Source: Caballeronia sp. Lep1P3 (GTDB lineage: Bacteria > Pseudomonadota > Gammaproteobacteria > Burkholderiales > Burkholderiaceae). Taken from it: a stretch of 64,000 bases of DNA. Positions 1-64,000 of this stretch are shown piece by piece (position 1 is the first letter of the stretch; every line of letters starts with the position of its first letter). Where the stretch lies: the NCBI RefSeq assembly GCF_022879595.1, contig NZ_CP084265.1, positions 2,232,001-2,296,000 of the forward strand, given 5' to 3'. Under the pieces are notes generated by a model that saw nothing but the letters and a program-made list of their open reading frames with translations, made no database searches and had not been told where the DNA came from. Position numbers and translations under genes: made by a program.

Positions 1-641
1 TCGTCGAATTCGGCGATACCAAAGTGATCTGCACGGCGAGCATCGCCGAGCGCGTGCCGGAATTCCTGCGCGGCCGCGAGCAAGGCTGGCTCACCGCGGA
101 ATACGGCATGCTGCCGCGTGCGACGCACACGCGCAGCGACCGCGAAGCCGCGCGCGGCAAGCAGACGGGCCGCACGCAGGAGATTCAGCGGCTCATCGGC
201 CGCGCGCTGCGCTCCGTGTTCGACCTCAACGCGCTCGGCCCGCGCACGCTACATATCGACTGCGACGTGATCCAGGCGGACGGCGGCACGCGCACGGCGA
301 GCATCACGGGCGCGTTCGTCGCCGCGCACGATGCCGTGACGAAGCTGCTCGCGGCGGGACGCATCGCGCAATCGCCGGTGAAAGATTTCGTCGCCGCGAT
401 TTCCGTCGGCATCTTCGAGGGCGCGCCCGTGCTCGACCTCGACTACGACGAAGACTCGCAGTGCGACACCGATATGAACGTCGTGATGACGGGCGCGGGC
501 GGCTTCGTCGAAGTGCAAGGGACGGCCGAAGGCGCGCCGTTCTCGCGCGACGAGATGAACGCGCTCCTCGATCTCGCCGACAGCGGCATCAAGGCGCTGA
601 TCGCGAAGCAGAAAGCCGCGCTGGAGATCGAAGGTGTCTGA
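1..641 (+). CDS. rph: Ribonuclease PH, 5' truncated by window edge
   Basis: RNase PH is a phosphorolytic 3'-5' exoribonuclease that trims the 3' ends of tRNA precursors. The frame is open from base 3 and ends at 641, so the N-terminus lies outside the window. About 212 residues are visible, against roughly 240 in the complete enzyme. Recognisable blocks are [14 protein letters not shown], the [14 protein letters not shown] stretch and [15 protein letters not shown] near the metal/phosphate site. The stop overlaps the GTG start of rdgB by 8 bases, and rdgB in turn overlaps hemW, suggesting one transcript. The rph-rdgB-hemW order is common in Burkholderiaceae. Confidence 0.95.
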
Positions 642-1260
642 TTCGGATGGCGTCAAGCGCGTAAAGCGCGTCGTACTCGCGTCGAACAACGCGGGCAAGC
701 TGCGCGAGTTCGCATCGCTCTTGGGCGCGGCGGGCATCGAACTGATCGCGCAGGGCGAACTCGGCGTGCCGGAAGCGGAAGAGCCGCATCCGACCTTCGT
801 CGAAAACGCGCTGGCGAAAGCGCGGCATGCGTCGGCATTGACCGGCCTGCCCGCGCTCGCCGACGATTCCGGCCTCTGCGTGCGCGCGCTGAACGGCGCG
901 CCCGGCGTTCATTCGGCGCGTTACGCGATGACCGCCGACGGCGAAAAGAGCGATGCCGCGAACAACGCGCGCCTCGTCGCCGAGCTTGGGAACGAAGCGG
1001 ACCGCCGCGCGTATTACTTCTGCTCGCTCGTGCTCGTGCGCCACGCGAACGATCCCGAACCGCTCATCGCGGAAGGCCGCTGGCACGGCGAAGTCATCGA
1101 CGCGCCGCGCGGCGCGCACGGCTTCGGCTACGACCCGCACTTCTTCCTGCCGGCGCTCGGCGCGACCGCCGCCGAACTCGATCCCGCGCGCAAGAACGCG
1201 GTGAGCCATCGCGCGCTCGCGCTGCGTGACTTGCTGCAACGGCTCGAGGAACTGGCGTGA
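634..1260 (+). CDS. rdgB: XTP/dITP pyrophosphatase (RdgB/HAM1)
   Basis: This enzyme hydrolyses non-canonical purine nucleoside triphosphates (XTP, dITP, ITP) to monophosphates, keeping deaminated bases out of DNA and RNA in the cytosol. The 208-residue product has the HAM1 signature [14 protein letters not shown] near the N-terminus, the ADDSGLCV block around residue 75, [10 protein letters not shown], and GFGYDPHFF near residue 167. Its length is normal for the family. A GTG at 634 is chosen because it starts the family alignment and overlaps the rph stop. The stop overlaps the hemW GTG by four bases, which indicates translational coupling. Confidence 0.96.
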
Positions 1261-2480
1261 GCAGCGGACCGAAGACGATCAACATCGTGCAGGCGTTCAC
1301 GTCGCCGGGAAGCATCCGGCTGACGTCGCTGCCGCCGCTTTCGCTATACGTGCATTTTCCGTGGTGCGTGCGCAAGTGTCCGTACTGCGACTTCAACTCG
1401 CACGAGTCGAAGGACGACACGTTTCCCGAAGAGCGTTATCTGGATGCCCTGCGCGCCGATCTCGAAAGCGCGCTGCCGCTCGTCTGGGGACGTCAGGTGC
1501 ATACGATCTTCATCGGCGGCGGCACGCCATCGCTCTTGTCCGCGAAGGGCCTCGACCGGCTGCTGTCGGACGCGCGCGCGCTCCTGCCGCTCGACGCCGA
1601 TGCCGAAATCACGCTCGAAGCGAATCCCGGCACGTTCGAGGCCGCGAAGTTCGCGCAGTTTCGCGCGAGCGGCGTGAACCGGCTGTCGATCGGGATTCAG
1701 AGCTTCAACGAGGCGCACCTGAAGGCGCTCGGCCGCATTCACGATGCATCGCAGGCGCGTCGCGCCGTCGAGATCGCCGCGACGCATTTCGACAACTTCA
1801 ATCTCGATCTCATGTTCGCGCTGCCGCAGCAGTCGCTCGACGAATGCCGGCACGACATCGAGACGGCGCTTGCGTTCGCGCCGCCGCATCTGTCGCTCTA
1901 TCACCTGACGATGGAGCCGAACACGCTCTTCGCGAAATATCCGCCCGCCTTGCCCGACGACGATTCCGCCGCCGACATGCAGGACTGGATTCACGAGCGC
2001 ACGCGCGAAGCCGGCTACGAGCGCTACGAAGTGTCGGCGTATGCGAAGCCGCATCGCCAGAGCCGGCACAACCTCAATTACTGGCGCTTCGGCGACTATC
2101 TCGGCATCGGCGCGGGCGCGCACACCAAGCTCTCGTTTCCGTCGAAGATCGTGCGGCAGGCGCGCTTCAAGCATCCGTCGACCTATATGGATGCCGCGCT
2201 CTCGCCCACCGAAAGCGCGATTCAGGAAGCGCGCGAAGTCGGCCCGCGCGATTTGCCCTTCGAATTCATGCTGAACACGCTGCGGCTCGTCGAAGGCTTT
2301 CCGGTTCACGCGTTCGTGGAACGCACGGGCCTTGCGCTGTCGACCATCGAGCCGGCGCTCGTCGAAGCCGAGAAACGCGGACTCATCACGCGCGACTTCG
2401 AGCGCATCACGCCGACGGAACTCGGCCAGCGCTTCCTCAACGACTTGCAGGAGCTTTTTCTGAAGGATGCCGCCCAGTGA
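1257..2480 (+). CDS. hemW: HemW-type radical SAM protein (heme chaperone)
   Basis: HemW is a radical SAM protein related to coproporphyrinogen III dehydrogenase HemN, but is now regarded as a heme chaperone. The 407-residue product has the cluster motif Cys37-x3-Cys41-x2-Cys44 (HFPWCVRKCPYCDF), the FIGGGTPSLL glycine-rich SAM block, and the C-terminal HemN domain. HemN itself has one more cysteine after this motif; here the corresponding position is Phe, which supports HemW. The GTG start overlaps the rdgB stop and the stop overlaps the next gene's GTG, so four genes are chained by 4-8 bp overlaps. Confidence 0.93.
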   Translation: MSSGPKTINIVQAFTSPGSIRLTSLPPLSLYVHFPWCVRKCPYCDFNSHESKDDTFPEERYLDALRADLESALPLVWGRQVHTIFIGGGTPSLLSAKGLDRLLSDARALLPLDADAEITLEANPGTFEAAKFAQFRASGVNRLSIGIQSFNEAHLKALGRIHDASQARRAVEIAATHFDNFNLDLMFALPQQSLDECRHDIETALAFAPPHLSLYHLTMEPNTLFAKYPPALPDDDSAADMQDWIHERTREAGYERYEVSAYAKPHRQSRHNLNYWRFGDYLGIGAGAHTKLSFPSKIVRQARFKHPSTYMDAALSPTESAIQEAREVGPRDLPFEFMLNTLRLVEGFPVHAFVERTGLALSTIEPALVEAEKRGLITRDFERITPTELGQRFLNDLQELFLKDAAQ

Positions 2481-3700
2481 GCGCGCCGACGATGGCGCCC
2501 GGCCCGGTGATGCGGCATCGCCCGTTCGCGCTCTTCTGGAGCGCGCGCGTGATGTCGTCCGTGGCGTTCCAGATGATGTCGGTCGCGATCGGCTGGCAGG
2601 TCTATTCGATCACGCACAGCGCTTTCGCGCTCGGTCTCGTCGGACTCGCGCAGTTCGTGCCGATGTTCGTGCTGACGCTCGTCGTCGGCCACGTCGCGGA
2701 TCGCTACGACCGGCGCACGATCGCCTACGTCTGTCAGGCGATCGAGGGCATCGCCGCGCTCATGCTGTGCTTCGGCGCGTGGCGCGGCTGGAACCACGTC
2801 GGCCCGATCTACGCGATCGCCACCATCACAGGCGCGGCGCGCGCGTTCGAATCGCCGTCGATGGCCGCGCTTCTGCCGAATCTGGTCGCGCGCAGCCAGT
2901 TGCAGCACGCGAGCGCGTGGTCGACATCGGCGAACCAGACGGCGCAAATCCTCGGCCCGGCGATGGGCGGCCTTCTCTACGGCCTCGGCGCGCTGACGGT
3001 GTACGGCGCGGTGACGGTCGCATTTTTCATCGCGGCGTGCGCGGTCGCGGCGATACGCATCGACGCCGCCGTTCGCATGCGCGCGCCGTTGTCGTTCGGG
3101 GCGCTGTTTTCGGGCATTGCCTTCATACGCAGCAAGCCCGTGATTCTCGGCGCGTTGTCGCTCGATCTCTTCGCGGTGCTGCTCGGCGGCGCGACGGCGC
3201 TCCTGCCCGTATTCGCGCGAGACATCCTGCACACGGGCCCGTGGGCGCTCGGCATTCTGCGCGCCGCGCCGGCGGTCGGCGCGCTCGCGGGGTCCATCTG
3301 GCTCGCGCACTTTCCGTTGCGGCGGCGCGCGGGAACGGCGCTTTTCGCTGGCGTGATCGCGTTCGGAATCGCGACGATCGTGTTCGGGCTGTCGCGCAAC
3401 ATCTATGTGTCGCTGATTGCGCTGGCGGCGCTCGGCGCGTCGGATGTGATCAGCGTCGTCGTGCGCATGTCGCTCGTGCAGTTGCAGACGCCCGATGAAA
3501 TGCGCGGGCGCGTCGGCGCGATCAATTCGCTTTTCATCGGCACGTCGAACCAGCTCGGCGAATTCGAATCGGGGATGACGGCGGGACTCTTCGGCGCGGT
3601 GCCGGCGGTGCTGATCGGCGGAGTGGGAACGATCGTCGTCGCGCTGCTATGGATGCGCCTTTTTCCCGCGCTCAGGGCGACGCGCACGCTCGAAGGCTGA
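2477..3700 (+). CDS. MFS transporter, MFS_3/EntS-like family
   Basis: Predicted 407-residue inner-membrane major facilitator with about 12 hydrophobic segments. The N-terminus (RHRPFALFWSARVMSSVAFQ) and the loop motif GHVADRYDRR after the second helix are typical of the MFS_3 group, which includes the enterobactin exporter EntS and many putative multidrug exporters. The substrate cannot be told from sequence. The start is a GTG whose last two bases are the first two of the hemW stop codon; a longer in-frame extension upstream only reads through hemW in another frame and is not credible. It is the last gene of the rph-rdgB-hemW cluster before a tRNA gene. Confidence 0.88.
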   Translation: MSAPTMAPGPVMRHRPFALFWSARVMSSVAFQMMSVAIGWQVYSITHSAFALGLVGLAQFVPMFVLTLVVGHVADRYDRRTIAYVCQAIEGIAALMLCFGAWRGWNHVGPIYAIATITGAARAFESPSMAALLPNLVARSQLQHASAWSTSANQTAQILGPAMGGLLYGLGALTVYGAVTVAFFIAACAVAAIRIDAAVRMRAPLSFGALFSGIAFIRSKPVILGALSLDLFAVLLGGATALLPVFARDILHTGPWALGILRAAPAVGALAGSIWLAHFPLRRRAGTALFAGVIAFGIATIVFGLSRNIYVSLIALAALGASDVISVVVRMSLVQLQTPDEMRGRVGAINSLFIGTSNQLGEFESGMTAGLFGAVPAVLIGGVGTIVVALLWMRLFPALRATRTLEG

Positions 3701-3744
3701 GCGCGCTTGCGCCGCGAGACTTGCGCTACAATACGCGCCTTGCT

Positions 3745-3834
3745 GGAGGTGTGGCCGAGCGGTTTAAGGCACCGGTCTTGAAAACCGGCGAAGGAGCGAT
3801 CCTTCCGTGAGTTCGAATCTCACCGCCTCCGCCA
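3745..3834 (+). tRNA. tRNA-Ser (anticodon UGA)
   Basis: A 90-nt class II tRNA. The acceptor strand GGAGGTG pairs with CGCCTCC (one G-U pair) followed by discriminator G and an encoded CCA. The anticodon loop reads CTTGAAA with anticodon TGA inside the ACCGG/CCGGT stem, there is a long variable arm as in serine tRNAs, and the T loop is GTTCGAATC. A TACAAT box at 3727-3732 lies 12 bases upstream and could be its -10. A strong terminator follows at 3848. Confidence 0.97.
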
Positions 3835-3847
3835 GAAGGCTAAAGGA

Positions 3848-3888
3848 AGCCCCGTAAGTTCAGAGACTTACGGGGCTTTCGTTTTTTT
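3848..3888 (+). terminator. Rho-independent terminator of tRNA-Ser(UGA)
   Basis: A perfect 12-bp stem, AGCCCCGTAAGT paired with ACTTACGGGGCT around a six-base loop, runs directly into a T-rich tail with seven consecutive T. It lies 13 bases after the tRNA 3' end and separates the housekeeping cluster from the type VI effector island. Confidence 0.9.
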
Positions 3889-4165
3889 CGACGCATGAGA
3901 TTCCCGCGTCCATGCTGCGTTGCATGGCCACTCGGATCGGGTCGCGACGATCTCCCGAGTGCGTCAGCGCGCACGCGGCACCACTACTTCGTTGACTACG
4001 TTCGTCCCAATTGCCGGTCCGACGTCAGCCGTCTAGCCGCGCATCGTTTTCAGAAAGATCGCCTTGCGCATGTAGCCGCGTCTCTCTACAACCATCAGGC
4101 AGTGTCAACTCTCGGGCGATCGGCGGTGCTGAACCGGCCATCCCCCGATTTCGCACGGAAGCCCA

Positions 4166-6961
4166 ATGGAAGCACAAAGCAAGCGATCCAGCGCACTCGC
4201 GCGCTGGATCACCGGTCGGCAGTCCTATTTTCTGAAGGTGCATTCCGCACGTGAGACGGACGGCCTTTCGATCCACAACGTCCATGCGACCGAGAAGCTC
4301 GGCGAGCCGTACTGCATTGCGCTCGAACTGACCGCCAAGGTCGAACTGAAGCGCGCCGACCATCTGGGCCAGCTCGCGCGCTTCACCATCGAGCCGCCGC
4401 CGCACGACTGGCGGCAGACCGCCAAACCGGGCGAGCCGCGCACCTTCGACGGCTGTATCACGGGCTTTACGCGCACCAGGAAGACCCGCGATTTCTTCGC
4501 CTACAAGGTCGTCGTGGAATCGACGCTCGCGCGGCTCCGGCTCACCAAGGCCACACGCATCTATCAGGATATGTCCGCGCCCGACATCATCCTGTCGATC
4601 CTGAAGCAGCGTCACGACTTCCTGTCGCACCAGTACGCGTTCAAGCTGCGCAAGCCGTTCCCAAAGCTCAAGTTTCACATGCAGTACCAGATGTCCGATT
4701 GGGACTTCATTCATCTGGTGATGCGGCAAGCGGGACTGTTCTGCTACACGCGCAGCAGCCAGTTCGGGGACGTGGTGACGTTTTCCGATGACGTGGACGG
4801 TTACGTCTACCGGCCCGACGTCATCATTCCCTACCGGGAAATCTCGGGACTGGACGCGGGTCAGGAGTCGGTCTATGCGCTCGAAGCGCGCAGCGAGTCG
4901 ATTCCGGCGTCGATCCGGGTCGCGGACTATAACCCGGCTCAGGCGTGGGAGCGTTTCAACGCGGACGTGAATCTCGCGCGCGACGACAAGACGACCTACG
5001 GCGAGAGTTACACCTACGGCACGCATCATCTGAATGCGACCGAGGCGCAGTGGGAGGCGCGTCTGCGCCATGAGGCCGCGCTCTCTCAGCAGATCACGTT
5101 CGAAGGCAAGAGCACGGACCACGAGTTCTTTGCGGGGCTGGTGGTGCGGCTCGACGAGAAGCTGCCCGACGCGCCGCATGGCTTGCTACTTACCGAAGTC
5201 GTTCACGAAGCCACGCGGGAGAGAGGCTATTCGAACACGTTCAAGGCGATTCCGTGCGAGCGGCCTTATCGGATTGCGCTCGACGAAGCGAACTGGCCCA
5301 AAATCGCCGGTACGCTCTCAGCGCGTATCACGACGCGCGATGACGCGGACTACGCACAGCCCGACGAGAACGGTCATTACACGGCGCGCTTCGACTTCGA
5401 TTTCGAGGACTGGCCCCAAGGCGGCGAGAGCGTTCCGATGCGGCTCGCGAAGCCCTATGCGGGCGCGTTGCAGACGGGGTTCCACTTCCCGCCCTTACGC
5501 AACACGGAAGTGGCCGTGGCCTTTATCGGCGGCGATCCGCGATGTCCGTATATCGCCCATATGCATCATCACAGCCGAGCGAGCGACCTGATTCACAGGC
5601 TCGACGGCTGGAACACGCGCGCGGCGATTCGCACCCCCAGCAACAACAAGCTGCGCCTCGAAGACGCCAAAGGCAAGGAAGGCGTCAAGCTCTCGACCGA
5701 CTACGGCGGCAAGACCCAACTCAATTTGGGCTATCTGGTCGACTCCAAGCGTCAGAAAAGAGGCGAAGGGTTCGAACTGCGCTCCGATGAATGGGGCGCG
5801 CTGCGCGGCGGCAAAGGCCTGTTTCTGAGCGCCGACAAGCAGGCCAATGCAGGCGGTCAGGCGCTCGATATGTCGGCGGCGATGACGCAGTTGCAAACGG
5901 CCCACGCGCGGATGACGAGTCTGTCGCAGGCAGTCAGCAAGGCGAAGGCCGTCGTCGCGGATTGCGAAGCGCAGCAGGCCTTGCTCGAAACGCAGATCAA
6001 GGACTTGCAGCAGGCCGTGCTGCTCGCGTCCGCACCGCACGGCGTTGCGCTCACCAGCGGCGAACACATGCAACTGTCGGCGGGCGGGCATCTGTTCACC
6101 ACGACGGGCGGAAATGCAGACGCGGCGATCGGCGGCAACTTCACGGTCGCGGCGGGTAACGCCGTGTCGTTGTTCGCGAACGCCCAAGGCATCAAAGCGG
6201 TCGCCGCCGCTGGAACCATCGACGTGCAGGCGCAAGGCGATGCGCTCAATCTCGCCGCGCTAAAAGGCGTGAGCCTATCGAGCACCAATGACGCCATTAC
6301 GCTCACCGCCAAGACCGAGCTGATGCTCTATTGCGGCGGCTCGTACATCAAGCTCACCAATACGGGCGTCGAAATTGGCAGTCCGTCCGATGTGATGCTG
6401 AAGGGGCCGCTTCGGATCGGCGGCTCCGCGACCAAACAGAACGCACTTCCCCTCATGCCGAAGCAGGAGCAGACCGGCATGCAGCTCTGGCACACCTACC
6501 CGAACGGCGAGCCGGTGAAGAACGCGGGCTATCGCGTGGACTTCCCGAACGGTTCGTGGCGCATGGGCAAGCTCGACGAAAACGGGCGCGGCACGGTCGC
6601 GAACACGCCGCGCGGCGGCGGCGCGGTGAGCTACTTCGAGGATGGCTACACCGTCAAGAGCGACCAGCGCAACTGGGCGCAGCCGAAGAACGCACCGGGC
6701 GCGCAGGACGCCCCCGCCGATGCAACGGACGCGCCGCCGAGCCTGACCGGTCCCGCGATGGCCGCTGTGTCGAACGCCGCTGCGCAGGCGGCGACGCAAG
6801 CCGTTCCCGGGGCGCTGCAGGCGGTCGAGAAGGCGCTGGTTTCCTCTATGGGCCAGCAACTCGGGCAGACGGTGCAGCGCGTCGCTGTCCGTTCCGCGCC
6901 GCTCGGCTCGATCGGGCAATCGCTCACGCCGTCCGTCGCGAAAGCCCTGACCTCTGAATAA
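4166..6961 (+). CDS. vgrG: Type VI secretion spike protein VgrG with C-terminal extension
   Basis: VgrG trimers form the puncturing spike of the type VI secretion system and carry effectors on their tip. This 931-residue protein has a gp27-like N-terminal part (to about residue 370), a gp5-like OB fold starting near 378 (GTLSARITTRDD), a DUF2345 region of glycine/alanine-rich beta repeats from about 515 to 765, and a distinct C-terminal extension from about 772 (MQLWHTYPNGEPVKNAGY) ending in an Ala-rich helix. That tail probably serves as a cargo adaptor for the Rhs protein encoded 23 bases downstream, but this is inference. No tss genes accompany it, so it is an orphan spike island. Confidence 0.95.
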   Translation: MEAQSKRSSALARWITGRQSYFLKVHSARETDGLSIHNVHATEKLGEPYCIALELTAKVELKRADHLGQLARFTIEPPPHDWRQTAKPGEPRTFDGCITGFTRTRKTRDFFAYKVVVESTLARLRLTKATRIYQDMSAPDIILSILKQRHDFLSHQYAFKLRKPFPKLKFHMQYQMSDWDFIHLVMRQAGLFCYTRSSQFGDVVTFSDDVDGYVYRPDVIIPYREISGLDAGQESVYALEARSESIPASIRVADYNPAQAWERFNADVNLARDDKTTYGESYTYGTHHLNATEAQWEARLRHEAALSQQITFEGKSTDHEFFAGLVVRLDEKLPDAPHGLLLTEVVHEATRERGYSNTFKAIPCERPYRIALDEANWPKIAGTLSARITTRDDADYAQPDENGHYTARFDFDFEDWPQGGESVPMRLAKPYAGALQTGFHFPPLRNTEVAVAFIGGDPRCPYIAHMHHHSRASDLIHRLDGWNTRAAIRTPSNNKLRLEDAKGKEGVKLSTDYGGKTQLNLGYLVDSKRQKRGEGFELRSDEWGALRGGKGLFLSADKQANAGGQALDMSAAMTQLQTAHARMTSLSQAVSKAKAVVADCEAQQALLETQIKDLQQAVLLASAPHGVALTSGEHMQLSAGGHLFTTTGGNADAAIGGNFTVAAGNAVSLFANAQGIKAVAAAGTIDVQAQGDALNLAALKGVSLSSTNDAITLTAKTELMLYCGGSYIKLTNTGVEIGSPSDVMLKGPLRIGGSATKQNALPLMPKQEQTGMQLWHTYPNGEPVKNAGYRVDFPNGSWRMGKLDENGRGTVANTPRGGGAVSYFEDGYTVKSDQRNWAQPKNAPGAQDAPADATDAPPSLTGPAMAAVSNAAAQAATQAVPGALQAVEKALVSSMGQQLGQTVQRVAVRSAPLGSIGQSLTPSVAKALTSE

Positions 6962-6984
6962 ACCCGCAGAAGAACCACAAGAAG

Positions 6985-9900
6985 ATGGCAACAACGGAAA
7001 CAGCAAGCAAGCCCGCGCCGCGTCAGATACCGGAAGGCATCAAGCACAACGCGGAAGCACGGCGCGTCGTGCCTTACGACATCACGCCGAAGAACCCGAC
7101 GCCGAAAACGACGCCTCAACTCAAGCAGGTCGCGGTCCAATCGGTCGAGAACCACGGCCACGAAATCTTCGTCCAGTGCCTCTACATGCTGCCGGTGGTC
7201 GGCAACGCGATGTCGCTTTATGACGTAGGCACTGACATTTATCGCATTTGCAGCAAGCCGGGCGAAGCCAAGACGCTGACGGCATGGGGCATTCTCGCGA
7301 TCGACGCCATCGGCGTGGTTCCGGCTGCGGGCAACGCGAGCCGTCCCGCGCGCGCGGTCGTGAAGGAAGTGTTGCTCGCGTTTGCCAAGGGCGCGGCGAT
7401 ATCGGTGCTGGTCGACCTGTTCTGGGCGACGGCGGGCGGCGACGTGATCGCGTTCATGGAAGAGTTGGACCACAAGCTCAAGTGGTGGCAGCAGGACATC
7501 GATCACGGCGTGTACAAAGCGTCGCAAACCGTGCGCAGCTTCGTCCAAAACCCCGTGTCGGCGGCGCAGCAGATGCGCCTCCTCGAGAAGAATACGGGCT
7601 TTCTATCGTGGATACCGTCGGGCGAGACCATCGCGCTGCACGGCATCGACGAGTTGCTGAAGGTGTCCGGCCAGCGTCAGACGATCCTCAAGTGGCTCGA
7701 TGACTTCGACCGCAACCGCAGCGCGATGCTCAAACAGGCATTCGGCGATGTGGCCACCGCCGGCTCGCTCATCTTCATGGCCGCGCAGATCGTCGCCGAG
7801 ATCAAAGCGCGCAAGGCGCGCGGCGTTCCTTCGCATTCGGCGCACGCCGCGCCCGGGACCGCGCACGAGCCGCACGTCAAATCCGGCGAACACCGAGAAA
7901 CGACGCAAATGGGCGCGAAGGCGAGCGACCTGCCGACCAAGAAGGGCTGCGGCTGTCCGGCCACCGCCAGCCCGAAGCCCGTCAATTACGCGCTGGGTGA
8001 CGAACATCTGGAGCAGACCGACTTCGCGCTCGACGGCATCGTGCCGATCGTGTGGACGCGCAGCTATCGCTCCAGCCTTGCCGCCTACGACGACAGCCCG
8101 CTCGGTGCGCGCTGGTCGAGTCCGTATCACCTGTCGCTCGAAGAGCGCGACGGCGCGTTGACCTTCTTCGACCCGGACAACCGCGCCGTGCCGCTGCCGA
8201 AGGTCGAGGTGGGCGAAGCGGTCGAGGTGCCGACCGAGCAATTGACGGTGAGCCGCCCCGACCGGCGCAGCGTGCGACTGGCGTACCCCGATGGCGCGCG
8301 CGAGGACTACGAACTGCACGGCACGACCACGCGGATTCGGTATCGCCTCACCGCGCGCACCGGTCGCGACGGCCTCGGGCTGAGCTTCGGCTACAACGAA
8401 AGCGGCGAACTCGTCACGATCGGCGACGGCGCAGAAAACAACCTGCGGCTCGAATACGAGCGCGGGCGCGTCGCTGCGATCTATCGGAACGGCGTCGCGG
8501 GCCTCGAGCGTGAAGCGATCGCCCGCTACGCCTACAGCGAGCAAGGCGACCTGATCGAGCATCAGGACGTGCTCGGCCATACGCGCGCCTACGCCTATCA
8601 GCATCACCTGCTCACGCGCTATACGGATTTCAACGGCAAGCGCGCCAATCTCGAATGGGACTGGACCGGCAAGCGCTCGGGCGTGCCCGCGCCCGTCGAT
8701 GCGCGCTGTGTTCGGACGTGGCTGGGCGACGAAGCCGACGCTCGGGTGGAAATTATGGCGCGGCAGGATATGCGCGACGAAACGCGCTTCGAGTATCACC
8801 GCGAGCATTGGTACACCAAAGTCACCGACGCGGACGGCCACGCGACGATGCACCGCTACGACCAGCACAACCGCATCGTGTTGGTCGAATACCCGGACGG
8901 CACCAGCGACGCGTTCAACTGGAACGAGAACAATCAACTCGTCAGCACGAAAAACGCGCTCGGGCAGGTCCAGCGCTTCGAATACGATGCGCAGGGGCGC
9001 GTGACGGCAGTTACCAATGCCCTCTCTCAGACCACGCGCACCGAGTACAACGCCGACGGCTTGCCGGTGAAGGTCACGGACGCCAACGGCGACACCACGA
9101 CGACCGATTACGACGCGCTCGGGCGTCCCGTATCCGTGACCGATCCGGCAGGCCGCACCACGCAATATTCGTGGAGCGGCAACGGGCGTCTGCTCTCGCT
9201 GACCGACCCGAAAGGCGGCGTGAAGCGCTTTCGCTATGACGGCGGCGGCCGGCTGGCCGAATCGACCGACTGCTCGGGCCATTCGACGCATTTCGGTCAC
9301 GACGAGCGCGGCCATCTGTCTCGCGTGACCGATGCCGAAGGCAATCAGACGGTCTACCGGCGCGATGCGCGCGGGCAAATCAAGACGATCACGCGCGCCG
9401 ATGGCGTCGAAGAACAACTCACATGGGACGGCAACGGCAATCTCAAAACCTACCGCGACGGCGCGGGTCAGGTGACGGAATACACGTACACGCCGCTTAA
9501 CCAGATCAGTTCGCGCAATGTCGTCGATCGCCGCACGGTGAGCTTCGAGGAGCGGTGGAATCACAGCGTCCGGTACACCTATGACAAACGGGGACGGCTC
9601 GTCCAACTCACCAACGAGAACCGCGACACCACGACGTTCCGATATGACTCGCTCGGGCAACTGATCGAAGAAACGGGCTTCGACGGGCGCGCGATCAACT
9701 ACGAATGGGACGACGCGGGACGGCTGGTGGCTTCGCGTGAAGGCGACACCACCACGCGCTACGAGCGCGACCCGCTCGGGCGGTTGACGAAGCGCGATGT
9801 GAACGGGCACGCTTCTGAGCGCTTCTACTATGATGCGCGCGGACGGCTCGTGACTGCGCAGAGCAGCGGCAGCAAGGTCCGTCTGCATTACGACGATGCG

Positions 9901-12030
9901 GACAACCTGATCGCCGAAGAACAACTGATCCATCCGGGCGGCGGCGACTATCTGAGCGTCACGCGCCACGAATACGACGCGCTCGGCAACCGCGCAAAGA
10001 CGATCCTGCCGAACACACGCACGATCGACTGGCTGCGCTACGGCTCGGGCCACGTGCATGGCGTCCTGCTCGACGGCAAGCCGCTGCTGGACTTCGAGCG
10101 CGACAAGCTGCATCGGGAGACTGGCCGCACGCATCGCAGCTTCACGCAGTCGCGGCAGTACGATCCGGTTGGACGGCTCAAGCAAATGTCCGTGCGCCAT
10201 GCGAGCGCGGCGAATCTGGCCGCCGAACTCGCGGGGCGCAAGTTTCACTACAGCGCGGCGGGGCATCTCGCGCGCATCGACGATCGCGCGCGCGGCGCGA
10301 CCGAATACACCTATGACCCGGTCGGACGGTTGCTGCGTTCGGTTACATCCGATCTGAAAGAAGTGTTCGCCTATGACTTGGCGGGCAATCGCGTCGATCC
10401 CGAGAAGGTGGCCGCGCGCCCCGTGGTCGAGTCGGTCGAGGAGCGCGCGACGCGCGAAGCACGCGAGAAGGCTGACGACGACGCATGGCTGCGCGCGCAT
10501 CCCGGCGAACGCTACGCGCCGGCCCGACCGAACCGGCTCTGGGAGGGCGACAAGAAGATTCGCGCGTGGCGCGAGGCGCTGCCCAAGTGCATCGGCAATG
10601 TGCTGAAGGAACTCGACCGCGTGAAGTATGAATATGACGCGCGCGGGAACCTGATCGCCAAGACCGACGCGGACGGCGTGCGGTGGCGGTACGAGTGGGA
10701 CGCGGCGAATCGGCTCAAGGAAGCGCGACGCTATCCGCGCATTCCATCGCAATTCGATCAGCGGTATGGCGGGCAGCAAGTCGACCCGGACCCGCAGCCG
10801 GAGCTTGTGGCGCGGTACGGCTATGACGCCTTCGATCGGCGCGTGTACAAGCGCGTGCAGGCCGCGAGCGGCCCGAGCGAGACGACGCTCTTCACATGGG
10901 ACGGCGACGTGCTGCTCATGGAAGAGCGCTTCGAGGCATTGCCAAGCGAGTACGGGCGCGAACGCAGGTCCGAGAATCGCGGATTCAGCATCGTGCGCGA
11001 AGATGCGAGCGACGAGTACTCGCTGCCGGTCGCGCAGCGCATGCACTCGCTCGATGGCGGTTATCAGTGGACGCGGGCGTCGCTCTACCTGCACGAACCG
11101 GGGACGTTCGTGCCGCTCGCGCGGCTGGACGAAACGTTGGTCGAACCGGCGTTTCTCGCAACCGGCACGGACGGCCAGTTCGTGCAGGTGCCGGCGAAGT
11201 CACGGCATGCGACGCTGTTCTATCAGAACGACCATCTCGGCACGCCGCAGGAATTGGTCGATGATTCGGGTAAGGTGGTGTGGCTCGCGCGGTACAAGGC
11301 GTGGGGTGGATTGAAGCGTGCGCCTTACGGCAAGCCGGACCCGAATGAGGCGGATAACGCGATTCGGTTTCAGGGGCAGTACCAGGACGAAGAAACCGGA
11401 CTGCACTACAACCGGCATCGGTATTATGATCCGCGAAACGGGCGCTATATATCTCAGGACCCCATTGGGCTTGAGGGCGGCCTCAATCCATTCGAGTTTG
11501 CCCCCAACCCTGTTTCTTGGATTGACCCTCTTGGGCTGAGTAACAAATATATCCCGGCACCTAAGGACTTGCCCGGCTTCCCAGATGCAATACGCGCAAA
11601 GCCAAAGACTTCCGTTCAACGTGGCGGAGGTCTAAGAAAGCGATGGAAGCGCGCCGATGGCTGCATCTGTGAATGGGATTCTCAGCATGGCGAAGTGGAG
11701 GTTTACAACAAACGAGGCAAGCACCTAGGCGCCTTCGACGCCACGACAGGAAATCCCATCGCAGGGAAAGCTGCCAACCCCAGAAGGACTATTGAGTCTC
11801 ACCTGCAAAATTCGATCTCGCTCGCGCGTGCTCCCGAGTGGTCGATCGGGGCGCAGTCCCACCTTTCCATCTCGGACGGTCGCGCGGGGCGCGAACAAGG
11901 CTTCGGGCGAGTCTTTGAACCAGCAGCGCAGCCACGCAAGAACAAAAAATATGGGCGCAAGCCCCAGGCGGACGATGGCGCGCAACAGCCAGCGCAAGTT
12001 GTAGCCCGCCGCGCACAACACTGCGTGTAA
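6985..12030 (+). CDS. Rhs effector with colicin E3-like C-terminal toxin, 3' end altered by an IS
   Basis: A 1681-residue Rhs polymorphic toxin, presumably loaded on the upstream VgrG. Residues about 55-150 contain hydrophobic segments. A DUF6531 region starts near 330 (KKGCGCPATASPKPVNYALG), followed by many YD repeats (for example YDALGRP, YDARGRL) forming the Rhs cocoon. The core ends in the self-cleavage motif with Asp1492 (DPIGL) and Asp1514 (DPLGL); cleavage is expected after Leu1518. The released tail holds RWKRADGCICEWDSQHGEVE, matching colicin E3-type ribosomal nucleases. From codon 1605 onward (after 11796) the reading frame runs into an inserted IS and adds 77 foreign residues; the original end was Glu-Pro-stop. 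Toxin-region base composition is visibly lower in G+C than the core. Confidence 0.93.
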   Translation: MATTETASKPAPRQIPEGIKHNAEARRVVPYDITPKNPTPKTTPQLKQVAVQSVENHGHEIFVQCLYMLPVVGNAMSLYDVGTDIYRICSKPGEAKTLTAWGILAIDAIGVVPAAGNASRPARAVVKEVLLAFAKGAAISVLVDLFWATAGGDVIAFMEELDHKLKWWQQDIDHGVYKASQTVRSFVQNPVSAAQQMRLLEKNTGFLSWIPSGETIALHGIDELLKVSGQRQTILKWLDDFDRNRSAMLKQAFGDVATAGSLIFMAAQIVAEIKARKARGVPSHSAHAAPGTAHEPHVKSGEHRETTQMGAKASDLPTKKGCGCPATASPKPVNYALGDEHLEQTDFALDGIVPIVWTRSYRSSLAAYDDSPLGARWSSPYHLSLEERDGALTFFDPDNRAVPLPKVEVGEAVEVPTEQLTVSRPDRRSVRLAYPDGAREDYELHGTTTRIRYRLTARTGRDGLGLSFGYNESGELVTIGDGAENNLRLEYERGRVAAIYRNGVAGLEREAIARYAYSEQGDLIEHQDVLGHTRAYAYQHHLLTRYTDFNGKRANLEWDWTGKRSGVPAPVDARCVRTWLGDEADARVEIMARQDMRDETRFEYHREHWYTKVTDADGHATMHRYDQHNRIVLVEYPDGTSDAFNWNENNQLVSTKNALGQVQRFEYDAQGRVTAVTNALSQTTRTEYNADGLPVKVTDANGDTTTTDYDALGRPVSVTDPAGRTTQYSWSGNGRLLSLTDPKGGVKRFRYDGGGRLAESTDCSGHSTHFGHDERGHLSRVTDAEGNQTVYRRDARGQIKTITRADGVEEQLTWDGNGNLKTYRDGAGQVTEYTYTPLNQISSRNVVDRRTVSFEERWNHSVRYTYDKRGRLVQLTNENRDTTTFRYDSLGQLIEETGFDGRAINYEWDDAGRLVASREGDTTTRYERDPLGRLTKRDVNGHASERFYYDARGRLVTAQSSGSKVRLHYDDADNLIAEEQLIHPGGGDYLSVTRHEYDALGNRAKTILPNTRTIDWLRYGSGHVHGVLLDGKPLLDFERDKLHRETGRTHRSFTQSRQYDPVGRLKQMSVRHASAANLAAELAGRKFHYSAAGHLARIDDRARGATEYTYDPVGRLLRSVTSDLKEVFAYDLAGNRVDPEKVAARPVVESVEERATREAREKADDDAWLRAHPGERYAPARPNRLWEGDKKIRAWREALPKCIGNVLKELDRVKYEYDARGNLIAKTDADGVRWRYEWDAANRLKEARRYPRIPSQFDQRYGGQQVDPDPQPELVARYGYDAFDRRVYKRVQAASGPSETTLFTWDGDVLLMEERFEALPSEYGRERRSENRGFSIVREDASDEYSLPVAQRMHSLDGGYQWTRASLYLHEPGTFVPLARLDETLVEPAFLATGTDGQFVQVPAKSRHATLFYQNDHLGTPQELVDDSGKVVWLARYKAWGGLKRAPYGKPDPNEADNAIRFQGQYQDEETGLHYNRHRYYDPRNGRYISQDPIGLEGGLNPFEFAPNPVSWIDPLGLSNKYIPAPKDLPGFPDAIRAKPKTSVQRGGGLRKRWKRADGCICEWDSQHGEVEVYNKRGKHLGAFDATTGNPIAGKAANPRRTIESHLQNSISLARAPEWSIGAQSHLSISDGRAGREQGFGRVFEPAAQPRKNKKYGRKPQADDGAQQPAQVVARRAQHCV
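11539..11795 (+). other. Rhs-CT toxin domain, colicin E3-type 16S rRNA nuclease
   Basis: Sub-region of the rhs gene: residues 1519-1604, the fragment freed by Rhs autoproteolysis. Colicin E3 nuclease ends with a domain containing KRW, YEWDSQHGELE, GSFDPKTGNQ and PKRNIK; this tail has KRW, CEWDSQHGEVE, GAFDATTGNPI and PRRTIE in the same order. Asp1565, His1568 and Glu1572 correspond to colicin E3 Asp510, His513 and Glu517, and Arg1601 or its neighbour to Arg545. The known family cleaves 16S rRNA in the decoding centre and stops translation. The residue matches are from memory of the colicin E3 sequence. Confidence 0.88.
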
Positions 12031-13308
12031 CGCGTCGCCGATTTGCCCTTTTAGCCAGCAACGCCGCATGCCGTGCTCCTGTTTTACGTGCCCGATGATC
12101 GGCTCGATCGCTTGGCGGCGCTTTAACCACTTTCGCTGCGTACTGCTTAGCGCCTTGTGTTTACCTCGATGAATCAGCTGCACCGGCGCAACATCGGCAT
12201 CCACACCGCGAAATCCGAGGTCGGCCAGCACGATCTTCGGCGTCGGCGTGCCCGGCAAATCCTGCAGCAAGATGTTCGTTTGTTCAAGTTGCGCGGCCAG
12301 CGTGTGCCCGTCGTAAGGGTTGCCTGCAAACGAGCGCGCACCGACGATCAGACCCTGCTTCTCCGTGATCGCGAGACTGACTTTGACACCGAATTCGTAG
12401 GGCTGGCGGGCCTTGCCTTTGGATATGCATTCCACTTCTGGCGCGTGAAGCGCGTAGAGTTTGTGCTTGTCCTTCGCACGCTGACGGCAGATACGCCAGG
12501 CGCGCTCCAGCCAGATTCGCAAGGATGCCTGTTGCTCAGCGGATGCACCCGATAATTTGCGTTCGATGTCACGCAGCAATCGTCCGAGTATCGTGCGCTG
12601 ACGCTTGAGCACCCGGCGCAGACGCTTGAACTGTTTGGCATGCGCATAGCCGCCTGCCCGGCGACGCAACTGTTTCCCCTCGCGCTGGTAGGTCTGCTTG
12701 AGCGTCAGTCCGGCGCGTTGGGCGAGCCTTGCGAGTTTTCCTCGTGCAACCTCCAGCAAGCGGCTGTCAGTCGGGTAGGCAATTGCTTTCTCCTGGACCG
12801 TCGTATCGACAATCACGCGCTCGAACTCGGCCGGCCTTACGGCTTTCATTTGCACGGCCGCCGCAATTGTTGTCGCGAGCATCTCCTCGACGCCGGCTTC
12901 GCCCAGCGCCTGCCGAAAGCGCACGAGGTTGGTCGGATCGCATGGCAGGCGCGGCTGGAAATAGTCCTCGCCGCAGAAGTACTGGAAGTACACGTCTTGT
13001 GCCCAGCGCTCGCAAACCGACTCATCACTTTCGTTGTATGCGTGCTTCAGGTAGAGCAGTCCGACCATCAGCCGGGTCGACAGGCGCGGACGTCCGGCAG
13101 CGCTATGGCCCGCGCCCGCCAGCTTGGGCGCCGTGCCGAACAGATCAACCTCTGCGCTCAGCCGGCCTTCGCGAGCACGCCGCTCGAAGATCGGTGTCAA
13201 CGTCGCTTCTATCGACGTCCAGGGCATTCGGTTAGCCAGTACGGCCAGCGGGTGCCGCAAATCGATCATTGCATCCAGGCGGCTGCGGAAGAAATCCGGT
13301 GTGCTCAT
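11725..13308 (-). CDS. IS5 family DDE transposase
   Basis: A 527-codon frame for a transposase of the IS5 family (IS1478-like in my memory). It starts MSTPDFFRSRLDAMIDLRHP and shows catalytic candidates Asp168 (VIVDTTVQEKAI), Asp363 (VLADLGFRG) and Glu402 (RRQAIEPIIGHVKQEHGMRR, the Y/R-x-x-E-like region), with a basic insert between the first and second acidic residues. The frame does not close inside the IS: the last 23 codons and the stop lie in the antisense strand of rhs. The native enzyme probably ends earlier in function or tolerates a site-dependent tail. A nested hairpin just upstream of the ATG may limit read-through expression. Confidence 0.9.
   Translation of the reverse strand: MSTPDFFRSRLDAMIDLRHPLAVLANRMPWTSIEATLTPIFERRAREGRLSAEVDLFGTAPKLAGAGHSAAGRPRLSTRLMVGLLYLKHAYNESDESVCERWAQDVYFQYFCGEDYFQPRLPCDPTNLVRFRQALGEAGVEEMLATTIAAAVQMKAVRPAEFERVIVDTTVQEKAIAYPTDSRLLEVARGKLARLAQRAGLTLKQTYQREGKQLRRRAGGYAHAKQFKRLRRVLKRQRTILGRLLRDIERKLSGASAEQQASLRIWLERAWRICRQRAKDKHKLYALHAPEVECISKGKARQPYEFGVKVSLAITEKQGLIVGARSFAGNPYDGHTLAAQLEQTNILLQDLPGTPTPKIVLADLGFRGVDADVAPVQLIHRGKHKALSSTQRKWLKRRQAIEPIIGHVKQEHGMRRCWLKGQIGDALHAVLCAAGYNLRWLLRAIVRLGLAPIFFVLAWLRCWFKDSPEALFAPRATVRDGKVGLRPDRPLGSTRERDRILQVRLNSPSGVGSFPCDGISCRGVEGA
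11787..11795. repeat. Left target-site duplication of the IS
   Basis: Nine bases, gactattga, in the penultimate codons of the toxin, repeated exactly at 13425-13433 on the other side of the IS. Confidence 0.85.
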
Positions 13309-13424
13309 CGGCGCTTCTCACTCCCAGAACATAGGCCAATTCCATATTGGAACTGGGAGTTCCGCAACCCTCTGTTTGCACCTATTACCACGCAGCGCCT
13401 GGCTTCACGGCATTCTGCAAGACC
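11796..13424 (-). mobile_element. IS5-type insertion sequence inserted at the rhs/immunity junction
   Basis: An element of about 1629 bp bounded by a 9-bp direct repeat (gactattga) at 11787-11795 and 13425-13433. Removing the element and one repeat joins the toxin codons to Glu-Pro-TGA and the immunity ATG, so the boundaries follow from the reconstruction. Terminal inverted similarity is imperfect: the left end contains CTGCAAAATTC and the complement of the right end contains TTGCAGAATGC. If the ends are counted from AGTC (left) and GACT (right), the duplication would be only ATTG. The single transposase gene runs opposite to rhs. Confidence 0.88.
13320..13360 (-). promoter_or_regulatory. Nested hairpin in the transposase leader
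   Basis: ACTCCCAG (13320-13327) pairs with CTGGGAGT (13353-13360), and inside it CCAAT (13336-13340) pairs with ATTGG (13346-13350). The structure ends 12 bases before the transposase ATG. Hairpins at this position in other insertion sequences reduce translation from read-through transcripts; that role is inferred here. Confidence 0.45.
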
Positions 13425-13433
13425 GACTATTGA
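13425..13433. repeat. Right target-site duplication of the IS
   Basis: Second copy of gactattga. It is followed by acc and then ATGA, which is the original toxin end (Glu-Pro-stop) overlapping the immunity start. Confidence 0.85.
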
Positions 13434-13436
13434 ACC

Positions 13437-13700
13437 ATGAGTAAATTTGAATTACATCGATATGTGTCGGCGTTCGAGAAGAACGGCGACGCGCATGTTT
13501 GCGACGTCGAGTTCGTTGAGGTACCCCGCATGAGTTTTCTGCAAGCAACTTTCAATGTACCCGCCGAGGACCCAATGTACGACATCGCAGCCATAGACAT
13601 ACGCATCGCCGAGGAACTCAGACCGTATCTTCCGTATGCGTTGGACCTCCAAAGCTACGATTATTTTCTGGAATGCGATCAACAGGAGAGAAGCGATTGA
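13437..13700 (+). CDS. Probable immunity protein for the E3-type Rhs toxin
   Basis: An 87-residue acidic protein (many Asp/Glu, ending ECDQQERSD). Before the IS arrived its ATG overlapped the toxin TGA (ATGA), the classic toxin-immunity arrangement, and it is the first gene after the toxin. Its blocks NVPAEDPMYDI and LQSYDYFLECD resemble a small domain family I remember as DUF7683. The C-terminal part (LRPYL...YDYFLECD) also loosely resembles the colicin E3 immunity protein (LQPYF...NEYFVSFD), which is weak evidence. Base composition is AT-richer than the chromosome. The IS now separates it from the rhs promoter, so its expression needs another source. Confidence 0.75.
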   Translation: MSKFELHRYVSAFEKNGDAHVCDVEFVEVPRMSFLQATFNVPAEDPMYDIAAIDIRIAEELRPYLPYALDLQSYDYFLECDQQERSD

Positions 13701-13764
13701 CATTAAGCGTGCAGCCCAAAGCAGGCTGGCCGAGTCACTCAGGCTATAAGGAGGGCAATGATTC

Positions 13765-14262
13765 ATGAGTAAGTTCAAGTTCTCGTCATGGCTGTCAAGT
13801 TCTGAGGGGCCCCTCGTCGTTATGGACGAGGCCAAAGCCGCTTCGTGGAACGGGATCGATGGCCAACCATCAGACTACGATCTCGCATGTCAGACGCGCG
13901 ACTACACAAGCAAGCTAACAGTGCATGGCGCGGGGGCGCTAGTGCTTGCAGACGAGCCGTTGCAAACGGCCATTGCTACGGCGGCCGATACGCTTTTGCT
14001 TGTGAGATGGAAATGGGCGGACGGCGAAGCCGATGTGCAAGCGGAAGTCGAGAAAATGGATCTCGGTACCGTTTCTTATGTTGAGAAGTTGGACGTCGAA
14101 TGGATCGATAGACAGCTTGTCATGTTCGACGCGGCAGATGTGTTCGATCCCCGAAGGTGTCTAGCTTTCGTAACTAGTTCACGCAGAAACAAAATATTGA
14201 CCTTCATGTACGAGCCTACCCCTCGTACATCCCTTTTGGTTCATGCTTTCAACCCGTTCTGA
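13765..14262 (+). CDS. Imm21-like immunity protein without cognate toxin
   Basis: A 165-residue protein whose N-terminal half (WLSSSEGPLVVMDEAKAASW, then DYDLACQTRDY, LVLADEPLQTA and LLLVRWKWADGEADV) fits the Imm21 immunity family as I remember it. Such proteins neutralise polymorphic toxins delivered by T6SS or contact-dependent systems. A good ribosome site (AAGGAGGG) precedes the ATG. The start again reads ATGA, and in the frame ending at that TGA a short upstream peptide is open. No toxin domain partner is present, so it appears to be an orphan left from an earlier effector module. Confidence 0.72.
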   Translation: MSKFKFSSWLSSSEGPLVVMDEAKAASWNGIDGQPSDYDLACQTRDYTSKLTVHGAGALVLADEPLQTAIATAADTLLLVRWKWADGEADVQAEVEKMDLGTVSYVEKLDVEWIDRQLVMFDAADVFDPRRCLAFVTSSRRNKILTFMYEPTPRTSLLVHAFNPF

Positions 14263-14290
14263 ACGACGCAAGTGTTCAAGGAGAGTACTG

Positions 14291-14369
14291 GATGACCTCA
14301 ATTGCATGCGTCGGCGACACTACCACTCGCGGCGGTCGCGTCATCACCGCCTCGGACGCGATGGACATC
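14291..14369 (+). repeat. Imperfect direct repeat, PAAR 5' end copy 1
   Basis: About 79 bp matching 14801-14879 with roughly seven mismatches, covering the ATG and the first 26 codons of PAAR. The two copies flank the Imm10-like gene. Confidence 0.85.
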
Positions 14370-14480
14370 CATGATGGCCGGTCGCAAACGAAGGGTGCAA
14401 ACAACCATGAAGCTGAAGTTCACGGCCGGCGACGTAAGCTATGCACTGGAAGATGGCATCCATATGCTCAGTTTGGTTGA
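14292..14480 (+). pseudogene. Broken PAAR gene, 5' fragment only
   Basis: The first 26 codons (MTSIACVGDTTTRGGRVITA and then SDAMDI) are nearly identical to the intact PAAR gene at 14802. After that the frame diverges into unrelated sequence that overlaps the start of the next immunity gene, ending at 14480. The remaining metal-binding and tip residues are missing, so it cannot make a functional spike tip. It records a recombination at the 5' end of PAAR. Confidence 0.82.
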
Positions 14481-14793
14481 TGATCCAAGCTCGCCTCACG
14501 ACTACGTAATATTTCAACGAGGCACTGATTTCGACGACCAAGATCGTGCCTTGGGCCAGGATACATACTACGTAGAGATCGCTGAGAATGGCGTCGCAGG
14601 ATATGGCGGCGTCGCTTCAATATCCTATCGGGACCGTGCTCTAGAGATTCGCCTCGAGGGAAATGCGAAATGGCGACAGCGTCTAGAACTGGTAGAAGTC
14701 GAGTTTAAGACCAGTTCCGCCCAGTCTGAAATGCTCAAGCAGGGCTTACTGAATGTATTTGCAGGAACATCCACCGACTTATCTTTTTCTTAA
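14407..14793 (+). CDS. Imm10-like immunity protein without cognate toxin
   Basis: A 128-residue protein beginning MKLKFTAGDVSYALEDG. The pattern YVIFQRGTDFDDQDRALGQD followed by YYVEIAENGVAGYGG and a C-terminal LLNVFAG segment fits the Imm10 immunity family as I remember it. The start at 14407 is chosen because the family alignment begins there and AAGGG lies 10 bases upstream; a longer frame to 14302 overlaps the PAAR fragment and has no family similarity. The start codon reads ATGA, like the other two immunity genes. No matching toxin is nearby. It sits between a broken and an intact PAAR 5' end. Confidence 0.72.
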   Translation: MKLKFTAGDVSYALEDGIHMLSLVDDPSSPHDYVIFQRGTDFDDQDRALGQDTYYVEIAENGVAGYGGVASISYRDRALEIRLEGNAKWRQRLELVEVEFKTSSAQSEMLKQGLLNVFAGTSTDLSFS

Positions 14794-14800
14794 GAAATGC

Positions 14801-14879
14801 GATGACTTCAATTGCATGCGTAGGCGACACCACCACTCACGGCGGTCGCGTCATCACCGGCTCGGACACGATGGACATA
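14801..14879 (+). repeat. Imperfect direct repeat, PAAR 5' end copy 2
   Basis: Second copy of the PAAR 5' segment, here in the intact gene. See 14291-14369. Confidence 0.85.
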
Positions 14880-15062
14880 CTTGGCAAGCAGGTCGCCCGC
14901 GTCGGCGACCTTGTATCGTGCCCCGAACACGGCACGAACATCATCGTCCAAGGGTCCGACATGCTGACCGACACCAACGGCCAGCACGTCGCGTTGCACG
15001 GGCATCTGACGGCGTGCGGTTCCCGGTTGCTCGCCTACGGAGAACACGGGTCGATCGAGTGA
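14802..15062 (+). CDS. PAAR-domain T6SS spike-tip protein
   Basis: An 86-residue single-domain PAAR protein. PAAR proteins form the sharp tip on VgrG and bind a metal ion. The N-terminal CVGDTTTHGGRVI is the standard opening, followed by ARVGDLVSCPEHGTNII and HGHLTACGSRLLA; the His and Cys residues in THGG, CPEHG and HGHLTACG are the likely metal ligands. It is the final gene of the vgrG-rhs-immunity island and probably completes the spike, since the Rhs N-terminus shows no PAAR domain of its own. Confidence 0.93.
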   Translation: MTSIACVGDTTTHGGRVITGSDTMDILGKQVARVGDLVSCPEHGTNIIVQGSDMLTDTNGQHVALHGHLTACGSRLLAYGEHGSIE

Positions 15063-15474
15063 GCGCATTCCGAGGCGCTATGTGTCCGCACTTGATGCGC
15101 AAGGTGCGCAAGGGTACGAAAGGCATGAACCCTAAGTTTCGGGTACCACAATACCACGCTGCTTCGCGGACCCGTCTCCCTGCCCCTTTGCGCTCGACAT
15201 CGCCTCTAACGCTTCAACCGAAAATTCAGACAAACCGCATATCAATCCCTCAAGCCCCAACGTATCTTGACAACGCTCCTGCCGCACGTATCCCCCACAT
15301 CGTGCGACGGGAGGCTTCAATGGGAAGGTTGGCATTGGCCTCGCGAAATTACGCGAGGCCTTTTTTTCGCCGACGCGCGAAATCATCCTCGTCGCAGAAG
15401 AGACGAAACCGACTGAACGCCGCCCATCGCCCGCACTCTAACCGCGCTCGACGACTCAACGCGGACCTCTGCCC
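15063..15474. other. Non-coding stretch after the Rhs island
   Basis: No convincing gene is seen in these 412 bases. Open frames here lack ribosome sites and family similarity. The only clear element is the hairpin terminator at 15338-15368. I found no repeat of the tRNA-Ser 3' end that would mark an attachment site. Confidence 0.6.
15338..15368 (+). terminator. Rho-independent terminator closing the T6SS effector island
   Basis: GGCCTCGCG and CGCGAGGCC form a perfect 9-bp stem with a six-base AT-rich loop, followed by seven T. It ends transcription from the immunity/PAAR side. Confidence 0.85.
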
Positions 15475-15795
15475 ATGAAGCGCGCTGGCCTGACAAGCTC
15501 CATCCTGACGCTCGCCTGCTGGTGCGTCGCCGCACCGGCTCACGCCGATGCCCCGCCAAACGCCCAATGGCGCGCCGCCGAAACGACCCTCTTCGATCTC
15601 GTACAGAACGGCTACGGCATCGTCGCGGTGACGAGCGTCGCCACGCGGTCGTCGGGCTTGCCTGAAGACACGTACATCCTGCAAAAGACGAACAGCGTGT
15701 ACCGCTGCGTCGAAACGCGCGCGGGAGAATCGGCGGCATCGCACTCGAGCGCACCGCCACGCTGCGCCGAACTGGTCAAGCCCTATACCCGCTAG
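15475..15795 (+). CDS. Small secreted protein of unknown function
   Basis: A 106-residue product with a clear Sec signal peptide (KR, then a hydrophobic stretch, then cleavage near AAPAHA-DAPP). The mature part (about 80 residues) contains two cysteines (YRCVET and PRCAEL) that could form a periplasmic disulfide. I do not recognise the family. It stops one base before the convergent stop of the small gene on the opposite strand. Confidence 0.65.
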   Translation: MKRAGLTSSILTLACWCVAAPAHADAPPNAQWRAAETTLFDLVQNGYGIVAVTSVATRSSGLPEDTYILQKTNSVYRCVETRAGESAASHSSAPPRCAELVKPYTR

Positions 15796-15796
15796 C

Positions 15797-15955
15797 TCAG
15801 TTATCGTCGGACCTCACCGGCCGCTCGTGCGGCGCCGGCTCGGCCTTGTCGGCGTCGGGCGTAACGGCGGCCGGATCGTCGTTCGTGGGTGGCTCCGGCT
15901 GCTGCGCGGGCGCATCGGCGCCGCTCTTCGTGACGGGATCGTTGGCAGATGGCAT
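15797..15955 (-). CDS. Small hydrophilic protein, 52 residues
   Basis: Reads MPSANDPVTKSGADAPAQQP and continues Pro/Ala/Asp-rich to VRSDDN. It contains almost no hydrophobic residues and is probably disordered. A strong ribosome site (GGAGG, 5 bases before ATG) supports it; the alternative ATG five bases upstream is in another frame. It lies 18 bases downstream of a second 52-residue gene of similar character on the same strand, so the two probably form a bicistronic unit. Function unknown. Confidence 0.55.
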   Translation of the reverse strand: MPSANDPVTKSGADAPAQQPEPPTNDDPAAVTPDADKAEPAPHERPVRSDDN

Positions 15956-15973
15956 GTCATCCTCCGCAAGCCT

Positions 15974-16132
15974 TCAGCCCACCGGTGCCTCGCCCTCGCC
16001 CGGCTGTTTGCCGGGATGATCGTGCGGCGCCTGCTTGCGGCCCTCGTCGTCGCGCTCCGGCAGCTTGCTTTTCTCGTTGTCGCTGTGCTCGACCGGCTGG
16101 GCGTCATCGGGACGATTCGGTTCGCTGCTCAT
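15974..16132 (-). CDS. Small acidic hydrophilic protein, 52 residues
   Basis: Reads MSSEPNRPDDAQPVEHSDNE and continues charged through RKQAPHDHPGKQPGEGEAPVG. The strong Shine-Dalgarno GGAGGG sits just upstream of the ATG. Composition is charged and Pro/Gly-rich without hydrophobic core, as in disordered stress-related small proteins, but I recognise no named family. It is the upstream member of a tandem pair with the gene at 15797-15955. Confidence 0.55.
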   Translation of the reverse strand: MSSEPNRPDDAQPVEHSDNEKSKLPERDDEGRKQAPHDHPGKQPGEGEAPVG

Positions 16133-16248
16133 GGCTCCCTCCGTTGTACGTTCGAATGTGTCATCGCAACGTGAGCAAATCTCGCACCCGGAAGCGCGTT
16201 TTCCTGTCTACGATGTAGACATCGCTCCCCAAGCCGACTTTCATCGCC

Positions 16249-16746
16249 ATGATCGCATCGCCCAGCGGGACTATCCGAACTATCGCGGCCTGCCTTGCCA
16301 TATCGTCTCTACTCACGACGACGGCCTGCACCATCACGCCGCCGCCGAGCGTCGTGGAGGCGCGCGCCGCCGCACCCAGGGCGGTGCCGGCCGCCACGCT
16401 CGACGACTACAAGGCGCGCATCGCGCAACGCATCTTCGAGCGCAATCCGTCGCTCGTGCTGCACGGCACGCCGCAGGCCATGCTTCGCTCGTTCGTGCTC
16501 GTTTCCTTCACGGTGGATCGCGGCGGGCGGCTCGTGCGGTCGTCGGTGTATCGCACCAATGGCGACGACGAAGCCGAAGCCACCGCGCTCGCCTCGCTTC
16601 GACGCGCTGCGCCCTTGCCCGCGCCGCCCGCGCGTTTGCTGAACGGCAGCGGCCAGATCGAGCTGTTCGAAGGCTGGATGTTCAACGACAACGGACAGTT
16701 CCAGTTGCAGACATCGCACTCGCCGCAGGCGACGAGCATCGACTAG
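16249..16746 (+). CDS. TonB-C-like envelope protein (probable lipoprotein)
   Basis: A 165-residue product. The N-terminus has a signal sequence ending near LLTTTAC, so it may be a lipoprotein, although the lipobox is not ideal. Residues about 50-140 resemble the TonB C-terminal fold: YKARIAQRIFERNP, then VLVSFTVDRGGRLVRSSVYR and EATALASLRRAAPLPAPPA, the standard beta-alpha-beta arrangement. There is no transmembrane anchor plus Pro-rich spacer of true TonB, so it is probably not an energy transducer. It stands alone. Confidence 0.7.
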   Translation: MIASPSGTIRTIAACLAISSLLTTTACTITPPPSVVEARAAAPRAVPAATLDDYKARIAQRIFERNPSLVLHGTPQAMLRSFVLVSFTVDRGGRLVRSSVYRTNGDDEAEATALASLRRAAPLPAPPARLLNGSGQIELFEGWMFNDNGQFQLQTSHSPQATSID

Positions 16747-17072
16747 CCGGCTCACGCCTTCGCATGGCGCTCGCCCGGCGCGCTCGCTATAATTTTCGGC
16801 ACCCCTGCCGGCCCCGTCCGGCGCGGCCTTCGCCGTGCGCCCACCCGGCGCGTCGTGCGAAGCGCCGAGGCCCGCGCGTGGCGCTCATTGCGCCGCCATA
16901 CGCCCGCCACGCCCGCTTAGCGCACCACTCCCGCGCAGTTCGAGCCATCGCGCCGCATTCCCGAAGACGCATGACCGCACGCTCATCCGGCGCGCGCGTC
17001 GCCCATTGCCGTCGATGCGCGGCACCGTTTCATACACTCGCATTACAAAGCAATACGACAAACGGAGACACC
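16747..17072. other. Intergenic region upstream of the MHS transporter
   Basis: 326 bases without a supported gene. A perfect TATAAT at 16788-16793 could be a -10 element, but no matching -35 is evident and it would give a long leader. A ribosome site (ACGGAG) precedes the transporter ATG. Confidence 0.5.
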
Positions 17073-18377
17073 ATGTCATCACCCTCGCTTTCCGCCGCCA
17101 AGCCCGGCGACAAAGCCCAAAGCACCTCGCGCGTGATTTTCGCGAGCTTCATCGGCACCGCGATCGAGTTCTACGACTTCTACGTGTACGCGACCGCCGC
17201 CGCGCTCGTCATCGGACCGGTGTTCTTTCCGCACGGCTCGCCCGCCGCGCAAGCGTTGTCCGCGTTCGTCACGTTCGGGATCGCGTTCCTCGCGCGGCCC
17301 GTCGGCTCGTTTCTGTTCGGCCATTTCGGCGATCGCGTCGGACGCAAATCGACGCTCGTCGCCTCGCTGCTCGTGATGGGGCTTTCGACGACGCTCATCG
17401 GCTTCGTGCCGGGCTACGACTCGATCGGCAGCCTCGCGCCCGTGCTGTTGTGCGTGCTGCGCTTCGGGCAAGGCATCGGTCTTGGCGGCGAATGGGGCGG
17501 CGCGGCGCTGCTCGCCACCGAATATGCGCCGCAAGGCAAGCGCGGCCTGTTCGGGATGTTCCCGCAGCTCGGGCCGTCGGTCGGTTTTCTGGCGTCGAAC
17601 GGGCTCTTTTTCGGTCTCGCGATTTCGCTGTCGGACGCGCAGTTCCGCAGCTGGGGCTGGCGCGTGCCGTTCATCGTCAGTTCGGTGCTCGTCGCGCTCG
17701 GGCTTTACGTGCGCCTGAAAATCGCGGAGACGCCCGCGTTTCGCGCCGCGCTCGAGCGCAAGGAGCGCGTGCGCGTGCCGATCGCGACGCTGCTCGGCCG
17801 CTATCTCGCGCCGACGCTGCTCGGCGCGCTCGCGATGGTCGTCTGCTACACGCTCTTTTATATTTCGACGGTGTTCTCGCTGTCCTACGGCGTCGCGACG
17901 CTGCACTTCTCGCGCGAGAAGTTCCTCGGCCTGCTCTGCTTCGCCGTGCTCTTCATGGCGATCGCCACGCCGATCTCGGCCATCGCGAGCGACCGCTTCG
18001 GCCGCAAGCCGGTGCTCATCGTCGGCTGTGCCGCGGCGATCCTCTCCGGCTTCGCGATGCAGCCGCTGCTCGGAAGCGGCAATACGGCCTACGTCGCCCT
18101 TTTCCTGACGATCGAACTGTTCCTGATGGGCGTGACGTTCGCGCCGATGGGCGCGCTCTTGCCCGAACTTTTCCCGACCAACGTGCGTTACACCGGTGCG
18201 GGCGTCGCGTACAACCTCGGCGGGATTCTGGGCGCATCGGTGGCGCCGTATATCGCGCAACTGCTCGCGAATCGCGGCGGGCTGGCGTGGGTGGGCGGCT
18301 ACGTGTCGGCGGCGGCGGCGGTAAGCCTGCTCGCAGTGCTGGCGATGCGCGAAACGCGCGACATCGCGCTCGAATGA
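17073..18377 (+). CDS. MFS transporter, metabolite:H+ symporter (MHS) family
   Basis: A 434-residue inner-membrane carrier. It opens with RVIFASFIGTAIEFYDFYVY, the hallmark of the MHS group (ProP, KgtP, ShiA), and has the loop motif GHFGDRVGRKSTL between helices 2 and 3 plus GLGGEWGGAALLATEYAP in helices 4-5. Twelve hydrophobic segments are visible. Likely substrate is an organic acid, betaine or shikimate-like compound, but the sequence does not decide. The ATG at 17073 has ACGGAG 6 bases upstream. Confidence 0.9.
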   Translation: MSSPSLSAAKPGDKAQSTSRVIFASFIGTAIEFYDFYVYATAAALVIGPVFFPHGSPAAQALSAFVTFGIAFLARPVGSFLFGHFGDRVGRKSTLVASLLVMGLSTTLIGFVPGYDSIGSLAPVLLCVLRFGQGIGLGGEWGGAALLATEYAPQGKRGLFGMFPQLGPSVGFLASNGLFFGLAISLSDAQFRSWGWRVPFIVSSVLVALGLYVRLKIAETPAFRAALERKERVRVPIATLLGRYLAPTLLGALAMVVCYTLFYISTVFSLSYGVATLHFSREKFLGLLCFAVLFMAIATPISAIASDRFGRKPVLIVGCAAAILSGFAMQPLLGSGNTAYVALFLTIELFLMGVTFAPMGALLPELFPTNVRYTGAGVAYNLGGILGASVAPYIAQLLANRGGLAWVGGYVSAAAAVSLLAVLAMRETRDIALE

Positions 18378-18398
18378 ATTCGGCGCGCTTGCCCGGAC

Positions 18399-19583
18399 TC
18401 AGCGCTCGCGGCGGTTGCCCGCGTGCGCGGCAACGGGCCTTCCATCGACGACAGGCAAACGCGGCCGCGCGCGCGCGTCTTCGGCGGCCCTGGCAGCGTG
18501 CGTCGCCTTGCGCGCTGCCCAGAAGCGCGCGAGCCATAGCAGAAAGCCGACCGCAATCGCATCCGCGACGAGCCCCGCGAACCAGTGCGACGGATACCGC
18601 CCGAGGTTCTCGACGCCCATCGCCCGCAGCGCCGAATCCAGCGCGAGCGACACGCACGCGCCCGCGATGAAACACACGAGCCCCTGCTGCCCGACCGTCA
18701 CCACGGAAGGCAGCTTGTGCGCGAGCTTGCCGATCCATCCGGCATAGACCGCCCGCGCGACGATCCACGCGACCGCGCCGAAACTCACGATGCGCAGCGT
18801 CGCGAGGTTCTGCTTCATATATCCGGGCGGCGCCTGCGTCTCCAGAAAGAGCTTGGCGAACGCGAACGTCAGCGCGAGGCCGATGGCCGCGCATGTCAGC
18901 ACGCGCGCGGTCCGGCCGGCGTGGAAGTCGTCGCTGATCGGCTGCACGCGCGCGAGCACGCCCGTCATGAACATGAGCTGCCACGCGAGCGGATTGAACG
19001 ACCACGCCTGCGCATACGACGCCGGCAGCGCGTTCGCCAGCGGCGTCGCGGCGAGCCAGACGAGCAGGCTGCCGAACATCGCGACGATCGGCCGGCGCGC
19101 GGCGAGCGGCACGACGGCCGGCACCGCGAGCGCGAAGAGCGCATACATCGGCAGGACGGAAGACAGATACGGCTGCTGGCGCAAGAGCGCCACATCGAAG
19201 ACGAGGCCGAACGGACGCGCGAGCAGCGCCGGCCATGCCGTGTACGCGAGCATCGGCGAATCGATCTTGAGCAGCATCAGAAGCGCGCCGCCGATCAGCA
19301 TCAGAAACGCGGTCAGCAGATACGCACGATAAATCTCCCAGCTGCGCCTGAAAAAGCGTCGGCGAGCGGCGCTATTGCTGCGGCGAGTCGCAAGCGCCGT
19401 ATATGCCGCCGCCGACGCGTAACCGCCGAGAAACACGAACACTTCCGCCGAATCGCAGAACGCGTATTCGTGCAGCGTGAAATGCGACAGCACGCTTCCC
19501 GATATATGGTCCACCGCAATGACGAGCAGGACGATTCCCCGAAAGAAATCGACTTCGAGCGAACGTGTCGTCGGGGAAGTCAT
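18399..19583 (-). CDS. OpgC-family membrane protein
   Basis: A 394-residue polytopic membrane protein. The opening RSLEVDFFRGIVLLVIAVDH and the following CDSAEVFVFLGGYASA are typical of the OpgC family, which succinylates osmoregulated periplasmic glucans or modifies other envelope polysaccharides. About ten hydrophobic helices follow, then a cytosolic Arg/Ala-rich tail. The ribosome site GGAG is 9 bases before the ATG. It is convergent with the MHS transporter. The acceptor molecule cannot be told from the sequence. Confidence 0.82.
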   Translation of the reverse strand: MTSPTTRSLEVDFFRGIVLLVIAVDHISGSVLSHFTLHEYAFCDSAEVFVFLGGYASAAAYTALATRRSNSAARRRFFRRSWEIYRAYLLTAFLMLIGGALLMLLKIDSPMLAYTAWPALLARPFGLVFDVALLRQQPYLSSVLPMYALFALAVPAVVPLAARRPIVAMFGSLLVWLAATPLANALPASYAQAWSFNPLAWQLMFMTGVLARVQPISDDFHAGRTARVLTCAAIGLALTFAFAKLFLETQAPPGYMKQNLATLRIVSFGAVAWIVARAVYAGWIGKLAHKLPSVVTVGQQGLVCFIAGACVSLALDSALRAMGVENLGRYPSHWFAGLVADAIAVGFLLWLARFWAARKATHAARAAEDARARPRLPVVDGRPVAAHAGNRRER

Positions 19584-19805
19584 CTGGCGAATGCTCCTCG
19601 GACTGCGGTCGGGCGCGCCTGCCGGATGGTCGCGCGCATACGGGGTTTGTACCTAGCGTCGAAACAAGATTCCCCTGGCAACGTATATTCAAGGTAACAC
19701 CCGGAGTCAGTCGGCAAGCTGGCGGCAGAATGACTTTCCTGTCCGCTTGGACCCGCGCCTTGCGACCGCCGATGGACAAAAACGGGGCATCGAATGGAGG
19801 CCGTC

Positions 19806-19985
19806 ATGCGCATTCATCTGCAAAGCTCGCATCTCGTGGCGATGATCGCCATCGCGCTCTCGGTGGCGCTCTTGCTCGCGATCCGGTTCCGTCCGAAGAC
19901 ATGGCGCGGCGTGGTCTGCGAAGCGCTGGTCGCCAATCTCGGCGCCATCGCGGCGATCGTCGCGTTCGAAGTGCTGACTACCTGA
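19806..19985 (+). CDS. Small membrane protein, 59 residues
   Basis: Starts MRIHLQSSHLVAMIAIALSV. Two hydrophobic helices (residues about 10-27 and 40-57) are separated by a basic loop (RFRPKTWRG), suggesting an inner-membrane hairpin. The ATG at 19806 is preferred over one 12 bases upstream because ATGGAGG lies at proper distance before it. No family is recognised and it stands alone. Confidence 0.6.
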   Translation: MRIHLQSSHLVAMIAIALSVALLLAIRFRPKTWRGVVCEALVANLGAIAAIVAFEVLTT

Positions 19986-20051
19986 CAATTTTCGCGACGA
20001 CCTTTCGAATGCGTTGAACTTCGGCAAGAGCGGGCGGTCGGACTCTGCAAT

Positions 20052-20088
20052 GCCGTTCAAGCCGCCCAGAACGGGCGGCTTGAACGGC
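20052..20088. other. Long perfect hairpin between a small membrane gene and the ClC gene
   Basis: GCCGTTCAAGCCGCCC pairs perfectly with GGGCGGCTTGAACGGC around a five-base loop. There is no T-tract on either strand, so it is not a standard terminator. It may be a structured RNA end, a REP-like element or a protein-binding palindrome. Confidence 0.6.
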
Positions 20089-20248
20089 GCACTTCTCCTC
20101 TCCGCTCCCGGTAGAACGGGGGCGTTTCCTGGGCGCTCGGCGAAAGCCTCGCGCCTATTCTTTTTTCTGGCTTCGCTTCTCCCGCAGGCGCTCGCGCGGA
20201 TGTTTTCGGGATGATCGCTATAATCGGCGCTTTGCCGGTGGCCATCGC

Positions 20249-21628
20249 ATGTTCAGAGCGCTTCGTTCCCTCTCGACTATCACCACGCGCCGCACGCGCA
20301 GTCTCTGGCGGCGCTACGGCATCTTCTGGCTCGGCGCCATTCTCGTCGGTCTCGTCGCCGTGTACTACGCGCGGCTCATCGACTGGGGCTACGGCCTCTT
20401 CATGCACTATCGCGCGGAATATGCGTGGCTGCCGCTCATCGTGACGCCGGCGGTCGCGGCGCTGTGCGTCTTCGTCACGCGCAGTTTCTTTCGCGGCTCG
20501 GAGGGCAGCGGCATTCCGCAGGTCATCGCGGTGCTGAACAGTCCGACATCGGCGGCGGGCGGGCGGCTGCTCACCGTGAAGATTCTCGCGAGCAAGATCG
20601 CCGTGTCGTTTCTGGCGATCCTCGGCGGCTTCACGATTGGCCGCGAAGGTCCGACCGTGCAGGTCGGCGCGGCGCTCATGTTCAACATGCGGCGCTTTTA
20701 TCCGCGCTCGAATGCGCTGATCGAACGCCAGCTCGTCCTGGCCGGCGCGGCGGCGGGTTTATCGGCGGCGTTCAACACGCCGCTCGCGGGCATCGTGTTC
20801 GCCATCGAGGAACTCACGCGCAGCTTCGAAGTGCGCGCGAGCGGCGTGCTCATCACGGGCATCATCATCGCGGGCGTCGTCGCGCTCGGGCTCAACGGCA
20901 ATTACACGTACTTCGGCACCATCGACATCGGCGCGCATTTCCCGAAGCTGCTCGCCGTGGCGGTCGTCGTGACGGGAGTCCTGACCGGCATCGCGGGCGG
21001 CCTCTTCTGCTGGCTCTTGCTCAATACGAGCAAGTGGATTCCCGCGCCGCTGCGCAGGCTGCATGCGTCGCAGCCGGTCGCGTTCGCGGCGCTGTGCGGT
21101 CTCGTCATCGCGGCGGTCGGCCTGGTGTCGGGCGGCACGACGTTCGGCAGCGGCTACGCGGAAGCGCGCGGTCTGCTCGAAGGACGCGAGCATCTGTCGG
21201 CGTTTTATCCGCTCCTCAAGATGGTCTCGATGATCGGCTCGTATCTTCCCGGCATTCCGGGCGGCATCTTCGCGCCGTCGCTGTCGATCGGCGCGGGCTT
21301 CGGCAACGTGCTGCACATGGTCTTCGCGGACATGCAATTGCCGATGCTCATCGCGCTCGCGATGGTCGGCTATCTCGCCGCCGTGACGCAGTCGCCGATC
21401 ACCGCGTTCGTCATCGTGATGGAGATGATCAACGGCCATGCGCTCGTGATCTCGCTGATGGCGACCGCGCTCATTTCCAGCCGCGTCTCGCGCGCGTTCG
21501 CACCGCCGCTCTACGAAGCGCTGTCGGAACGTTACATGACGCCGCTCGCGCATCCCGAGGCGCCTTCGCCGGAAGTGCCGGACGCGGGCGAGGAGCCCGT
21601 TACCGAGGACGCCGCCGCGCAGAAATGA
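20249..21628 (+). CDS. clcB: ClC-type chloride channel / H+/Cl- antiporter
   Basis: A 459-residue ClC protein. Ion-path motifs are present: GSEGSGIPQ, GREGPTVQ with the gating glutamate, and GGIFAPSLSIGA. PLAGIVFAIEEL holds the inner glutamate that marks proton-coupled antiporters such as E. coli ClcA, so exchange rather than channel activity is likely. About 12 or more hydrophobic helices are visible and there is no CBS domain. The C-terminus is a short acidic tail. ClcB naming follows length and family resemblance. A shared bidirectional terminator separates it from minE. Confidence 0.9.
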   Translation: MFRALRSLSTITTRRTRSLWRRYGIFWLGAILVGLVAVYYARLIDWGYGLFMHYRAEYAWLPLIVTPAVAALCVFVTRSFFRGSEGSGIPQVIAVLNSPTSAAGGRLLTVKILASKIAVSFLAILGGFTIGREGPTVQVGAALMFNMRRFYPRSNALIERQLVLAGAAAGLSAAFNTPLAGIVFAIEELTRSFEVRASGVLITGIIIAGVVALGLNGNYTYFGTIDIGAHFPKLLAVAVVVTGVLTGIAGGLFCWLLLNTSKWIPAPLRRLHASQPVAFAALCGLVIAAVGLVSGGTTFGSGYAEARGLLEGREHLSAFYPLLKMVSMIGSYLPGIPGGIFAPSLSIGAGFGNVLHMVFADMQLPMLIALAMVGYLAAVTQSPITAFVIVMEMINGHALVISLMATALISSRVSRAFAPPLYEALSERYMTPLAHPEAPSPEVPDAGEEPVTEDAAAQK

Positions 21629-21667
21629 GTACGCGCAAAACGGCTCGCAAACGATAGCGCATGAAAG

Positions 21668-21699
21668 CAAAAAGCCAGGACCGGCCGGTCCTGGCTTTT
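21668..21699. terminator. Bidirectional terminator between clcB and minE
   Basis: AAAAGCCAGGACCGG joined directly to CCGGTCCTGGCTTTT is a near-perfect palindrome with A and T tails, so it can terminate clcB on the plus strand and the min operon on the minus strand. Confidence 0.88.
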
Positions 21700-21714
21700 T
21701 ATATGGCTACCCGC

Positions 21715-21752
21715 GATGCGATGCGATGCGATGCGAATGCGAATGCGAATGC
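21715..21752. repeat. Tandem short repeat (GATGC)4(GAATGC)3
   Basis: Four GATGC units at 21715-21734 followed by three GAATGC units to 21752. It lies between the terminator and the minE stop codon, so it falls in the 3' non-coding part of the min transcript. Such runs change length by slippage. Confidence 0.85.
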
Positions 21753-21757
21753 AGGCG

Positions 21758-22012
21758 CTACGCCTGCGGAATCTCTATCTTCACTTCCAGCACCTCGAGA
21801 TCGTCCTGACGTTCGAGGCTCACTCGAATATCGTCGTCGGAAATCTTCACGTACTTCGAAATCACGGCAACCAGTTCCCGTTGCAACGCCGGCAGATAAT
21901 CGGCGGCGGCTTTGCCACCCGCGCGCTCGTGCGCAATGATCAACTGCAAGCGTTCCTTCGCGACCGTAGCGGACTTCTTCTTCTCGCCCAGCAAAAACGA
22001 AAGAATCGACAT
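21758..22012 (-). CDS. minE: Cell division topological specificity factor MinE
   Basis: An 84-residue protein, the normal MinE length. MinE stimulates the MinD ATPase at the membrane and drives pole-to-pole oscillation that restricts Z-ring assembly to mid-cell. The N-terminus [15 protein letters not shown] contains the amphipathic membrane helix; [15 protein letters not shown] is the MinD-binding anti-MinCD region; the C-terminal half is the topological specificity domain. It follows minD by 9 bases and ends the minCDE operon. Confidence 0.97.
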
Positions 22013-22021
22013 TGCGTCCCC

Positions 22022-22837
22022 TTACTTGGTGCCGAAGATGCGTTGCAGCAGACCGGGCTTCTGATAATCGGTGAAGCGCAGCGCCTTTTCCTCGCCGAGG
22101 AAACGCGACACCACGTCCTTGTACGATTCCGCGACATCCGTGCCGTCCAGGTGCACGGCCGGCAAACCCTGATTCGACGCGTGCAGCACCGCTTCGGATT
22201 CGGGAATCACGCCGATCAGCTCGATGCGCAGGATTTCCTGGATGTCGCTGAGCGACAGCATCTCGCCCTCGGACACGCGCTTCGGGTTGTAGCGCGTGAT
22301 GAGCAGATGCTCCTTCACGGGCTCCTTGCCTTCCATCGCGCGCTTCGTCTTCGACGCGAGAATGCCGAGAATGCGGTCCGAGTCGCGCACGGACGAGACT
22401 TCCGGATTCGTCACGATGAGCGCTTCGTCGGCGAAGTGCATTGCCATGAGCGCGCCCGACTCGATGCCGGCGGGCGAATCGCAGACGATGTACTCGAAGT
22501 CCATCTTGATGAGTTCGTTGATGACCTTCTCGACGCCTTCGAGCGTGAGCGCGTCCTTGTCACGCGTTTGAGACGCGGGAAGGATGTAAAGGTTCTCGCA
22601 CTTCTTGTCCTTGATGAGCGCCTGGTGAAGATTCGCTTCGCCCTGGATCACGTTGATGAGGTCGTACACCACGCGGCGTTCGCAGCCCATGATGAGGTCG
22701 AGGTTGCGCAGACCGACGTCGAAGTCGATCACGGCCGTCTTGTGGCCGCGTATGGCGAGCGCCGACGCGAAGCTCGCGCTGGTGGTCGTCTTCCCGACGC
22801 CGCCCTTCCCCGAAGTCACCACAATGATTTTTGCCAT
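22022..22837 (-). CDS. minD: Septum site-determining ATPase MinD
   Basis: A 271-residue ParA/MinD-type ATPase. The deviant Walker A motif SGKGGVGKTTTSAS lies at the N-terminus, DFDVGLRNLD follows, and DSPAGIE marks Walker B. The C-terminal amphipathic membrane-targeting helix is recognisable (LLQRIFG near the end). MinD recruits MinC to the membrane and is released by MinE. It is the middle gene of minC-minD-minE, with a 79-base gap from minC. Confidence 0.98.
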   Translation of the reverse strand: MAKIIVVTSGKGGVGKTTTSASFASALAIRGHKTAVIDFDVGLRNLDLIMGCERRVVYDLINVIQGEANLHQALIKDKKCENLYILPASQTRDKDALTLEGVEKVINELIKMDFEYIVCDSPAGIESGALMAMHFADEALIVTNPEVSSVRDSDRILGILASKTKRAMEGKEPVKEHLLITRYNPKRVSEGEMLSLSDIQEILRIELIGVIPESEAVLHASNQGLPAVHLDGTDVAESYKDVVSRFLGEEKALRFTDYQKPGLLQRIFGTK

Positions 22838-22916
22838 ACAAGTACCTTGTGTTCGTCAAATAGGTCCGCTCGCGGCTCCCGAGCACGCGCGCGCCAGTCG
22901 CATGCGGCGCGCGGCT

Positions 22917-23699
22917 TCAGGTGAGACGCAGCGGTTCGATCATCAGTTTTTCTTCGTCCAGCCAGATCTGCACGGGCTTGCTCGCCACATCGGCGGGAAG
23001 CGGGTTCTCGGTGGTGCGGTAGATTCCCGCGATGGAAATGAGTTCCGGCTCGAGGCAGGTGCAGAAGATCCGCGCGTCGAGATTGCCGTGCACGCCCGCG
23101 AGCGCGCGGCCACGCAACGGCGCATAGACGTGGATGTTGCCTTCCGCGATGACCTCGGCGCCATACGACACGAGGCCGAGCACGATCAGGTCGCCCTTCG
23201 CGTAGACCTGCTGGCCGGAACGCAGCGGCCGGTCGATGATGGTCGCCGGTTGCGGCAGCGCGGGCGGCGGCTCCTTCGCGACGGCCGCTTCGATGACGGC
23301 GGCGGCTTCCGTGTTCGGCTTCGCTTCGTCGACCGAGGGCTTCGGCGCGCCGCGCCGGTCGCGTGCTTCGAGCACGGGCAGCCCGCCCGCGCTCGCCCAT
23401 TGAATCGCCCACGTCTGCGACGGCTGCGCGACGATGCCCACAGGCCGCATGCGCACGCTCTTCAAAAGCGCTTCGACGTCGGCGAGCGAAACCTTCTCGC
23501 CTTCGCCGCCGTTCCCCTGACTCGCGAGACGGCGCACGTCGATGGCGACGACATCGCCCGCGAAGAATTCGGGCGTCGCTTCGAAGCGCCGCGTGAGTTC
23601 GGCGCGAAGGGCATCGAGGTCGGGAGTCTTGACGACGAAGAGAAGCGTGTCGACGGAGCCGCTGCGCAGTTCGAAGAAGGGCGTTTTGTTGAGCGACAT
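22917..23699 (-). CDS. minC: Septum formation inhibitor MinC
   Basis: A 260-residue FtsZ-polymer inhibitor. The N-terminal domain ([20 protein letters not shown]) is followed by an Ala/Pro/Glu-rich linker around residues 130-155, then the right-handed beta-helix C-terminal domain starting near [19 protein letters not shown], with [20 protein letters not shown] as the MinD-binding face. The ATG at 23699 is preferred to a TTG 12 bases upstream. First gene of the min operon; a TAAAAT box at 23723-23728 on this strand could be the -10. Confidence 0.96.
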
Positions 23700-23862
23700 A
23701 GGAACGAGCAAAAATTTTGCGTATTTTACAGGCGTACACGCGCGCGGCCATATATTTTGCGGCCGATTTTCAGCGATCGGCGACGATGACGGCGTGACGG
23801 CGACAGCGTGCGAGGCAGCACGCTCGGAGGGCGCGCGGAAGTGGCGCCCGGCAAGAGAAGGC

Positions 23863-24387
23863 TTAGAGGTCTTGGCCCGACTTCATGTGGCGCACGTAGA
23901 GCGATTCGGCTTCCTGCTCGTGCGAAGGCATCGCGCGGCGATCGCCGGTCGGACCGAATCCGAGGCGCTCGTAGAAGCGCATCGCGGTGCGGTTTTCATC
24001 GGCGATCCACGCGTGCACTTCCGATGCGCCCTGATCCGCGAGCCATTGCGACGCGAAGTTGACGAGCAACTCGCCGCCGCGCAGATGACGCACCGCCGGC
24101 GCGACCCACAACGCGCTCACGAAGGCGCGCTTGCCATCCGTCTCTTCGATGAACGCATGCACGAGCCCCGCCGGATGTCCTTCCGTATAGAGCAGAAACG
24201 TGGCGACCCTCGGCGAGCTTGCGTGAAGCGCGGCGGCTTCGCCGAACGCCGACGGATCGACGAGCAGCGCATCTTCCAGCGTCTCGCCGAACGCATAGGG
24301 CGCTTCGCGCAGCGACGCGGTGCGAAGCTCGCGCAGAACCGCGCCCTGTTGCGCGGCGATGCGGCTGACGGTCAGTGAGGGACTCAT
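23863..24387 (-). CDS. GNAT family N-acetyltransferase
   Basis: A 174-residue acetyltransferase of the GNAT superfamily. Motif A is present as [16 protein letters not shown], a variant of the acetyl-CoA pyrophosphate loop, and the C-terminal [13 protein letters not shown] is the standard motif B. The substrate (small molecule, protein N-terminus or antibiotic) cannot be assigned. The ATG at 24387 is chosen over an upstream start because GNAT similarity begins shortly after it. Confidence 0.85.
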
Positions 24388-24568
24388 GCGGGCAATTATC
24401 TCTCTGGCTTGCTGGCTCTGCCTGAGCGCCTGACGGCGGCGCAGGCACATGGCCCATTCGCGTAGCTTCAACCGAACGGGCGAGCCCGTCAATTGCTAAA
24501 TCCGTGGAAAGTGCCTTACAGCGCACACCGAGCGCGCGCCGCGACGCCGCTTGCCTGCGCTCGAGCGC

Positions 24569-25351
24569 TCATGGCGCCGGATAAGCGCCCGTTCCGTCCG
24601 GCCACGGCGTGAGCACTTCGAAGCCGTCGTCGGTGACGGCAACCATGTGCTCCCACTGCGCGGACAGCGAGCGGTCCTTGGTCGTCACGGTCCAGCCATC
24701 GCGCGACTGCTGCGTGGCCGCGCGGCCCGCGTTGATCATCGGCTCGATGGTGAAGACGAGACCCGGCTTCAGCCGCAGACCCGCGCCGCGCTGACCGTAG
24801 TGCAGCACCTGCGGGTCCTCGTGATACACGCGGCCGATACCGTGGCCGCAATATTCGCGCACCACCGAGAAGCCCTCGCGATGCGCGACCGACTGTATCG
24901 CAAAGCCGATGTCGCCGAGCGTCGCGCCGGGACGCACCGCGCGAATGCCCGCGACCATCGCTTCGTACGTCGTCTCGGTGAGACGGCGCGCTTCCTTGTT
25001 CGGCGTGCCGGCGTAGTACATGCGGCTCGTGTCGCCGAAGTAGCCGTCCTTGATGATCGCGACGTCGATGTTGATGATGTCGCCGTCCTTCAGTTCCTTC
25101 GGGCCGGGAATGCCGTGGCAGACGACGTGATTGACCGACGTGCATACCGTCTTCGGAAAGCCCATGTAGCCGACGTTCGCCGGAGTGGCCTTCAGTTCCT
25201 CGACGATGAAGCGGTTGCAGATCGCGTCCAGTTCGTCCGTGGTGACGCCGGGGCGCACGTGTTCACCGATCATCGCGAGGACTTCGGCGGCCAGGCGGCC
25301 TGAAATGCGCAGTTTTTCGATGTCGGCGGGAGTCTTGAGCGTGATGGCCAT
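24569..25351 (-). CDS. map: Methionine aminopeptidase type I
   Basis: A 260-residue metalloprotease that removes the initiator methionine from nascent proteins. Metal ligands are seen in NIDVAIIKDGYFGDTSRM (two Asp), CGHGIGRVYHEDPQV (His), TIEPM (Glu) and WEHMVAV (Glu). NHVVCHGIPGP carries the conserved His of the substrate pocket. Length and lack of an N-terminal extension fit the bacterial type Ia enzyme. The ATG at 25351 precedes MAITLKTPADIEKL; longer in-frame starts have no similarity. In most Burkholderiaceae map lies near rpsB/glnD; here it does not. Confidence 0.95.
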   Translation of the reverse strand: MAITLKTPADIEKLRISGRLAAEVLAMIGEHVRPGVTTDELDAICNRFIVEELKATPANVGYMGFPKTVCTSVNHVVCHGIPGPKELKDGDIINIDVAIIKDGYFGDTSRMYYAGTPNKEARRLTETTYEAMVAGIRAVRPGATLGDIGFAIQSVAHREGFSVVREYCGHGIGRVYHEDPQVLHYGQRGAGLRLKPGLVFTIEPMINAGRAATQQSRDGWTVTTKDRSLSAQWEHMVAVTDDGFEVLTPWPDGTGAYPAP

Positions 25352-25564
25352 TGAGCGATGCGGATGAATTCGTGCGGCCTTGCGCGCGGGTGCCGAGCCG
25401 CCGATCGCGACCATTCGACGCGCGCCGCGCACGAGGACAATGGGGCCGATGATAGCATTGGTGCTCTTGCCGACGGATTGCCGGCAGTCGATAGCGGCTT
25501 TAACGCAGCGTCTTCGCGCGAACCTCCGGTCTTTGACCGCGAGCGCGCCTTCCTACGGAGCCTT

Positions 25565-25915
25565 ATGACTTTGCATCGCCTTCCCTTCGCTCTCGCTCTG
25601 GCTTCGGCCGTCGGCACGCTTGCCGCGTGCGGCTCGACCAGCGAGCCGGAACTGCGGGCATCGAAGCCCGTGATCTATGTGTCGTCGGCGCGGGCTGCGT
25701 CGGATATATCGGAGTGCCTGCAGCGCAGGCTGCCTTCGGCGCGGCTCACGCGGAATCAGGGAACGACGGAGCTTCTCGTTGGATCGAACGCGTGGCTCGT
25801 GACCCTGACGCCGTCGGGCTATGGATCGATCGTCAAAGTTCAGCAATCCGCCAGCGACGATGGCGGCGTGCCGGAACCGGAACTGAGGTTCGATGTGGCG
25901 CGCTGTACCGTGTAG
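25565..25915 (+). CDS. Small putative lipoprotein
   Basis: A 116-residue product with a lipoprotein signal: basic start, hydrophobic stretch ALALASAVGTLAAC ending in a lipobox LAAC. The mature domain reads VIYVSSARAASDISECLQRR, followed by a beta-rich segment and a final VARCTV; the two cysteines could pair in the periplasm. I recognise only a general resemblance to small conserved burkholderial lipoproteins. The ATG has ACGGAG nearby. Confidence 0.68.
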   Translation: MTLHRLPFALALASAVGTLAACGSTSEPELRASKPVIYVSSARAASDISECLQRRLPSARLTRNQGTTELLVGSNAWLVTLTPSGYGSIVKVQQSASDDGGVPEPELRFDVARCTV

Positions 25916-25976
25916 CACGCGGCGCTTCGGGCGCAGGCCGCGCCCGAACCGGAGACATCGCCGCGCCCGAAAAGCG

Positions 25977-26010
25977 AAAAACCCCGCAAGTCTTGTCGAC
26001 TTGCGGGGTT
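25977..26010 (-). terminator. Terminator of tRNA-Ser(CGA)
   Basis: ACCCCGCAAGTC pairs with GACTTGCGGGGT around a five-base loop; on the minus strand it ends in five T. It lies 8 bases beyond the tRNA 3' end. The stem resembles the one behind tRNA-Ser(UGA) at 3848. Confidence 0.88.
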
Positions 26011-26018
26011 TGGAATTT

Positions 26019-26109
26019 TGGCGGAAAGGGTGGGATTCGAACCCACGGTACGGGGATACCGTACGCCTGATTTCGAGTCAGGTACATTCGACCACTCTGC
26101 CACCTTTCC
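26019..26109 (-). tRNA. tRNA-Ser (anticodon CGA)
   Basis: A 91-nt class II tRNA on the minus strand. The acceptor GGAAAGG pairs with CCTTTCC, then discriminator G and encoded CCA. The anticodon loop reads CTCGAAA within a CCTGA/TCAGG stem, followed by a long variable arm and T loop GTTCGAATC. It neighbours serS. Confidence 0.97.
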
Positions 26110-26169
26110 GTCTACCAGCGTGCTTCTGCCGGCCTTCGTCGAACGGGTCGCTGCTCAACGAAGAATGAA

Positions 26170-26197
26170 AGTATATCGGAGACGCGAAACTTTTCAA
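26170..26197 (-). promoter_or_regulatory. Sigma70-type promoter for tRNA-Ser(CGA)
   Basis: On the minus strand TTGAAA (26192-26197) and TATACT (26170-26175) are 16 bases apart, close to consensus. The expected start would leave a leader of roughly 54 nt before the tRNA. Confidence 0.65.
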
Positions 26198-26218
26198 GCC
26201 TCAATTTGCAAATAAACG

Positions 26219-27556
<1,338 letters not shown>

Positions 27557-27635
27557 CTAGCGCACGGTCATCGGCGCTCGCGGGCAACGCCGCGTCGTCC
27601 GGCCAAATACGCCGCGCGCATGAGCGAAACGGCGT

Positions 27636-28952
27636 TCAACGCTTCTTCTCGTCGCGATGCTCGCGCCGCCAGGCATCGTCCCGTTCCGCGAGGCGCGCGA
27701 GCTTCTCGCCGATCTTGCCTTCGAGGCCGCGCGGCGTCGGCTCGTACCAGTGCGGATCGCGCATGCCGTCCGGCAGATAGGTCTCGCCGGCGGCATAAGC
27801 GTCCGGCTCGTCGTGCGCGTAGCGATACTCGTGACCATAGCCGAGTTCCTTCATCAGCTTGGTCGGCGCATTGCGCAGATGAACCGGCACGCCGCGCGAC
27901 TGGTCCTTGCCGACGAAGCGCCGCGCCTCGTTGTACGCGTTGTAGCCCGCGTTCGATTTCGGCGCGACCGCGAGATAGAGGAGCGCCTGCGCGAGCGCGA
28001 GTTCGCCTTCCGGCGAGCCGAGGCGCTCGTAGGTTTCGGCGGCGTCGAGCGCGATGCGCGCGCCACGCGGATCGGCAAGCCCGATGTCTTCCCATGCCAT
28101 GCGCACGATGCGCCGCGCGAGATAACGCGCGTCCGCGCCGCCGTCGATCATGCGGCAAAACCAGTACAGCGCCGCGTCCGGGTTGCTGCCGCGCACCGAC
28201 TTGTGCAGCGCGCTGATCTGATCGTAGAAGGCGTCGCCGCCCTTGTCGAAGCGACGTAGATTCTCCGCGAGCGCGCTGCCGAGAAGCGCGCCGTCCACTT
28301 CCGTTTTCTTCTGCTGCGCCGCCGCGCGCGCGACGATCTCGAGATTGTTCAGCAGCTTGCGCCCGTCGCCGTCGGCCGACCCGATGAGCGCGTCGCGCGC
28401 TTCGTCGGAGAACGTGAGGCCGCCGAGTTCCGCCGTCGCGCGTTCGAGCAGTTCCTTCAGTTCGTCAGCGTCGAGGCTCTTCAGCACGTAGACGGCTGCG
28501 CGCGAGAGCAACGCGCTGTTCACCTCGAAGGACGGGTTTTCGGTCGTCGCGCCGACGAACACGAAGAGCCCCGACTCGACGTGCGGCAGAAACGCGTCCT
28601 GCTGGCTCTTGTTGAAGCGATGCACTTCATCGACGAAAACGAGCGTCTGCCGCCCGTTCGCGCGATGGATCTGCGCCGTTTCCACCGCCTCGCGGATGTC
28701 CTTCACGCCGGACAGCACCGCCGAGAGCGAGATCAATTCGGCGCGAAAAGCGGCCGCCATGAGACGCGCGAGCGTGGTCTTGCCGACGCCGGGCGGGCCC
28801 CACAGAATCATCGAATGCGCTTCGCCCGATTCGAACGCGACGCGCAGCGGCTTGTTCGGCCCGAGCAGATGTTTCTGGCCGATCACGTCGTCGATACTGC
28901 GGGGGCGCAGGCGCTCCGCAAGCGGAACGGTGCCACGGTTTTCTTCGAACAT
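27636..28952 (-). CDS. rarA: Replication-associated recombination protein A (RarA/MgsA)
   Basis: A 438-residue AAA+ ATPase related to clamp loaders and RuvB, acting at stalled replication forks. N-terminal PLAERLRPRSIDDVIGQKHL is characteristic, Walker A is GPPGVGKTTLA, Walker B DEVHRFNKSQQD, sensor 1 GATTENPSF. The C-terminal part with GADARYLARRIVRMAWEDIG and GYNAYNEARRFV matches the RarA tetramerisation region. The start MFEENRGT at 28952 is chosen; the longer frame upstream lacks similarity. Its usual neighbour serS lies downstream on the same strand. Confidence 0.95.
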   Translation of the reverse strand: MFEENRGTVPLAERLRPRSIDDVIGQKHLLGPNKPLRVAFESGEAHSMILWGPPGVGKTTLARLMAAAFRAELISLSAVLSGVKDIREAVETAQIHRANGRQTLVFVDEVHRFNKSQQDAFLPHVESGLFVFVGATTENPSFEVNSALLSRAAVYVLKSLDADELKELLERATAELGGLTFSDEARDALIGSADGDGRKLLNNLEIVARAAAQQKKTEVDGALLGSALAENLRRFDKGGDAFYDQISALHKSVRGSNPDAALYWFCRMIDGGADARYLARRIVRMAWEDIGLADPRGARIALDAAETYERLGSPEGELALAQALLYLAVAPKSNAGYNAYNEARRFVGKDQSRGVPVHLRNAPTKLMKELGYGHEYRYAHDEPDAYAAGETYLPDGMRDPHWYEPTPRGLEGKIGEKLARLAERDDAWRREHRDEKKR

Positions 28953-29172
28953 GGTTCTGTGGATGCAAGTGGTGGATGCCGCCGTGACGCCGGGATGCCA
29001 AACCCGGCGATAATCGTGCGCCTTTTGCGATGCGCGGTGCATCGGCCATTCGGCCTAGTTTCGCTTTCCCGCGATGCGGCTGCACAATCGGGCGGCGAGT
29101 CGAGGAATTATGACAGCCGCGCGCCGCGCACGAAGCCCGCCACACGAACCGACCCTATAAGGATCAATTGCG

Positions 29173-30477
29173 ATGGAGCAAGAGAACACGTCCACCTACG
29201 CGCCGCTCGCGCCCGTGCCTGTGGAGCGGCGCGCCTTCGGCACCAGCGACGCCTTCGCGCTGTGGTTCTCGCTCGGCATCGGGCTGCTCGTCGCGCAGGC
29301 GGGCGCGCTCCTGGTGCCGGGACTGTCGCTGCCGCACGCGCTCGTCGCAATCGTCATCGGCACGGCGGTCGGCGTCGTGCTGCTCGCGCTCGCGGGCGTG
29401 ATCGGCACGGACACGGGGCTCGCGGCAATGTCCTCGCTGCGGCCCACGCTCGGCGTGCGCGGGGCATCGGTGCCGGCCGTGCTCAACGCAGTGCAGCTCG
29501 TCGGCTGGGGTTCGTTCGAGATCATCGTGATGCGCGATTCCGCCGACGCGCTCGCGAGGCAATCCTTCCATCTGTCGATGCCGCTCGTCTGGACGCTCGT
29601 CTTCGGCGCGCTCGCGACGCTGCTCGCGGTGAGCGGGCCGCTCTCGTTCGTGCGGCGCTTTCTGCGCAGCTGGGGCATCTGGCTGCTGCTCGGCGGCGCG
29701 GGCTGGCTCACGTGGAATCTGCTGTCGAAGCACGACATTGCCGCGTTGATGGCGCGCCCCGGCACCGGCGATATGGCGTTCGGCGCGGGCATCGATCTCG
29801 TCGTCGCGATGCCGCTGTCGTGGCTGCCGCTCATCGCCGATTACACGCGCTTCGGGCGCAGCGCGGGCGGCACGTTCCGCGGCACGCTCTTCGGCTACGG
29901 CATCGCGAATCTCTGGTTCTATGCGCTCGGCGCGGTGTACGGACTCGCGGCCGGCGGCGGCGACGCGCTTCTCACCGTCGCGCTCGCGCAGGCGGGCGGC
30001 GGCGTGGCGCTTTTCCTGATTCTGATCGACGAAATCGACAACGCATTCGCCGACATTCACTCCGCAGCCGTCTCCACCGGCACGTTCTGGGCGCGCGCGA
30101 GCGTCCCGATGCTGTCGGCGGGCTACGGCGCGCTCTGCACACTCGTTGCGCTCGTCGTCGCGATGGGCAAGTACCAGAACTTCCTGCTCCTGATCGGCTC
30201 GGTGTTCGCGCCGCTCTTCGGCGTGGTGCTCGCGGATCATTTCGTCGTGAGAAAGCGCCGCGTGGATGCCGCCGCGCTCGGCCGCATCGACGGGCGCTAC
30301 GGCTACTCGGGCGGCTGGCACGTGAGCGCGTTCGTCGCGTGGGCGGTGGGCATCGCGGCGTATCACGCGATCAATCAATGGCTGCCGAATCTCGGCGCGA
30401 CGCTGCCGGCGCTCGCGCTCGGCGCCGTGTGCTATCTGCTGCTGGTTTCGACGCGGCGGGCGGCGCTGGCTTCCTGA
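29173..30477 (+). CDS. NCS1 family transporter, CytX-like
   Basis: A 434-residue polytopic permease of the nucleobase:cation symporter-1 family with about 12 helices. The N-terminus FALWFSLGIGLLVAQAGALL and QLVGWGSFEIIVMRDSADAL are typical of the subgroup annotated as putative hydroxymethylpyrimidine transporter CytX. I see no thiamine pyrophosphate riboswitch in the leader, so the thiamine-precursor role is unproven. It faces a ureohydrolase and LysR regulator, which would also fit a guanidino-compound or nucleobase substrate. Confidence 0.85.
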   Translation: MEQENTSTYAPLAPVPVERRAFGTSDAFALWFSLGIGLLVAQAGALLVPGLSLPHALVAIVIGTAVGVVLLALAGVIGTDTGLAAMSSLRPTLGVRGASVPAVLNAVQLVGWGSFEIIVMRDSADALARQSFHLSMPLVWTLVFGALATLLAVSGPLSFVRRFLRSWGIWLLLGGAGWLTWNLLSKHDIAALMARPGTGDMAFGAGIDLVVAMPLSWLPLIADYTRFGRSAGGTFRGTLFGYGIANLWFYALGAVYGLAAGGGDALLTVALAQAGGGVALFLILIDEIDNAFADIHSAAVSTGTFWARASVPMLSAGYGALCTLVALVVAMGKYQNFLLLIGSVFAPLFGVVLADHFVVRKRRVDAAALGRIDGRYGYSGGWHVSAFVAWAVGIAAYHAINQWLPNLGATLPALALGAVCYLLLVSTRRAALAS

Positions 30478-30517
30478 TCCGGCAAAGCGGCGCCGCGCCT
30501 GCCGCGCTCAGACGCGC

Positions 30518-31528
30518 TCAGACGCGCCGCTGCACGCCCGGCAGCACGCACAGCAGTTCGAACGCGAGATTCGCGCCGAGGAGCGCCGTCGTGCCGAACG
30601 GATCGTAAGGCGGCGCGACTTCCACCAGATCCGCGCCGACGATATTCAGCCCCCACGCGCCCCGCACGATCTCCAGCGCCTGCGGCACGGTCAGGCCCGC
30701 GATCTCCGGCGTCCCGGTGCCGGGCGCGAAGGCCGGGTCGATGCCGTCGATATCGAACGTGATGTACACAGGCCCGTCGCCCATCTGCGCGCGCACTTCG
30801 TCCATCAGCGGCGCGAGCGAGCGGTGCCAGCACTCTTCCGTCTGCACGACGCGAAAACCCTGCTCGCGGCACCAGTCGAAATCGCCGGCTTCGTAGCCGG
30901 TGCCGCGCAACCCGATCTGCACGACGCGCTCGCAGTCCAGCAAGCCCTCCTCCACCGCGCGACGAAACGGCGTGCCGTGCGCGATTTTCTCGCCGAACAT
31001 CGTGTCATTCACATCGGCGTGGGCATCGACGTGAATGAGGCCCACTTTCCCATGCTTCGCGGCAATCGCGCGCAGGATCGGCAGCGCGATCGTGTGGTCG
31101 CCGCCGAGCGTGATCGGCTTGCAGCCGTGTTCCAGAATCTCGCGATACGCCCGCTCGATGCGGTCGATCGAGTCGAGCAGGTTGTACGGATTGATTGCCA
31201 CATCGCCGATGTCCGCCACGCGCAGCGAATCGAAGGGCGCGGCGCGCGTCGCCATGTTGTAGGGGCGCAGCAGGACCGATTCGCTGCGCACCTGACGCGG
31301 GCCGAAGCGCGCGCCGGTGCGGTTGGACGTGCCGAGGTCGAACGGCACGCCGACGAAACACGCGTCCAGTCCCGCCGCCGAGGCGACATGCGGCAGGCGC
31401 ATCATCGTCGCGATACCGCCGCAACGCGGCATCTGATTGCCCGACAGCGGTTGCGGACGTTCGGCGCGAGCGTCGCGGAAGTGGGAATCGAAGTGTTCGG
31501 CAGGCGCGAAAAGCGAGGATTCATTCAT
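30518..31528 (-). CDS. Ureohydrolase: agmatinase or guanidinobutyrase
   Basis: A 336-residue Mn-dependent ureohydrolase of the arginase/agmatinase superfamily, splitting a guanidino group to urea. Metal motifs are complete: GGDHTIALP, DAHADVND and TFDIDGIDPAFAPGTGTPE. The family contains agmatinase SpeB and guanidinobutyrase GbuA, which are hard to separate by eye. The divergent LysR gene and the adjacent NCS1 transporter resemble the gbuA-gbuR neighbourhood of Pseudomonas as I remember it, favouring guanidinobutyrase. It is convergent with the transporter gene. Confidence 0.9.
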   Translation of the reverse strand: MNESSLFAPAEHFDSHFRDARAERPQPLSGNQMPRCGGIATMMRLPHVASAAGLDACFVGVPFDLGTSNRTGARFGPRQVRSESVLLRPYNMATRAAPFDSLRVADIGDVAINPYNLLDSIDRIERAYREILEHGCKPITLGGDHTIALPILRAIAAKHGKVGLIHVDAHADVNDTMFGEKIAHGTPFRRAVEEGLLDCERVVQIGLRGTGYEAGDFDWCREQGFRVVQTEECWHRSLAPLMDEVRAQMGDGPVYITFDIDGIDPAFAPGTGTPEIAGLTVPQALEIVRGAWGLNIVGADLVEVAPPYDPFGTTALLGANLAFELLCVLPGVQRRV

Positions 31529-31642
31529 GGCGATCGATGTAGGTGGATGCGGTTCACCCCATTATTACGCGTATCCTGGACGCGATAAAATGCCGGCGAA
31601 ATCAACTTCACATCGACGACAATCGATCTATCGGCGGCGCGC

Positions 31643-32557
31643 ATGTTCACTCACCTTTCCGACCTCGACCTGCGGCTCATCCGCGTATTCCTCGCGATCG
31701 TCGATGCAGGCGGCATTTCGTCGGCTCAGGCGACGCTCAACGTCGGGCAATCGACCATCAGCACACAGCTCGCGACGCTCGAAACGCGGCTCGGCTATCG
31801 CCTGTGCGAGCGTGGACGCGGCGGCTTTGCGCTCACTTCGCGCGGCGAGCAGTTCGTCGACGCGTGCCGCACGCTGCTCGCCGCCGTCGATACGTTCGAT
31901 TCGACGGCGCGCAATGTCGGCAAGAAGCTCGTCGGCACGCTCACGCTCGGCATGATCGGCAACACGCCCGTCAGCGCGAACGCGCGCATCAGCGAGGCGA
32001 TCGCGCGCTTTCGCCAACGCGACGAATCGGTGCGGCTCTCCGTGCTCGTGCGCTCGCCGGGCGAGCTCGAACAGATGCTGCTCGCCGGGCGCATTCAGAT
32101 GGCGATCGGCTACTTCTGGCATCGCGTGCCGTCGCTCGAATACGCGGAAATCTTCACGGAAGACCAGCTTGCGTACTGCGGGCGCACGCATCCGCTTTTC
32201 GCGCGCGCGGGCGGCATCTCGCTCGACGAGGCCGCCGAGCACGCGTGGGCGTGGCGCAGCTATCCGCTGCCCGAAGCGGGCGCGCTCACGCCGCGCTCCA
32301 TCGGCGCGGTGGCCGACAACATGGAAGCGGTCGCGATGCTCGTGCTCTCCGGGCAGCACCTCGGTTATCTGCCCGAGCATTTCGCCGCGCCGTATGTGAA
32401 CGACGGCTCGCTCGCCGCGCTCGATCCCCGCACCATGCGCTACCGCGTGGCGTTTCACATGGTCACGCGCGCCGACCGCGCGCGCGGCTCGCGTGCCGCG
32501 AAGAACGATATCGTCGATGCCTTCATCGAGGATATGACTGCGGCACACAGCGTTTAA
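31643..32557 (+). CDS. LysR-type transcriptional regulator
   Basis: A 304-residue LysR regulator. The winged helix-turn-helix covers residues about 8-66 (LRLIRVFLAIVDAGGISSAQ, then NVGQSTISTQLATLETRLGY), followed by a LysR substrate-binding domain. It is divergently transcribed from the ureohydrolase with a 114-base gap, so it probably controls that gene, as GbuR does for gbuA in Pseudomonas. TCGATGT (31534-31540) and its complement ACATCGA (31610-31616) in the gap could belong to binding sites, but this is weak. Confidence 0.92.
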   Translation: MFTHLSDLDLRLIRVFLAIVDAGGISSAQATLNVGQSTISTQLATLETRLGYRLCERGRGGFALTSRGEQFVDACRTLLAAVDTFDSTARNVGKKLVGTLTLGMIGNTPVSANARISEAIARFRQRDESVRLSVLVRSPGELEQMLLAGRIQMAIGYFWHRVPSLEYAEIFTEDQLAYCGRTHPLFARAGGISLDEAAEHAWAWRSYPLPEAGALTPRSIGAVADNMEAVAMLVLSGQHLGYLPEHFAAPYVNDGSLAALDPRTMRYRVAFHMVTRADRARGSRAAKNDIVDAFIEDMTAAHSV

Positions 32558-32751
32558 CGCTATATCACTGCTTGTTAGCAGTACTCGATTCCCTAATTGC
32601 CGGATCAACTGCGTAGTTTAGAAAAACGCTTGGTCTTTTCATCGGAGTCCTCTTATTATCGTCTGACGCAAAGCGCGAATCGATAAGACAAACGCGCTGA
32701 CGCGTGCGCGTTATCTCAAGCAAGCACAAGACGACCATCAAGGGGAACACG

Positions 32752-33201
32752 ATGAGCACATCGACGTTGCAAGCATCGGCGGCCTGCCGTATCGCAATCG
32801 CGGGCGCGTCAGCCTGTTTCGCGATTTCGGCGAACGCGGTCATTATCGGCGGCGGCACGATCACCTTCAGGGGCGCGCTCGTCGCACCGCCCTTCGCGTT
32901 ATCGACGCAATCGACAGCAGACAGCGGCGCGTTCTCGGCAAGGCAGACGCAAAGCGGCCAGACGGCGACCGTCGCGTTCACGCCGTTTCCGAACAGCGCA
33001 CCGAGCGCGAAGGTGTCGATCGACGCGGGCAATCGCGCTACGGAAGCGGATCGCATCACCGCGAGTTTCGCGGACGGCAACGGCAGGCGCGTCGATGCGC
33101 GCAGCGGCGCGTTCCATGTGGGCGCATCGGGCGGCGTGTTGACGATGCAGGGCAAAGGGCCATCGGCGAAGCGCGTGACGCTCGTCACCGACTACGACTA
33201 G
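32752..33201 (+). CDS. Secreted protein with fimbrial-like N-terminus
   Basis: A 149-residue exported protein. The signal peptide ends near AISANA-VIIG. The mature start VIIGGGTITFRGALVAPPFA resembles the first strands of type 1 pilus-like subunits (GxIxFxGxIV), but the cysteine pair usual for those subunits is absent. No chaperone or usher is adjacent; the only pilus operon in the window lies 20 kb away. The ATG has AGGGG upstream. Function unknown. Confidence 0.6.
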   Translation: MSTSTLQASAACRIAIAGASACFAISANAVIIGGGTITFRGALVAPPFALSTQSTADSGAFSARQTQSGQTATVAFTPFPNSAPSAKVSIDAGNRATEADRITASFADGNGRRVDARSGAFHVGASGGVLTMQGKGPSAKRVTLVTDYD

Positions 33202-33215
33202 ACGCGCCAGAAACT

Positions 33216-33241
33216 ACGCGCGGTTCGGAAGAACCGCGCGT
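33216..33241. terminator. Hairpin between convergent genes
   Basis: ACGCGCGGTTC pairs with GAACCGCGCGT around a GGAA tetraloop. It sits between the stop of the secreted protein gene and the stop of lolA. No T-run follows, so termination efficiency is uncertain. Confidence 0.55.
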
Positions 33242-33246
33242 GTCGA

Positions 33247-33915
33247 TCACCCGTTGATGACATCCGCGCCCTTCGGCACGGTGAATTTGAAGGAATCGCT
33301 CTTGAGCGGCGGGTTCTTCTGGATGTTCGAGAACGTCAGCAGCGTGACGTTGCCGAATACGTCGTGCAACTCCATCGCCTGCAGATTGCCGTCCTTGAAG
33401 CCGATGCCGACGGTCTGAAACTGCGTGTCCTTCGCCTTCGGCGTGAGTTCGAGCCAGTCGATGCCGCCTTTCACGCCGGCATCGCGCAGCGTGAAGTTCT
33501 TGTCGAGATCGTTGCTGCCGAAGAGAATCGCCGCCGGGCTCGCGCCGAGCGCCCCGCCCAGGCTGCGCACGGTGACCTGATTCAAGTCCTTGTCGTAGAC
33601 GTAGAGCTTGTCGCCGTCCGCCTGCAGCACTTGCGAATACGGCTTCTCGTAGGACCAGACGAACTTGCCCGGACGCGCGAACATGAACGTGCCGCTCGAG
33701 GTCGCGCCGGTTGCGGGCATCGTCGTCGATGCGCCGTTATTCGCCTTGCCCGGCGCCTTGACTTCCTGCTGCGTGAAGTCGCCGCGGGCCGCATGCACCT
33801 GCGACACGAACTGCTTCAGTTGCTCCGTGCCGCTCGCGAATGCATGCGACGCAAAGAGCATCGACGCCGACAACAGCGCCGCGCCCAGTGCCTTCTTCCC
33901 CGTATGCTGCTTCAT
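33247..33915 (-). CDS. lolA: Outer-membrane lipoprotein carrier protein LolA
   Basis: A 222-residue periplasmic chaperone that takes lipoproteins from LolCDE and passes them to LolB. A signal peptide is cleaved near [31 protein letters not shown] and [34 protein letters not shown] are typical LolA strands. It contains a short Ala/Thr/Gly insertion around residues 55-70. It lies 59 bases downstream of ftsK, the usual arrangement ftsK-lolA(-rarA-serS); here rarA and serS are on the same strand but nearer the window start, separated by other genes. Confidence 0.94.
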
Positions 33916-33974
33916 GCCGTGTTCTCCAGTCCGTATTGCATGTTGCGTCTTGCGTCTTGCATCGTGCGCGGCGC

Positions 33975-36299
33975 TTATTCCGATTCGCGCGCCGGCGCGA
34001 GAATCTCGCGGTTGCCGTTCGACGACATCGCCGAGACGAGCCCCGAGTTTTCCATCTGTTCCAGAAGCCGCGCCGCCCGGTTGTAGCCGATGCGCAAGTG
34101 CCGCTGCACGAGGGAAATCGACGCGCGCTTGTTCTTGATGACGACCTCGACCGCCTGATCGTAGAGCGGATCGGACTCGCCATCGGTCGCGCCGCCGCCC
34201 GCGCCCGCCGCGCCTTCGTCGCCCTCGCCCGCGAGCCCGCCTTCGAGAATGCCTTCGATGTAGTTCGGCTCGCCGTGCTCCTTCAGCTTGTCGACGACGC
34301 GATGCACTTCTTCGTCCGACACGAACGCGCCGTGCACGCGCACCGGCAGGCCCGAGCCGGGCGGCAGATAGAGCATGTCGCCCATGCCGAGAAGCGACTC
34401 CGCGCCTTGCTGATCGAGAATCGTGCGCGAATCGATCTTCGACGACACCTGGAACGCCATGCGCGTCGGCACGTTCGCCTTGATTAGCCCGGTGATGACG
34501 TCCACCGAAGGCCGCTGCGTCGCAAGAATCAGGTGGATGCCCGCCGCGCGCGCCTTCTGCGCGATCCGCGCGATCAGCTCTTCCACTTTCTTGCCGACGA
34601 CCATCATGAGATCGGCGAGCTCGTCGATCACGACGACGATGTTCGGCAGGCGCGTGAGCGGCTCCGGATCGTCGGGCGTGAGGCTGAACGGGTTCGGAAT
34701 CTTCTCGTCGCGCTTCTTGGCTTCGTCGATCTTCGTGTTGAAGCTCGCGAGATTGCGCACGCCCATCTTGCTCATCAGCTTGTAGCGGCGCTCCATTTCG
34801 GCGACGGCCCAGTTGAGTGCGTGGCCCGCCTGCCGCATGTCGGTGACGACCGGGCACAGCAGATGAGGAATGCCTTCGTAGACGCTCATTTCGAGCATCT
34901 TCGGGTCGATCAGAATGAGCCGCACCTGATCCGCGCTCGCCTTGTAAAGGAGCGAAAGAATCATCGCGTTGATGCCGACCGACTTGCCCGAGCCGGTCGT
35001 GCCCGCGACGAGCAAGTGCGGCATCTTCGCGAGATCGGCGCAGACCGGATTGCCGCCGATGTCCTTGCCGAGGCCCATCGTGAGCGGCGACGCGCCGTTC
35101 GCGTACACCTCCGAGCCGAGAATTTCGGAGAGCTTGACCGTCTGGCGGCGCTGGTTCGGCAATTCGAGCGCCATGAAATTCTTGCCGGGAATCGTCTCGA
35201 CGACGCGAATCGACACGAGCGACAGCGAACGCGCGAGATCCTTCGCGAGGCCGACGATCTGGCTGCCCTTCACGCCGGTCGCCGGCTCGATCTCGTAGCG
35301 CGTCACGACCGGCCCCGGATACGCGGCCACCACGCTCACATCGACGCCGAAATCCTTCAGCTTCTTCTCGATGAGACGCGACGTGTATTCGAGCGTATCG
35401 GCGGCGATGGTTTCCTGCGTCTTCGGCGGCGCATCGAGAAGCGAGAGCGGCGGCAGGGTGGAATCGCCCGGCAGGTCCGCGAAAAGCGGCACCTGCTTTT
35501 CCTTCTCGGCGCGCTCGGAGCGCGCGGGCGTGGCGACCGGCGGCACGATCACGACCGGTTCGTGGTCCTCGTTCTGCACACGCGAGCGCACGACCTTGCC
35601 TTCGCGCTTGGACGCCGCTTCCTCGCCGAGCTTGCGGTCGCGCCCCGCTTCGCGGCGCAGTTGCGCGCCGGTGATGCCGTTGAGAATGGCTTCGCCCGCT
35701 TTCTCGCACACGGAGAGCCACGAAAAGCGGAAATAGAGCGACAAACCGATGGCAAGCGCGATCAGCAGGAAAAGCGTGGCGCCGGTGAAACCGAGCGCAT
35801 GCGAAATATGACGCGCGATGAGATCGCCGACCACGCCGCCCGGCGCGCGCGGCAGTGGCACCTTGAGCGACCACATGCGCAGCGCCTCGATGCCGTCGCT
35901 CGCGAGCAGCACGAGCACGAAGGCGAAGGCTTCGGCGAGCCACGTGCGGTCGCGCGGCGCGTCGTCGTCCTTCGCGGCGGCTTGCGCGGCCGGCTCGCTG
36001 ATGCGCCGGTAATTCGCGACGATGCGCCGCCCGAGCAGCACGACGAGCCAGTACGACGACAGCCCGAAGACGAGCAGCAGGATATCGGACGTATAAGCGC
36101 CGACGCGGCCCGCCCAGTTGGAAATGTGATCGACGCTCACCGCGTGCGTCCAGCTCGGGTCTTTCCGGCTGTACGACAGGAGCGCCATGACGAGAAACAA
36201 TCCGAGCGCGACCTGGAGAATCCAGCGAATTTCGGTGAAAAGGCGCGACATGCGGTGCGGCAGCGCTTGCGCGCTCGCGGAATAGGATGCTTTGGCCAT
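33975..36299 (-). CDS. ftsK: DNA translocase FtsK
   Basis: A 774-residue divisome protein that pumps chromosome ends toward dif and activates XerCD. Four hydrophobic helices occur in the first 190 residues, then a short Glu/Arg linker, then the RecA-like motor with Walker [14 protein letters not shown] and Walker [13 protein letters not shown], and a C-terminal gamma winged helix ([20 protein letters not shown]) that reads KOPS. The start MAKASYSAS at 36299 is chosen because upstream codons show no similarity. The linker is much shorter than in E. coli. Confidence 0.96.
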
Positions 36300-37652
<1,353 letters not shown>

Positions 37653-37677
37653 GCCGCGCGCCCCGCGCGTCGGGAAG

Positions 37678-37711
37678 AACGGGCCTCGGTTCGCGCCGCG
37701 GCCCGTTTTTT
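37678..37711 (+). terminator. Terminator of trxB
   Basis: AACGGGCC pairs with GGCCCGTT across a 14-base GC-rich loop, followed by six T. Confidence 0.78.
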
Positions 37712-37868
37712 GTTTCCGGACGTGTGAGCGCGCGTTTCGCGCGCACGCATTCGACGGACGGCGCTCGTGGCACCGGGCGTGGCACAATCGGCGCCCTGCG
37801 CGTCGTGTCCTTCGAACCCGATCCACAGCCGAGCGCAGCGGACCGCAGCCGACCTCTCTGGCCGAACG

Positions 37869-38660
37869 ATGCCGAAAAATCTTCCTCATCCGAACGAACC
37901 GAAACCTCGCCGCGCGCAGGCGCCGCGCGCGCCGGCGCCGGCTGGTCCGAAGCCGGCCGATCCGCGCGATGTCGCCGATGCCGTCAGGCGCGAAGGCTTG
38001 ACGGGTCTCGCGTCGCTGAAAGACGCGCTGAAGGCGGACACCGAAAAGCGCGAGCGCGAACGCATCGAAGCGGCGCGCGAGAAGCGCGAGGCCGACGCGG
38101 GCGCGGACGAGTTCCGCCGCGCCATCGGCGAGATCGAGCCGCTTAGAACGCCGCCGCGCAAGACCGTCACCCGCACGCCGCCGCCGCCCCTTCCGCTGCA
38201 GAGCCGCCGCGACGAGGAAGCGGTGCTTCAGGAAGCGCTCTCCGACGAGTACGATCCGGAAAGCCTGCTGGACATCGACGAGACGCTCTTTTATTGCCGG
38301 CCCGGCGTGAGCCAGGAAGTCGTCAGAAAACTGCGGCGCGGCGCGTGGATCGTGCAGGCGCAACTGGACCTGCACGGCATGCGGCGCGAGGAAGCGCGCG
38401 AGGCGCTCGCGGAATTTATCCGCGAATCGGTGAAGCGCGGCCTGCGCTGCCTGCGCGTGATTCACGGCAAGGGGCTCGGTTCCATCGGCAAGGAGCCGAT
38501 TCTCAAAGGCAAGGTGCGCGCGTGGCTCACGCAGAAAGCGGAAGTGATCGCGTTCTGTCAGGCGCGTCCGCACGATGGCGGCGCGGGCGCCGTGCTCGTG
38601 CTGCTGCAGCCGGGCGGCACGCCGCGTCACCACAATCATCCACAAGACAAGACCCGCTGA
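37869..38660 (+). CDS. Smr-domain protein (MutS2-like C-terminal nuclease domain)
   Basis: A 263-residue cytosolic protein. Residues about 1-160 are charged and Pro/Ala/Arg-rich with a coiled-coil stretch (DTEKRERERIEAAREKRE). The C-terminal Smr domain (about 170-255) contains LDLHGMRREEAREAL and LRVIHGKGLGS, the two key blocks (LDLHG and HGKG) linked to nicking or RNA cleavage. E. coli YdaL and SmrB (YfcN, cleaving mRNA at collided ribosomes) are relatives. It lies 11 bases before the next gene, probably co-transcribed. Confidence 0.88.
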   Translation: MPKNLPHPNEPKPRRAQAPRAPAPAGPKPADPRDVADAVRREGLTGLASLKDALKADTEKRERERIEAAREKREADAGADEFRRAIGEIEPLRTPPRKTVTRTPPPPLPLQSRRDEEAVLQEALSDEYDPESLLDIDETLFYCRPGVSQEVVRKLRRGAWIVQAQLDLHGMRREEAREALAEFIRESVKRGLRCLRVIHGKGLGSIGKEPILKGKVRAWLTQKAEVIAFCQARPHDGGAGAVLVLLQPGGTPRHHNHPQDKTR

Positions 38661-38671
38661 ACGGACGGACC

Positions 38672-39292
38672 GTGCATCCGAGACTGACCCTCGCCATCTC
38701 CATCATGGAGGCGCTCGCGATCTTCGCCTACGCGCTCTCCGGCCTCATCGAAGCAAGAAAGCGCCGGCTCGACGCGGTCGGCGCGTTTCTCGTCGCGCTC
38801 GCCACCGCGTTCGGCGGCGGCACCGTGCGCGACGTGCTGCTCTCGCGCCGCCCGTTCTACTGGGTCGAGCATCAGGACTACGTGGTCGCCATTTTCGCGA
38901 TGGCGATTTTCGCGCCCTATTTCCTGCGCCTCACGACGCGCCTTTTCGACCAGCGCGCCCTGCTCGTGACCGATGCCATCGGCTTAGGTCTTTTCAGCGT
39001 CTCGGGCACGTCCATCGCGCTCGATGCGCAGATGCCCGCGTTCACCGCGACGATGATGGGCGTCACGACCGGCGTGTTCGGCGGCATCATGCGCGACGTG
39101 CTGTGCAACGAGATTCCGCTGATTCTGCGCGATTCACGGCCCTACGCGGTTTGCGCGTTCGCGGGCTGCTGGATCTATCTTGGCCTCGCGGAGCTGAACG
39201 TCGACACGATCTACAGCGTGCTGCTGTCGACGGCGTTCATCCTCGTCGCGCGCCTGCTCACGTTCAAGCTGGACATCCGGCTGCCGCATTAG
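38672..39292 (+). CDS. UPF0126 / TRIC family membrane protein
   Basis: A 206-residue inner-membrane protein made of two repeats of three helices. The repeated signature is AFGGGTVRDVLLSRRPFYW in the first half and VFGGIMRDVLCNEIPLIL in the second, the mark of UPF0126, related to trimeric intracellular cation channels. The E. coli relative YicG is uncharacterised; glycine uptake has been proposed for some members. A GTG at 38672 with weak ACGGA upstream is taken as start; ATG at 38705 is an alternative. Confidence 0.88.
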   Translation: MHPRLTLAISIMEALAIFAYALSGLIEARKRRLDAVGAFLVALATAFGGGTVRDVLLSRRPFYWVEHQDYVVAIFAMAIFAPYFLRLTTRLFDQRALLVTDAIGLGLFSVSGTSIALDAQMPAFTATMMGVTTGVFGGIMRDVLCNEIPLILRDSRPYAVCAFAGCWIYLGLAELNVDTIYSVLLSTAFILVARLLTFKLDIRLPH

Positions 39293-39431
39293 CCGGCGGG
39301 CGCAGCCGGCGACGCGGGCGGGCGGAAAAACCCGTCGATTTGCTACAATCGCGAAGTCAATCCGCCCCGTTCCGGCCGCTCGCGTCGATGCTTCGGGGCC
39401 TGGTCTCCGGTCGTCAACACGCACATAGAAC

Positions 39432-40085
39432 ATGAACATCGAGCAAGCGCGTTTCAACATGATCGAGCAACAGATTCGTCCGTGGGAAGTGCTGGACCAG
39501 GACGTTCTGAACCTGCTGTCGATCGTCAAGCGTGAGAACTACGTTCCCGCCGCCTACCGCAACATCGCTTTCGCGGACCTCGAAATTCCGCTGCCCGGCG
39601 GCGAGCGCATGCTCGCGCCGAAGCTCGAAGCGCGCATCCTGCAGGAACTCATGGTCCACAAGGGCGAAACGGTGCTGGAAATCGGCGCCGGCTCGGGCTA
39701 CATGGCAGCGCTTCTCGCGCATCGCGGCCGCAGCGTGACGACGGTCGAAATCTCGCCCGAACTGGCCGAACTCGCGAAGCAAAACCTCGCGGCGAACGGC
39801 GTGACGAACGCGCAAGTCGTTGTCGGCGACGGCGCGCGCGGCTGGAATCAGGGCGCGCCGTTCGACGTCATCTGCGTGTCGGGCGGGCTGCCGGTGATGC
39901 CGCAGGAATTTCTGGAACTGCTCAACATCGGCGGGCGCATTGCCGCGTTCGTCGGCGTAGCGCCCGTCATGGAAGCGCAGATCATCACGCGCATCGACGA
40001 GAACCAGTATCGCGTGTCGGCGGTCTTCGAAACCTTCGTCGCGCCGCTGAAGAACGCGCTGCATCCGCCGGCTTTCAAGTTCTGA
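39432..40085 (+). CDS. Protein-L-isoaspartate O-methyltransferase family protein
   Basis: A 217-residue SAM-dependent methyltransferase of the Pcm family. MIEQQIRPWEVLDQDVL is typical of the burkholderial branch; VLEIGAGSGYMAALLA is the SAM motif I, and VVGDGARGWNQGAPFDVICV motifs II-III. True Pcm repairs isoaspartyl residues; this branch lacks the usual MV.qLrarGI opening, so substrate is less certain. TACAAT at 39343 may be a promoter -10. A rhodanese gene follows after 64 bases. Confidence 0.88.
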   Translation: MNIEQARFNMIEQQIRPWEVLDQDVLNLLSIVKRENYVPAAYRNIAFADLEIPLPGGERMLAPKLEARILQELMVHKGETVLEIGAGSGYMAALLAHRGRSVTTVEISPELAELAKQNLAANGVTNAQVVVGDGARGWNQGAPFDVICVSGGLPVMPQEFLELLNIGGRIAAFVGVAPVMEAQIITRIDENQYRVSAVFETFVAPLKNALHPPAFKF

Positions 40086-40149
40086 ACCACCGAACCATGC
40101 GCCGGGCCGCAAGCGCCCGGCGGCACTCACCGTCCGCGCCGAATCACTC

Positions 40150-40473
40150 ATGCAAAACCTGACCGCACCCGAACTCGCCGCGTGGCTCGCCGATTCCTCG
40201 CGCCCCGCTCCCGTCCTGCTCGACGTGCGAGAGCCGTGGGAACTGCAGACCGCGAAGATGGAGGACGTCGTCTCCATTCCGATGCGCGACATTCCCGCGC
40301 GCAGCGAAGAACTCGACGACGACGCGCAGATCGTCTGCATCTGTCACCACGGCGCACGCAGCGCGCAGGTCGGCATGTTCCTCGAATCGCGCGGCTTTAC
40401 GAACATCTTCAATCTGTACGGCGGCATCGACGCATGGTCGCGTCAGGTGGACCCGGCCGTTCCAACGTATTGA
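40150..40473 (+). CDS. Rhodanese-like sulfurtransferase
   Basis: A 107-residue single-domain rhodanese of the GlpE/ThiI type. LLDVREPWELQTAKMEDVVS is the entry motif and ICHHGARSAQVGMFL contains the active-site cysteine loop (Cys-His-His-Gly-Ala-Arg). Such proteins transfer sulfane sulfur. It follows the Pcm-like gene on the same strand; in related genomes I remember a tolC-like gene next, but here an opposite-strand SGNH hydrolase follows. Confidence 0.92.
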   Translation: MQNLTAPELAAWLADSSRPAPVLLDVREPWELQTAKMEDVVSIPMRDIPARSEELDDDAQIVCICHHGARSAQVGMFLESRGFTNIFNLYGGIDAWSRQVDPAVPTY

Positions 40474-40486
40474 ATCCGCGGGCTTC

Positions 40487-42097
40487 TCAGCCCGTGCTCG
40501 ACCATAACGCCGCGCCGCTCACCGAATAGATGACGAGCCTGCCGTCGTTCTGCATGTAGGCGTATGACCAGGGATGGTTCGGCGTCGCGGTCTCCCAGAC
40601 TTTCTCGCCGTTGGCGTCGAACAGGATGAGCATGCCGTTTTCCTGCATGCGCACTCTCACGCCCGGCGTTCCACTCGCTTGCGATGACCAGATCGTCGTG
40701 CCATTGCGCACGACGACGAGGTACCCGTTCGTCCCGAGCGTCAGCGCGACGCGGCCGTCGCAGGATTTGAGCGTCTGCCCGGTCGAAAGGCCCTCGCCGG
40801 GCGCGAGATGCCCGCACGCGGACGGCGCGCGCACTGTCGGCAATGCGGCGAACCAGTCGAGATCGACGGCATTGGCAATGGCCTGCAGGCCCGCATCGTT
40901 CGGATGCAGGTTGTCGCCGCTGTTGTACGCCGGCGCATACGTCGACGCGCTTGCCCGGGCACTCGCCGCGCTCGCGGCGCTCGCGCTGCCGGGGTCGCCG
41001 AGCACGGCGGCCTGATCCAGCACGCCGTCGCAGCCGCTCGCGCCGCTGCGCAGCCATGCGTTCATCGCCTGCCGGGTGTCCTCGATGGCGGGCGTCCACG
41101 TCCCCACGCCTTCGAACGGCGTGAGCGTCGAGCAAATCACTTTGACCTTCGCGCTGTGCGCCTGCGCGATCAACTGCCCGAACGTGCTCTTGAGACGCTG
41201 CGCGGTCGGCGGATCGCCGCCGATCAGGTCGTTGACGGCATCGTCCGAAATGACGACCCACTTCACGTTCGCCTGCTGCAGCACGTCGCGGTTGAAGCGC
41301 GTGAGGCCCGCCTGCCCGGACGGGCCCGTATCGATGAAAAAGCTGTTACCGCTGATGCCCTGATCCAGCACGCCCACGTTCAAGCCCGCGCCCGCGAGCC
41401 GCGCCGCCAACCGGTTCGGCCAGCGCCGGTTGGTGTTGGGCGTCGACGCGAGACCGTCCGTAATGGATGCGCCGAACGTGACGACCGCGCCCGTCGCGCC
41501 CTCGTTGACGACGTCGAGGTTGGTCAGAAAGTAGTACGACTGCGCGCCGCCCGGGTTCGTGACGCCGCCCTTGAACGACGCATCGCCGCTCGCGTCGCCC
41601 GGCGCGACGTACACGTCCTGCAGCCCGGCGGGATGGCCCGTGGAGTACGGCGGCGTTTTCGACGGAACGTGCACGCTCACGGCGACATCGCCCATCACCG
41701 GCACGGGAAACGCGACGGTGTCGCTGACGACGGAGCCGCCCACCGGAATCGTCACGTAACTCTGGCCGTTGAACGTGACGGCGCGGTCCGTTTGCGCGAC
41801 CGTCTGCGCGCCGCTCGACCGTTTCGCGATATGCACGTTGCCGAGCACCAACGGCTCGGTGCCGAAGAGATTGGAGAAGCGCACCCGCGCCGCCCTTCCG
41901 CCGATGCTCGTGTGCACGATCTGGCGAATGGTCTGGTTATCGAAGCCGGAATCGGTGGTGTAGGAAGGCGCAACGGACCATGTGCCGGTCCACTGCTGGG
42001 CGGAACTCTGCGCGAACGCGGGGGAAAGGCATGCACTCGAGACCATCGCGAAGAGCGCCGGCGCGAGGCGCCTCGTTAAAGCGTGCATCGTAGTCAT
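40487..42097 (-). CDS. Secreted SGNH/GDSL hydrolase fused to a bulb-type lectin domain
   Basis: A 536-residue exported protein. A Sec signal peptide is cleaved near SPAFA-QSSA. Residues about 35-195 are an N-terminal beta-rich domain usual in this esterase subgroup. The SGNH core starts at VVTFGASITDG with nucleophile Ser211; block III is SDDAVNDLIGG with Asn289; the His-Asp pair is DNLHPND (Asp395, His398). In relatives the first block is GDSITDG, so Asp is replaced by Ala here. Residues about 430-536 form a D-mannose-binding bulb lectin (TNGYLVVVRNGTTIWSS, QNDGRLVIYSVSGAALWSS). The probable role is esterase action on a polysaccharide. The start has GGAGG upstream. Confidence 0.86.
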   Translation of the reverse strand: MTTMHALTRRLAPALFAMVSSACLSPAFAQSSAQQWTGTWSVAPSYTTDSGFDNQTIRQIVHTSIGGRAARVRFSNLFGTEPLVLGNVHIAKRSSGAQTVAQTDRAVTFNGQSYVTIPVGGSVVSDTVAFPVPVMGDVAVSVHVPSKTPPYSTGHPAGLQDVYVAPGDASGDASFKGGVTNPGGAQSYYFLTNLDVVNEGATGAVVTFGASITDGLASTPNTNRRWPNRLAARLAGAGLNVGVLDQGISGNSFFIDTGPSGQAGLTRFNRDVLQQANVKWVVISDDAVNDLIGGDPPTAQRLKSTFGQLIAQAHSAKVKVICSTLTPFEGVGTWTPAIEDTRQAMNAWLRSGASGCDGVLDQAAVLGDPGSASAASAASARASASTYAPAYNSGDNLHPNDAGLQAIANAVDLDWFAALPTVRAPSACGHLAPGEGLSTGQTLKSCDGRVALTLGTNGYLVVVRNGTTIWSSQASGTPGVRVRMQENGMLILFDANGEKVWETATPNHPWSYAYMQNDGRLVIYSVSGAALWSSTG

Positions 42098-42333
42098 ATC
42101 CGCCTCCTGTCGACGGGAGATGGCCGGACGATGCGTGCGGCGCACCTGCGCCCGATGCATCGGCGAGCCTTCCCCGGTCGCATGCAGCGTGTCCGCTGTC
42201 GATGAGCCGCGCGTCGCGCGGCCGCGATGAATGCCGTTGCGGTGTAAATGAGAATACATCACACCGTTGCATTTTTTGACCGTGCGATAGCGCACAGACA
42301 CGGCACATCGCATTCAATCCACGCGCGCAAATG

Positions 42334-42362
42334 AAAAGGCCGCAAGCGTCGTGCATGCGGCC
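42334..42362 (-). terminator. Terminator of the hemC-hemDX-hemY operon
   Basis: GGCCGCA and TGCGGCC pair around an 11-base loop; on the minus strand the stem is followed by four T, 29 bases after the hemY stop. Confidence 0.7.
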
Positions 42363-42390
42363 CGTTGCCTGGCTGAAAACTTCCGTCGCG

Positions 42391-43587
42391 CTAGACGACG
42401 TTCATCGCCAGCGCGCTCGCGCGATAGTGCTCCGCAGCTTTCTCGGCATCGCCGAGTTGCTCGAAAAGACGTGCCAACGCGCGATGCGTCCGTATCTTGA
42501 GCGGCTCGTTGTCGGCGAGCTTCAGCGCCGATTCGAGGAACGCCTGCGCTTTGCCCCACAACTGCTGATGCAGGCACAGCCGCCCGAGCGTGAAGAGCAG
42601 GTCGGCGTCTTCCGTGCGCTCCTTCTGCCATGCCTCGGCGCGCTGGATCAGCGGCAGAGCGTCGCCGCCGACCACGCAATCCGGATACCGCCGCAACAAC
42701 CGCGCGTCCCAGTTATGCGCGAGCGCATCTTCGACGATCTTCTTCGCTTCCGCGCGGCGATCGAGCGCGATCAGCAATTCGGCGGCGAGATCGGCGAGAC
42801 GCGGCGACTGGCGCTCGGTGGCCGACAGCGATTGCCACAGTTCGAGCAGCGCGTCCGGATTGTGCCGCCGGTCGCGCAGCAGGTTCTCCGCCGCGACCTG
42901 CCGCAGACGCACCGCGACCGCCGGATGCAGCGCCTCGCGCTTTTCCAGCATCCGCACGAGCTTCAGCACTTCGCCCCAGTTCTTCAACTGCTGCTGCGCG
43001 CGCAGCGCGATCTGCTGCGCGTGAATGCGCCGGCCGCCCTGCGCCTGCATTTCCGTCAGCGCGACGAGCGCGCCGTCCGCGTCGCGGCCATCGGCGCGCA
43101 TGTCGGCGGTGGCCATCAGACGCGCGTCCTGCCAGTCCGCGCCGTTGACCTGCGCGAGCCATTCGTCGCGACGCGCATATTCGTGCAGCCGATGCGCCGC
43201 GTTTGCGCCGATCAGCCCGGCCGCGCCCTTGTTCGAGTCGACGGAAAGCGCATCGCGCGCGGCCTTCTCCGCTTTCGAAAAGCGGCCCGCGTACAAGTGG
43301 CCGATCGCATCGCGCAGGGAAGCATTCGCCTTGGCGAGCCGGCTGCGCGCGCGGTATGCCGCCACGCGCTGCGGCATCTTCCAGACGCCGCGCACCGCGC
43401 GCACCAGCGCGTACAGCACGATGAACAGCACGACGAGCGCGACGACGAACAGATTGAGCGACACGTCCACGCGATACGGCGGGATGACGAGCAGAACCTG
43501 CCCGCCGTCGAAACCGCCGACGGTCGCGACGATCACCGCGACGGCGAAGAGCAGCGCGAGCCAGATGAGTCCACGAATCGTCATCAT
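42391..43587 (-). CDS. hemY: HemY-type heme biosynthesis-associated TPR protein
   Basis: A 398-residue inner-membrane protein of the proteobacterial HemY family (not protoporphyrinogen oxidase). Two transmembrane helices occupy residues about 5-25 and 42-65 (IRGLIWLALLFAVAVIVATV, then LNLFVVALVVLFIVLYAL), followed by TPR-like helices (FSKAEKAARDAL, TLGRLCLHQQLWGKAQAFLE, FEQLGDAEKAAEHY). Its function in heme or tetrapyrrole metabolism is still unclear. Its ATG overlaps the hemDX stop (ATGA), showing coupling. Confidence 0.93.
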   Translation of the reverse strand: MMTIRGLIWLALLFAVAVIVATVGGFDGGQVLLVIPPYRVDVSLNLFVVALVVLFIVLYALVRAVRGVWKMPQRVAAYRARSRLAKANASLRDAIGHLYAGRFSKAEKAARDALSVDSNKGAAGLIGANAAHRLHEYARRDEWLAQVNGADWQDARLMATADMRADGRDADGALVALTEMQAQGGRRIHAQQIALRAQQQLKNWGEVLKLVRMLEKREALHPAVAVRLRQVAAENLLRDRRHNPDALLELWQSLSATERQSPRLADLAAELLIALDRRAEAKKIVEDALAHNWDARLLRRYPDCVVGGDALPLIQRAEAWQKERTEDADLLFTLGRLCLHQQLWGKAQAFLESALKLADNEPLKIRTHRALARLFEQLGDAEKAAEHYRASALAMNVV

Positions 43588-45668
43588 CCGCCTCGCTTGA
43601 ACTGATGCACGGCGGCGAGGCTCGCGTTCAGGTTCGGCACGGCGACCGCGAGCGACGCCTGATCCACCTGCTTGACGAGATCGCGCACGGCGGCGACTTT
43701 GGTCGACGACGAATCGAAGTAGCGTCCGAGCGCGGCGTCGGCGGCGGCGAGGTCCGATTTCAGCGTCGGCTCGCTGCGCGATAGCAGCGACAGACGCGCG
43801 GACAAGAGCCGCAATTTCACGTTCTCGCGCACGAAGTAGCCTTCGTCGGGCGACGTGAGCATGGCGTCGGCGTTGTCGATGCGCCGCACGGAGACGAGGC
43901 TCGCGAGCTGCTGCCCGATGCCGCTCGTGATCTGCCGCCAGAGCACCTTCCAGCGCGGCTCGCCCGTCGCCGCCGCGACCGACGCGCTGTCGCCCGGCGC
44001 CGCGGCCTGCGCGCGCGCCCGCGCGATCGGCGCTTCGCCCGCGAGCGGCAACGCGTCGATCTGGTCGATGGCCGTATCGAGCTTGATCGCGAGGCCGGTC
44101 AGGTCCGTGGTCGGCGTGGCCTTGAGCTTGTCGATGTCCTGCGCGATCGCCTTGCGGATCGCCACGACCTGCGCGCCGGTGCTCGCGGCGAGACGCGTGT
44201 CGGCGCTTTGCAGCGCGAAGAGCGCGAGTTGAACGTTGCCGGTGAGCTGCAATTGCTGGCTCGCGCTCGAGAGAATCTGTTCGACTTCGGCGAGCGTCCA
44301 GTCGTCGCGATTGCTCGCGAGATCCTGATATTGCTGCTGCAAGGCCTGGCTATGCGCTTCGGCATCGGCGAGCTTGCCCTGCAACTGGATGATCTGCGTG
44401 CTGAGCGCGGTGGTCGCGCTCGCCGCCTGATCGGCCTTCGCGCGCAGATCGGCGTTTTGCGCATCCGCCCGGGCCACGCGCTGCGTGAGCTCCTGCCCGT
44501 TGCGATCGAGCTTGCGGTTGAGCGCATAGCCGCCCGCGCCCGCCGCGACCGCCAGAATGACGACGACGAACCACAACAGCACGATGCCCGCGCCGCCGCG
44601 CCGCTTCTGCTGCTCGTAGGGCGTGAAGGGCGTGTTCGGCGGCAGCGGCGGTGTCACGTTCGGCTGAGGTGAAGCCTTCTTTGAATCGTTCGAATCAGTC
44701 ATGCGTGATTGAGCCGGTTGGTGAGCCGGCGGCGTGGCCGGCGAAGTGTCCGGTGATGGGTCCAGTGTCGGGTCCGGTGATGAATCCGCCGATGTATCGG
44801 CCGCGGTCGTCGGCGTCGGCCCCGCTGCGGCGGATGCGCGAACATCGCGGGGAAACAGCGTTTCCAGCGTTTGCACGATGCGTTCGTCGCCGGCGCCGGA
44901 CACCGTAATCGTATCAAAACCCGTTTGCCGCGCGACTTCCGCGATGCGCGGATGCGGGCAGACGATCGGCGCGCGCTTCAGGCGCGCGATTTCGTCGGCG
45001 GTGAGATGTTCGCGCGCGAGTTCGTCGAGGTTGCGCACGCCTTCGGAACTCGTCAGCAGCCACGCGTGCGGCTCGCCGGCGAGCAGTGCGTGAATGCGCT
45101 CCCACTTGTGCATCGCCGGTTCCGGCAGCACGCGCCGGTACGCCGCCGCTTTCTCCACGCGCGCGCCCGCTTCGGTCAGGCGCTCGGCGAGCCATTCACG
45201 GCCGCCGTCGCCGCGCACGATCACCACGCGCCGGCCTTCGAGACCGCCCGCGCCGAAATGCGCTTCGATCGCGGCGTAGAGCGCCTCGGAATCGAAGCGC
45301 GGATCGGCCTCGTCCGCCGGCGGGCTGATGACGCGATACGCCGGCGCCTGCACGCCCTGCCGCGCGAGCGCCGCGACGCTGCCCGGACCGACGACGGCCA
45401 CCGGCACGTCCGCCGGCCACGGCGCGAAGAGGCGGCCGAACGCGTGATCGACCGCGTTCGGCGACACGAATACGACGAGCGCGTAACGCTCCGGCCCGTA
45501 AAGCTCGTCGAGCGCGGCGCGCAGCGGGGCGTCGTCGGCGACGGGCGCGATGTCGATCAGCGGAAATTCGAGCGCGCCGAAGCCCGCGCGCGCGAGCCGC
45601 TCGACAAGCGCCGACGATTGCCCGGCCGGACGCGTGATGACGACGGTCGCGCGGAATTCGCGCGCCAT
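43584..45668 (-). CDS. hemDX: HemD-HemX fusion: uroporphyrinogen-III synthase plus HemX domain
   Basis: A 694-residue fusion. Residues about 1-265 are uroporphyrinogen-III synthase, which cyclises hydroxymethylbilane with inversion of ring D: VVITRPAGQSSALVERLARA, VFVSPNAVDHAFG, LLTSSEGVRNLDEL. A low-complexity Thr/Pro/Asp/Ser linker (about 265-330) follows, then a HemX part with one transmembrane helix (GIVLLWFVVVILAVAAGAGG) and a long periplasmic coiled coil. HemX is often labelled uroporphyrin C-methyltransferase, but no SAM site is visible. An internal ATG at 44702 could start HemX separately. The start overlaps the hemC stop by one base. Confidence 0.93.
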   Translation of the reverse strand: MAREFRATVVITRPAGQSSALVERLARAGFGALEFPLIDIAPVADDAPLRAALDELYGPERYALVVFVSPNAVDHAFGRLFAPWPADVPVAVVGPGSVAALARQGVQAPAYRVISPPADEADPRFDSEALYAAIEAHFGAGGLEGRRVVIVRGDGGREWLAERLTEAGARVEKAAAYRRVLPEPAMHKWERIHALLAGEPHAWLLTSSEGVRNLDELAREHLTADEIARLKRAPIVCPHPRIAEVARQTGFDTITVSGAGDERIVQTLETLFPRDVRASAAAGPTPTTAADTSADSSPDPTLDPSPDTSPATPPAHQPAQSRMTDSNDSKKASPQPNVTPPLPPNTPFTPYEQQKRRGGAGIVLLWFVVVILAVAAGAGGYALNRKLDRNGQELTQRVARADAQNADLRAKADQAASATTALSTQIIQLQGKLADAEAHSQALQQQYQDLASNRDDWTLAEVEQILSSASQQLQLTGNVQLALFALQSADTRLAASTGAQVVAIRKAIAQDIDKLKATPTTDLTGLAIKLDTAIDQIDALPLAGEAPIARARAQAAAPGDSASVAAATGEPRWKVLWRQITSGIGQQLASLVSVRRIDNADAMLTSPDEGYFVRENVKLRLLSARLSLLSRSEPTLKSDLAAADAALGRYFDSSSTKVAAVRDLVKQVDQASLAVAVPNLNASLAAVHQFKRGG

Positions 45669-46714
45669 CAGGAGGCGTTCGCCGCTGGCGGCGGCAGTGA
45701 ATCGTCCTGCGAGCCGCCCTTCGCCGGGCTCGCGTTGGGCGCGTCGGCGCGGCTCATCGTCGAAAGCGCGTTGACGATATCCATCGCGCCTTGCGCTTCG
45801 AGGTCCGCCGACACGCGCTGACCGAGCGCGAGCGCGCCGGCGAGGTCCGGCGCGCGGACTTCTTCCTCGGCGCGCAGCACGCGCTTGCCGTCGGGCATCG
45901 AGACGGCGCCGCGCAGCGAGAGCATGTCGCCGCGCCATTGCGCGAACGCGGCGAGCGGCACTTCGCAGCTTCCGCCGAGCGAGCGCGATACCGCGCGTTC
46001 CGCTTCGACGGCGAGCGCGGTGGCTTCATCGTGCAGCGGCGCGAGCCACGCGGCGAGTTCGGGGCGATCCGCGCGAATCTCGATGCCGAGCGCGCCCTGC
46101 CCCGCCGCCGGCAAGCTCTGCGACGGTTCGAGCAGCGCGCGGATGCGCGCCTCGAGACCGAGGCGCTTCAGGCCCGCCGCCGCGAGAATGATGGCCGCGT
46201 AGTCGCCGCGATCCAGCTTCGCGAGGCGCGTATCCAGATTGCCGCGCAACGGCCGCACGTCGAGATGCGGGAAACGCGCGCGGATCATCGCTTCGCGGCG
46301 CAAACTCGAGGTGCCGACGACGCTGCCCGCAGGCAACGCATCGAGCGATTCGTAACGCGGCGAGACGAAGGCATCGCGCGGGTCTTCGCGCTCCAGAATC
46401 GCGCCGAGCGCGAAGCCTTCGGGCAACTGCATCGGCACGTCTTTGAGCGAATGCACGGCGAGGTCGGCGCGGCCTTCTGAGAGCGCGGCTTCCAGCTCTT
46501 TCACGAAGAGACCCTTGCCGCCGACCTTCGACAGCGTGCGGTCGAGAATCTGGTCGCCGCGGGTCGTCATTCCGAGAATTTTGACGTCGCAAGATGGATA
46601 TAATTTGTGCAGCGCACACCGCACATGCTCGGCCTGCCACATCGCAAGCCGGCTCTCTCGCGAAGCGATGACGAGCGTCGCGGGCGGTGTCGTTGAATGC
46701 GTCTCGGAATTCAT
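45668..46714 (-). CDS. hemC: Porphobilinogen deaminase (hydroxymethylbilane synthase)
   Basis: A 348-residue enzyme that links four porphobilinogens. The N-terminal block [35 protein letters not shown], the catalytic region [11 protein letters not shown] with Asp, and [15 protein letters not shown] are all present; the dipyrromethane-cofactor cysteine is in [14 protein letters not shown]. The C-terminal end is extended by an acidic/Ala tail. ATG at 46714 is chosen at the family start. First gene of hemC-hemDX-hemY, divergent from ppc. Confidence 0.96.
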
Positions 46715-46997
46715 TGATGCTCGATCGGATGACGGGATGAAGTAACAAACAATGGTAGCACGCACACCACGGTCCATTCGACGTGTGCCTCGCGCGGGAG
46801 CCTTGTCCGGCGTGGCTTTGCGAGGGGCGGAGACAGCCGGCAGCGTCTTGCGCCGCATGAGGAGACACATGCCGGCACGCCGGCGCTCCGCGCACGTTCG
46901 TTTTTCCGTGGGTCCGCAGTCCATGCTTCGCGCGGCGTCCGTCCGGGCCGCCGCATCCGCCGATGGTCCTGGCTTCGCATCAGAGAGGAACTTGAAC

Positions 46998-49900
46998 GTG
47001 ACGTCTTCCGCATCGGCTCATCCGGCGCGCCGCAACGCCGCATCCCCAGACTCATCCTCCGACGCGTCCGTCGCGGCGTCGTCGCCTCCCATTGCGCGTA
47101 CTCGGGCCGCGAGCGCGGCGAAGGCTTCCAGCGCGGCTGTCGCCGTCGAGCCGAAGCCGGGCGTCGAAGCGATCGTGAAAGCGTCCAAGGCAGCGAAGCC
47201 GCTCAAGAAGGCGACGACCGCCGCGCCCGGCGACGACGACAACGCGAATGCGTCCGCCGCTTCCGGCGACGCCGCCGAACGCGCGAAGCCCGCGAACCGC
47301 GCCCGCGACGACAAGGACCGGCCGCTCTTCGAGGACATCCGCTTTCTCGGCCGCGTGCTCGGGGAAGTGCTGCGCGAGCAGGAAGGCGACGCCGTCTTCG
47401 ACATGGTCGAGGCCATTCGGCAGACCGCCGTCAAGTTCCGCCGCGAAGACGATGTCGAAGCGTCGCAGACGCTGGAGAAGCGCCTGCGCGGGCTGTCGCC
47501 GGAACAGACGGTGTCGGTCGTGCGCGCATTCAGCTATTTCTCGCATCTCGCGAACATCGCGGAAGACCGGCATCACAATCGTCGCCGGCGCATTCACGCG
47601 CTCGCCGGCTCCGCGCCGCAGCCGGGAACCATCGCGTATGCCATCGAGCGCATGCGCGAGCAGAAGAACGTCAGCGCAACGCGCAAGCTGCTGCAAAAAT
47701 TCTTCGACGACGCGCTGATCGTCCCGGTCCTCACCGCGCATCCGACCGAAGTGCAGCGCAAGAGCATTCTCGATGCGCAGCACGACATCGCGCGCCTGCT
47801 CGCCGAGCGCGATCAGGAATTGACCGTCCGCGAGCGCGCGCACAACGAAGCGGTTCTGCGCGCGCGGGTGACGTCGCTCTGGCAGACGCGCATGCTGCGC
47901 GACGCGCGCCTGACCGTCGCCGATGAAATCGAAAACGCGCTGTCCTACTATCGCGCGACCTTCCTCGGCGAAATTCCCGCGCTTTACGCCGACATCGAGG
48001 ACGCGCTCGCGGAACACGGCCTGCCCGCGCGTCTGCCGGCGTTCTTCCAGATGGGAAGCTGGATCGGCGGCGACCGCGACGGCAACCCGAACGTGACCGC
48101 CGAAACGCTCGAAACCGCGATCACGCGCCAGGCGACGGTCATCTTCGAACACTATCTCGAAGAAGTGCATAAGCTGGGCGCGGAGCTTTCCGTATCCGAA
48201 CTGCTCGCCGGATCGAGCGACGCATTGCAGGCGCTCGCCGAAGCGTCGCCGGACCGCTCGCCGCATCGCACGGACGAACCGTACCGGCGCGCGCTCATCG
48301 GCATTTACACGCGGCTCGCGGCGAGCGCGCGCGTGCGGCTCGGCGAAGGCGTCGTGGCCGTGCGCAGCGCGGGGCGCGGCGCGACGCCGATCCGCGCGAC
48401 GCCCTACGCCGATGCCGCCGAATTCACGCGCGATCTGAACGTGCTGATCGATTCGCTCGCGAAGCATCACGGCGCGTCGATGTCGCGCCTGCGCCTGTCG
48501 CCGCTCGCGCGCGCGTCCGAAGTCTTCGGCTTTCACCTCGCGAGCATCGACTTGCGGCAAAGCTCGGACATTCACGAGGCGGTCGTCGCGGAACTGCTCG
48601 CACGCGGCGGCGTCGCGCAGGACTACGCGGCGCTCTCCGAAGAGGAGAAGCGCGACGTCCTGCTGAGTGAGCTGTCGCAGCCGCGCCCGCTGCGTCTGCC
48701 GTATGCGCGGTATTCCGATCTCGCGACGAGCGAACTGGGCGTGCTCGAAGCCGCGCGCGTGTTTCGCGAGAACTTCGGCGCGCGCGCCGTGCGCAACTAC
48801 ATCATTTCGCATACCGAGACCGTCAGCGATCTGCTCGAAGTCATGCTGCTACAGAAGGAAACCGGCGTGCTGCAAGGCTGCCTCGGCAACAGCGACGATC
48901 CCGCGCGCGACGGCCTGATGGTGATTCCGCTCTTCGAAACCATCGCGGACTTGCGCAATGCACCCGTCATCATGGGCGACTTCTTTGGGCTGCCGGGCAT
49001 CGACGCGCTCATCGACAATCAGGGCAACGAGCAGGAAGTCATGCTCGGGTATTCGGACAGCAACAAGGACGGCGGCTTTCTCACGTCGAACTGGGAGCTG
49101 TACCGCGCGGAACTCGCGCTGGTCGCGCTCTTCAGGGAACGCGGCACGACGTTGCGGCTCTTTCACGGACGCGGCGGCACGGTCGGGCGCGGCGGCGGCC
49201 CGACCTATCAGGCGATTTTGTCGCAGCCCCCCGGCACCGTGGACGGCCAGATTCGCCTCACCGAGCAAGGCGAAGTGATCGCGAGCAAGTTCGCGAACGC
49301 GGAGATCGGACGGCGCAATCTGGAGACGGTCGTCGCCGCGACGCTCGAAGCATCGCTGCTGCCGCACGAGAACGCGCCCGCGCAACTGCCGCAATTCGAA
49401 GCGACGATGCAGACGCTCTCCGATTCCGCGATGGCCGCGTACCGCGCGCTCGTCTACGAAACGCCCGGCTTCACCGACTACTTCTTCTCGTCGACGCCGA
49501 TCGCTGAAATCGCGGAGTTGAACATCGGCAGCCGGCCGGCGTCGCGTAAATTGCAGGACCCGAAGCATCGCAAGATCGAGGATTTGCGCGCGATTCCGTG
49601 GGGCTTTTCATGGGGCCAATGCCGGCTGCTGCTGACCGGCTGGTACGGCTTCGGCAGCGCGGTCACCGCCTATCTCGACGAAGCCGGGTCGGAAGGCGAA
49701 CGCACGAAGCGCCTCGCCGCGCTGCGCAAGATGCACAAGACATGGCCGTTTTTCACGAACCTGCTGTCGAACATGGACATGGTGCTCGCGAAAACCGATC
49801 TCGCCGTGGCGTCGCGGTACGCGCAGCTCGTCGCGGACAAGAAGCTGCGCAAGCTCGTGTTCGAGCGCATCGTCGCGGAACATCAGCGCACGTGTCATGT

Positions 49901-50114
49901 GCTGACGGAAATCACCGGGCGAAGCGAGCGGCTTTCCGACAATCCGCTGCTCGCCCGTTCGATCAAAAACCGCTTCCCGTATCTCGATCCGTTGAACCAC
50001 CTGCAGGTGGAGTTGCTCAAGCGTCATCGCGCGGGCGACCAGAACGTGCGGCTGCGGCGCGGCATTCATTTGACGATCAACGGGATTGCGGCGGGCCTGC
50101 GCAACACGGGCTGA
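46998..50114 (+). CDS. ppc: Phosphoenolpyruvate carboxylase with N-terminal extension
   Basis: A 1038-residue enzyme that carboxylates phosphoenolpyruvate to oxaloacetate. Catalytic blocks are complete: [13 protein letters not shown] with the active-site His, [31 protein letters not shown] and [14 protein letters not shown]. The C-terminus ends [14 protein letters not shown] as in E. coli. E. coli Ppc has 883 residues; here similarity starts near residue 104 and is preceded by an Ala/Ser/Lys-rich, probably disordered tail. The GTG at 46998 is chosen with GAGAGGA upstream; a start further upstream (46752) would lengthen the tail by 82 residues without similarity. Confidence 0.95.
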
Positions 50115-50129
50115 GTCTTCCCGGCGAGC

Positions 50130-50159
50130 GCGAAGCGGCGTTCAATCGCGCCGCTTCGC
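50130..50159. terminator. Hairpin between convergent ppc and methyltransferase genes
   Basis: GCGAAGCGGCG pairs with CGCCGCTTCGC across an eight-base loop. It overlaps the last codons of the opposite-strand methyltransferase. No T-run follows on either strand. Confidence 0.45.
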
Positions 50160-50906
50160 CTCGATCATCAGCGCGTCGAGTTCGAACGAGCCATCCTCCT
50201 TCACGCTGAAGTACTGGCGCACTTCGTCGGGCGCGCTTTTCCACATCGACTGGATCGCCGTCGCGCGCTCGGGCGGCGTGCGCATGCGCGAAATCCACGC
50301 ATCGAATTCCAGCGGAATGCGCCAGCGTTCGGTCACGCGCGCGTCGAAGCCGGCGGCGTCGAGCATCGCGATCCATTCGTCGGCGCGATAGTCGCGCACA
50401 TGCGACGCATCGCGCAGAATCTCGATCGCCTGAATGTGCGTGTCGTAGAGCGGATCGTCGATGCCCGCGATATCGATGAACTTGAGCCGCCCGCCCGGTT
50501 TCAGCACGCGGCCGACTTCGTTCAGCGCGCGCGGCACGTCGCGCCAGTGATGCGCGCTCATGCGGCTCACGGCCCAGTCGAACGAGGCGTCGTCGAACGG
50601 CAGCGTCTCGGCGGCGCCCTGCTGCGTGCGGATGGTCGTCAGGGCGCGCGCCTTTGCAACGGCTTCGACGGTGGCGAGCATTGGCGGCGCGATGTCGTAA
50701 GCCACCACCTGCCGCACATGCGGCGCAATCGCGAAGCTCGCGTGGCCCGCGCCGCAGCCCATGTCCAGCACGGTCGCGTTGCCGCAGGTGGCCGCGAACG
50801 TCGCCGCGAGATTGTCCAGGTCGGCGCCGGTCGCGTGAACCTGGCTCGTGAGATACGCGGCGGCGGTCGAGCCGAACGCGTCGGCCACCTGATCGTGATG
50901 TTTCAT
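50142..50906 (-). CDS. Class I SAM-dependent methyltransferase
   Basis: A 254-residue methyltransferase of the Methyltransf_11/UbiE-like group. SAM motif I is VLDMGCGAGHASFAIAPHV, acidic turn VVAYDIAPPML, motif II DDASFDWAVSRMSAHHW, and VLKPGGRLKFIDIAG motif III. Similar proteins are linked to small-molecule or quinone-type substrates; this one is unassigned. It is divergent from an XRE/MmyB-type regulator, with a palindromic site between them, suggesting that the regulator controls it. Confidence 0.9.
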   Translation of the reverse strand: MKHHDQVADAFGSTAAAYLTSQVHATGADLDNLAATFAATCGNATVLDMGCGAGHASFAIAPHVRQVVAYDIAPPMLATVEAVAKARALTTIRTQQGAAETLPFDDASFDWAVSRMSAHHWRDVPRALNEVGRVLKPGGRLKFIDIAGIDDPLYDTHIQAIEILRDASHVRDYRADEWIAMLDAAGFDARVTERWRIPLEFDAWISRMRTPPERATAIQSMWKSAPDEVRQYFSVKEDGSFELDALMIEAKRRD

Positions 50907-50982
50907 CGTGGGCTCCTTCGGTGGTGGATGTCTTGTCTACAAGAGGCCGCAGCGCCGGCCTGCCGCTACAATAGGCGCCTCG

Positions 50983-50996
50983 TTGTACCGGTACAA
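50983..50996. promoter_or_regulatory. Palindromic operator candidate between methyltransferase and regulator
   Basis: TTGTACCGGTACAA is a perfect 14-bp palindrome, 11 bases downstream of TACAAT (50967-50972), a plausible -10 for the regulator. A related but imperfect site, TCTTGTCTACAAGA, lies at 50931-50944 nearer the methyltransferase start. Likely bound by the adjacent XRE regulator. Confidence 0.6.
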
Positions 50997-51044
50997 GTTG
51001 AGCAGTTATTCTGGTATCGAAAGCACCTGCCCTTCGACATTCGC

Positions 51045-51869
51045 ATGAGCCACACCGATAACAAACCGGCCGCGTCGCCGGCCGAGTCGCCGGCGGAGAC
51101 GTCCGCGCGCGCGCTCGGCGATTTCATCCGCACGCACCGCGAACGGCTTTCGCCGCTTTCCGTGGGCTTGCCGCCCGGCCCGCGCCGCCGCACGCCGGGA
51201 CTGCGCCGCGAGGAAGTCGCGCAACTGTGCGGCGTGAGTCCGACGTGGTACACGTGGATCGAACAGGGCCGCCCCGTCTCCGCTTCCGCCGATGCCCTCG
51301 CGCGCATCGCCGTCGCGCTGCAACTGTCGCGGGCCGAACGCGCGTATCTCTTCGAATTGGCCGCGCAGCGCGATCCCGCCGAACCGGACCCCGCCGCGCA
51401 GGACGTGCCCGCCGCGCTTTTGCAGACGGTCGGCTTGATCGGCGCGCCCGCCTACGTGCTCGATCGCCAGTGGAACGCGCTGCGCTGGAATGCGCCCGCC
51501 GCCGACTTGTTCGTCGGCTGGCTCGACGGCGAGCACGACCGCAATCTCCTCACCTACACGTTCACGTCCGCGGCGGCGCGCGCGTTGATCGTCGACTGGG
51601 AAACGCGCGCGCGCCGTCTCGCCGCCGAATTCCGCGCCGATTCGATCCGCCATCTGAACGATCCGCCCACGCGCGCGCTGATCGACACGCTTTCCGCCGC
51701 GAGCGACGCCTTCGCGCGTTACTGGGCCTCGCAGGACGTGTTCGAGCGCGAAGGCGGCGAGCGCGCGTTCGATCATCCGTCGCGCGGACGCGTGGTCTTC
51801 AATCAGATCACGTTCAAGCCCGCGCATCGGGAGGACCTGAAGCTGGTTATTCTGGTCGGGTCCGAATAG
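51045..51869 (+). CDS. XRE-family regulator with MmyB-like ligand-binding domain
   Basis: A 274-residue transcription regulator. The N-terminal helix-turn-helix (residues about 20-100) has the MmyB-group pattern LGDFIRTHRERLSP, RRRTPGLRREEVAQLCGVSP and TWYTWIEQGRPVSASADALA. Residues about 115-270 form the MmyB ligand-binding domain (APAYVLDRQWNALRWN, LLTYTF, the closing DLKLVIL), which binds fatty-acid-like ligands in the studied member. It faces a methyltransferase gene across 138 bases. Confidence 0.92.
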   Translation: MSHTDNKPAASPAESPAETSARALGDFIRTHRERLSPLSVGLPPGPRRRTPGLRREEVAQLCGVSPTWYTWIEQGRPVSASADALARIAVALQLSRAERAYLFELAAQRDPAEPDPAAQDVPAALLQTVGLIGAPAYVLDRQWNALRWNAPAADLFVGWLDGEHDRNLLTYTFTSAAARALIVDWETRARRLAAEFRADSIRHLNDPPTRALIDTLSAASDAFARYWASQDVFEREGGERAFDHPSRGRVVFNQITFKPAHREDLKLVILVGSE

Positions 51870-51935
51870 TGTGAAATGTTAAAATTGTCGCCTTCCTGAA
51901 GCCCTCCCGAAGCCCGAACCGCCGGAAAAATCACG

Positions 51936-53339
51936 ATGACGTCCCAACTCCACAAAAAAGGCGAAGCCTGGTCGGCTCGCTTCTCCGAGCCGATGTCCGA
52001 GCTCGTCAAGCGCTACACGTCGTCGGTGTTTTTCGACAAGCGGCTCGCGCTCGTCGACATTCAAGGCTCGCTCGCGCATGCGTCGATGCTCGCGGCGCGG
52101 AAGATCATCGGCGCGGACGATCTCGCGGCCATCGAGCGCGGCATGGCGCAGATCAAGGGCGAAATCGAGCGCGGCGAGTTCGAATGGAAGCTGGATCTCG
52201 AAGACGTGCATCTGAACATCGAGGCGCGGCTGACGGCATTGATCGGCGATGCGGGCAAGCGCCTGCACACCGGCCGCTCGCGCAACGACCAGGTCGCGAC
52301 CGACATCCGCCTGTGGCTGCGCGGCGAGATCGACCGCATCGGCGGCCTGCTGAACGACCTGCGCGGCGCGCTCATCGACATGGCGGAGAAGCACGCCGAC
52401 ACCATCATGCCGGGCTTCACGCACTTGCAGGTCGCGCAGCCGGTGACGTTCGGGCATCACCTGCTCGCGTATGTCGAAATGTTCGCGCGCGATGCCGAGC
52501 GCATGCGCGATTGCAGGAAGCGCGTGAACCGTCTGCCGCTCGGCGCGGCGGCGCTCGCGGGCACGAGCTATCCGATCGACCGCCACGCGGTGGCCGCCGC
52601 GCTCGGTTTCGACGGCATCTGCGCGAATTCGCTCGACGCCGTGTCCGATCGCGACTTCGCAATCGAATTCACGGCGGCCGCTGCGCTCGTCATGACGCAC
52701 GTCTCGCGCTTTTCCGAAGAACTCGTGCTGTGGATGAGCCCGCGCGTCGGCTTCATCGATCTGGCGGACCGCTTCTGCACGGGTTCGTCGATCATGCCGC
52801 AAAAGAAGAATCCCGACGTGCCCGAACTCGCGCGCGGCAAGACGGGCCGCGTGAACGGGCATCTGATGGCGCTGCTCACGCTCATGAAAGGCCAGCCGCT
52901 CGCGTACAACAAGGACAATCAGGAAGACAAGGAACCGCTCTTCGATACCGTCGATACGGTCGCGGACACGCTGCGCATCTTCGCGGAAATGGCGGCGGGC
53001 ATCACGGTGAAGCCGCAGAACATGCGCGCGGCGGCGCTGCAAGGCTTCTCGACCGCCACCGATCTCGCGGACTATCTCGTGAAGCGCGGCCTGCCCTTTC
53101 GCGATGCGCACGAAGCGGTCGCCCACGCGGTGCGCATCTGCGACGATCGCGGCTGCGACCTCGCGGATTTGTCGCTGGAAGCCATGCGCATCGAGTTGCC
53201 GAACGTGGCGCATCTCATCGGCGAGGACGTCTTCGACTATCTGACGCTCGAAGGCTCGGTCGCGAGCCGCAATCACCCGGGCGGCACCGCGCCGGATCAG
53301 GTGCGCGCGGCGGCGAAGGCGGCGCGCGAAGCGCTTTGA
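51936..53339 (+). CDS. argH: Argininosuccinate lyase
   Basis: A 467-residue enzyme of the fumarase/aspartase superfamily, splitting argininosuccinate into arginine and fumarate as the last step of arginine synthesis. The superfamily signature [20 protein letters not shown] is present, as is [13 protein letters not shown], and [16 protein letters not shown] with the catalytic His. Length is normal. ATG at 51936 follows the regulator gene by 66 bases. A terminator at 53368 closes the unit. Confidence 0.98.
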
Positions 53340-53367
53340 ACGCGCTTCTCTGCCGTGATGCCTGTCG

Positions 53368-53397
53368 AAGGCGGTCCGCTCGGGCCGCCTTTTTTTT
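53368..53397 (+). terminator. Rho-independent terminator of argH
   Basis: AAGGCGG pairs with CCGCCTT around a ten-base loop and is followed by seven T. Confidence 0.85.
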
Positions 53398-53592
53398 CGT
53401 CACGACACACGGCGCCTTCACTGCTTCAGTTTCGTGAACAGAGCAGTCAACGTTTCGGAGCGTTGCTTGAGATTCGTCTCATTCAACTCCGATCTACATC
53501 TCAATAAGCTGTGCGGGTCGCATCAAGGCATTGCAAACGGCCAGAAAGACAGCCGTGACGCACCGTTCACCGTTTATCGAGAGATCGTTTCA

Positions 53593-54096
53593 ATGAAGAG
53601 TACCTTCACGCACATCGCCGCCGCAGCAGTAATGGCCGCCGCCATCGTCGTTTCGCCGAGTTCGTTCGCGGGCAGCAAGACGGCTTCGTTTCAGGTTTCG
53701 CTCACCATCCAGAACGACTGTCAGATCAGCGCGAATCCGCTCAGTTTCGGCACGACGGGCGTGCTTGCGAACAACATCGACCAGTCGACGAACCTGAGCG
53801 TGACCTGCACGACGGGCACGCCGTACACCGTCGCGCTCGACGCGGGGACGGTGTCCGGCTCGACGATCGCGCAGCGCAAAATGGCCAACACGGCAGCGAC
53901 AGGCCAGGTGCAATACAACCTATATCTCGATGCCGCGCGCACACAGGTATGGGGCAACACGATCGGCACCAACACGGCTTCCGGCACCGGTAACGGCGCG
54001 GCTCAGACCCTCACCGTCTACGGCCGCGTGCCGACGCAAGCGACACCCGTTGCGGACAACTATCTATCGACGGTCACGGCCACCGTCGCCTTCTGA
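53593..54096 (+). CDS. Csu-type major pilin (spore coat U domain)
   Basis: A 167-residue exported protein of the SCPU/spore coat U family, which supplies pilins of archaic chaperone-usher (Csu) pili. The signal peptide ends near SSFAG. QVSLTIQNDCQISANPLSFG and VTCTTGTPYTVALDAGT are hallmark strands, and the protein ends in TVTATVAF, the donor-strand-groove end. Two cysteines (NDCQ and VTCTT) form the usual disulfide. First gene of a four-gene pilus operon with chaperone, usher and tip protein following. Confidence 0.9.
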   Translation: MKSTFTHIAAAAVMAAAIVVSPSSFAGSKTASFQVSLTIQNDCQISANPLSFGTTGVLANNIDQSTNLSVTCTTGTPYTVALDAGTVSGSTIAQRKMANTAATGQVQYNLYLDAARTQVWGNTIGTNTASGTGNGAAQTLTVYGRVPTQATPVADNYLSTVTATVAF

Positions 54097-54225
54097 GCGG
54101 CGGCGACCGGCAACTGCGCCACCGACTCCCGGCTACCGACGCCCCGCCCACGCGCGGGGCGCTTGCGTTAACAGCGAAGAAACATTATCCGTGGACGTCA
54201 TCGAATGTCTCATAGCGGGGGTCGC

Positions 54226-54942
54226 ATGCAGATCACGCTCGCGCGCGCAAGAGCCGTCCTGTTCGCGCTCATCTGCGGGTCGTCGCTGTGTTTCGCGGCA
54301 TCGTTGCAGATTTCGCCCGTCTCCATTCAGCTTCATGCAAACGAAGCCGGCCAAGTCATCAATCTGCGCAACGCCGGCGACCAGGCCATTCATGCGCAAG
54401 TACGGGTCTTCACATGGGATCAGGCCAACGACGAAGACCATCTCGAACCGACTCGCGATCTGCTTGCCAGTCCGCCCATCGCCGAAGTGCCGGCTGGCGG
54501 CGCGCAGGTCATCCGTTTGATTCGCACCGGCCAGGAAACGGCGACGCAGGAGCGCGCGTACCGGCTGTTGATCGACGAGTTGCCGACGACCGACGCCGCA
54601 TCGCAAGGCGTGCAGTTTCGCTTTCGCTATTCCGTGCCGCTGTTCGTCGAGCCGGACGGCAGTAGAGGCACATTCGATTTGAGCTGGTCGATCATCGAGA
54701 AGAACGGCCAGCCCTTCTTGCGGGTCGCGAACAGCGGGACGGTTCATGCGCGATTGAGCGCGGTATCGCTCGAAGTGAACGGCGCGAGCGTGCCGATCGC
54801 CGCCGGACTGCTCGGCTACGTGCTGCCGGGACGCGCGCGCGTGTGGCCGCTCACCGGGGCCGCGCGCGGCAACGCCCGCGAAGTATCGGCGACGGTCAAC
54901 GGCAGCGCCCTCAAAGCCTCGCTGACCCCGGCCGCGCGCTGA
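54226..54942 (+). CDS. Csu-type periplasmic pilus chaperone
   Basis: A 238-residue pilus chaperone (CsuC-like, PapD fold). A signal peptide ends near LCFA-ASLQ. SLQISPVSIQLHANEAGQVI opens the first Ig domain; QETATQERAYRLLIDELPT contains the conserved subunit-binding region, and the second domain follows FRYSVPLFVEP. The ATG at 54226 is chosen over 54205 because AGCGGGGG lies directly before it. It delivers SCPU pilins to the usher encoded 35 bases downstream. Confidence 0.9.
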   Translation: MQITLARARAVLFALICGSSLCFAASLQISPVSIQLHANEAGQVINLRNAGDQAIHAQVRVFTWDQANDEDHLEPTRDLLASPPIAEVPAGGAQVIRLIRTGQETATQERAYRLLIDELPTTDAASQGVQFRFRYSVPLFVEPDGSRGTFDLSWSIIEKNGQPFLRVANSGTVHARLSAVSLEVNGASVPIAAGLLGYVLPGRARVWPLTGAARGNAREVSATVNGSALKASLTPAAR

Positions 54943-54977
54943 CGCGTCGCGCGCGACGCGACGCGAGGCTCGCTGCG

Positions 54978-57443
54978 ATGAGCATACGATCCGTCACGTG
55001 CGGCAGGCGGCGCCAGCGGCGCCGGTGGATGGCGCCGGGCGCGCTGGCGCTTTCGGCGGCATGCCAGCCGACCCTCGCGCAGTTGACGGGTCCAGCGGAC
55101 GCACCGGCCTTCCTGCCGGCTCCCGCTTCGCAAAACGTTTCGCAAGACCAGACGCTGGTGCTCGAAATCGTCATCAACGGCACGCATACGGATTCGCCGT
55201 CCGCGTTCGAGTTGCGCGGCGGCCAGTTGTACGCAGAGCCGCAGACGCTGACCGACGCGGGCCTGCGCATCGAGGACATCCGGCCGGGGCCGGACGGCTG
55301 GATCGCGTTGTCGTCCATTCCGGGGGTGCGCGCGACCTACGCGATCGCGCAGCAACAAGCCGTGCTGGACGTGACGACGGAACGGCAAGTGGCGCGGCGC
55401 ATCGGCTATGCGATGCCGGCGGTGCCGAAGGCGACGCCGGGCACCGGATTCGTGCTGAACTACGACGCGACCTATCAGCGTTCGATGGGCACGGCATCCG
55501 GCAGCCAATTGGGCGTCTGGAGCGAACAGCGGCTCTTCACGCCGTTCGGCGTCTTCGACAACACCGGAACCTGGCTCGACGGAACCGGCGCCAATCGCTA
55601 CACGCGGCTCGATACCAACTGGACGTATTCCAACGCTACGACGCTTTTCTCGATGACCGTCGGCGATGCGATCTCCGGGTCGCTGCCCTGGTCGCGGTCG
55701 GTGCGTTACGGCGGCATTCAGATCCAGCGCGATTTCACGCTGCGGCCCGATCTCATCACCTATCCCCTGCCGATGTTCGCGGGCTCGGCCGCCGTGCCGT
55801 CGGCGGTCGATCTGTACATCAACGGGCTGCGCCAGTACAACGGCAACGTCCCGCCGGGGCCCTTCCAGATCGCGCAGCGGCCGAGTCTTACGGGCGCGGG
55901 CGTCGCGCAGGTCGTCGTCACCGATGCGCTCGGACGCCGCGTGACCACGAGCGTGCCGCTCTACGTCGATACGCGCCTGCTCGCCAAAGGGCTTTACGAT
56001 TATTCGATCGACATCGGCTTTCTGCGCGAGGATTACGCGCTGCGTTCGTGGTCCTACGATTCTTCGCCGATATTCAGCGGCAGCTTCAGCTACGGCGCAA
56101 GCGACTGGCTTACGCTCCAGGCGCACGCCGAAACCGCGAAGAACCTGCGCAACGGGGGCGCGGGCGCGGTGCTCCGCCTGGGCGACGCGGGCGTGGTGAA
56201 TCTGGCCGCGGCCGGCAGCAACGGCGCGGGATCGACGGGCGGGCTGGCGAGCATCGGGTATCAGTACATCGGCCCGCGCTTCTCGGTGAACTTGCAAGGC
56301 GCGCACGCGACGCCGGGCTATCGCGACATCGCATCGCTCGGCGGCGGAACGATCTTCGAGCATCTGTATCAGGCGAGCGTATCGATGTCCTTGCTGGACC
56401 GGCAGTCGGCGACGCTCAGCTACATCGACTCGAAAGACGAGTTCACGGGCGCGGCGCGCGTCGTCACGCTCGGCTATAGCGCACAGCTCGGGCGGCGCTG
56501 GTCGCTGTTCGCGAGCGTCTATCGCGACTTCGCGCAACGCAACGTGTATGGCGGCTCGGTCGGCATCACGTTCGCGCTGGGCGCAAGCACGTCGATGACC
56601 GCGACGGTGTCGCAATCGGGCGGTCATGCGAGCGCCGAAGTCAACGCCTCGCGCCCCGCCGATTTCAGCGGCGGCTGGGGCTGGGCCGTCCAGGGCGGCG
56701 CGGGCGCGCAATATCGGCATGCGTTCGCCGGGGCCAACTATCGCGCGAGCTTCGGCGACTTCTTCGCGACCGCGCAACGCTTCAATGGCGTCACCACGAC
56801 GACCGCGCAGGCCGCCGGCGCGCTCGTCGTGACGAACGGCGCGGTGCTGGCCTCGCGCACGCTCGCGGACAGCTTCGCGCTCGTCGCCACGGACGGCGTC
56901 GCGAACGTGCCTGTCTTGCAGGAGAATCGCCTGATCGGCGAGACCAATGCGCGGGGCTATCTGCTGACGCCCGATCTGCTGTCGAACCAGCGCAACCAGC
57001 TGGCGATCGATCCGCTCGCGCTGCCCGCCGACGCGATGATCGACCGCACCCGGCTCGAAGTCGCGCCGCAGCGGCGCTCGGGCGTACTGGCGCGCTTCGG
57101 CATGCGGCGCTACGAAGGGGCGTCAGTGCGTTTCGTCGATGACGACGGCAAGCCGCTTCCCGCAGGCAGTGTCGCGACGGTGACGGCGACGGGCGCGCAA
57201 GCCGTCGTCGGATACGACGGCATTGCGTTCTTCGAGCGGCTCGACGCGAACAATGCAATCACGATCAGCGGCAAGCATGCGGACTGCGACGCCAGCGTGC
57301 CCTTCGATCCGGCGAGCGCAAGCACGATGCCGCAGCTCGGACCGATCGTTTGCCGCGCGCGCGACAGAAGGCGGGGTCGTGATGCGTCGCGGCGCCGCTT
57401 CCTGTCACTCGTGGAGGAACACCATGCCGGGAATCAGCGGTAG
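54978..57443 (+). CDS. Csu-type outer-membrane usher
   Basis: An 821-residue fimbrial usher (CsuD-like) that polymerises and exports pilins through the outer membrane. After a signal sequence (around residue 35, TLAQ) comes the N-terminal domain (VLEIVINGTHTDSP), then the 24-strand barrel (QRSMGTASGSQLGVWSEQRL, GDAISGSLPWSRSVRYGGIQ, LYINGLRQYNGNVPPGPFQI), with the plug inside, then C-terminal domains ending with RRRGRDASRRR. The 3' end overlaps the tip gene's start by 20 bases in another frame. Confidence 0.92.
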   Translation: MSIRSVTCGRRRQRRRWMAPGALALSAACQPTLAQLTGPADAPAFLPAPASQNVSQDQTLVLEIVINGTHTDSPSAFELRGGQLYAEPQTLTDAGLRIEDIRPGPDGWIALSSIPGVRATYAIAQQQAVLDVTTERQVARRIGYAMPAVPKATPGTGFVLNYDATYQRSMGTASGSQLGVWSEQRLFTPFGVFDNTGTWLDGTGANRYTRLDTNWTYSNATTLFSMTVGDAISGSLPWSRSVRYGGIQIQRDFTLRPDLITYPLPMFAGSAAVPSAVDLYINGLRQYNGNVPPGPFQIAQRPSLTGAGVAQVVVTDALGRRVTTSVPLYVDTRLLAKGLYDYSIDIGFLREDYALRSWSYDSSPIFSGSFSYGASDWLTLQAHAETAKNLRNGGAGAVLRLGDAGVVNLAAAGSNGAGSTGGLASIGYQYIGPRFSVNLQGAHATPGYRDIASLGGGTIFEHLYQASVSMSLLDRQSATLSYIDSKDEFTGAARVVTLGYSAQLGRRWSLFASVYRDFAQRNVYGGSVGITFALGASTSMTATVSQSGGHASAEVNASRPADFSGGWGWAVQGGAGAQYRHAFAGANYRASFGDFFATAQRFNGVTTTTAQAAGALVVTNGAVLASRTLADSFALVATDGVANVPVLQENRLIGETNARGYLLTPDLLSNQRNQLAIDPLALPADAMIDRTRLEVAPQRRSGVLARFGMRRYEGASVRFVDDDGKPLPAGSVATVTATGAQAVVGYDGIAFFERLDANNAITISGKHADCDASVPFDPASASTMPQLGPIVCRARDRRRGRDASRRRFLSLVEEHHAGNQR

Positions 57444-58407
57444 CCGCAGGCGCGCGTGCCTGCGTGTGCTCGTGCTGTGCCTCCTGTCGTGGCTCGCGCC
57501 CCGCGTCGCCCTGGCGCAAAGCTGCGTGTTCACGGCAAGCAACATCGCGTTCGGCAACGTCAGCACGCTCAATGGCGGGCCGACGGACGCCGTCGGAACG
57601 ATCAACGCCAACTGCACCGGCTATTCGACGCCTTACGTGCGGCTGTGCATGAGCCTCGGCAAGCCGGTCGGCGACGCGTGGACGCAGAAGTATCTGCCCG
57701 GACCTTCGGGTCAGCAGATCGCCTACAACATCTTCTCCGATCCGACGCATCAGACCTTGTGGGGCTCGTATTATTCGTCCGGCAACCCGCCGCTCGTCAG
57801 CGTCGATCTGCCCGTGACAGGCGGAAACGCATCGACCTCGCTGACGATGTACGGGCGCGTCAGCGGCGGCCAGACGAATCTGCCGGCAGGCAGTTACTCG
57901 CGCGTGTTCGCCACCAGCGACACGATGTTCGTCTACGTCGGCTATACGGGCACGCCGCCTAACTGCATGGCGACGAATTCGCCTGTCTTCACAGCGGGGT
58001 TCACCGTGACGGCATCGGTCATCGCGGATTGCAACATCGTCGCGCAGCCGCTCAACTTTCCCGCTGCGGGGGTGCTGAACCAGCCGGTGCGGGCCAACAC
58101 GACGCTGCAAGTCACCTGCGTGAGCGGCGCGCCGTACACCGTCGCGCTCGATGCGGGAACGACGCCTGGCGGCACGGTCGCCTTGCGCAAACTCACGACC
58201 GCAGACGGCAAGACGGTCAACTATCAGCTTTACCGCGACGCTGCCTGGACGCAGCTTTGGGGCGACGGCACGCTAGGGACGAGCACCGGCGCCGGCACGG
58301 GAAACGGCACGCCGCAAACGCTCACGGTGTACGGTCAGGTACCCGCGCAGACGTCGCAACCGGCTGGCACGTACACGGACACGGTGACCGCGACGGTTGG
58401 TTTCTGA
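57424..58407 (+). CDS. Two-domain SCPU tip/adhesin subunit (CsuE-like)
   Basis: A 327-residue secreted protein with two spore coat U domains, as expected for a CsuE-type tip adhesin. The signal peptide ends near RVALA-QSC. The first domain starts CVFTASNIAFGNVSTLNGGP and the second ADCNIVAQPLNFPAAGVLNQ, ending TDTVTATVGF. The C-terminal domain is a close cousin of the major pilin, while the first is less similar and is the likely binding domain. ATG at 57424 follows a strong GTGGAGGA site. Confidence 0.9.
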   Translation: MPGISGSRRRACLRVLVLCLLSWLAPRVALAQSCVFTASNIAFGNVSTLNGGPTDAVGTINANCTGYSTPYVRLCMSLGKPVGDAWTQKYLPGPSGQQIAYNIFSDPTHQTLWGSYYSSGNPPLVSVDLPVTGGNASTSLTMYGRVSGGQTNLPAGSYSRVFATSDTMFVYVGYTGTPPNCMATNSPVFTAGFTVTASVIADCNIVAQPLNFPAAGVLNQPVRANTTLQVTCVSGAPYTVALDAGTTPGGTVALRKLTTADGKTVNYQLYRDAAWTQLWGDGTLGTSTGAGTGNGTPQTLTVYGQVPAQTSQPAGTYTDTVTATVGF

Positions 58408-58507
58408 TCGCGTCCGCGCATTCGAAAAGCGAGCACGCGCAGGCCGGGCGTCGTGCATCGCCCGTCATTTCCGGGATAATCTCGGAACCGTTCCGTAGCC
58501 ATTCGAC

Positions 58508-59437
58508 ATGATCATTCGCCCGAAGCTGCACTGGTTCCGCATGCTGTTCGTCTGGCGCGGCTCCGTGCTGCCGCAATTGTTGCCGCGTCTCGCGCTCATC
58601 TTTGCGCTCTCCGTCGCGGCGATCTTCATGCACGACCACATGCGGCACTATCCGATCGGCCTCGGCACGCCGCCGTTCGCGCTCGTCGGCATTGCGCTCG
58701 CCGTCTTTCTCGGCTTTCGCAATAGCGCGAGCTACGACCGCTGGTGGGAAGGCCGCAAGCTGTGGGGCTCGCTCGTCATCACGGCGCGCTCGCTCGCGCG
58801 CCAGGCGCTGTCGATGCCGCATCCGCGCGATGCCGCCGGCACGCGGCAGTTCATCGCCGCGATCGGCGCGCTGGCGCATGCGCTGCGGCATCAGTTGCGC
58901 GGCACCGACGCATCCGCCGATCTCGCGCCGCGCCTGCCGCCGGAACTGAACGCGCGCGTGGCCGCCGCGCGGTACAAACCGGCGCTGATTCTGCTGTGGC
59001 TAGGCGAATGGGTCGCTGGCCGGAAGCGCGAAGGCGCGCTCGACGGCTACGCGATGCTCGCCATCGACGAGAACCTGAACGCGCTGTCGTCGGTCATCGG
59101 CGGATGCGAGCGGCTCACGTCGACGCCGCTGCCCTTCTCCTACTCGGTGATGATCCACCGCACGATTTATCTCTTCTGCGTGCTGCTGCCCTTCGGTCTC
59201 GTCGATGGCGCGGGTCTGCTCACGCCGCTTTTCGCGCTGCTCGTCGCGTATGCGTTCATGGCGCTGGAGGCGATCGCCGCGCAGATCGAAGACCCGTTCG
59301 GCCTCGAAGAGAACGATCTCGCGCTGAATGCCATGTGCGACACGCTCGAAGCCGCGCTGCACGACATGGTGGCCGATCCCGCGTTCGAGCGCGCGCCCGC
59401 GCCGCCGTCCGCCGCGCCGGGCTACATCCTCGACTGA
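58508..59437 (+). CDS. Bestrophin-family channel (RFP-TM)
   Basis: A 309-residue membrane protein of the bacterial bestrophin group. PKLHWFRMLFVWRGSVLPQL opens it, followed by IALAVFLGFRNSASYDRWWE, the family hallmark with RNSASYDRWWEGRKLWG. The C-terminal block EDPFGLEENDLALNAMCDTL is also highly conserved. About four helices are visible. Bacterial members studied conduct cations, animal ones chloride. It stands between the pilus operon and a GST gene. Confidence 0.92.
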   Translation: MIIRPKLHWFRMLFVWRGSVLPQLLPRLALIFALSVAAIFMHDHMRHYPIGLGTPPFALVGIALAVFLGFRNSASYDRWWEGRKLWGSLVITARSLARQALSMPHPRDAAGTRQFIAAIGALAHALRHQLRGTDASADLAPRLPPELNARVAAARYKPALILLWLGEWVAGRKREGALDGYAMLAIDENLNALSSVIGGCERLTSTPLPFSYSVMIHRTIYLFCVLLPFGLVDGAGLLTPLFALLVAYAFMALEAIAAQIEDPFGLEENDLALNAMCDTLEAALHDMVADPAFERAPAPPSAAPGYILD

Positions 59438-59544
59438 GGCGCTGCTGTGCTCGCTTCAAGACACAGTTAATTTCAACGGCGCGCGTGCGTCATCGGCGCA
59501 ATCTCAGTCATAATTTCTCGCGGTTTTTTCACGGAGAATCTGAC

Positions 59545-60150
59545 TTGAAACTGTTCTACAAAGCCGGCGCGTGTTCGCTTGCCTCGCATATCGTCCTCGA
59601 AGAATCGGGCCTGCCTTATGAAATCGAAGCCGTCGATCTCAAGACGAAGCTGACCGCGAGCGGCGCGGACTTCACGGCGATCAACGCGAAAGGCTACGTG
59701 CCGGCGCTGCAACTCGACAACGGCGAAGTGCTGACCGAAGGCCCGGCCATCATGCAGTACATCGCGGATCAGGTGCCGGCCAAGCATCTCGCGCCGCTCG
59801 CGGATGCGATGTCGCGTTATCGCCTGCAAGGGTGGCTGACGTTCATCGGCACCGAACTGCACAAGAACTTCACGCCGTTCTTCAACCCGGCCGCCTCGAG
59901 CGACTGGAAAGCGGCTGCGATGGCCAATCTCGAGCGCCGCCTCGCCTACGTCGCGAAGCACCTCGACGACAAGCAGTACATTCTCGGCGACGAGTTCGGC
60001 ATCGGCGATGCGTACCTCTTCACCGTGCTCGGCTGGGCGACGTTCATCGATCTCGATCTGAACAAGTGGCCGGCGCTTCCCGCGTATCAGGCGCGCGTGG
60101 GTGCGCGCGCGTCGGTGCAGGCGGCGATGAAAGCGGAAGGCTTGCTGTAA
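59545..60150 (+). CDS. Glutathione S-transferase
   Basis: A 201-residue cytosolic GST of the beta class. The thioredoxin-like N-terminal domain begins KLFYKAGACSLASHIVLEES with the Cys-Ser region used by beta GSTs; INAKGYVPALQLDNGEVLTE includes the cis-proline and TEGPAIMQYI binds glutathione. The C-terminal helical domain includes LGDEFGIGDAYLFTVLGWA. TTG at 59545 is the start, with ACGGAG 9 bases upstream; no in-frame ATG or GTG fits the family start. A strong hairpin follows. Confidence 0.93.
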   Translation: MKLFYKAGACSLASHIVLEESGLPYEIEAVDLKTKLTASGADFTAINAKGYVPALQLDNGEVLTEGPAIMQYIADQVPAKHLAPLADAMSRYRLQGWLTFIGTELHKNFTPFFNPAASSDWKAAAMANLERRLAYVAKHLDDKQYILGDEFGIGDAYLFTVLGWATFIDLDLNKWPALPAYQARVGARASVQAAMKAEGLL

Positions 60151-60172
60151 GCGCCGCGCGTTTATCGGGCAG

Positions 60173-60209
60173 CCAAAAGAAACGGCCCTCGCGGGCCGTT
60201 TTCTTTTGG
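60173..60209. terminator. Bidirectional terminator between GST and decarboxylase genes
   Basis: CCAAAAGAAACGGCCC pairs with GGGCCGTTTTCTTTTGG around a four-base TCGC loop (one bulged T). A/T tails on both sides let it serve both convergent genes. Confidence 0.9.
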
Positions 60210-60222
60210 AGCAAGCGGAACG

Positions 60223-62508
60223 TCAATCCCGCACGCAATCGACGAAATACTCGATGCGCCCGTTGATCATCTCGCCGACGAGCCCGTGGATATCCGTATG
60301 GAAGCCGGGGAAGCGCTCGTTGAATTCGCGCGCGAAGCGCAAATAATCGACGATCGTGCGATTGAAACGCTCGCCGGGAATCAGAAGCGGAATGCCCGGC
60401 GGATACGGCGTGAGCAGAATGCTCGTCACGCGGCCTTCGAGTTCGTCGATAGGCACGCGGTCGATCTCGCGGTGCACGAGCTTCGCATACGCTTCGGACG
60501 GCTTCATCGCCGGCTCCATGCTCGACAGGTACATCTCGGTCGTGAGCCGCGCGATGTCGTTCGCGCGATAGACGCTGTGAATCTGCTCGCACAGATCGCG
60601 CAGGCCGATGCGCTCATACGACGGATGCTGCGCGATGAACTCCGGCAGCACGCGCCACAGCGGCTGGTTGTTGTCGTAGTCGTCCTTGAACTGCTGAAGC
60701 TCGGTGACCATCGAGTTCCAGCGGCCCTTCGTAATGCCGATCGTGAACATGATGAAGAACGAGTAAAGCCCCGTCTTCTCCACGATGATGCCGTGCTCGG
60801 CCAGATACTTCGTGACGATCGCGGCCGGAATGCCGCTTTCGCCGAACTCGCCGTCCACATCCAGCCCCGGCGTGATGATCGTCGCCTTGATCGGGTCCAG
60901 CATGTTGAAGCCTTGCGCGAGCGCGCCGAAGCCGTGCCAGCGGTCGTTCGGCTTCAGCATCCAGTCCTCCCGGTCGCCGATGCCCTCGTCCGCCAGCGCG
61001 TCCGGGCCCCAGACCGTAAAGAACCAGTCGTCGCCGTATTCGGCATCGACCTTGCGCATCGCGCGGCGGAAATCGAGCGCCTCCGCGATCGATTCCTCGA
61101 CGAGCGCCGGACCGCCCGGCGCTTCCATCATCGCGGCGGCGACATCGCACGACGCGATGATCGCGTACTGCGGCGACGTCGACGTATGCATCAGATACGC
61201 CTCGTTGAAACGATGGCGGTCGAACGTGCTGTTCTCCGAGTCCTGCACGAGAATCTGCGACGCCTGCGAAATGCCCGCGAGCAGTTTGTGCGTGGAGTGC
61301 GTCGCGAACACGAGCGCGCCGGTGCGCGGGCGGCCCGCGCCGATGGCGTGCATGTCCTGATAGAACGAATGGAACTCGGCGTGCGGCAGCCACGCTTCGT
61401 CGAAATGCAGCGTGTCGAGCATGTCGCCGAGCAAGTCCTTGATCATTTCGACGTTGTAGACCACGCCGTCATACGTGCTCTGCGTGATGGTCAGGATGCG
61501 CGGCTTCACCTTCGGATTCTTCGCGAGCGCCTCGCGCGCGAACGGATTCGCCTCGATCTTCCGGCGGATGTTCTCCGGCTTGAACTCGTCGCGCGGAATC
61601 GGCCCGATGATGCCGAAGTGATTGCGCGTCGGCGTGAGGAACACGGGAATCGCGCCCGTCATCGTGATCGCGTGAAGGATCGACTTGTGGCAATTGCGGT
61701 CCACGAGCACGATGTCGCCCGGCGCGACGGTTGCATGCCACACGATCTTGTTCGACGTGGACGTGCCGTTGGTCACGAAGAAGAGATGATCCGCGCCGAA
61801 GATGCGCGCGGCGTTGCGTTCGGACGCCGCGACCGGGCCGGTGTGATCGAGAAGCTGGCCGAGTTCTTCCACGGCATTGCACACGTCCGCGCGCAGCATG
61901 TTCTCGCCGAAGAACTGGTGGAACATCTGCCCGAGCGGATTTTTCAGGAACGCGACGCCGCCCGAGTGCCCCGGACAGTGCCACGAATACGAGCCTTCCT
62001 CCGCGTACTGCACGAGTTCCTTGAAGAACGGCGGCGCGAGGTTGTCGAGATAAACCTTCGCCTCGCGGATGATGTGCCGCGCGACGAACTCCGGCGTGTC
62101 CTCGAACATGTGGATGAAGCCGTGGAGTTCGCGCAGGATGTCGTTCGGCAGATGGCGCGACGTGCGCGTTTCGCCGTACAGGAAGATGGGAATGTCGGCG
62201 TTGCGTCGGCGCACGGCCGTGACGAACGCGCGCAGCGCGACGATCGCCGATGCAAGCTCGGGCGTGTCGCCTTCCACGACGACGTTGTCGGCGTAGGGCA
62301 AAAGCTCGTCGTCGTCGATCGACAGGATGAAACACGACGCGCGGCTCGACTGCTGCGCGAACGCGGCGAGATCGCCGTAGCTCGTCAAGCCGAGCACTTC
62401 GGCGCCTTCGCCCTCGATCGCCTCGGCCAGGGCGCGGATGCCGGAACCCGAGATGTTCTCGGAGCGAAAATCTTCGTCGATGATGACGACGGGAAAACGG
62501 AACTTCAT
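60223..62508 (-). CDS. Orn/Lys/Arg decarboxylase (group III, PLP-dependent)
   Basis: A 761-residue PLP enzyme of the OKR_DC family. It has the N-terminal wing domain (VVIIDEDFRSENISGSG), the PLP core with GTSTSNKIVWHATVAPGD and the Schiff-base Lys in ATHSTHKLLAGISQASQI, and the C-terminal domain with GEMINGRIEYFVDCVRD. Burkholderia members are annotated as arginine/lysine/ornithine decarboxylase; the amino-acid preference is not evident from residues alone. Length fits the inducible decarboxylases. It probably supplies polyamines or acid resistance. Starts at MKFRFPVV, 87 bases after dcd. Confidence 0.93.
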   Translation of the reverse strand: MKFRFPVVIIDEDFRSENISGSGIRALAEAIEGEGAEVLGLTSYGDLAAFAQQSSRASCFILSIDDDELLPYADNVVVEGDTPELASAIVALRAFVTAVRRRNADIPIFLYGETRTSRHLPNDILRELHGFIHMFEDTPEFVARHIIREAKVYLDNLAPPFFKELVQYAEEGSYSWHCPGHSGGVAFLKNPLGQMFHQFFGENMLRADVCNAVEELGQLLDHTGPVAASERNAARIFGADHLFFVTNGTSTSNKIVWHATVAPGDIVLVDRNCHKSILHAITMTGAIPVFLTPTRNHFGIIGPIPRDEFKPENIRRKIEANPFAREALAKNPKVKPRILTITQSTYDGVVYNVEMIKDLLGDMLDTLHFDEAWLPHAEFHSFYQDMHAIGAGRPRTGALVFATHSTHKLLAGISQASQILVQDSENSTFDRHRFNEAYLMHTSTSPQYAIIASCDVAAAMMEAPGGPALVEESIAEALDFRRAMRKVDAEYGDDWFFTVWGPDALADEGIGDREDWMLKPNDRWHGFGALAQGFNMLDPIKATIITPGLDVDGEFGESGIPAAIVTKYLAEHGIIVEKTGLYSFFIMFTIGITKGRWNSMVTELQQFKDDYDNNQPLWRVLPEFIAQHPSYERIGLRDLCEQIHSVYRANDIARLTTEMYLSSMEPAMKPSEAYAKLVHREIDRVPIDELEGRVTSILLTPYPPGIPLLIPGERFNRTIVDYLRFAREFNERFPGFHTDIHGLVGEMINGRIEYFVDCVRD

Positions 62509-62595
62509 GAGGCGAATCTCCAAATGGAACGACCGCTGCCCGAGCATCGGATCAGCGGTCTTTCAACTGCGTGCGCGTGTCTGACGATGCGAGGC

Positions 62596-63165
62596 TCAGG
62601 TTTTCGGCAGCGTCACGCCGTGCTGCCCCTGATACTTGCCGCCGCGGTCGGCGTAGGACGTCTCGCAGATTTCATCGCTTTCGAAGAACAAAACCTGCGC
62701 GACGCCCTCGTTCGCGTAGATTTTGGCGGGCAACGGTGTCGTATTCGAGAATTCGAGCGTCACGTAGCCTTCCCATTCCGGCTCGAACGGCGTCACGTTG
62801 ACGATGATGCCGCAGCGCGCGTAAGTGGACTTGCCGAGACACACGGTCAGGCAAGAACGCGGAATGCGGAAATATTCCACCGTTCGCGCGAGCGCGAAGG
62901 AATTGGGCGGGATGATGCAGACATCGCCCTTGAAGTCGACGAACGATTTCTCGTCGAACGCCTTCGGGTCCACGATGGTCGAATTGATGTTCGTGAAGAT
63001 CTTGAATTCGTCCGCAACGCGGATGTCGTAGCCGTAACTCGACGTGCCGTAGGAGACGATCTTGCGGCCGTCCTCGGCCACGCGCACCTGATCGCGCACG
63101 AACGGCTCGATCATCTTGTGCTCTTCGGCCATGCGCCGAATCCACTTGTCGGACTTGATGCTCAT
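62596..63165 (-). CDS. dcd: dCTP deaminase
   Basis: A 189-residue trimeric enzyme deaminating dCTP to dUTP for thymidylate synthesis. The N-terminus [20 protein letters not shown] is typical; [29 protein letters not shown] and [20 protein letters not shown] are conserved, the last with the catalytic Arg/Glu region. Normal length for the monofunctional enzyme. Its usual burkholderial neighbour, the OKR decarboxylase, follows on the same strand. Confidence 0.97.
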
Positions 63166-63328
63166 AGGGGACGCTACCCAACGTTTGAGGCGTGCAGCGG
63201 CAAGAATCGCGCGGCTGCCTGCCTGCGGTGAAACGGCGCATGGCCTTGGCGCGGCCAGACGAAAATTCGAACCGCGTATTTTACGCGAATGACGCCCGCG
63301 GGGAGATCGGCCGTCCGGACGATGCGCG

Positions 63329-63868
63329 CTAGCGCCGGATCACGCCGCACGCAAGCGCCGGACCCACGTTGTGCGGACTCGCTGCGTAGGGGTCGGTGGC
63401 TTCGCGATGAAGCATGATGGCGCGCGAGATGACCGAGCGCACGCCGTCGAGCGACACGTCCGTCGCGACGATGAAGCCCGTGGCCGAGCCGGTCGCGTCG
63501 GCGTGAATGTTGCCGAGCTCGCCTTCGACGCGGCTGCTCGCGCGCCGGCGATCGGAGGGCAGCGCGAAGACAGGGCTCGCGTCGCCGTTCACCGCGATGC
63601 AGTCGCCGCGCTCGTGAACTTCCAGCGCGTGATCGCTATTGGGCGGCATGTCGGTGAGGCTGTAGGACACCTGCACGCCGTCCGCGCGCTCGATGAGCGT
63701 GATCGTGCCGCGCGCCGTGTTGCCGGGCGTGGGCGTGAGCGCGGCGTCCGCGCGTTTCTCGTGATTCTGGAAGATGATGCCGCAGCCGCCCAGCAGGACG
63801 CTGCACGCGGCGAAGGCCAGCAAGGCGAACCGGGCGAGGCGCGAGCGCCCGTCGAATCTGTCTCTCAT
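63329..63868 (-). CDS. SodC-like lipoprotein with incomplete metal site
   Basis: A 179-residue protein with the Cu/Zn superoxide dismutase fold. The N-terminus has a lipoprotein signal ending LLGGCG. Matches to SodC are [31 protein letters not shown] (SodC: HGFHIHxKGxC) and the end [14 protein letters not shown], with both cysteines of the structural disulfide. The first copper His is Glu, the bridging His and zinc-loop HLGD are missing (ELGN here), while the HERGDC-preceding His and the IMLH His remain. Enzymatic activity is therefore unlikely. ATG at 63868. Confidence 0.8.
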
Positions 63869-64000
63869 GCGATCCTCTCGGCGGCCCGCCGACGCCCTGT
63901 GCGTCGACGCTGCCGCGGCTCGAAGGCGACATGATACCGCGAGCCGCACTGCACAAGGCTCGCGGGAAACGGGCTCTCTTGCCGCGGATCAGGTGTTCTG

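What the first reader, a model, noticed from the sequence alone, without database searches (positions are those of the whole stretch)
11539..13700. IS inserted exactly at the toxin/immunity junction of an Rhs effector
The Rhs tail ends NPRRTIE at 11795 and an IS follows. On the far side the sequence continues gactattga-acc-ATGA. Deleting the IS plus one 9-bp repeat gives Glu-Pro-TGA overlapping the immunity ATG. The insertion leaves all E3-type catalytic residues in place, while the immunity gene loses its link to the upstream promoter and is now 1.6 kb away. A cell should not survive with active toxin and silent immunity, so either the IS supplies an outward promoter, the tail disables the toxin, or the toxin is only active after secretion.
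Basis: partly seen in the sequence, partly recalled or inferred. Interest (0 to 1): 0.85.

Follow-up and report, generated by a model that had tools for sequence, protein, structure and literature searches.

The report
Jumping gene splits toxin from antidote
In a bacterium of the Burkholderia family a mobile DNA element has landed between a weapon's toxin part and its antidote gene, leaving the toxin part nearly whole but cutting the antidote gene off from its usual start signal, so it could show whether such weapons need their antidote at home.

Summary
The insertion is real. A 1634-bp IS5-family element (11795-13428) sits in the junction of an Rhs effector's colicin-E3-type toxin domain and its immunity gene. 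The target duplication is 4 bp (ATTG), not 9: other copies in the genome show that five of the nine bases match the IS ends by chance. The toxin domain reaches to within one residue of the usual end; all seven residues listed for colicin E3 activity are kept, followed by 77 IS-encoded residues predicted disordered. The downstream gene is DUF7683; its predicted fold matches the colicin E3 immunity protein, and 9 of 9 other over-cut-off DUF7683 loci examined lie directly behind an E3-type toxin. In 6 of 6 family relatives toxin stop and immunity start overlap (ATGA), with a ribosome-site-like stretch in the toxin's last codons. The IS parts that stretch from the immunity start; no convincing replacement was found. 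The premise that such a cell should die is not supported: for another Rhs effector, immunity was not needed against self. Most likely this is a recent natural immunity-down allele, tolerable at home but open to attack by intact kin. Expression and activity were not measured.

The parts
4166..6961 (+). vgrG, T6SS spike protein, 931 aa, 23 bp upstream of rhs
   Evidence: TIGR01646 230.9 bits over cut-off 121.8; TIGR03361 185 just under its 186.35; Phage_GPD, T6SS_Vgr
6985..12030 (+). rhs effector frame as it stands, 1681 aa: Rhs cage, E3-type toxin domain and IS-encoded tail
11539..11796 (+). E3-type rRNase toxin domain, residues 1519-1604 (86 aa), after the DPIG...DPLGL Rhs cleavage motif; its last codon straddles the IS left end
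   Evidence: PF09000 80/80 positions; 47-48% identity and 1.6-1.9 A rmsd to four colicin E3 chains; AlphaFold block means 74-93 over the first 90 model residues
11782..11788 (+). AGAAGGA, ribosome-site-like stretch in the toxin's last codons, now left of the IS
   Evidence: duplex energy -5.9 over 11776-11794, reached by 11.7% of 2000 random 19-mers; comparable energies in 6 of 6 family relatives
11791..11794 (+). ATTG, left copy of the 4-bp target duplication
11795..13428 (-). IS5-family insertion sequence, 1634 bp, imperfect inverted ends AGTC...GACT, transposase on the minus strand
   Evidence: the inner 1624 bases are found letter for letter in 8 of 8 full copies
11797..12027 (+). 77-residue tail of the Rhs protein, encoded by the IS strand opposite to the transposase
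   Evidence: no Pfam match at E<=1; pLDDT under 50 for model residues 90-164
11725..13308 (-). transposase frame, 527 aa; no stop codon inside the IS, so its end is encoded by the flank
13429..13432 (+). ATTG, right copy of the 4-bp target duplication
13437..13700 (+). immunity gene, DUF7683, 87 aa, predicted Im3 fold
13765..14262 (+). Imm21 immunity protein; no toxin seen beside it
   Evidence: PF15589 62.3 bits over 30.7
14291..14368 (+). fragment of a second PAAR gene, repeat of 14801-14878
   Evidence: 72 of 78 bases identical; PF05488 17 bits, below its cut-off of 27
14407..14793 (+). Imm10 immunity protein; no toxin seen beside it (start codon uncertain)
   Evidence: PF15588 52.9 bits over 28.6 for the frame 14302-14793
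14802..15062 (+). PAAR spike-tip protein, 86 aa
   Evidence: PF05488 84.6 bits over 27

Best explanation
A recently active IS5-family element inserted, with a 4-bp target duplication, into the last codons of a T6SS-type Rhs effector whose C-terminal domain is a colicin-E3-type rRNase. Shown by sequence: the toxin domain is kept to within one residue of the usual end and carries an IS-encoded tail; the immunity gene (DUF7683, predicted Im3 fold) is intact as a coding sequence but parted from the rhs frame and from the ribosome-site-like stretch that its relatives carry in the toxin's last codons. Inferred: immunity protein is made poorly or not at all, the domain may still be active, and the cell tolerates this because Rhs toxins are held in the Rhs cage until delivery, so the cost falls on attack by intact kin.
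For: IS bounds and duplication from the other copies. Full PF09000 match, fold match to colicin E3, R495, R497, D510, H513, E515, E517 and R545 equivalents present (7 of 7; with passages of PMC4905994). 17 of 18 homologues end within six residues of the domain, 8 of 18 in EP one residue past the point reached here. DUF7683 lies directly behind an E3-type toxin in 3 of 3 distant loci and 6 of 6 other Burkholderiaceae loci; the E3 immunity protein is its only fold match at E<=0.001. Ribosome-site energy before the immunity start is -4.9 to -11.6 in 6 of 6 family relatives and -0.5 here. No sigma-70-like promoter. One DUF7683 gene found in the genome. Tse15 immunity not needed against self (PMC11461821 passages). 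Two matches to PF05936, T6SS_VasE (TssK, name recalled), in the genome.
Against: No expression or activity data. Other genes of this locus score weakly too (VgrG -3.5, Rhs -1.5, PAAR -0.4), as do the toxin-linked DUF7683 genes of L014 and L016 (-1.4 and +0.4), so a weak site does not prove silence. An in-frame ATG at 13530 has a better site (-7.0), though it would lose 31 residues. Only one T6SS component was searched for. Only 1 of 18 homologues (P0019) runs on long after the domain, so the tail may impair the toxin. The cage argument rests on another effector. No uninterrupted copy of this very locus was found.
Confidence: 0.55

Rival explanations
1. The immunity gene is still expressed: by read-through of the rhs transcript, by a weak promoter in the IS right end, or by an IS frame that ends at the TGA overlapping the immunity ATG and so keeps a stop-start coupling.
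For: No strong + strand terminator seen in the IS (4 terminator-like sites on both strands of 11500-15100 against 3.7 expected by shuffling; one weak + strand site inside the IS). One + strand frame of the IS is open for 291 codons up to the right end and stops at the TGA overlapping the immunity ATG (ORF 12640-13440).
Against: No sigma-70-like site; the best score in 13309-13436 is reached by 13.1% of 1318 stretches of the window. In-frame starts of the IS frame have weak ribosome sites, -4.1 at best, and no Pfam match. It is complementary to the transposase gene, where long chance frames are usual in G+C-rich DNA (general knowledge).
Confidence: 0.2
2. The toxin is dead: the foreign 77-residue tail blocks folding, caging, delivery or ribosome binding, or the locus is not expressed, so silent immunity costs nothing.
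For: 17 of 18 homologues end within six residues of the domain; tail predicted disordered.
Against: Domain and all seven listed residues intact; colicin E3 runs on for six residues past R545 (chain of 551 residues); one homologue has about 100 further residues.
Confidence: 0.23
3. Assembly artefact: a collapsed or misplaced IS repeat.
For: Eight copies alike over 1624 bases; three have unequal flanks.
Against: At this site both flanks carry the same 4-bp duplication, and each flank fits its side of the toxin/immunity pair seen in relatives.
Confidence: 0.02

Closest known systems
Colicin E3 / Im3 (PF09000 toxin with its immunity protein)
   Same: toxin fold and the seven listed activity residues; predicted immunity fold (3eip_A); gene order
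   Different: carried at the end of an Rhs protein; immunity protein has no sequence match to a solved structure at E<=0.001; junction split by an IS
[quoted passage not shown]
   Same: E3-type domain; immunity ATG overlaps the toxin TGA; toxin remnants with intact immunity genes known in other strains
   Different: a bacteriocin, not Rhs; no IS in the junction described in the passages seen
Caged T6SS Rhs effectors such as Tse15 (PMC11461821, passages)
   Same: Rhs repeats, cleavage motif (one position differs), C-terminal toxin
   Different: other toxin; immunity there is encoded upstream and was removed by experiment, not by an IS
IS5-family elements (NF033578)
   Same: transposase family, 4-bp duplication, imperfect inverted ends
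   Different: transposase frame has no stop codon inside the element, unlike the related copies in L049 and L051

Membership tests
IS5 family insertion sequence | transposase matching NF033578 above cut-off | tested here: met
   524.2 bits against 275
IS5 family insertion sequence | inverted ends and short target duplication (length range recalled) | tested here: met
   AGTC...GACT ends, imperfect; perfect 4-bp duplication in 5 of 8 full copies
Colicin E3-type rRNase toxin | PF09000 over the full domain | tested here: met
   80/80 positions, 98.2 bits against 22
Colicin E3-type rRNase toxin | D510, H513, E517 plus R495, R497, E515, R545 equivalents | tested here: met
   7 of 7, read from the alignment; list from PMC4905994 passages
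Colicin E3-type rRNase toxin | 16S rRNA cleavage | not testable with these tools
   needs an assay
T6SS Rhs effector | Rhs repeats and Rhs core domain next to vgrG | tested here: met
   vgrG 4166-6961
T6SS Rhs effector | cleavage motif DP(I/L)GXXGGX5YX8D(P/S)XG(L/W) as given in PMC11461821 (passage) | tested here: inconclusive
   read by eye: DPIGLEGGLNPFEFAPNPVSWIDPLGL fits except F at the Y position
T6SS Rhs effector | delivery by a working T6SS | not tested
   only PF05936 was searched, two matches in the genome
E3-type immunity protein (Im3 fold) | Im3 fold | tested here: met
E3-type immunity protein (Im3 fold) | gene directly behind an E3-type toxin in relatives | tested here: met
   9 of 9 other over-cut-off loci examined: L014-L016 and L091-L096; toxin frame broken in L095
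E3-type immunity protein (Im3 fold) | neutralises the toxin | not testable with these tools
   needs an assay

The most novel reading that the evidence does not exclude
The IS did not silence the immunity gene but took over its coupling: a 291-codon open frame on the IS strand opposite to the transposase runs through the right end and ends at the TGA that overlaps the immunity ATG, so a transcript crossing the IS could still drive immunity by stop-start coupling, now behind an IS-encoded leader instead of the toxin.
Probability: 0.07. Interest if true: 0.5.

Novelty: new member of a known kind. Interest (0 to 1): 0.4.

Why it matters
It is a natural allele that separates an almost intact E3-type Rhs toxin domain from its immunity gene. 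If the inferences hold, it makes the question whether producers of caged Rhs toxins need immunity at home, or only against kin, testable without engineering a toxin. As by-products, DUF7683 is linked by fold and neighbourhood to immunity against E3-type toxins, and in the nearest relatives the ribosome-site-like stretch of the immunity gene lies inside the toxin's last codons, so that a break there can harm immunity before it harms the toxin.

Tried and rejected
The 9-bp duplication: rejected, because 8 of 8 full IS copies end in GACT. A canonical outward promoter: none found. Rfam families in 11400-14000: none at gathering scores. A second immunity copy: PF24731 gave one match in the genome; PF03513 gave none, but that search rang in no control either, so it shows little. 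Plasmid records: neither the toxin DNA nor the immunity protein matched; the IS matched one record, Mycetohabitans rhizoxinica, at 75.7%. Same-genus relatives: 3 of 58 genomes matched the toxin domain at E<=0.001, one being this genome and two being partial, so no uninterrupted copy of this very locus was found; the junction was judged on other genera. Rhs-core relatives (38 of 58 genomes) and IS relatives (33 of 58) were listed, but apart from the transposase frames of L049-L051 their loci were not opened, so whether ISs hit Rhs junctions elsewhere was not tested. The window protein and the ORF behind the L082 toxin gave no pairwise alignment, and the window immunity protein matched no solved structure by sequence at E<=0.001 (one unrelated chain at E 0.52); the family link rests on Pfam, fold and neighbourhood. 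PHROGs gave nothing. The immunity query did not hit L093 by tblastn; its immunity gene rests on PF24731 and the ORF. The immunity model used 52 of the 120 listed hits plus the window protein; the toxin model had four sequences. Searches for a printed account of this arrangement: (listings only), and DUF7683 by name, (0 papers); other searches served residues, promoters and Rhs cages. Passages only were seen of PMC4905994, PMC8765631 and PMC11461821. The tools do not hold most subscription papers.

Full report
Setting. The window lies on a 3.10-Mb contig of a 6.18-Mb genome in 6 contigs. A 12-kb stretch of its 819-kb contig is most similar to Caballeronia replicons: 9 of 24 plasmid-collection records with a match, among them the seven best rows, are Caballeronia. 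I therefore take the host to be a Caballeronia, by similarity only. The locus reads vgrG (4166-6961), rhs (6985-12030), an IS, then a small ORF at 13437-13700, Imm21, a PAAR fragment, Imm10 and PAAR.

The insertion. The transposase is IS5 family. The genome holds eight full copies of the element, this one included, plus one copy in two pieces; the inner 1624 bases are the same in 8 of 8. All eight end in GACT on the right, and seven of eight begin with AGTC on the left (L008 begins CGTC). At this site the four bases ATTG flank the element on both sides; four other copies also have a perfect 4-bp duplication (CTTG, ATTT, AATC, GAAT). The remaining three copies (L004, L005, L008) have unequal flanks, but each flank matches a flank of another of the three, as expected if they recombined with one another. 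The element is therefore 11795-13428, 1634 bp, and the duplication is 4 bp. The sameness of the copies suggests a recent spread (inference).

The toxin. Residues 1523-1604 match PF09000 over its whole length, and the predicted structure matches four colicin E3 chains (47-48% identity, 1.6-1.9 A). PMC4905994 (passages seen) names D510, H513 and E517 as essential and R495, R497, E515 and R545 as contributing in colicin E3; all seven have equivalents here by the alignment. Of 18 homologous proteins, 17 end within six residues of the domain (one, P0019, runs on by about 100), and 8 of 18 end in EP, one residue past the point reached here. The frame then continues for 77 residues encoded by the IS; these match no Pfam family and are predicted disordered, though with an alignment of only four sequences, none of which covers the tail.

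The junction. In 6 of 6 family relatives the toxin ends in [I/V]EP and its TGA overlaps the immunity ATG by four bases; the same overlap is seen in L082 and L014, that is in 8 of the 17 loci looked at; the other nine, among them L015 (+19), L016 (+3) and the Im3-like pairs, have other spacings. PMC4905994 describes the same overlap for pyocin S6 (passages). In the six family relatives the last codons of the toxin hold a ribosome-site-like stretch (energies -4.9 to -11.6). Here a similar stretch (AGAAGGA, 11782-11788; -5.9, reached by 11.7% of 2000 random 19-mers) lies left of the IS and the ATG lies right of it; the bases now before the ATG score -0.5, which 82% of random 19-mers reach. Against this, VgrG (-3.5), Rhs (-1.5) and PAAR (-0.4) of the same locus and the DUF7683 genes of L014 (-1.4) and L016 (+0.4) also score weakly, so a low score is not proof of silence. 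An in-frame ATG at 13530 has a better site (-7.0) but would lose the first 31 residues.

Promoter and coupling. No sigma-70-like site was found in 11500-15100 (0 found, 1.5 expected by shuffling), and the best score in 13309-13436 is reached by 13.1% of 1318 stretches. One IS frame on the + strand, open for 291 codons, ends at the TGA overlapping the immunity ATG, so stop-start coupling through IS sequence is possible, but its start sites are weak (-4.1 at best).

How it works. I think the IS has made a natural immunity-down allele of an Rhs effector with a nearly intact toxin domain. Shown by sequence: the insertion, the intact domain, the parted signals. Inferred: low immunity, retained toxicity, survival. 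The genome has two PF05936 (T6SS_VasE; TssK by recall) genes, so delivery is plausible but not shown. The predicted cost is sensitivity to kin with the uninterrupted pair.

Verdict. IS insertions in effector loci are an ordinary kind of event (general knowledge); the position is instructive, and the DUF7683 assignment and the embedded ribosome-site-like stretch are useful by-products. I rate it a new member of a known kind, interest 0.4.

Noticed in passing
window 11725-13308 and L001-L008: The transposase frame has no stop codon inside the IS in any of the eight full copies; its C-terminus is encoded by the flank (4 to 91 extra residues in seven copies, and a fusion running off the fetched stretch in L004), whereas related elements in L049 and L051 stop at 478 aa.
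   Followed up: partly
L004, L005, L008 (contig 2 of the genome): Flanks of three IS copies match one another in a ring (CTTT, CATT, ACTG), as if the copies had recombined or the assembly had crossed over there.
   Followed up: partly
L009 and L010 (contig 6): One IS copy is split by about 1.3 kb of other DNA; the insert was not identified.
   Followed up: no
window 13765-15062: Imm21, a PAAR fragment, Imm10 and a full PAAR follow with no toxin seen beside them; the fragment repeats the start of the full PAAR (72 of 78 bases), which suggests past cassette replacement.
   Followed up: partly
window 13431-13447 and 13759-13775: The DUF7683 and Imm21 genes begin in a similar 17-base stretch around ATGAGTAA (82%), perhaps a shared cassette edge; two copies only, may be chance.
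   Followed up: no
L092, near 1232-1477: A family relative's E3-type domain has leucine where the essential histidine is expected, with an immunity gene behind it.
   Followed up: no
L091, L092, L095, L096: Short Rhs core matches recur downstream of the toxin/immunity pair, as in arrays of spare Rhs tips.
   Followed up: no
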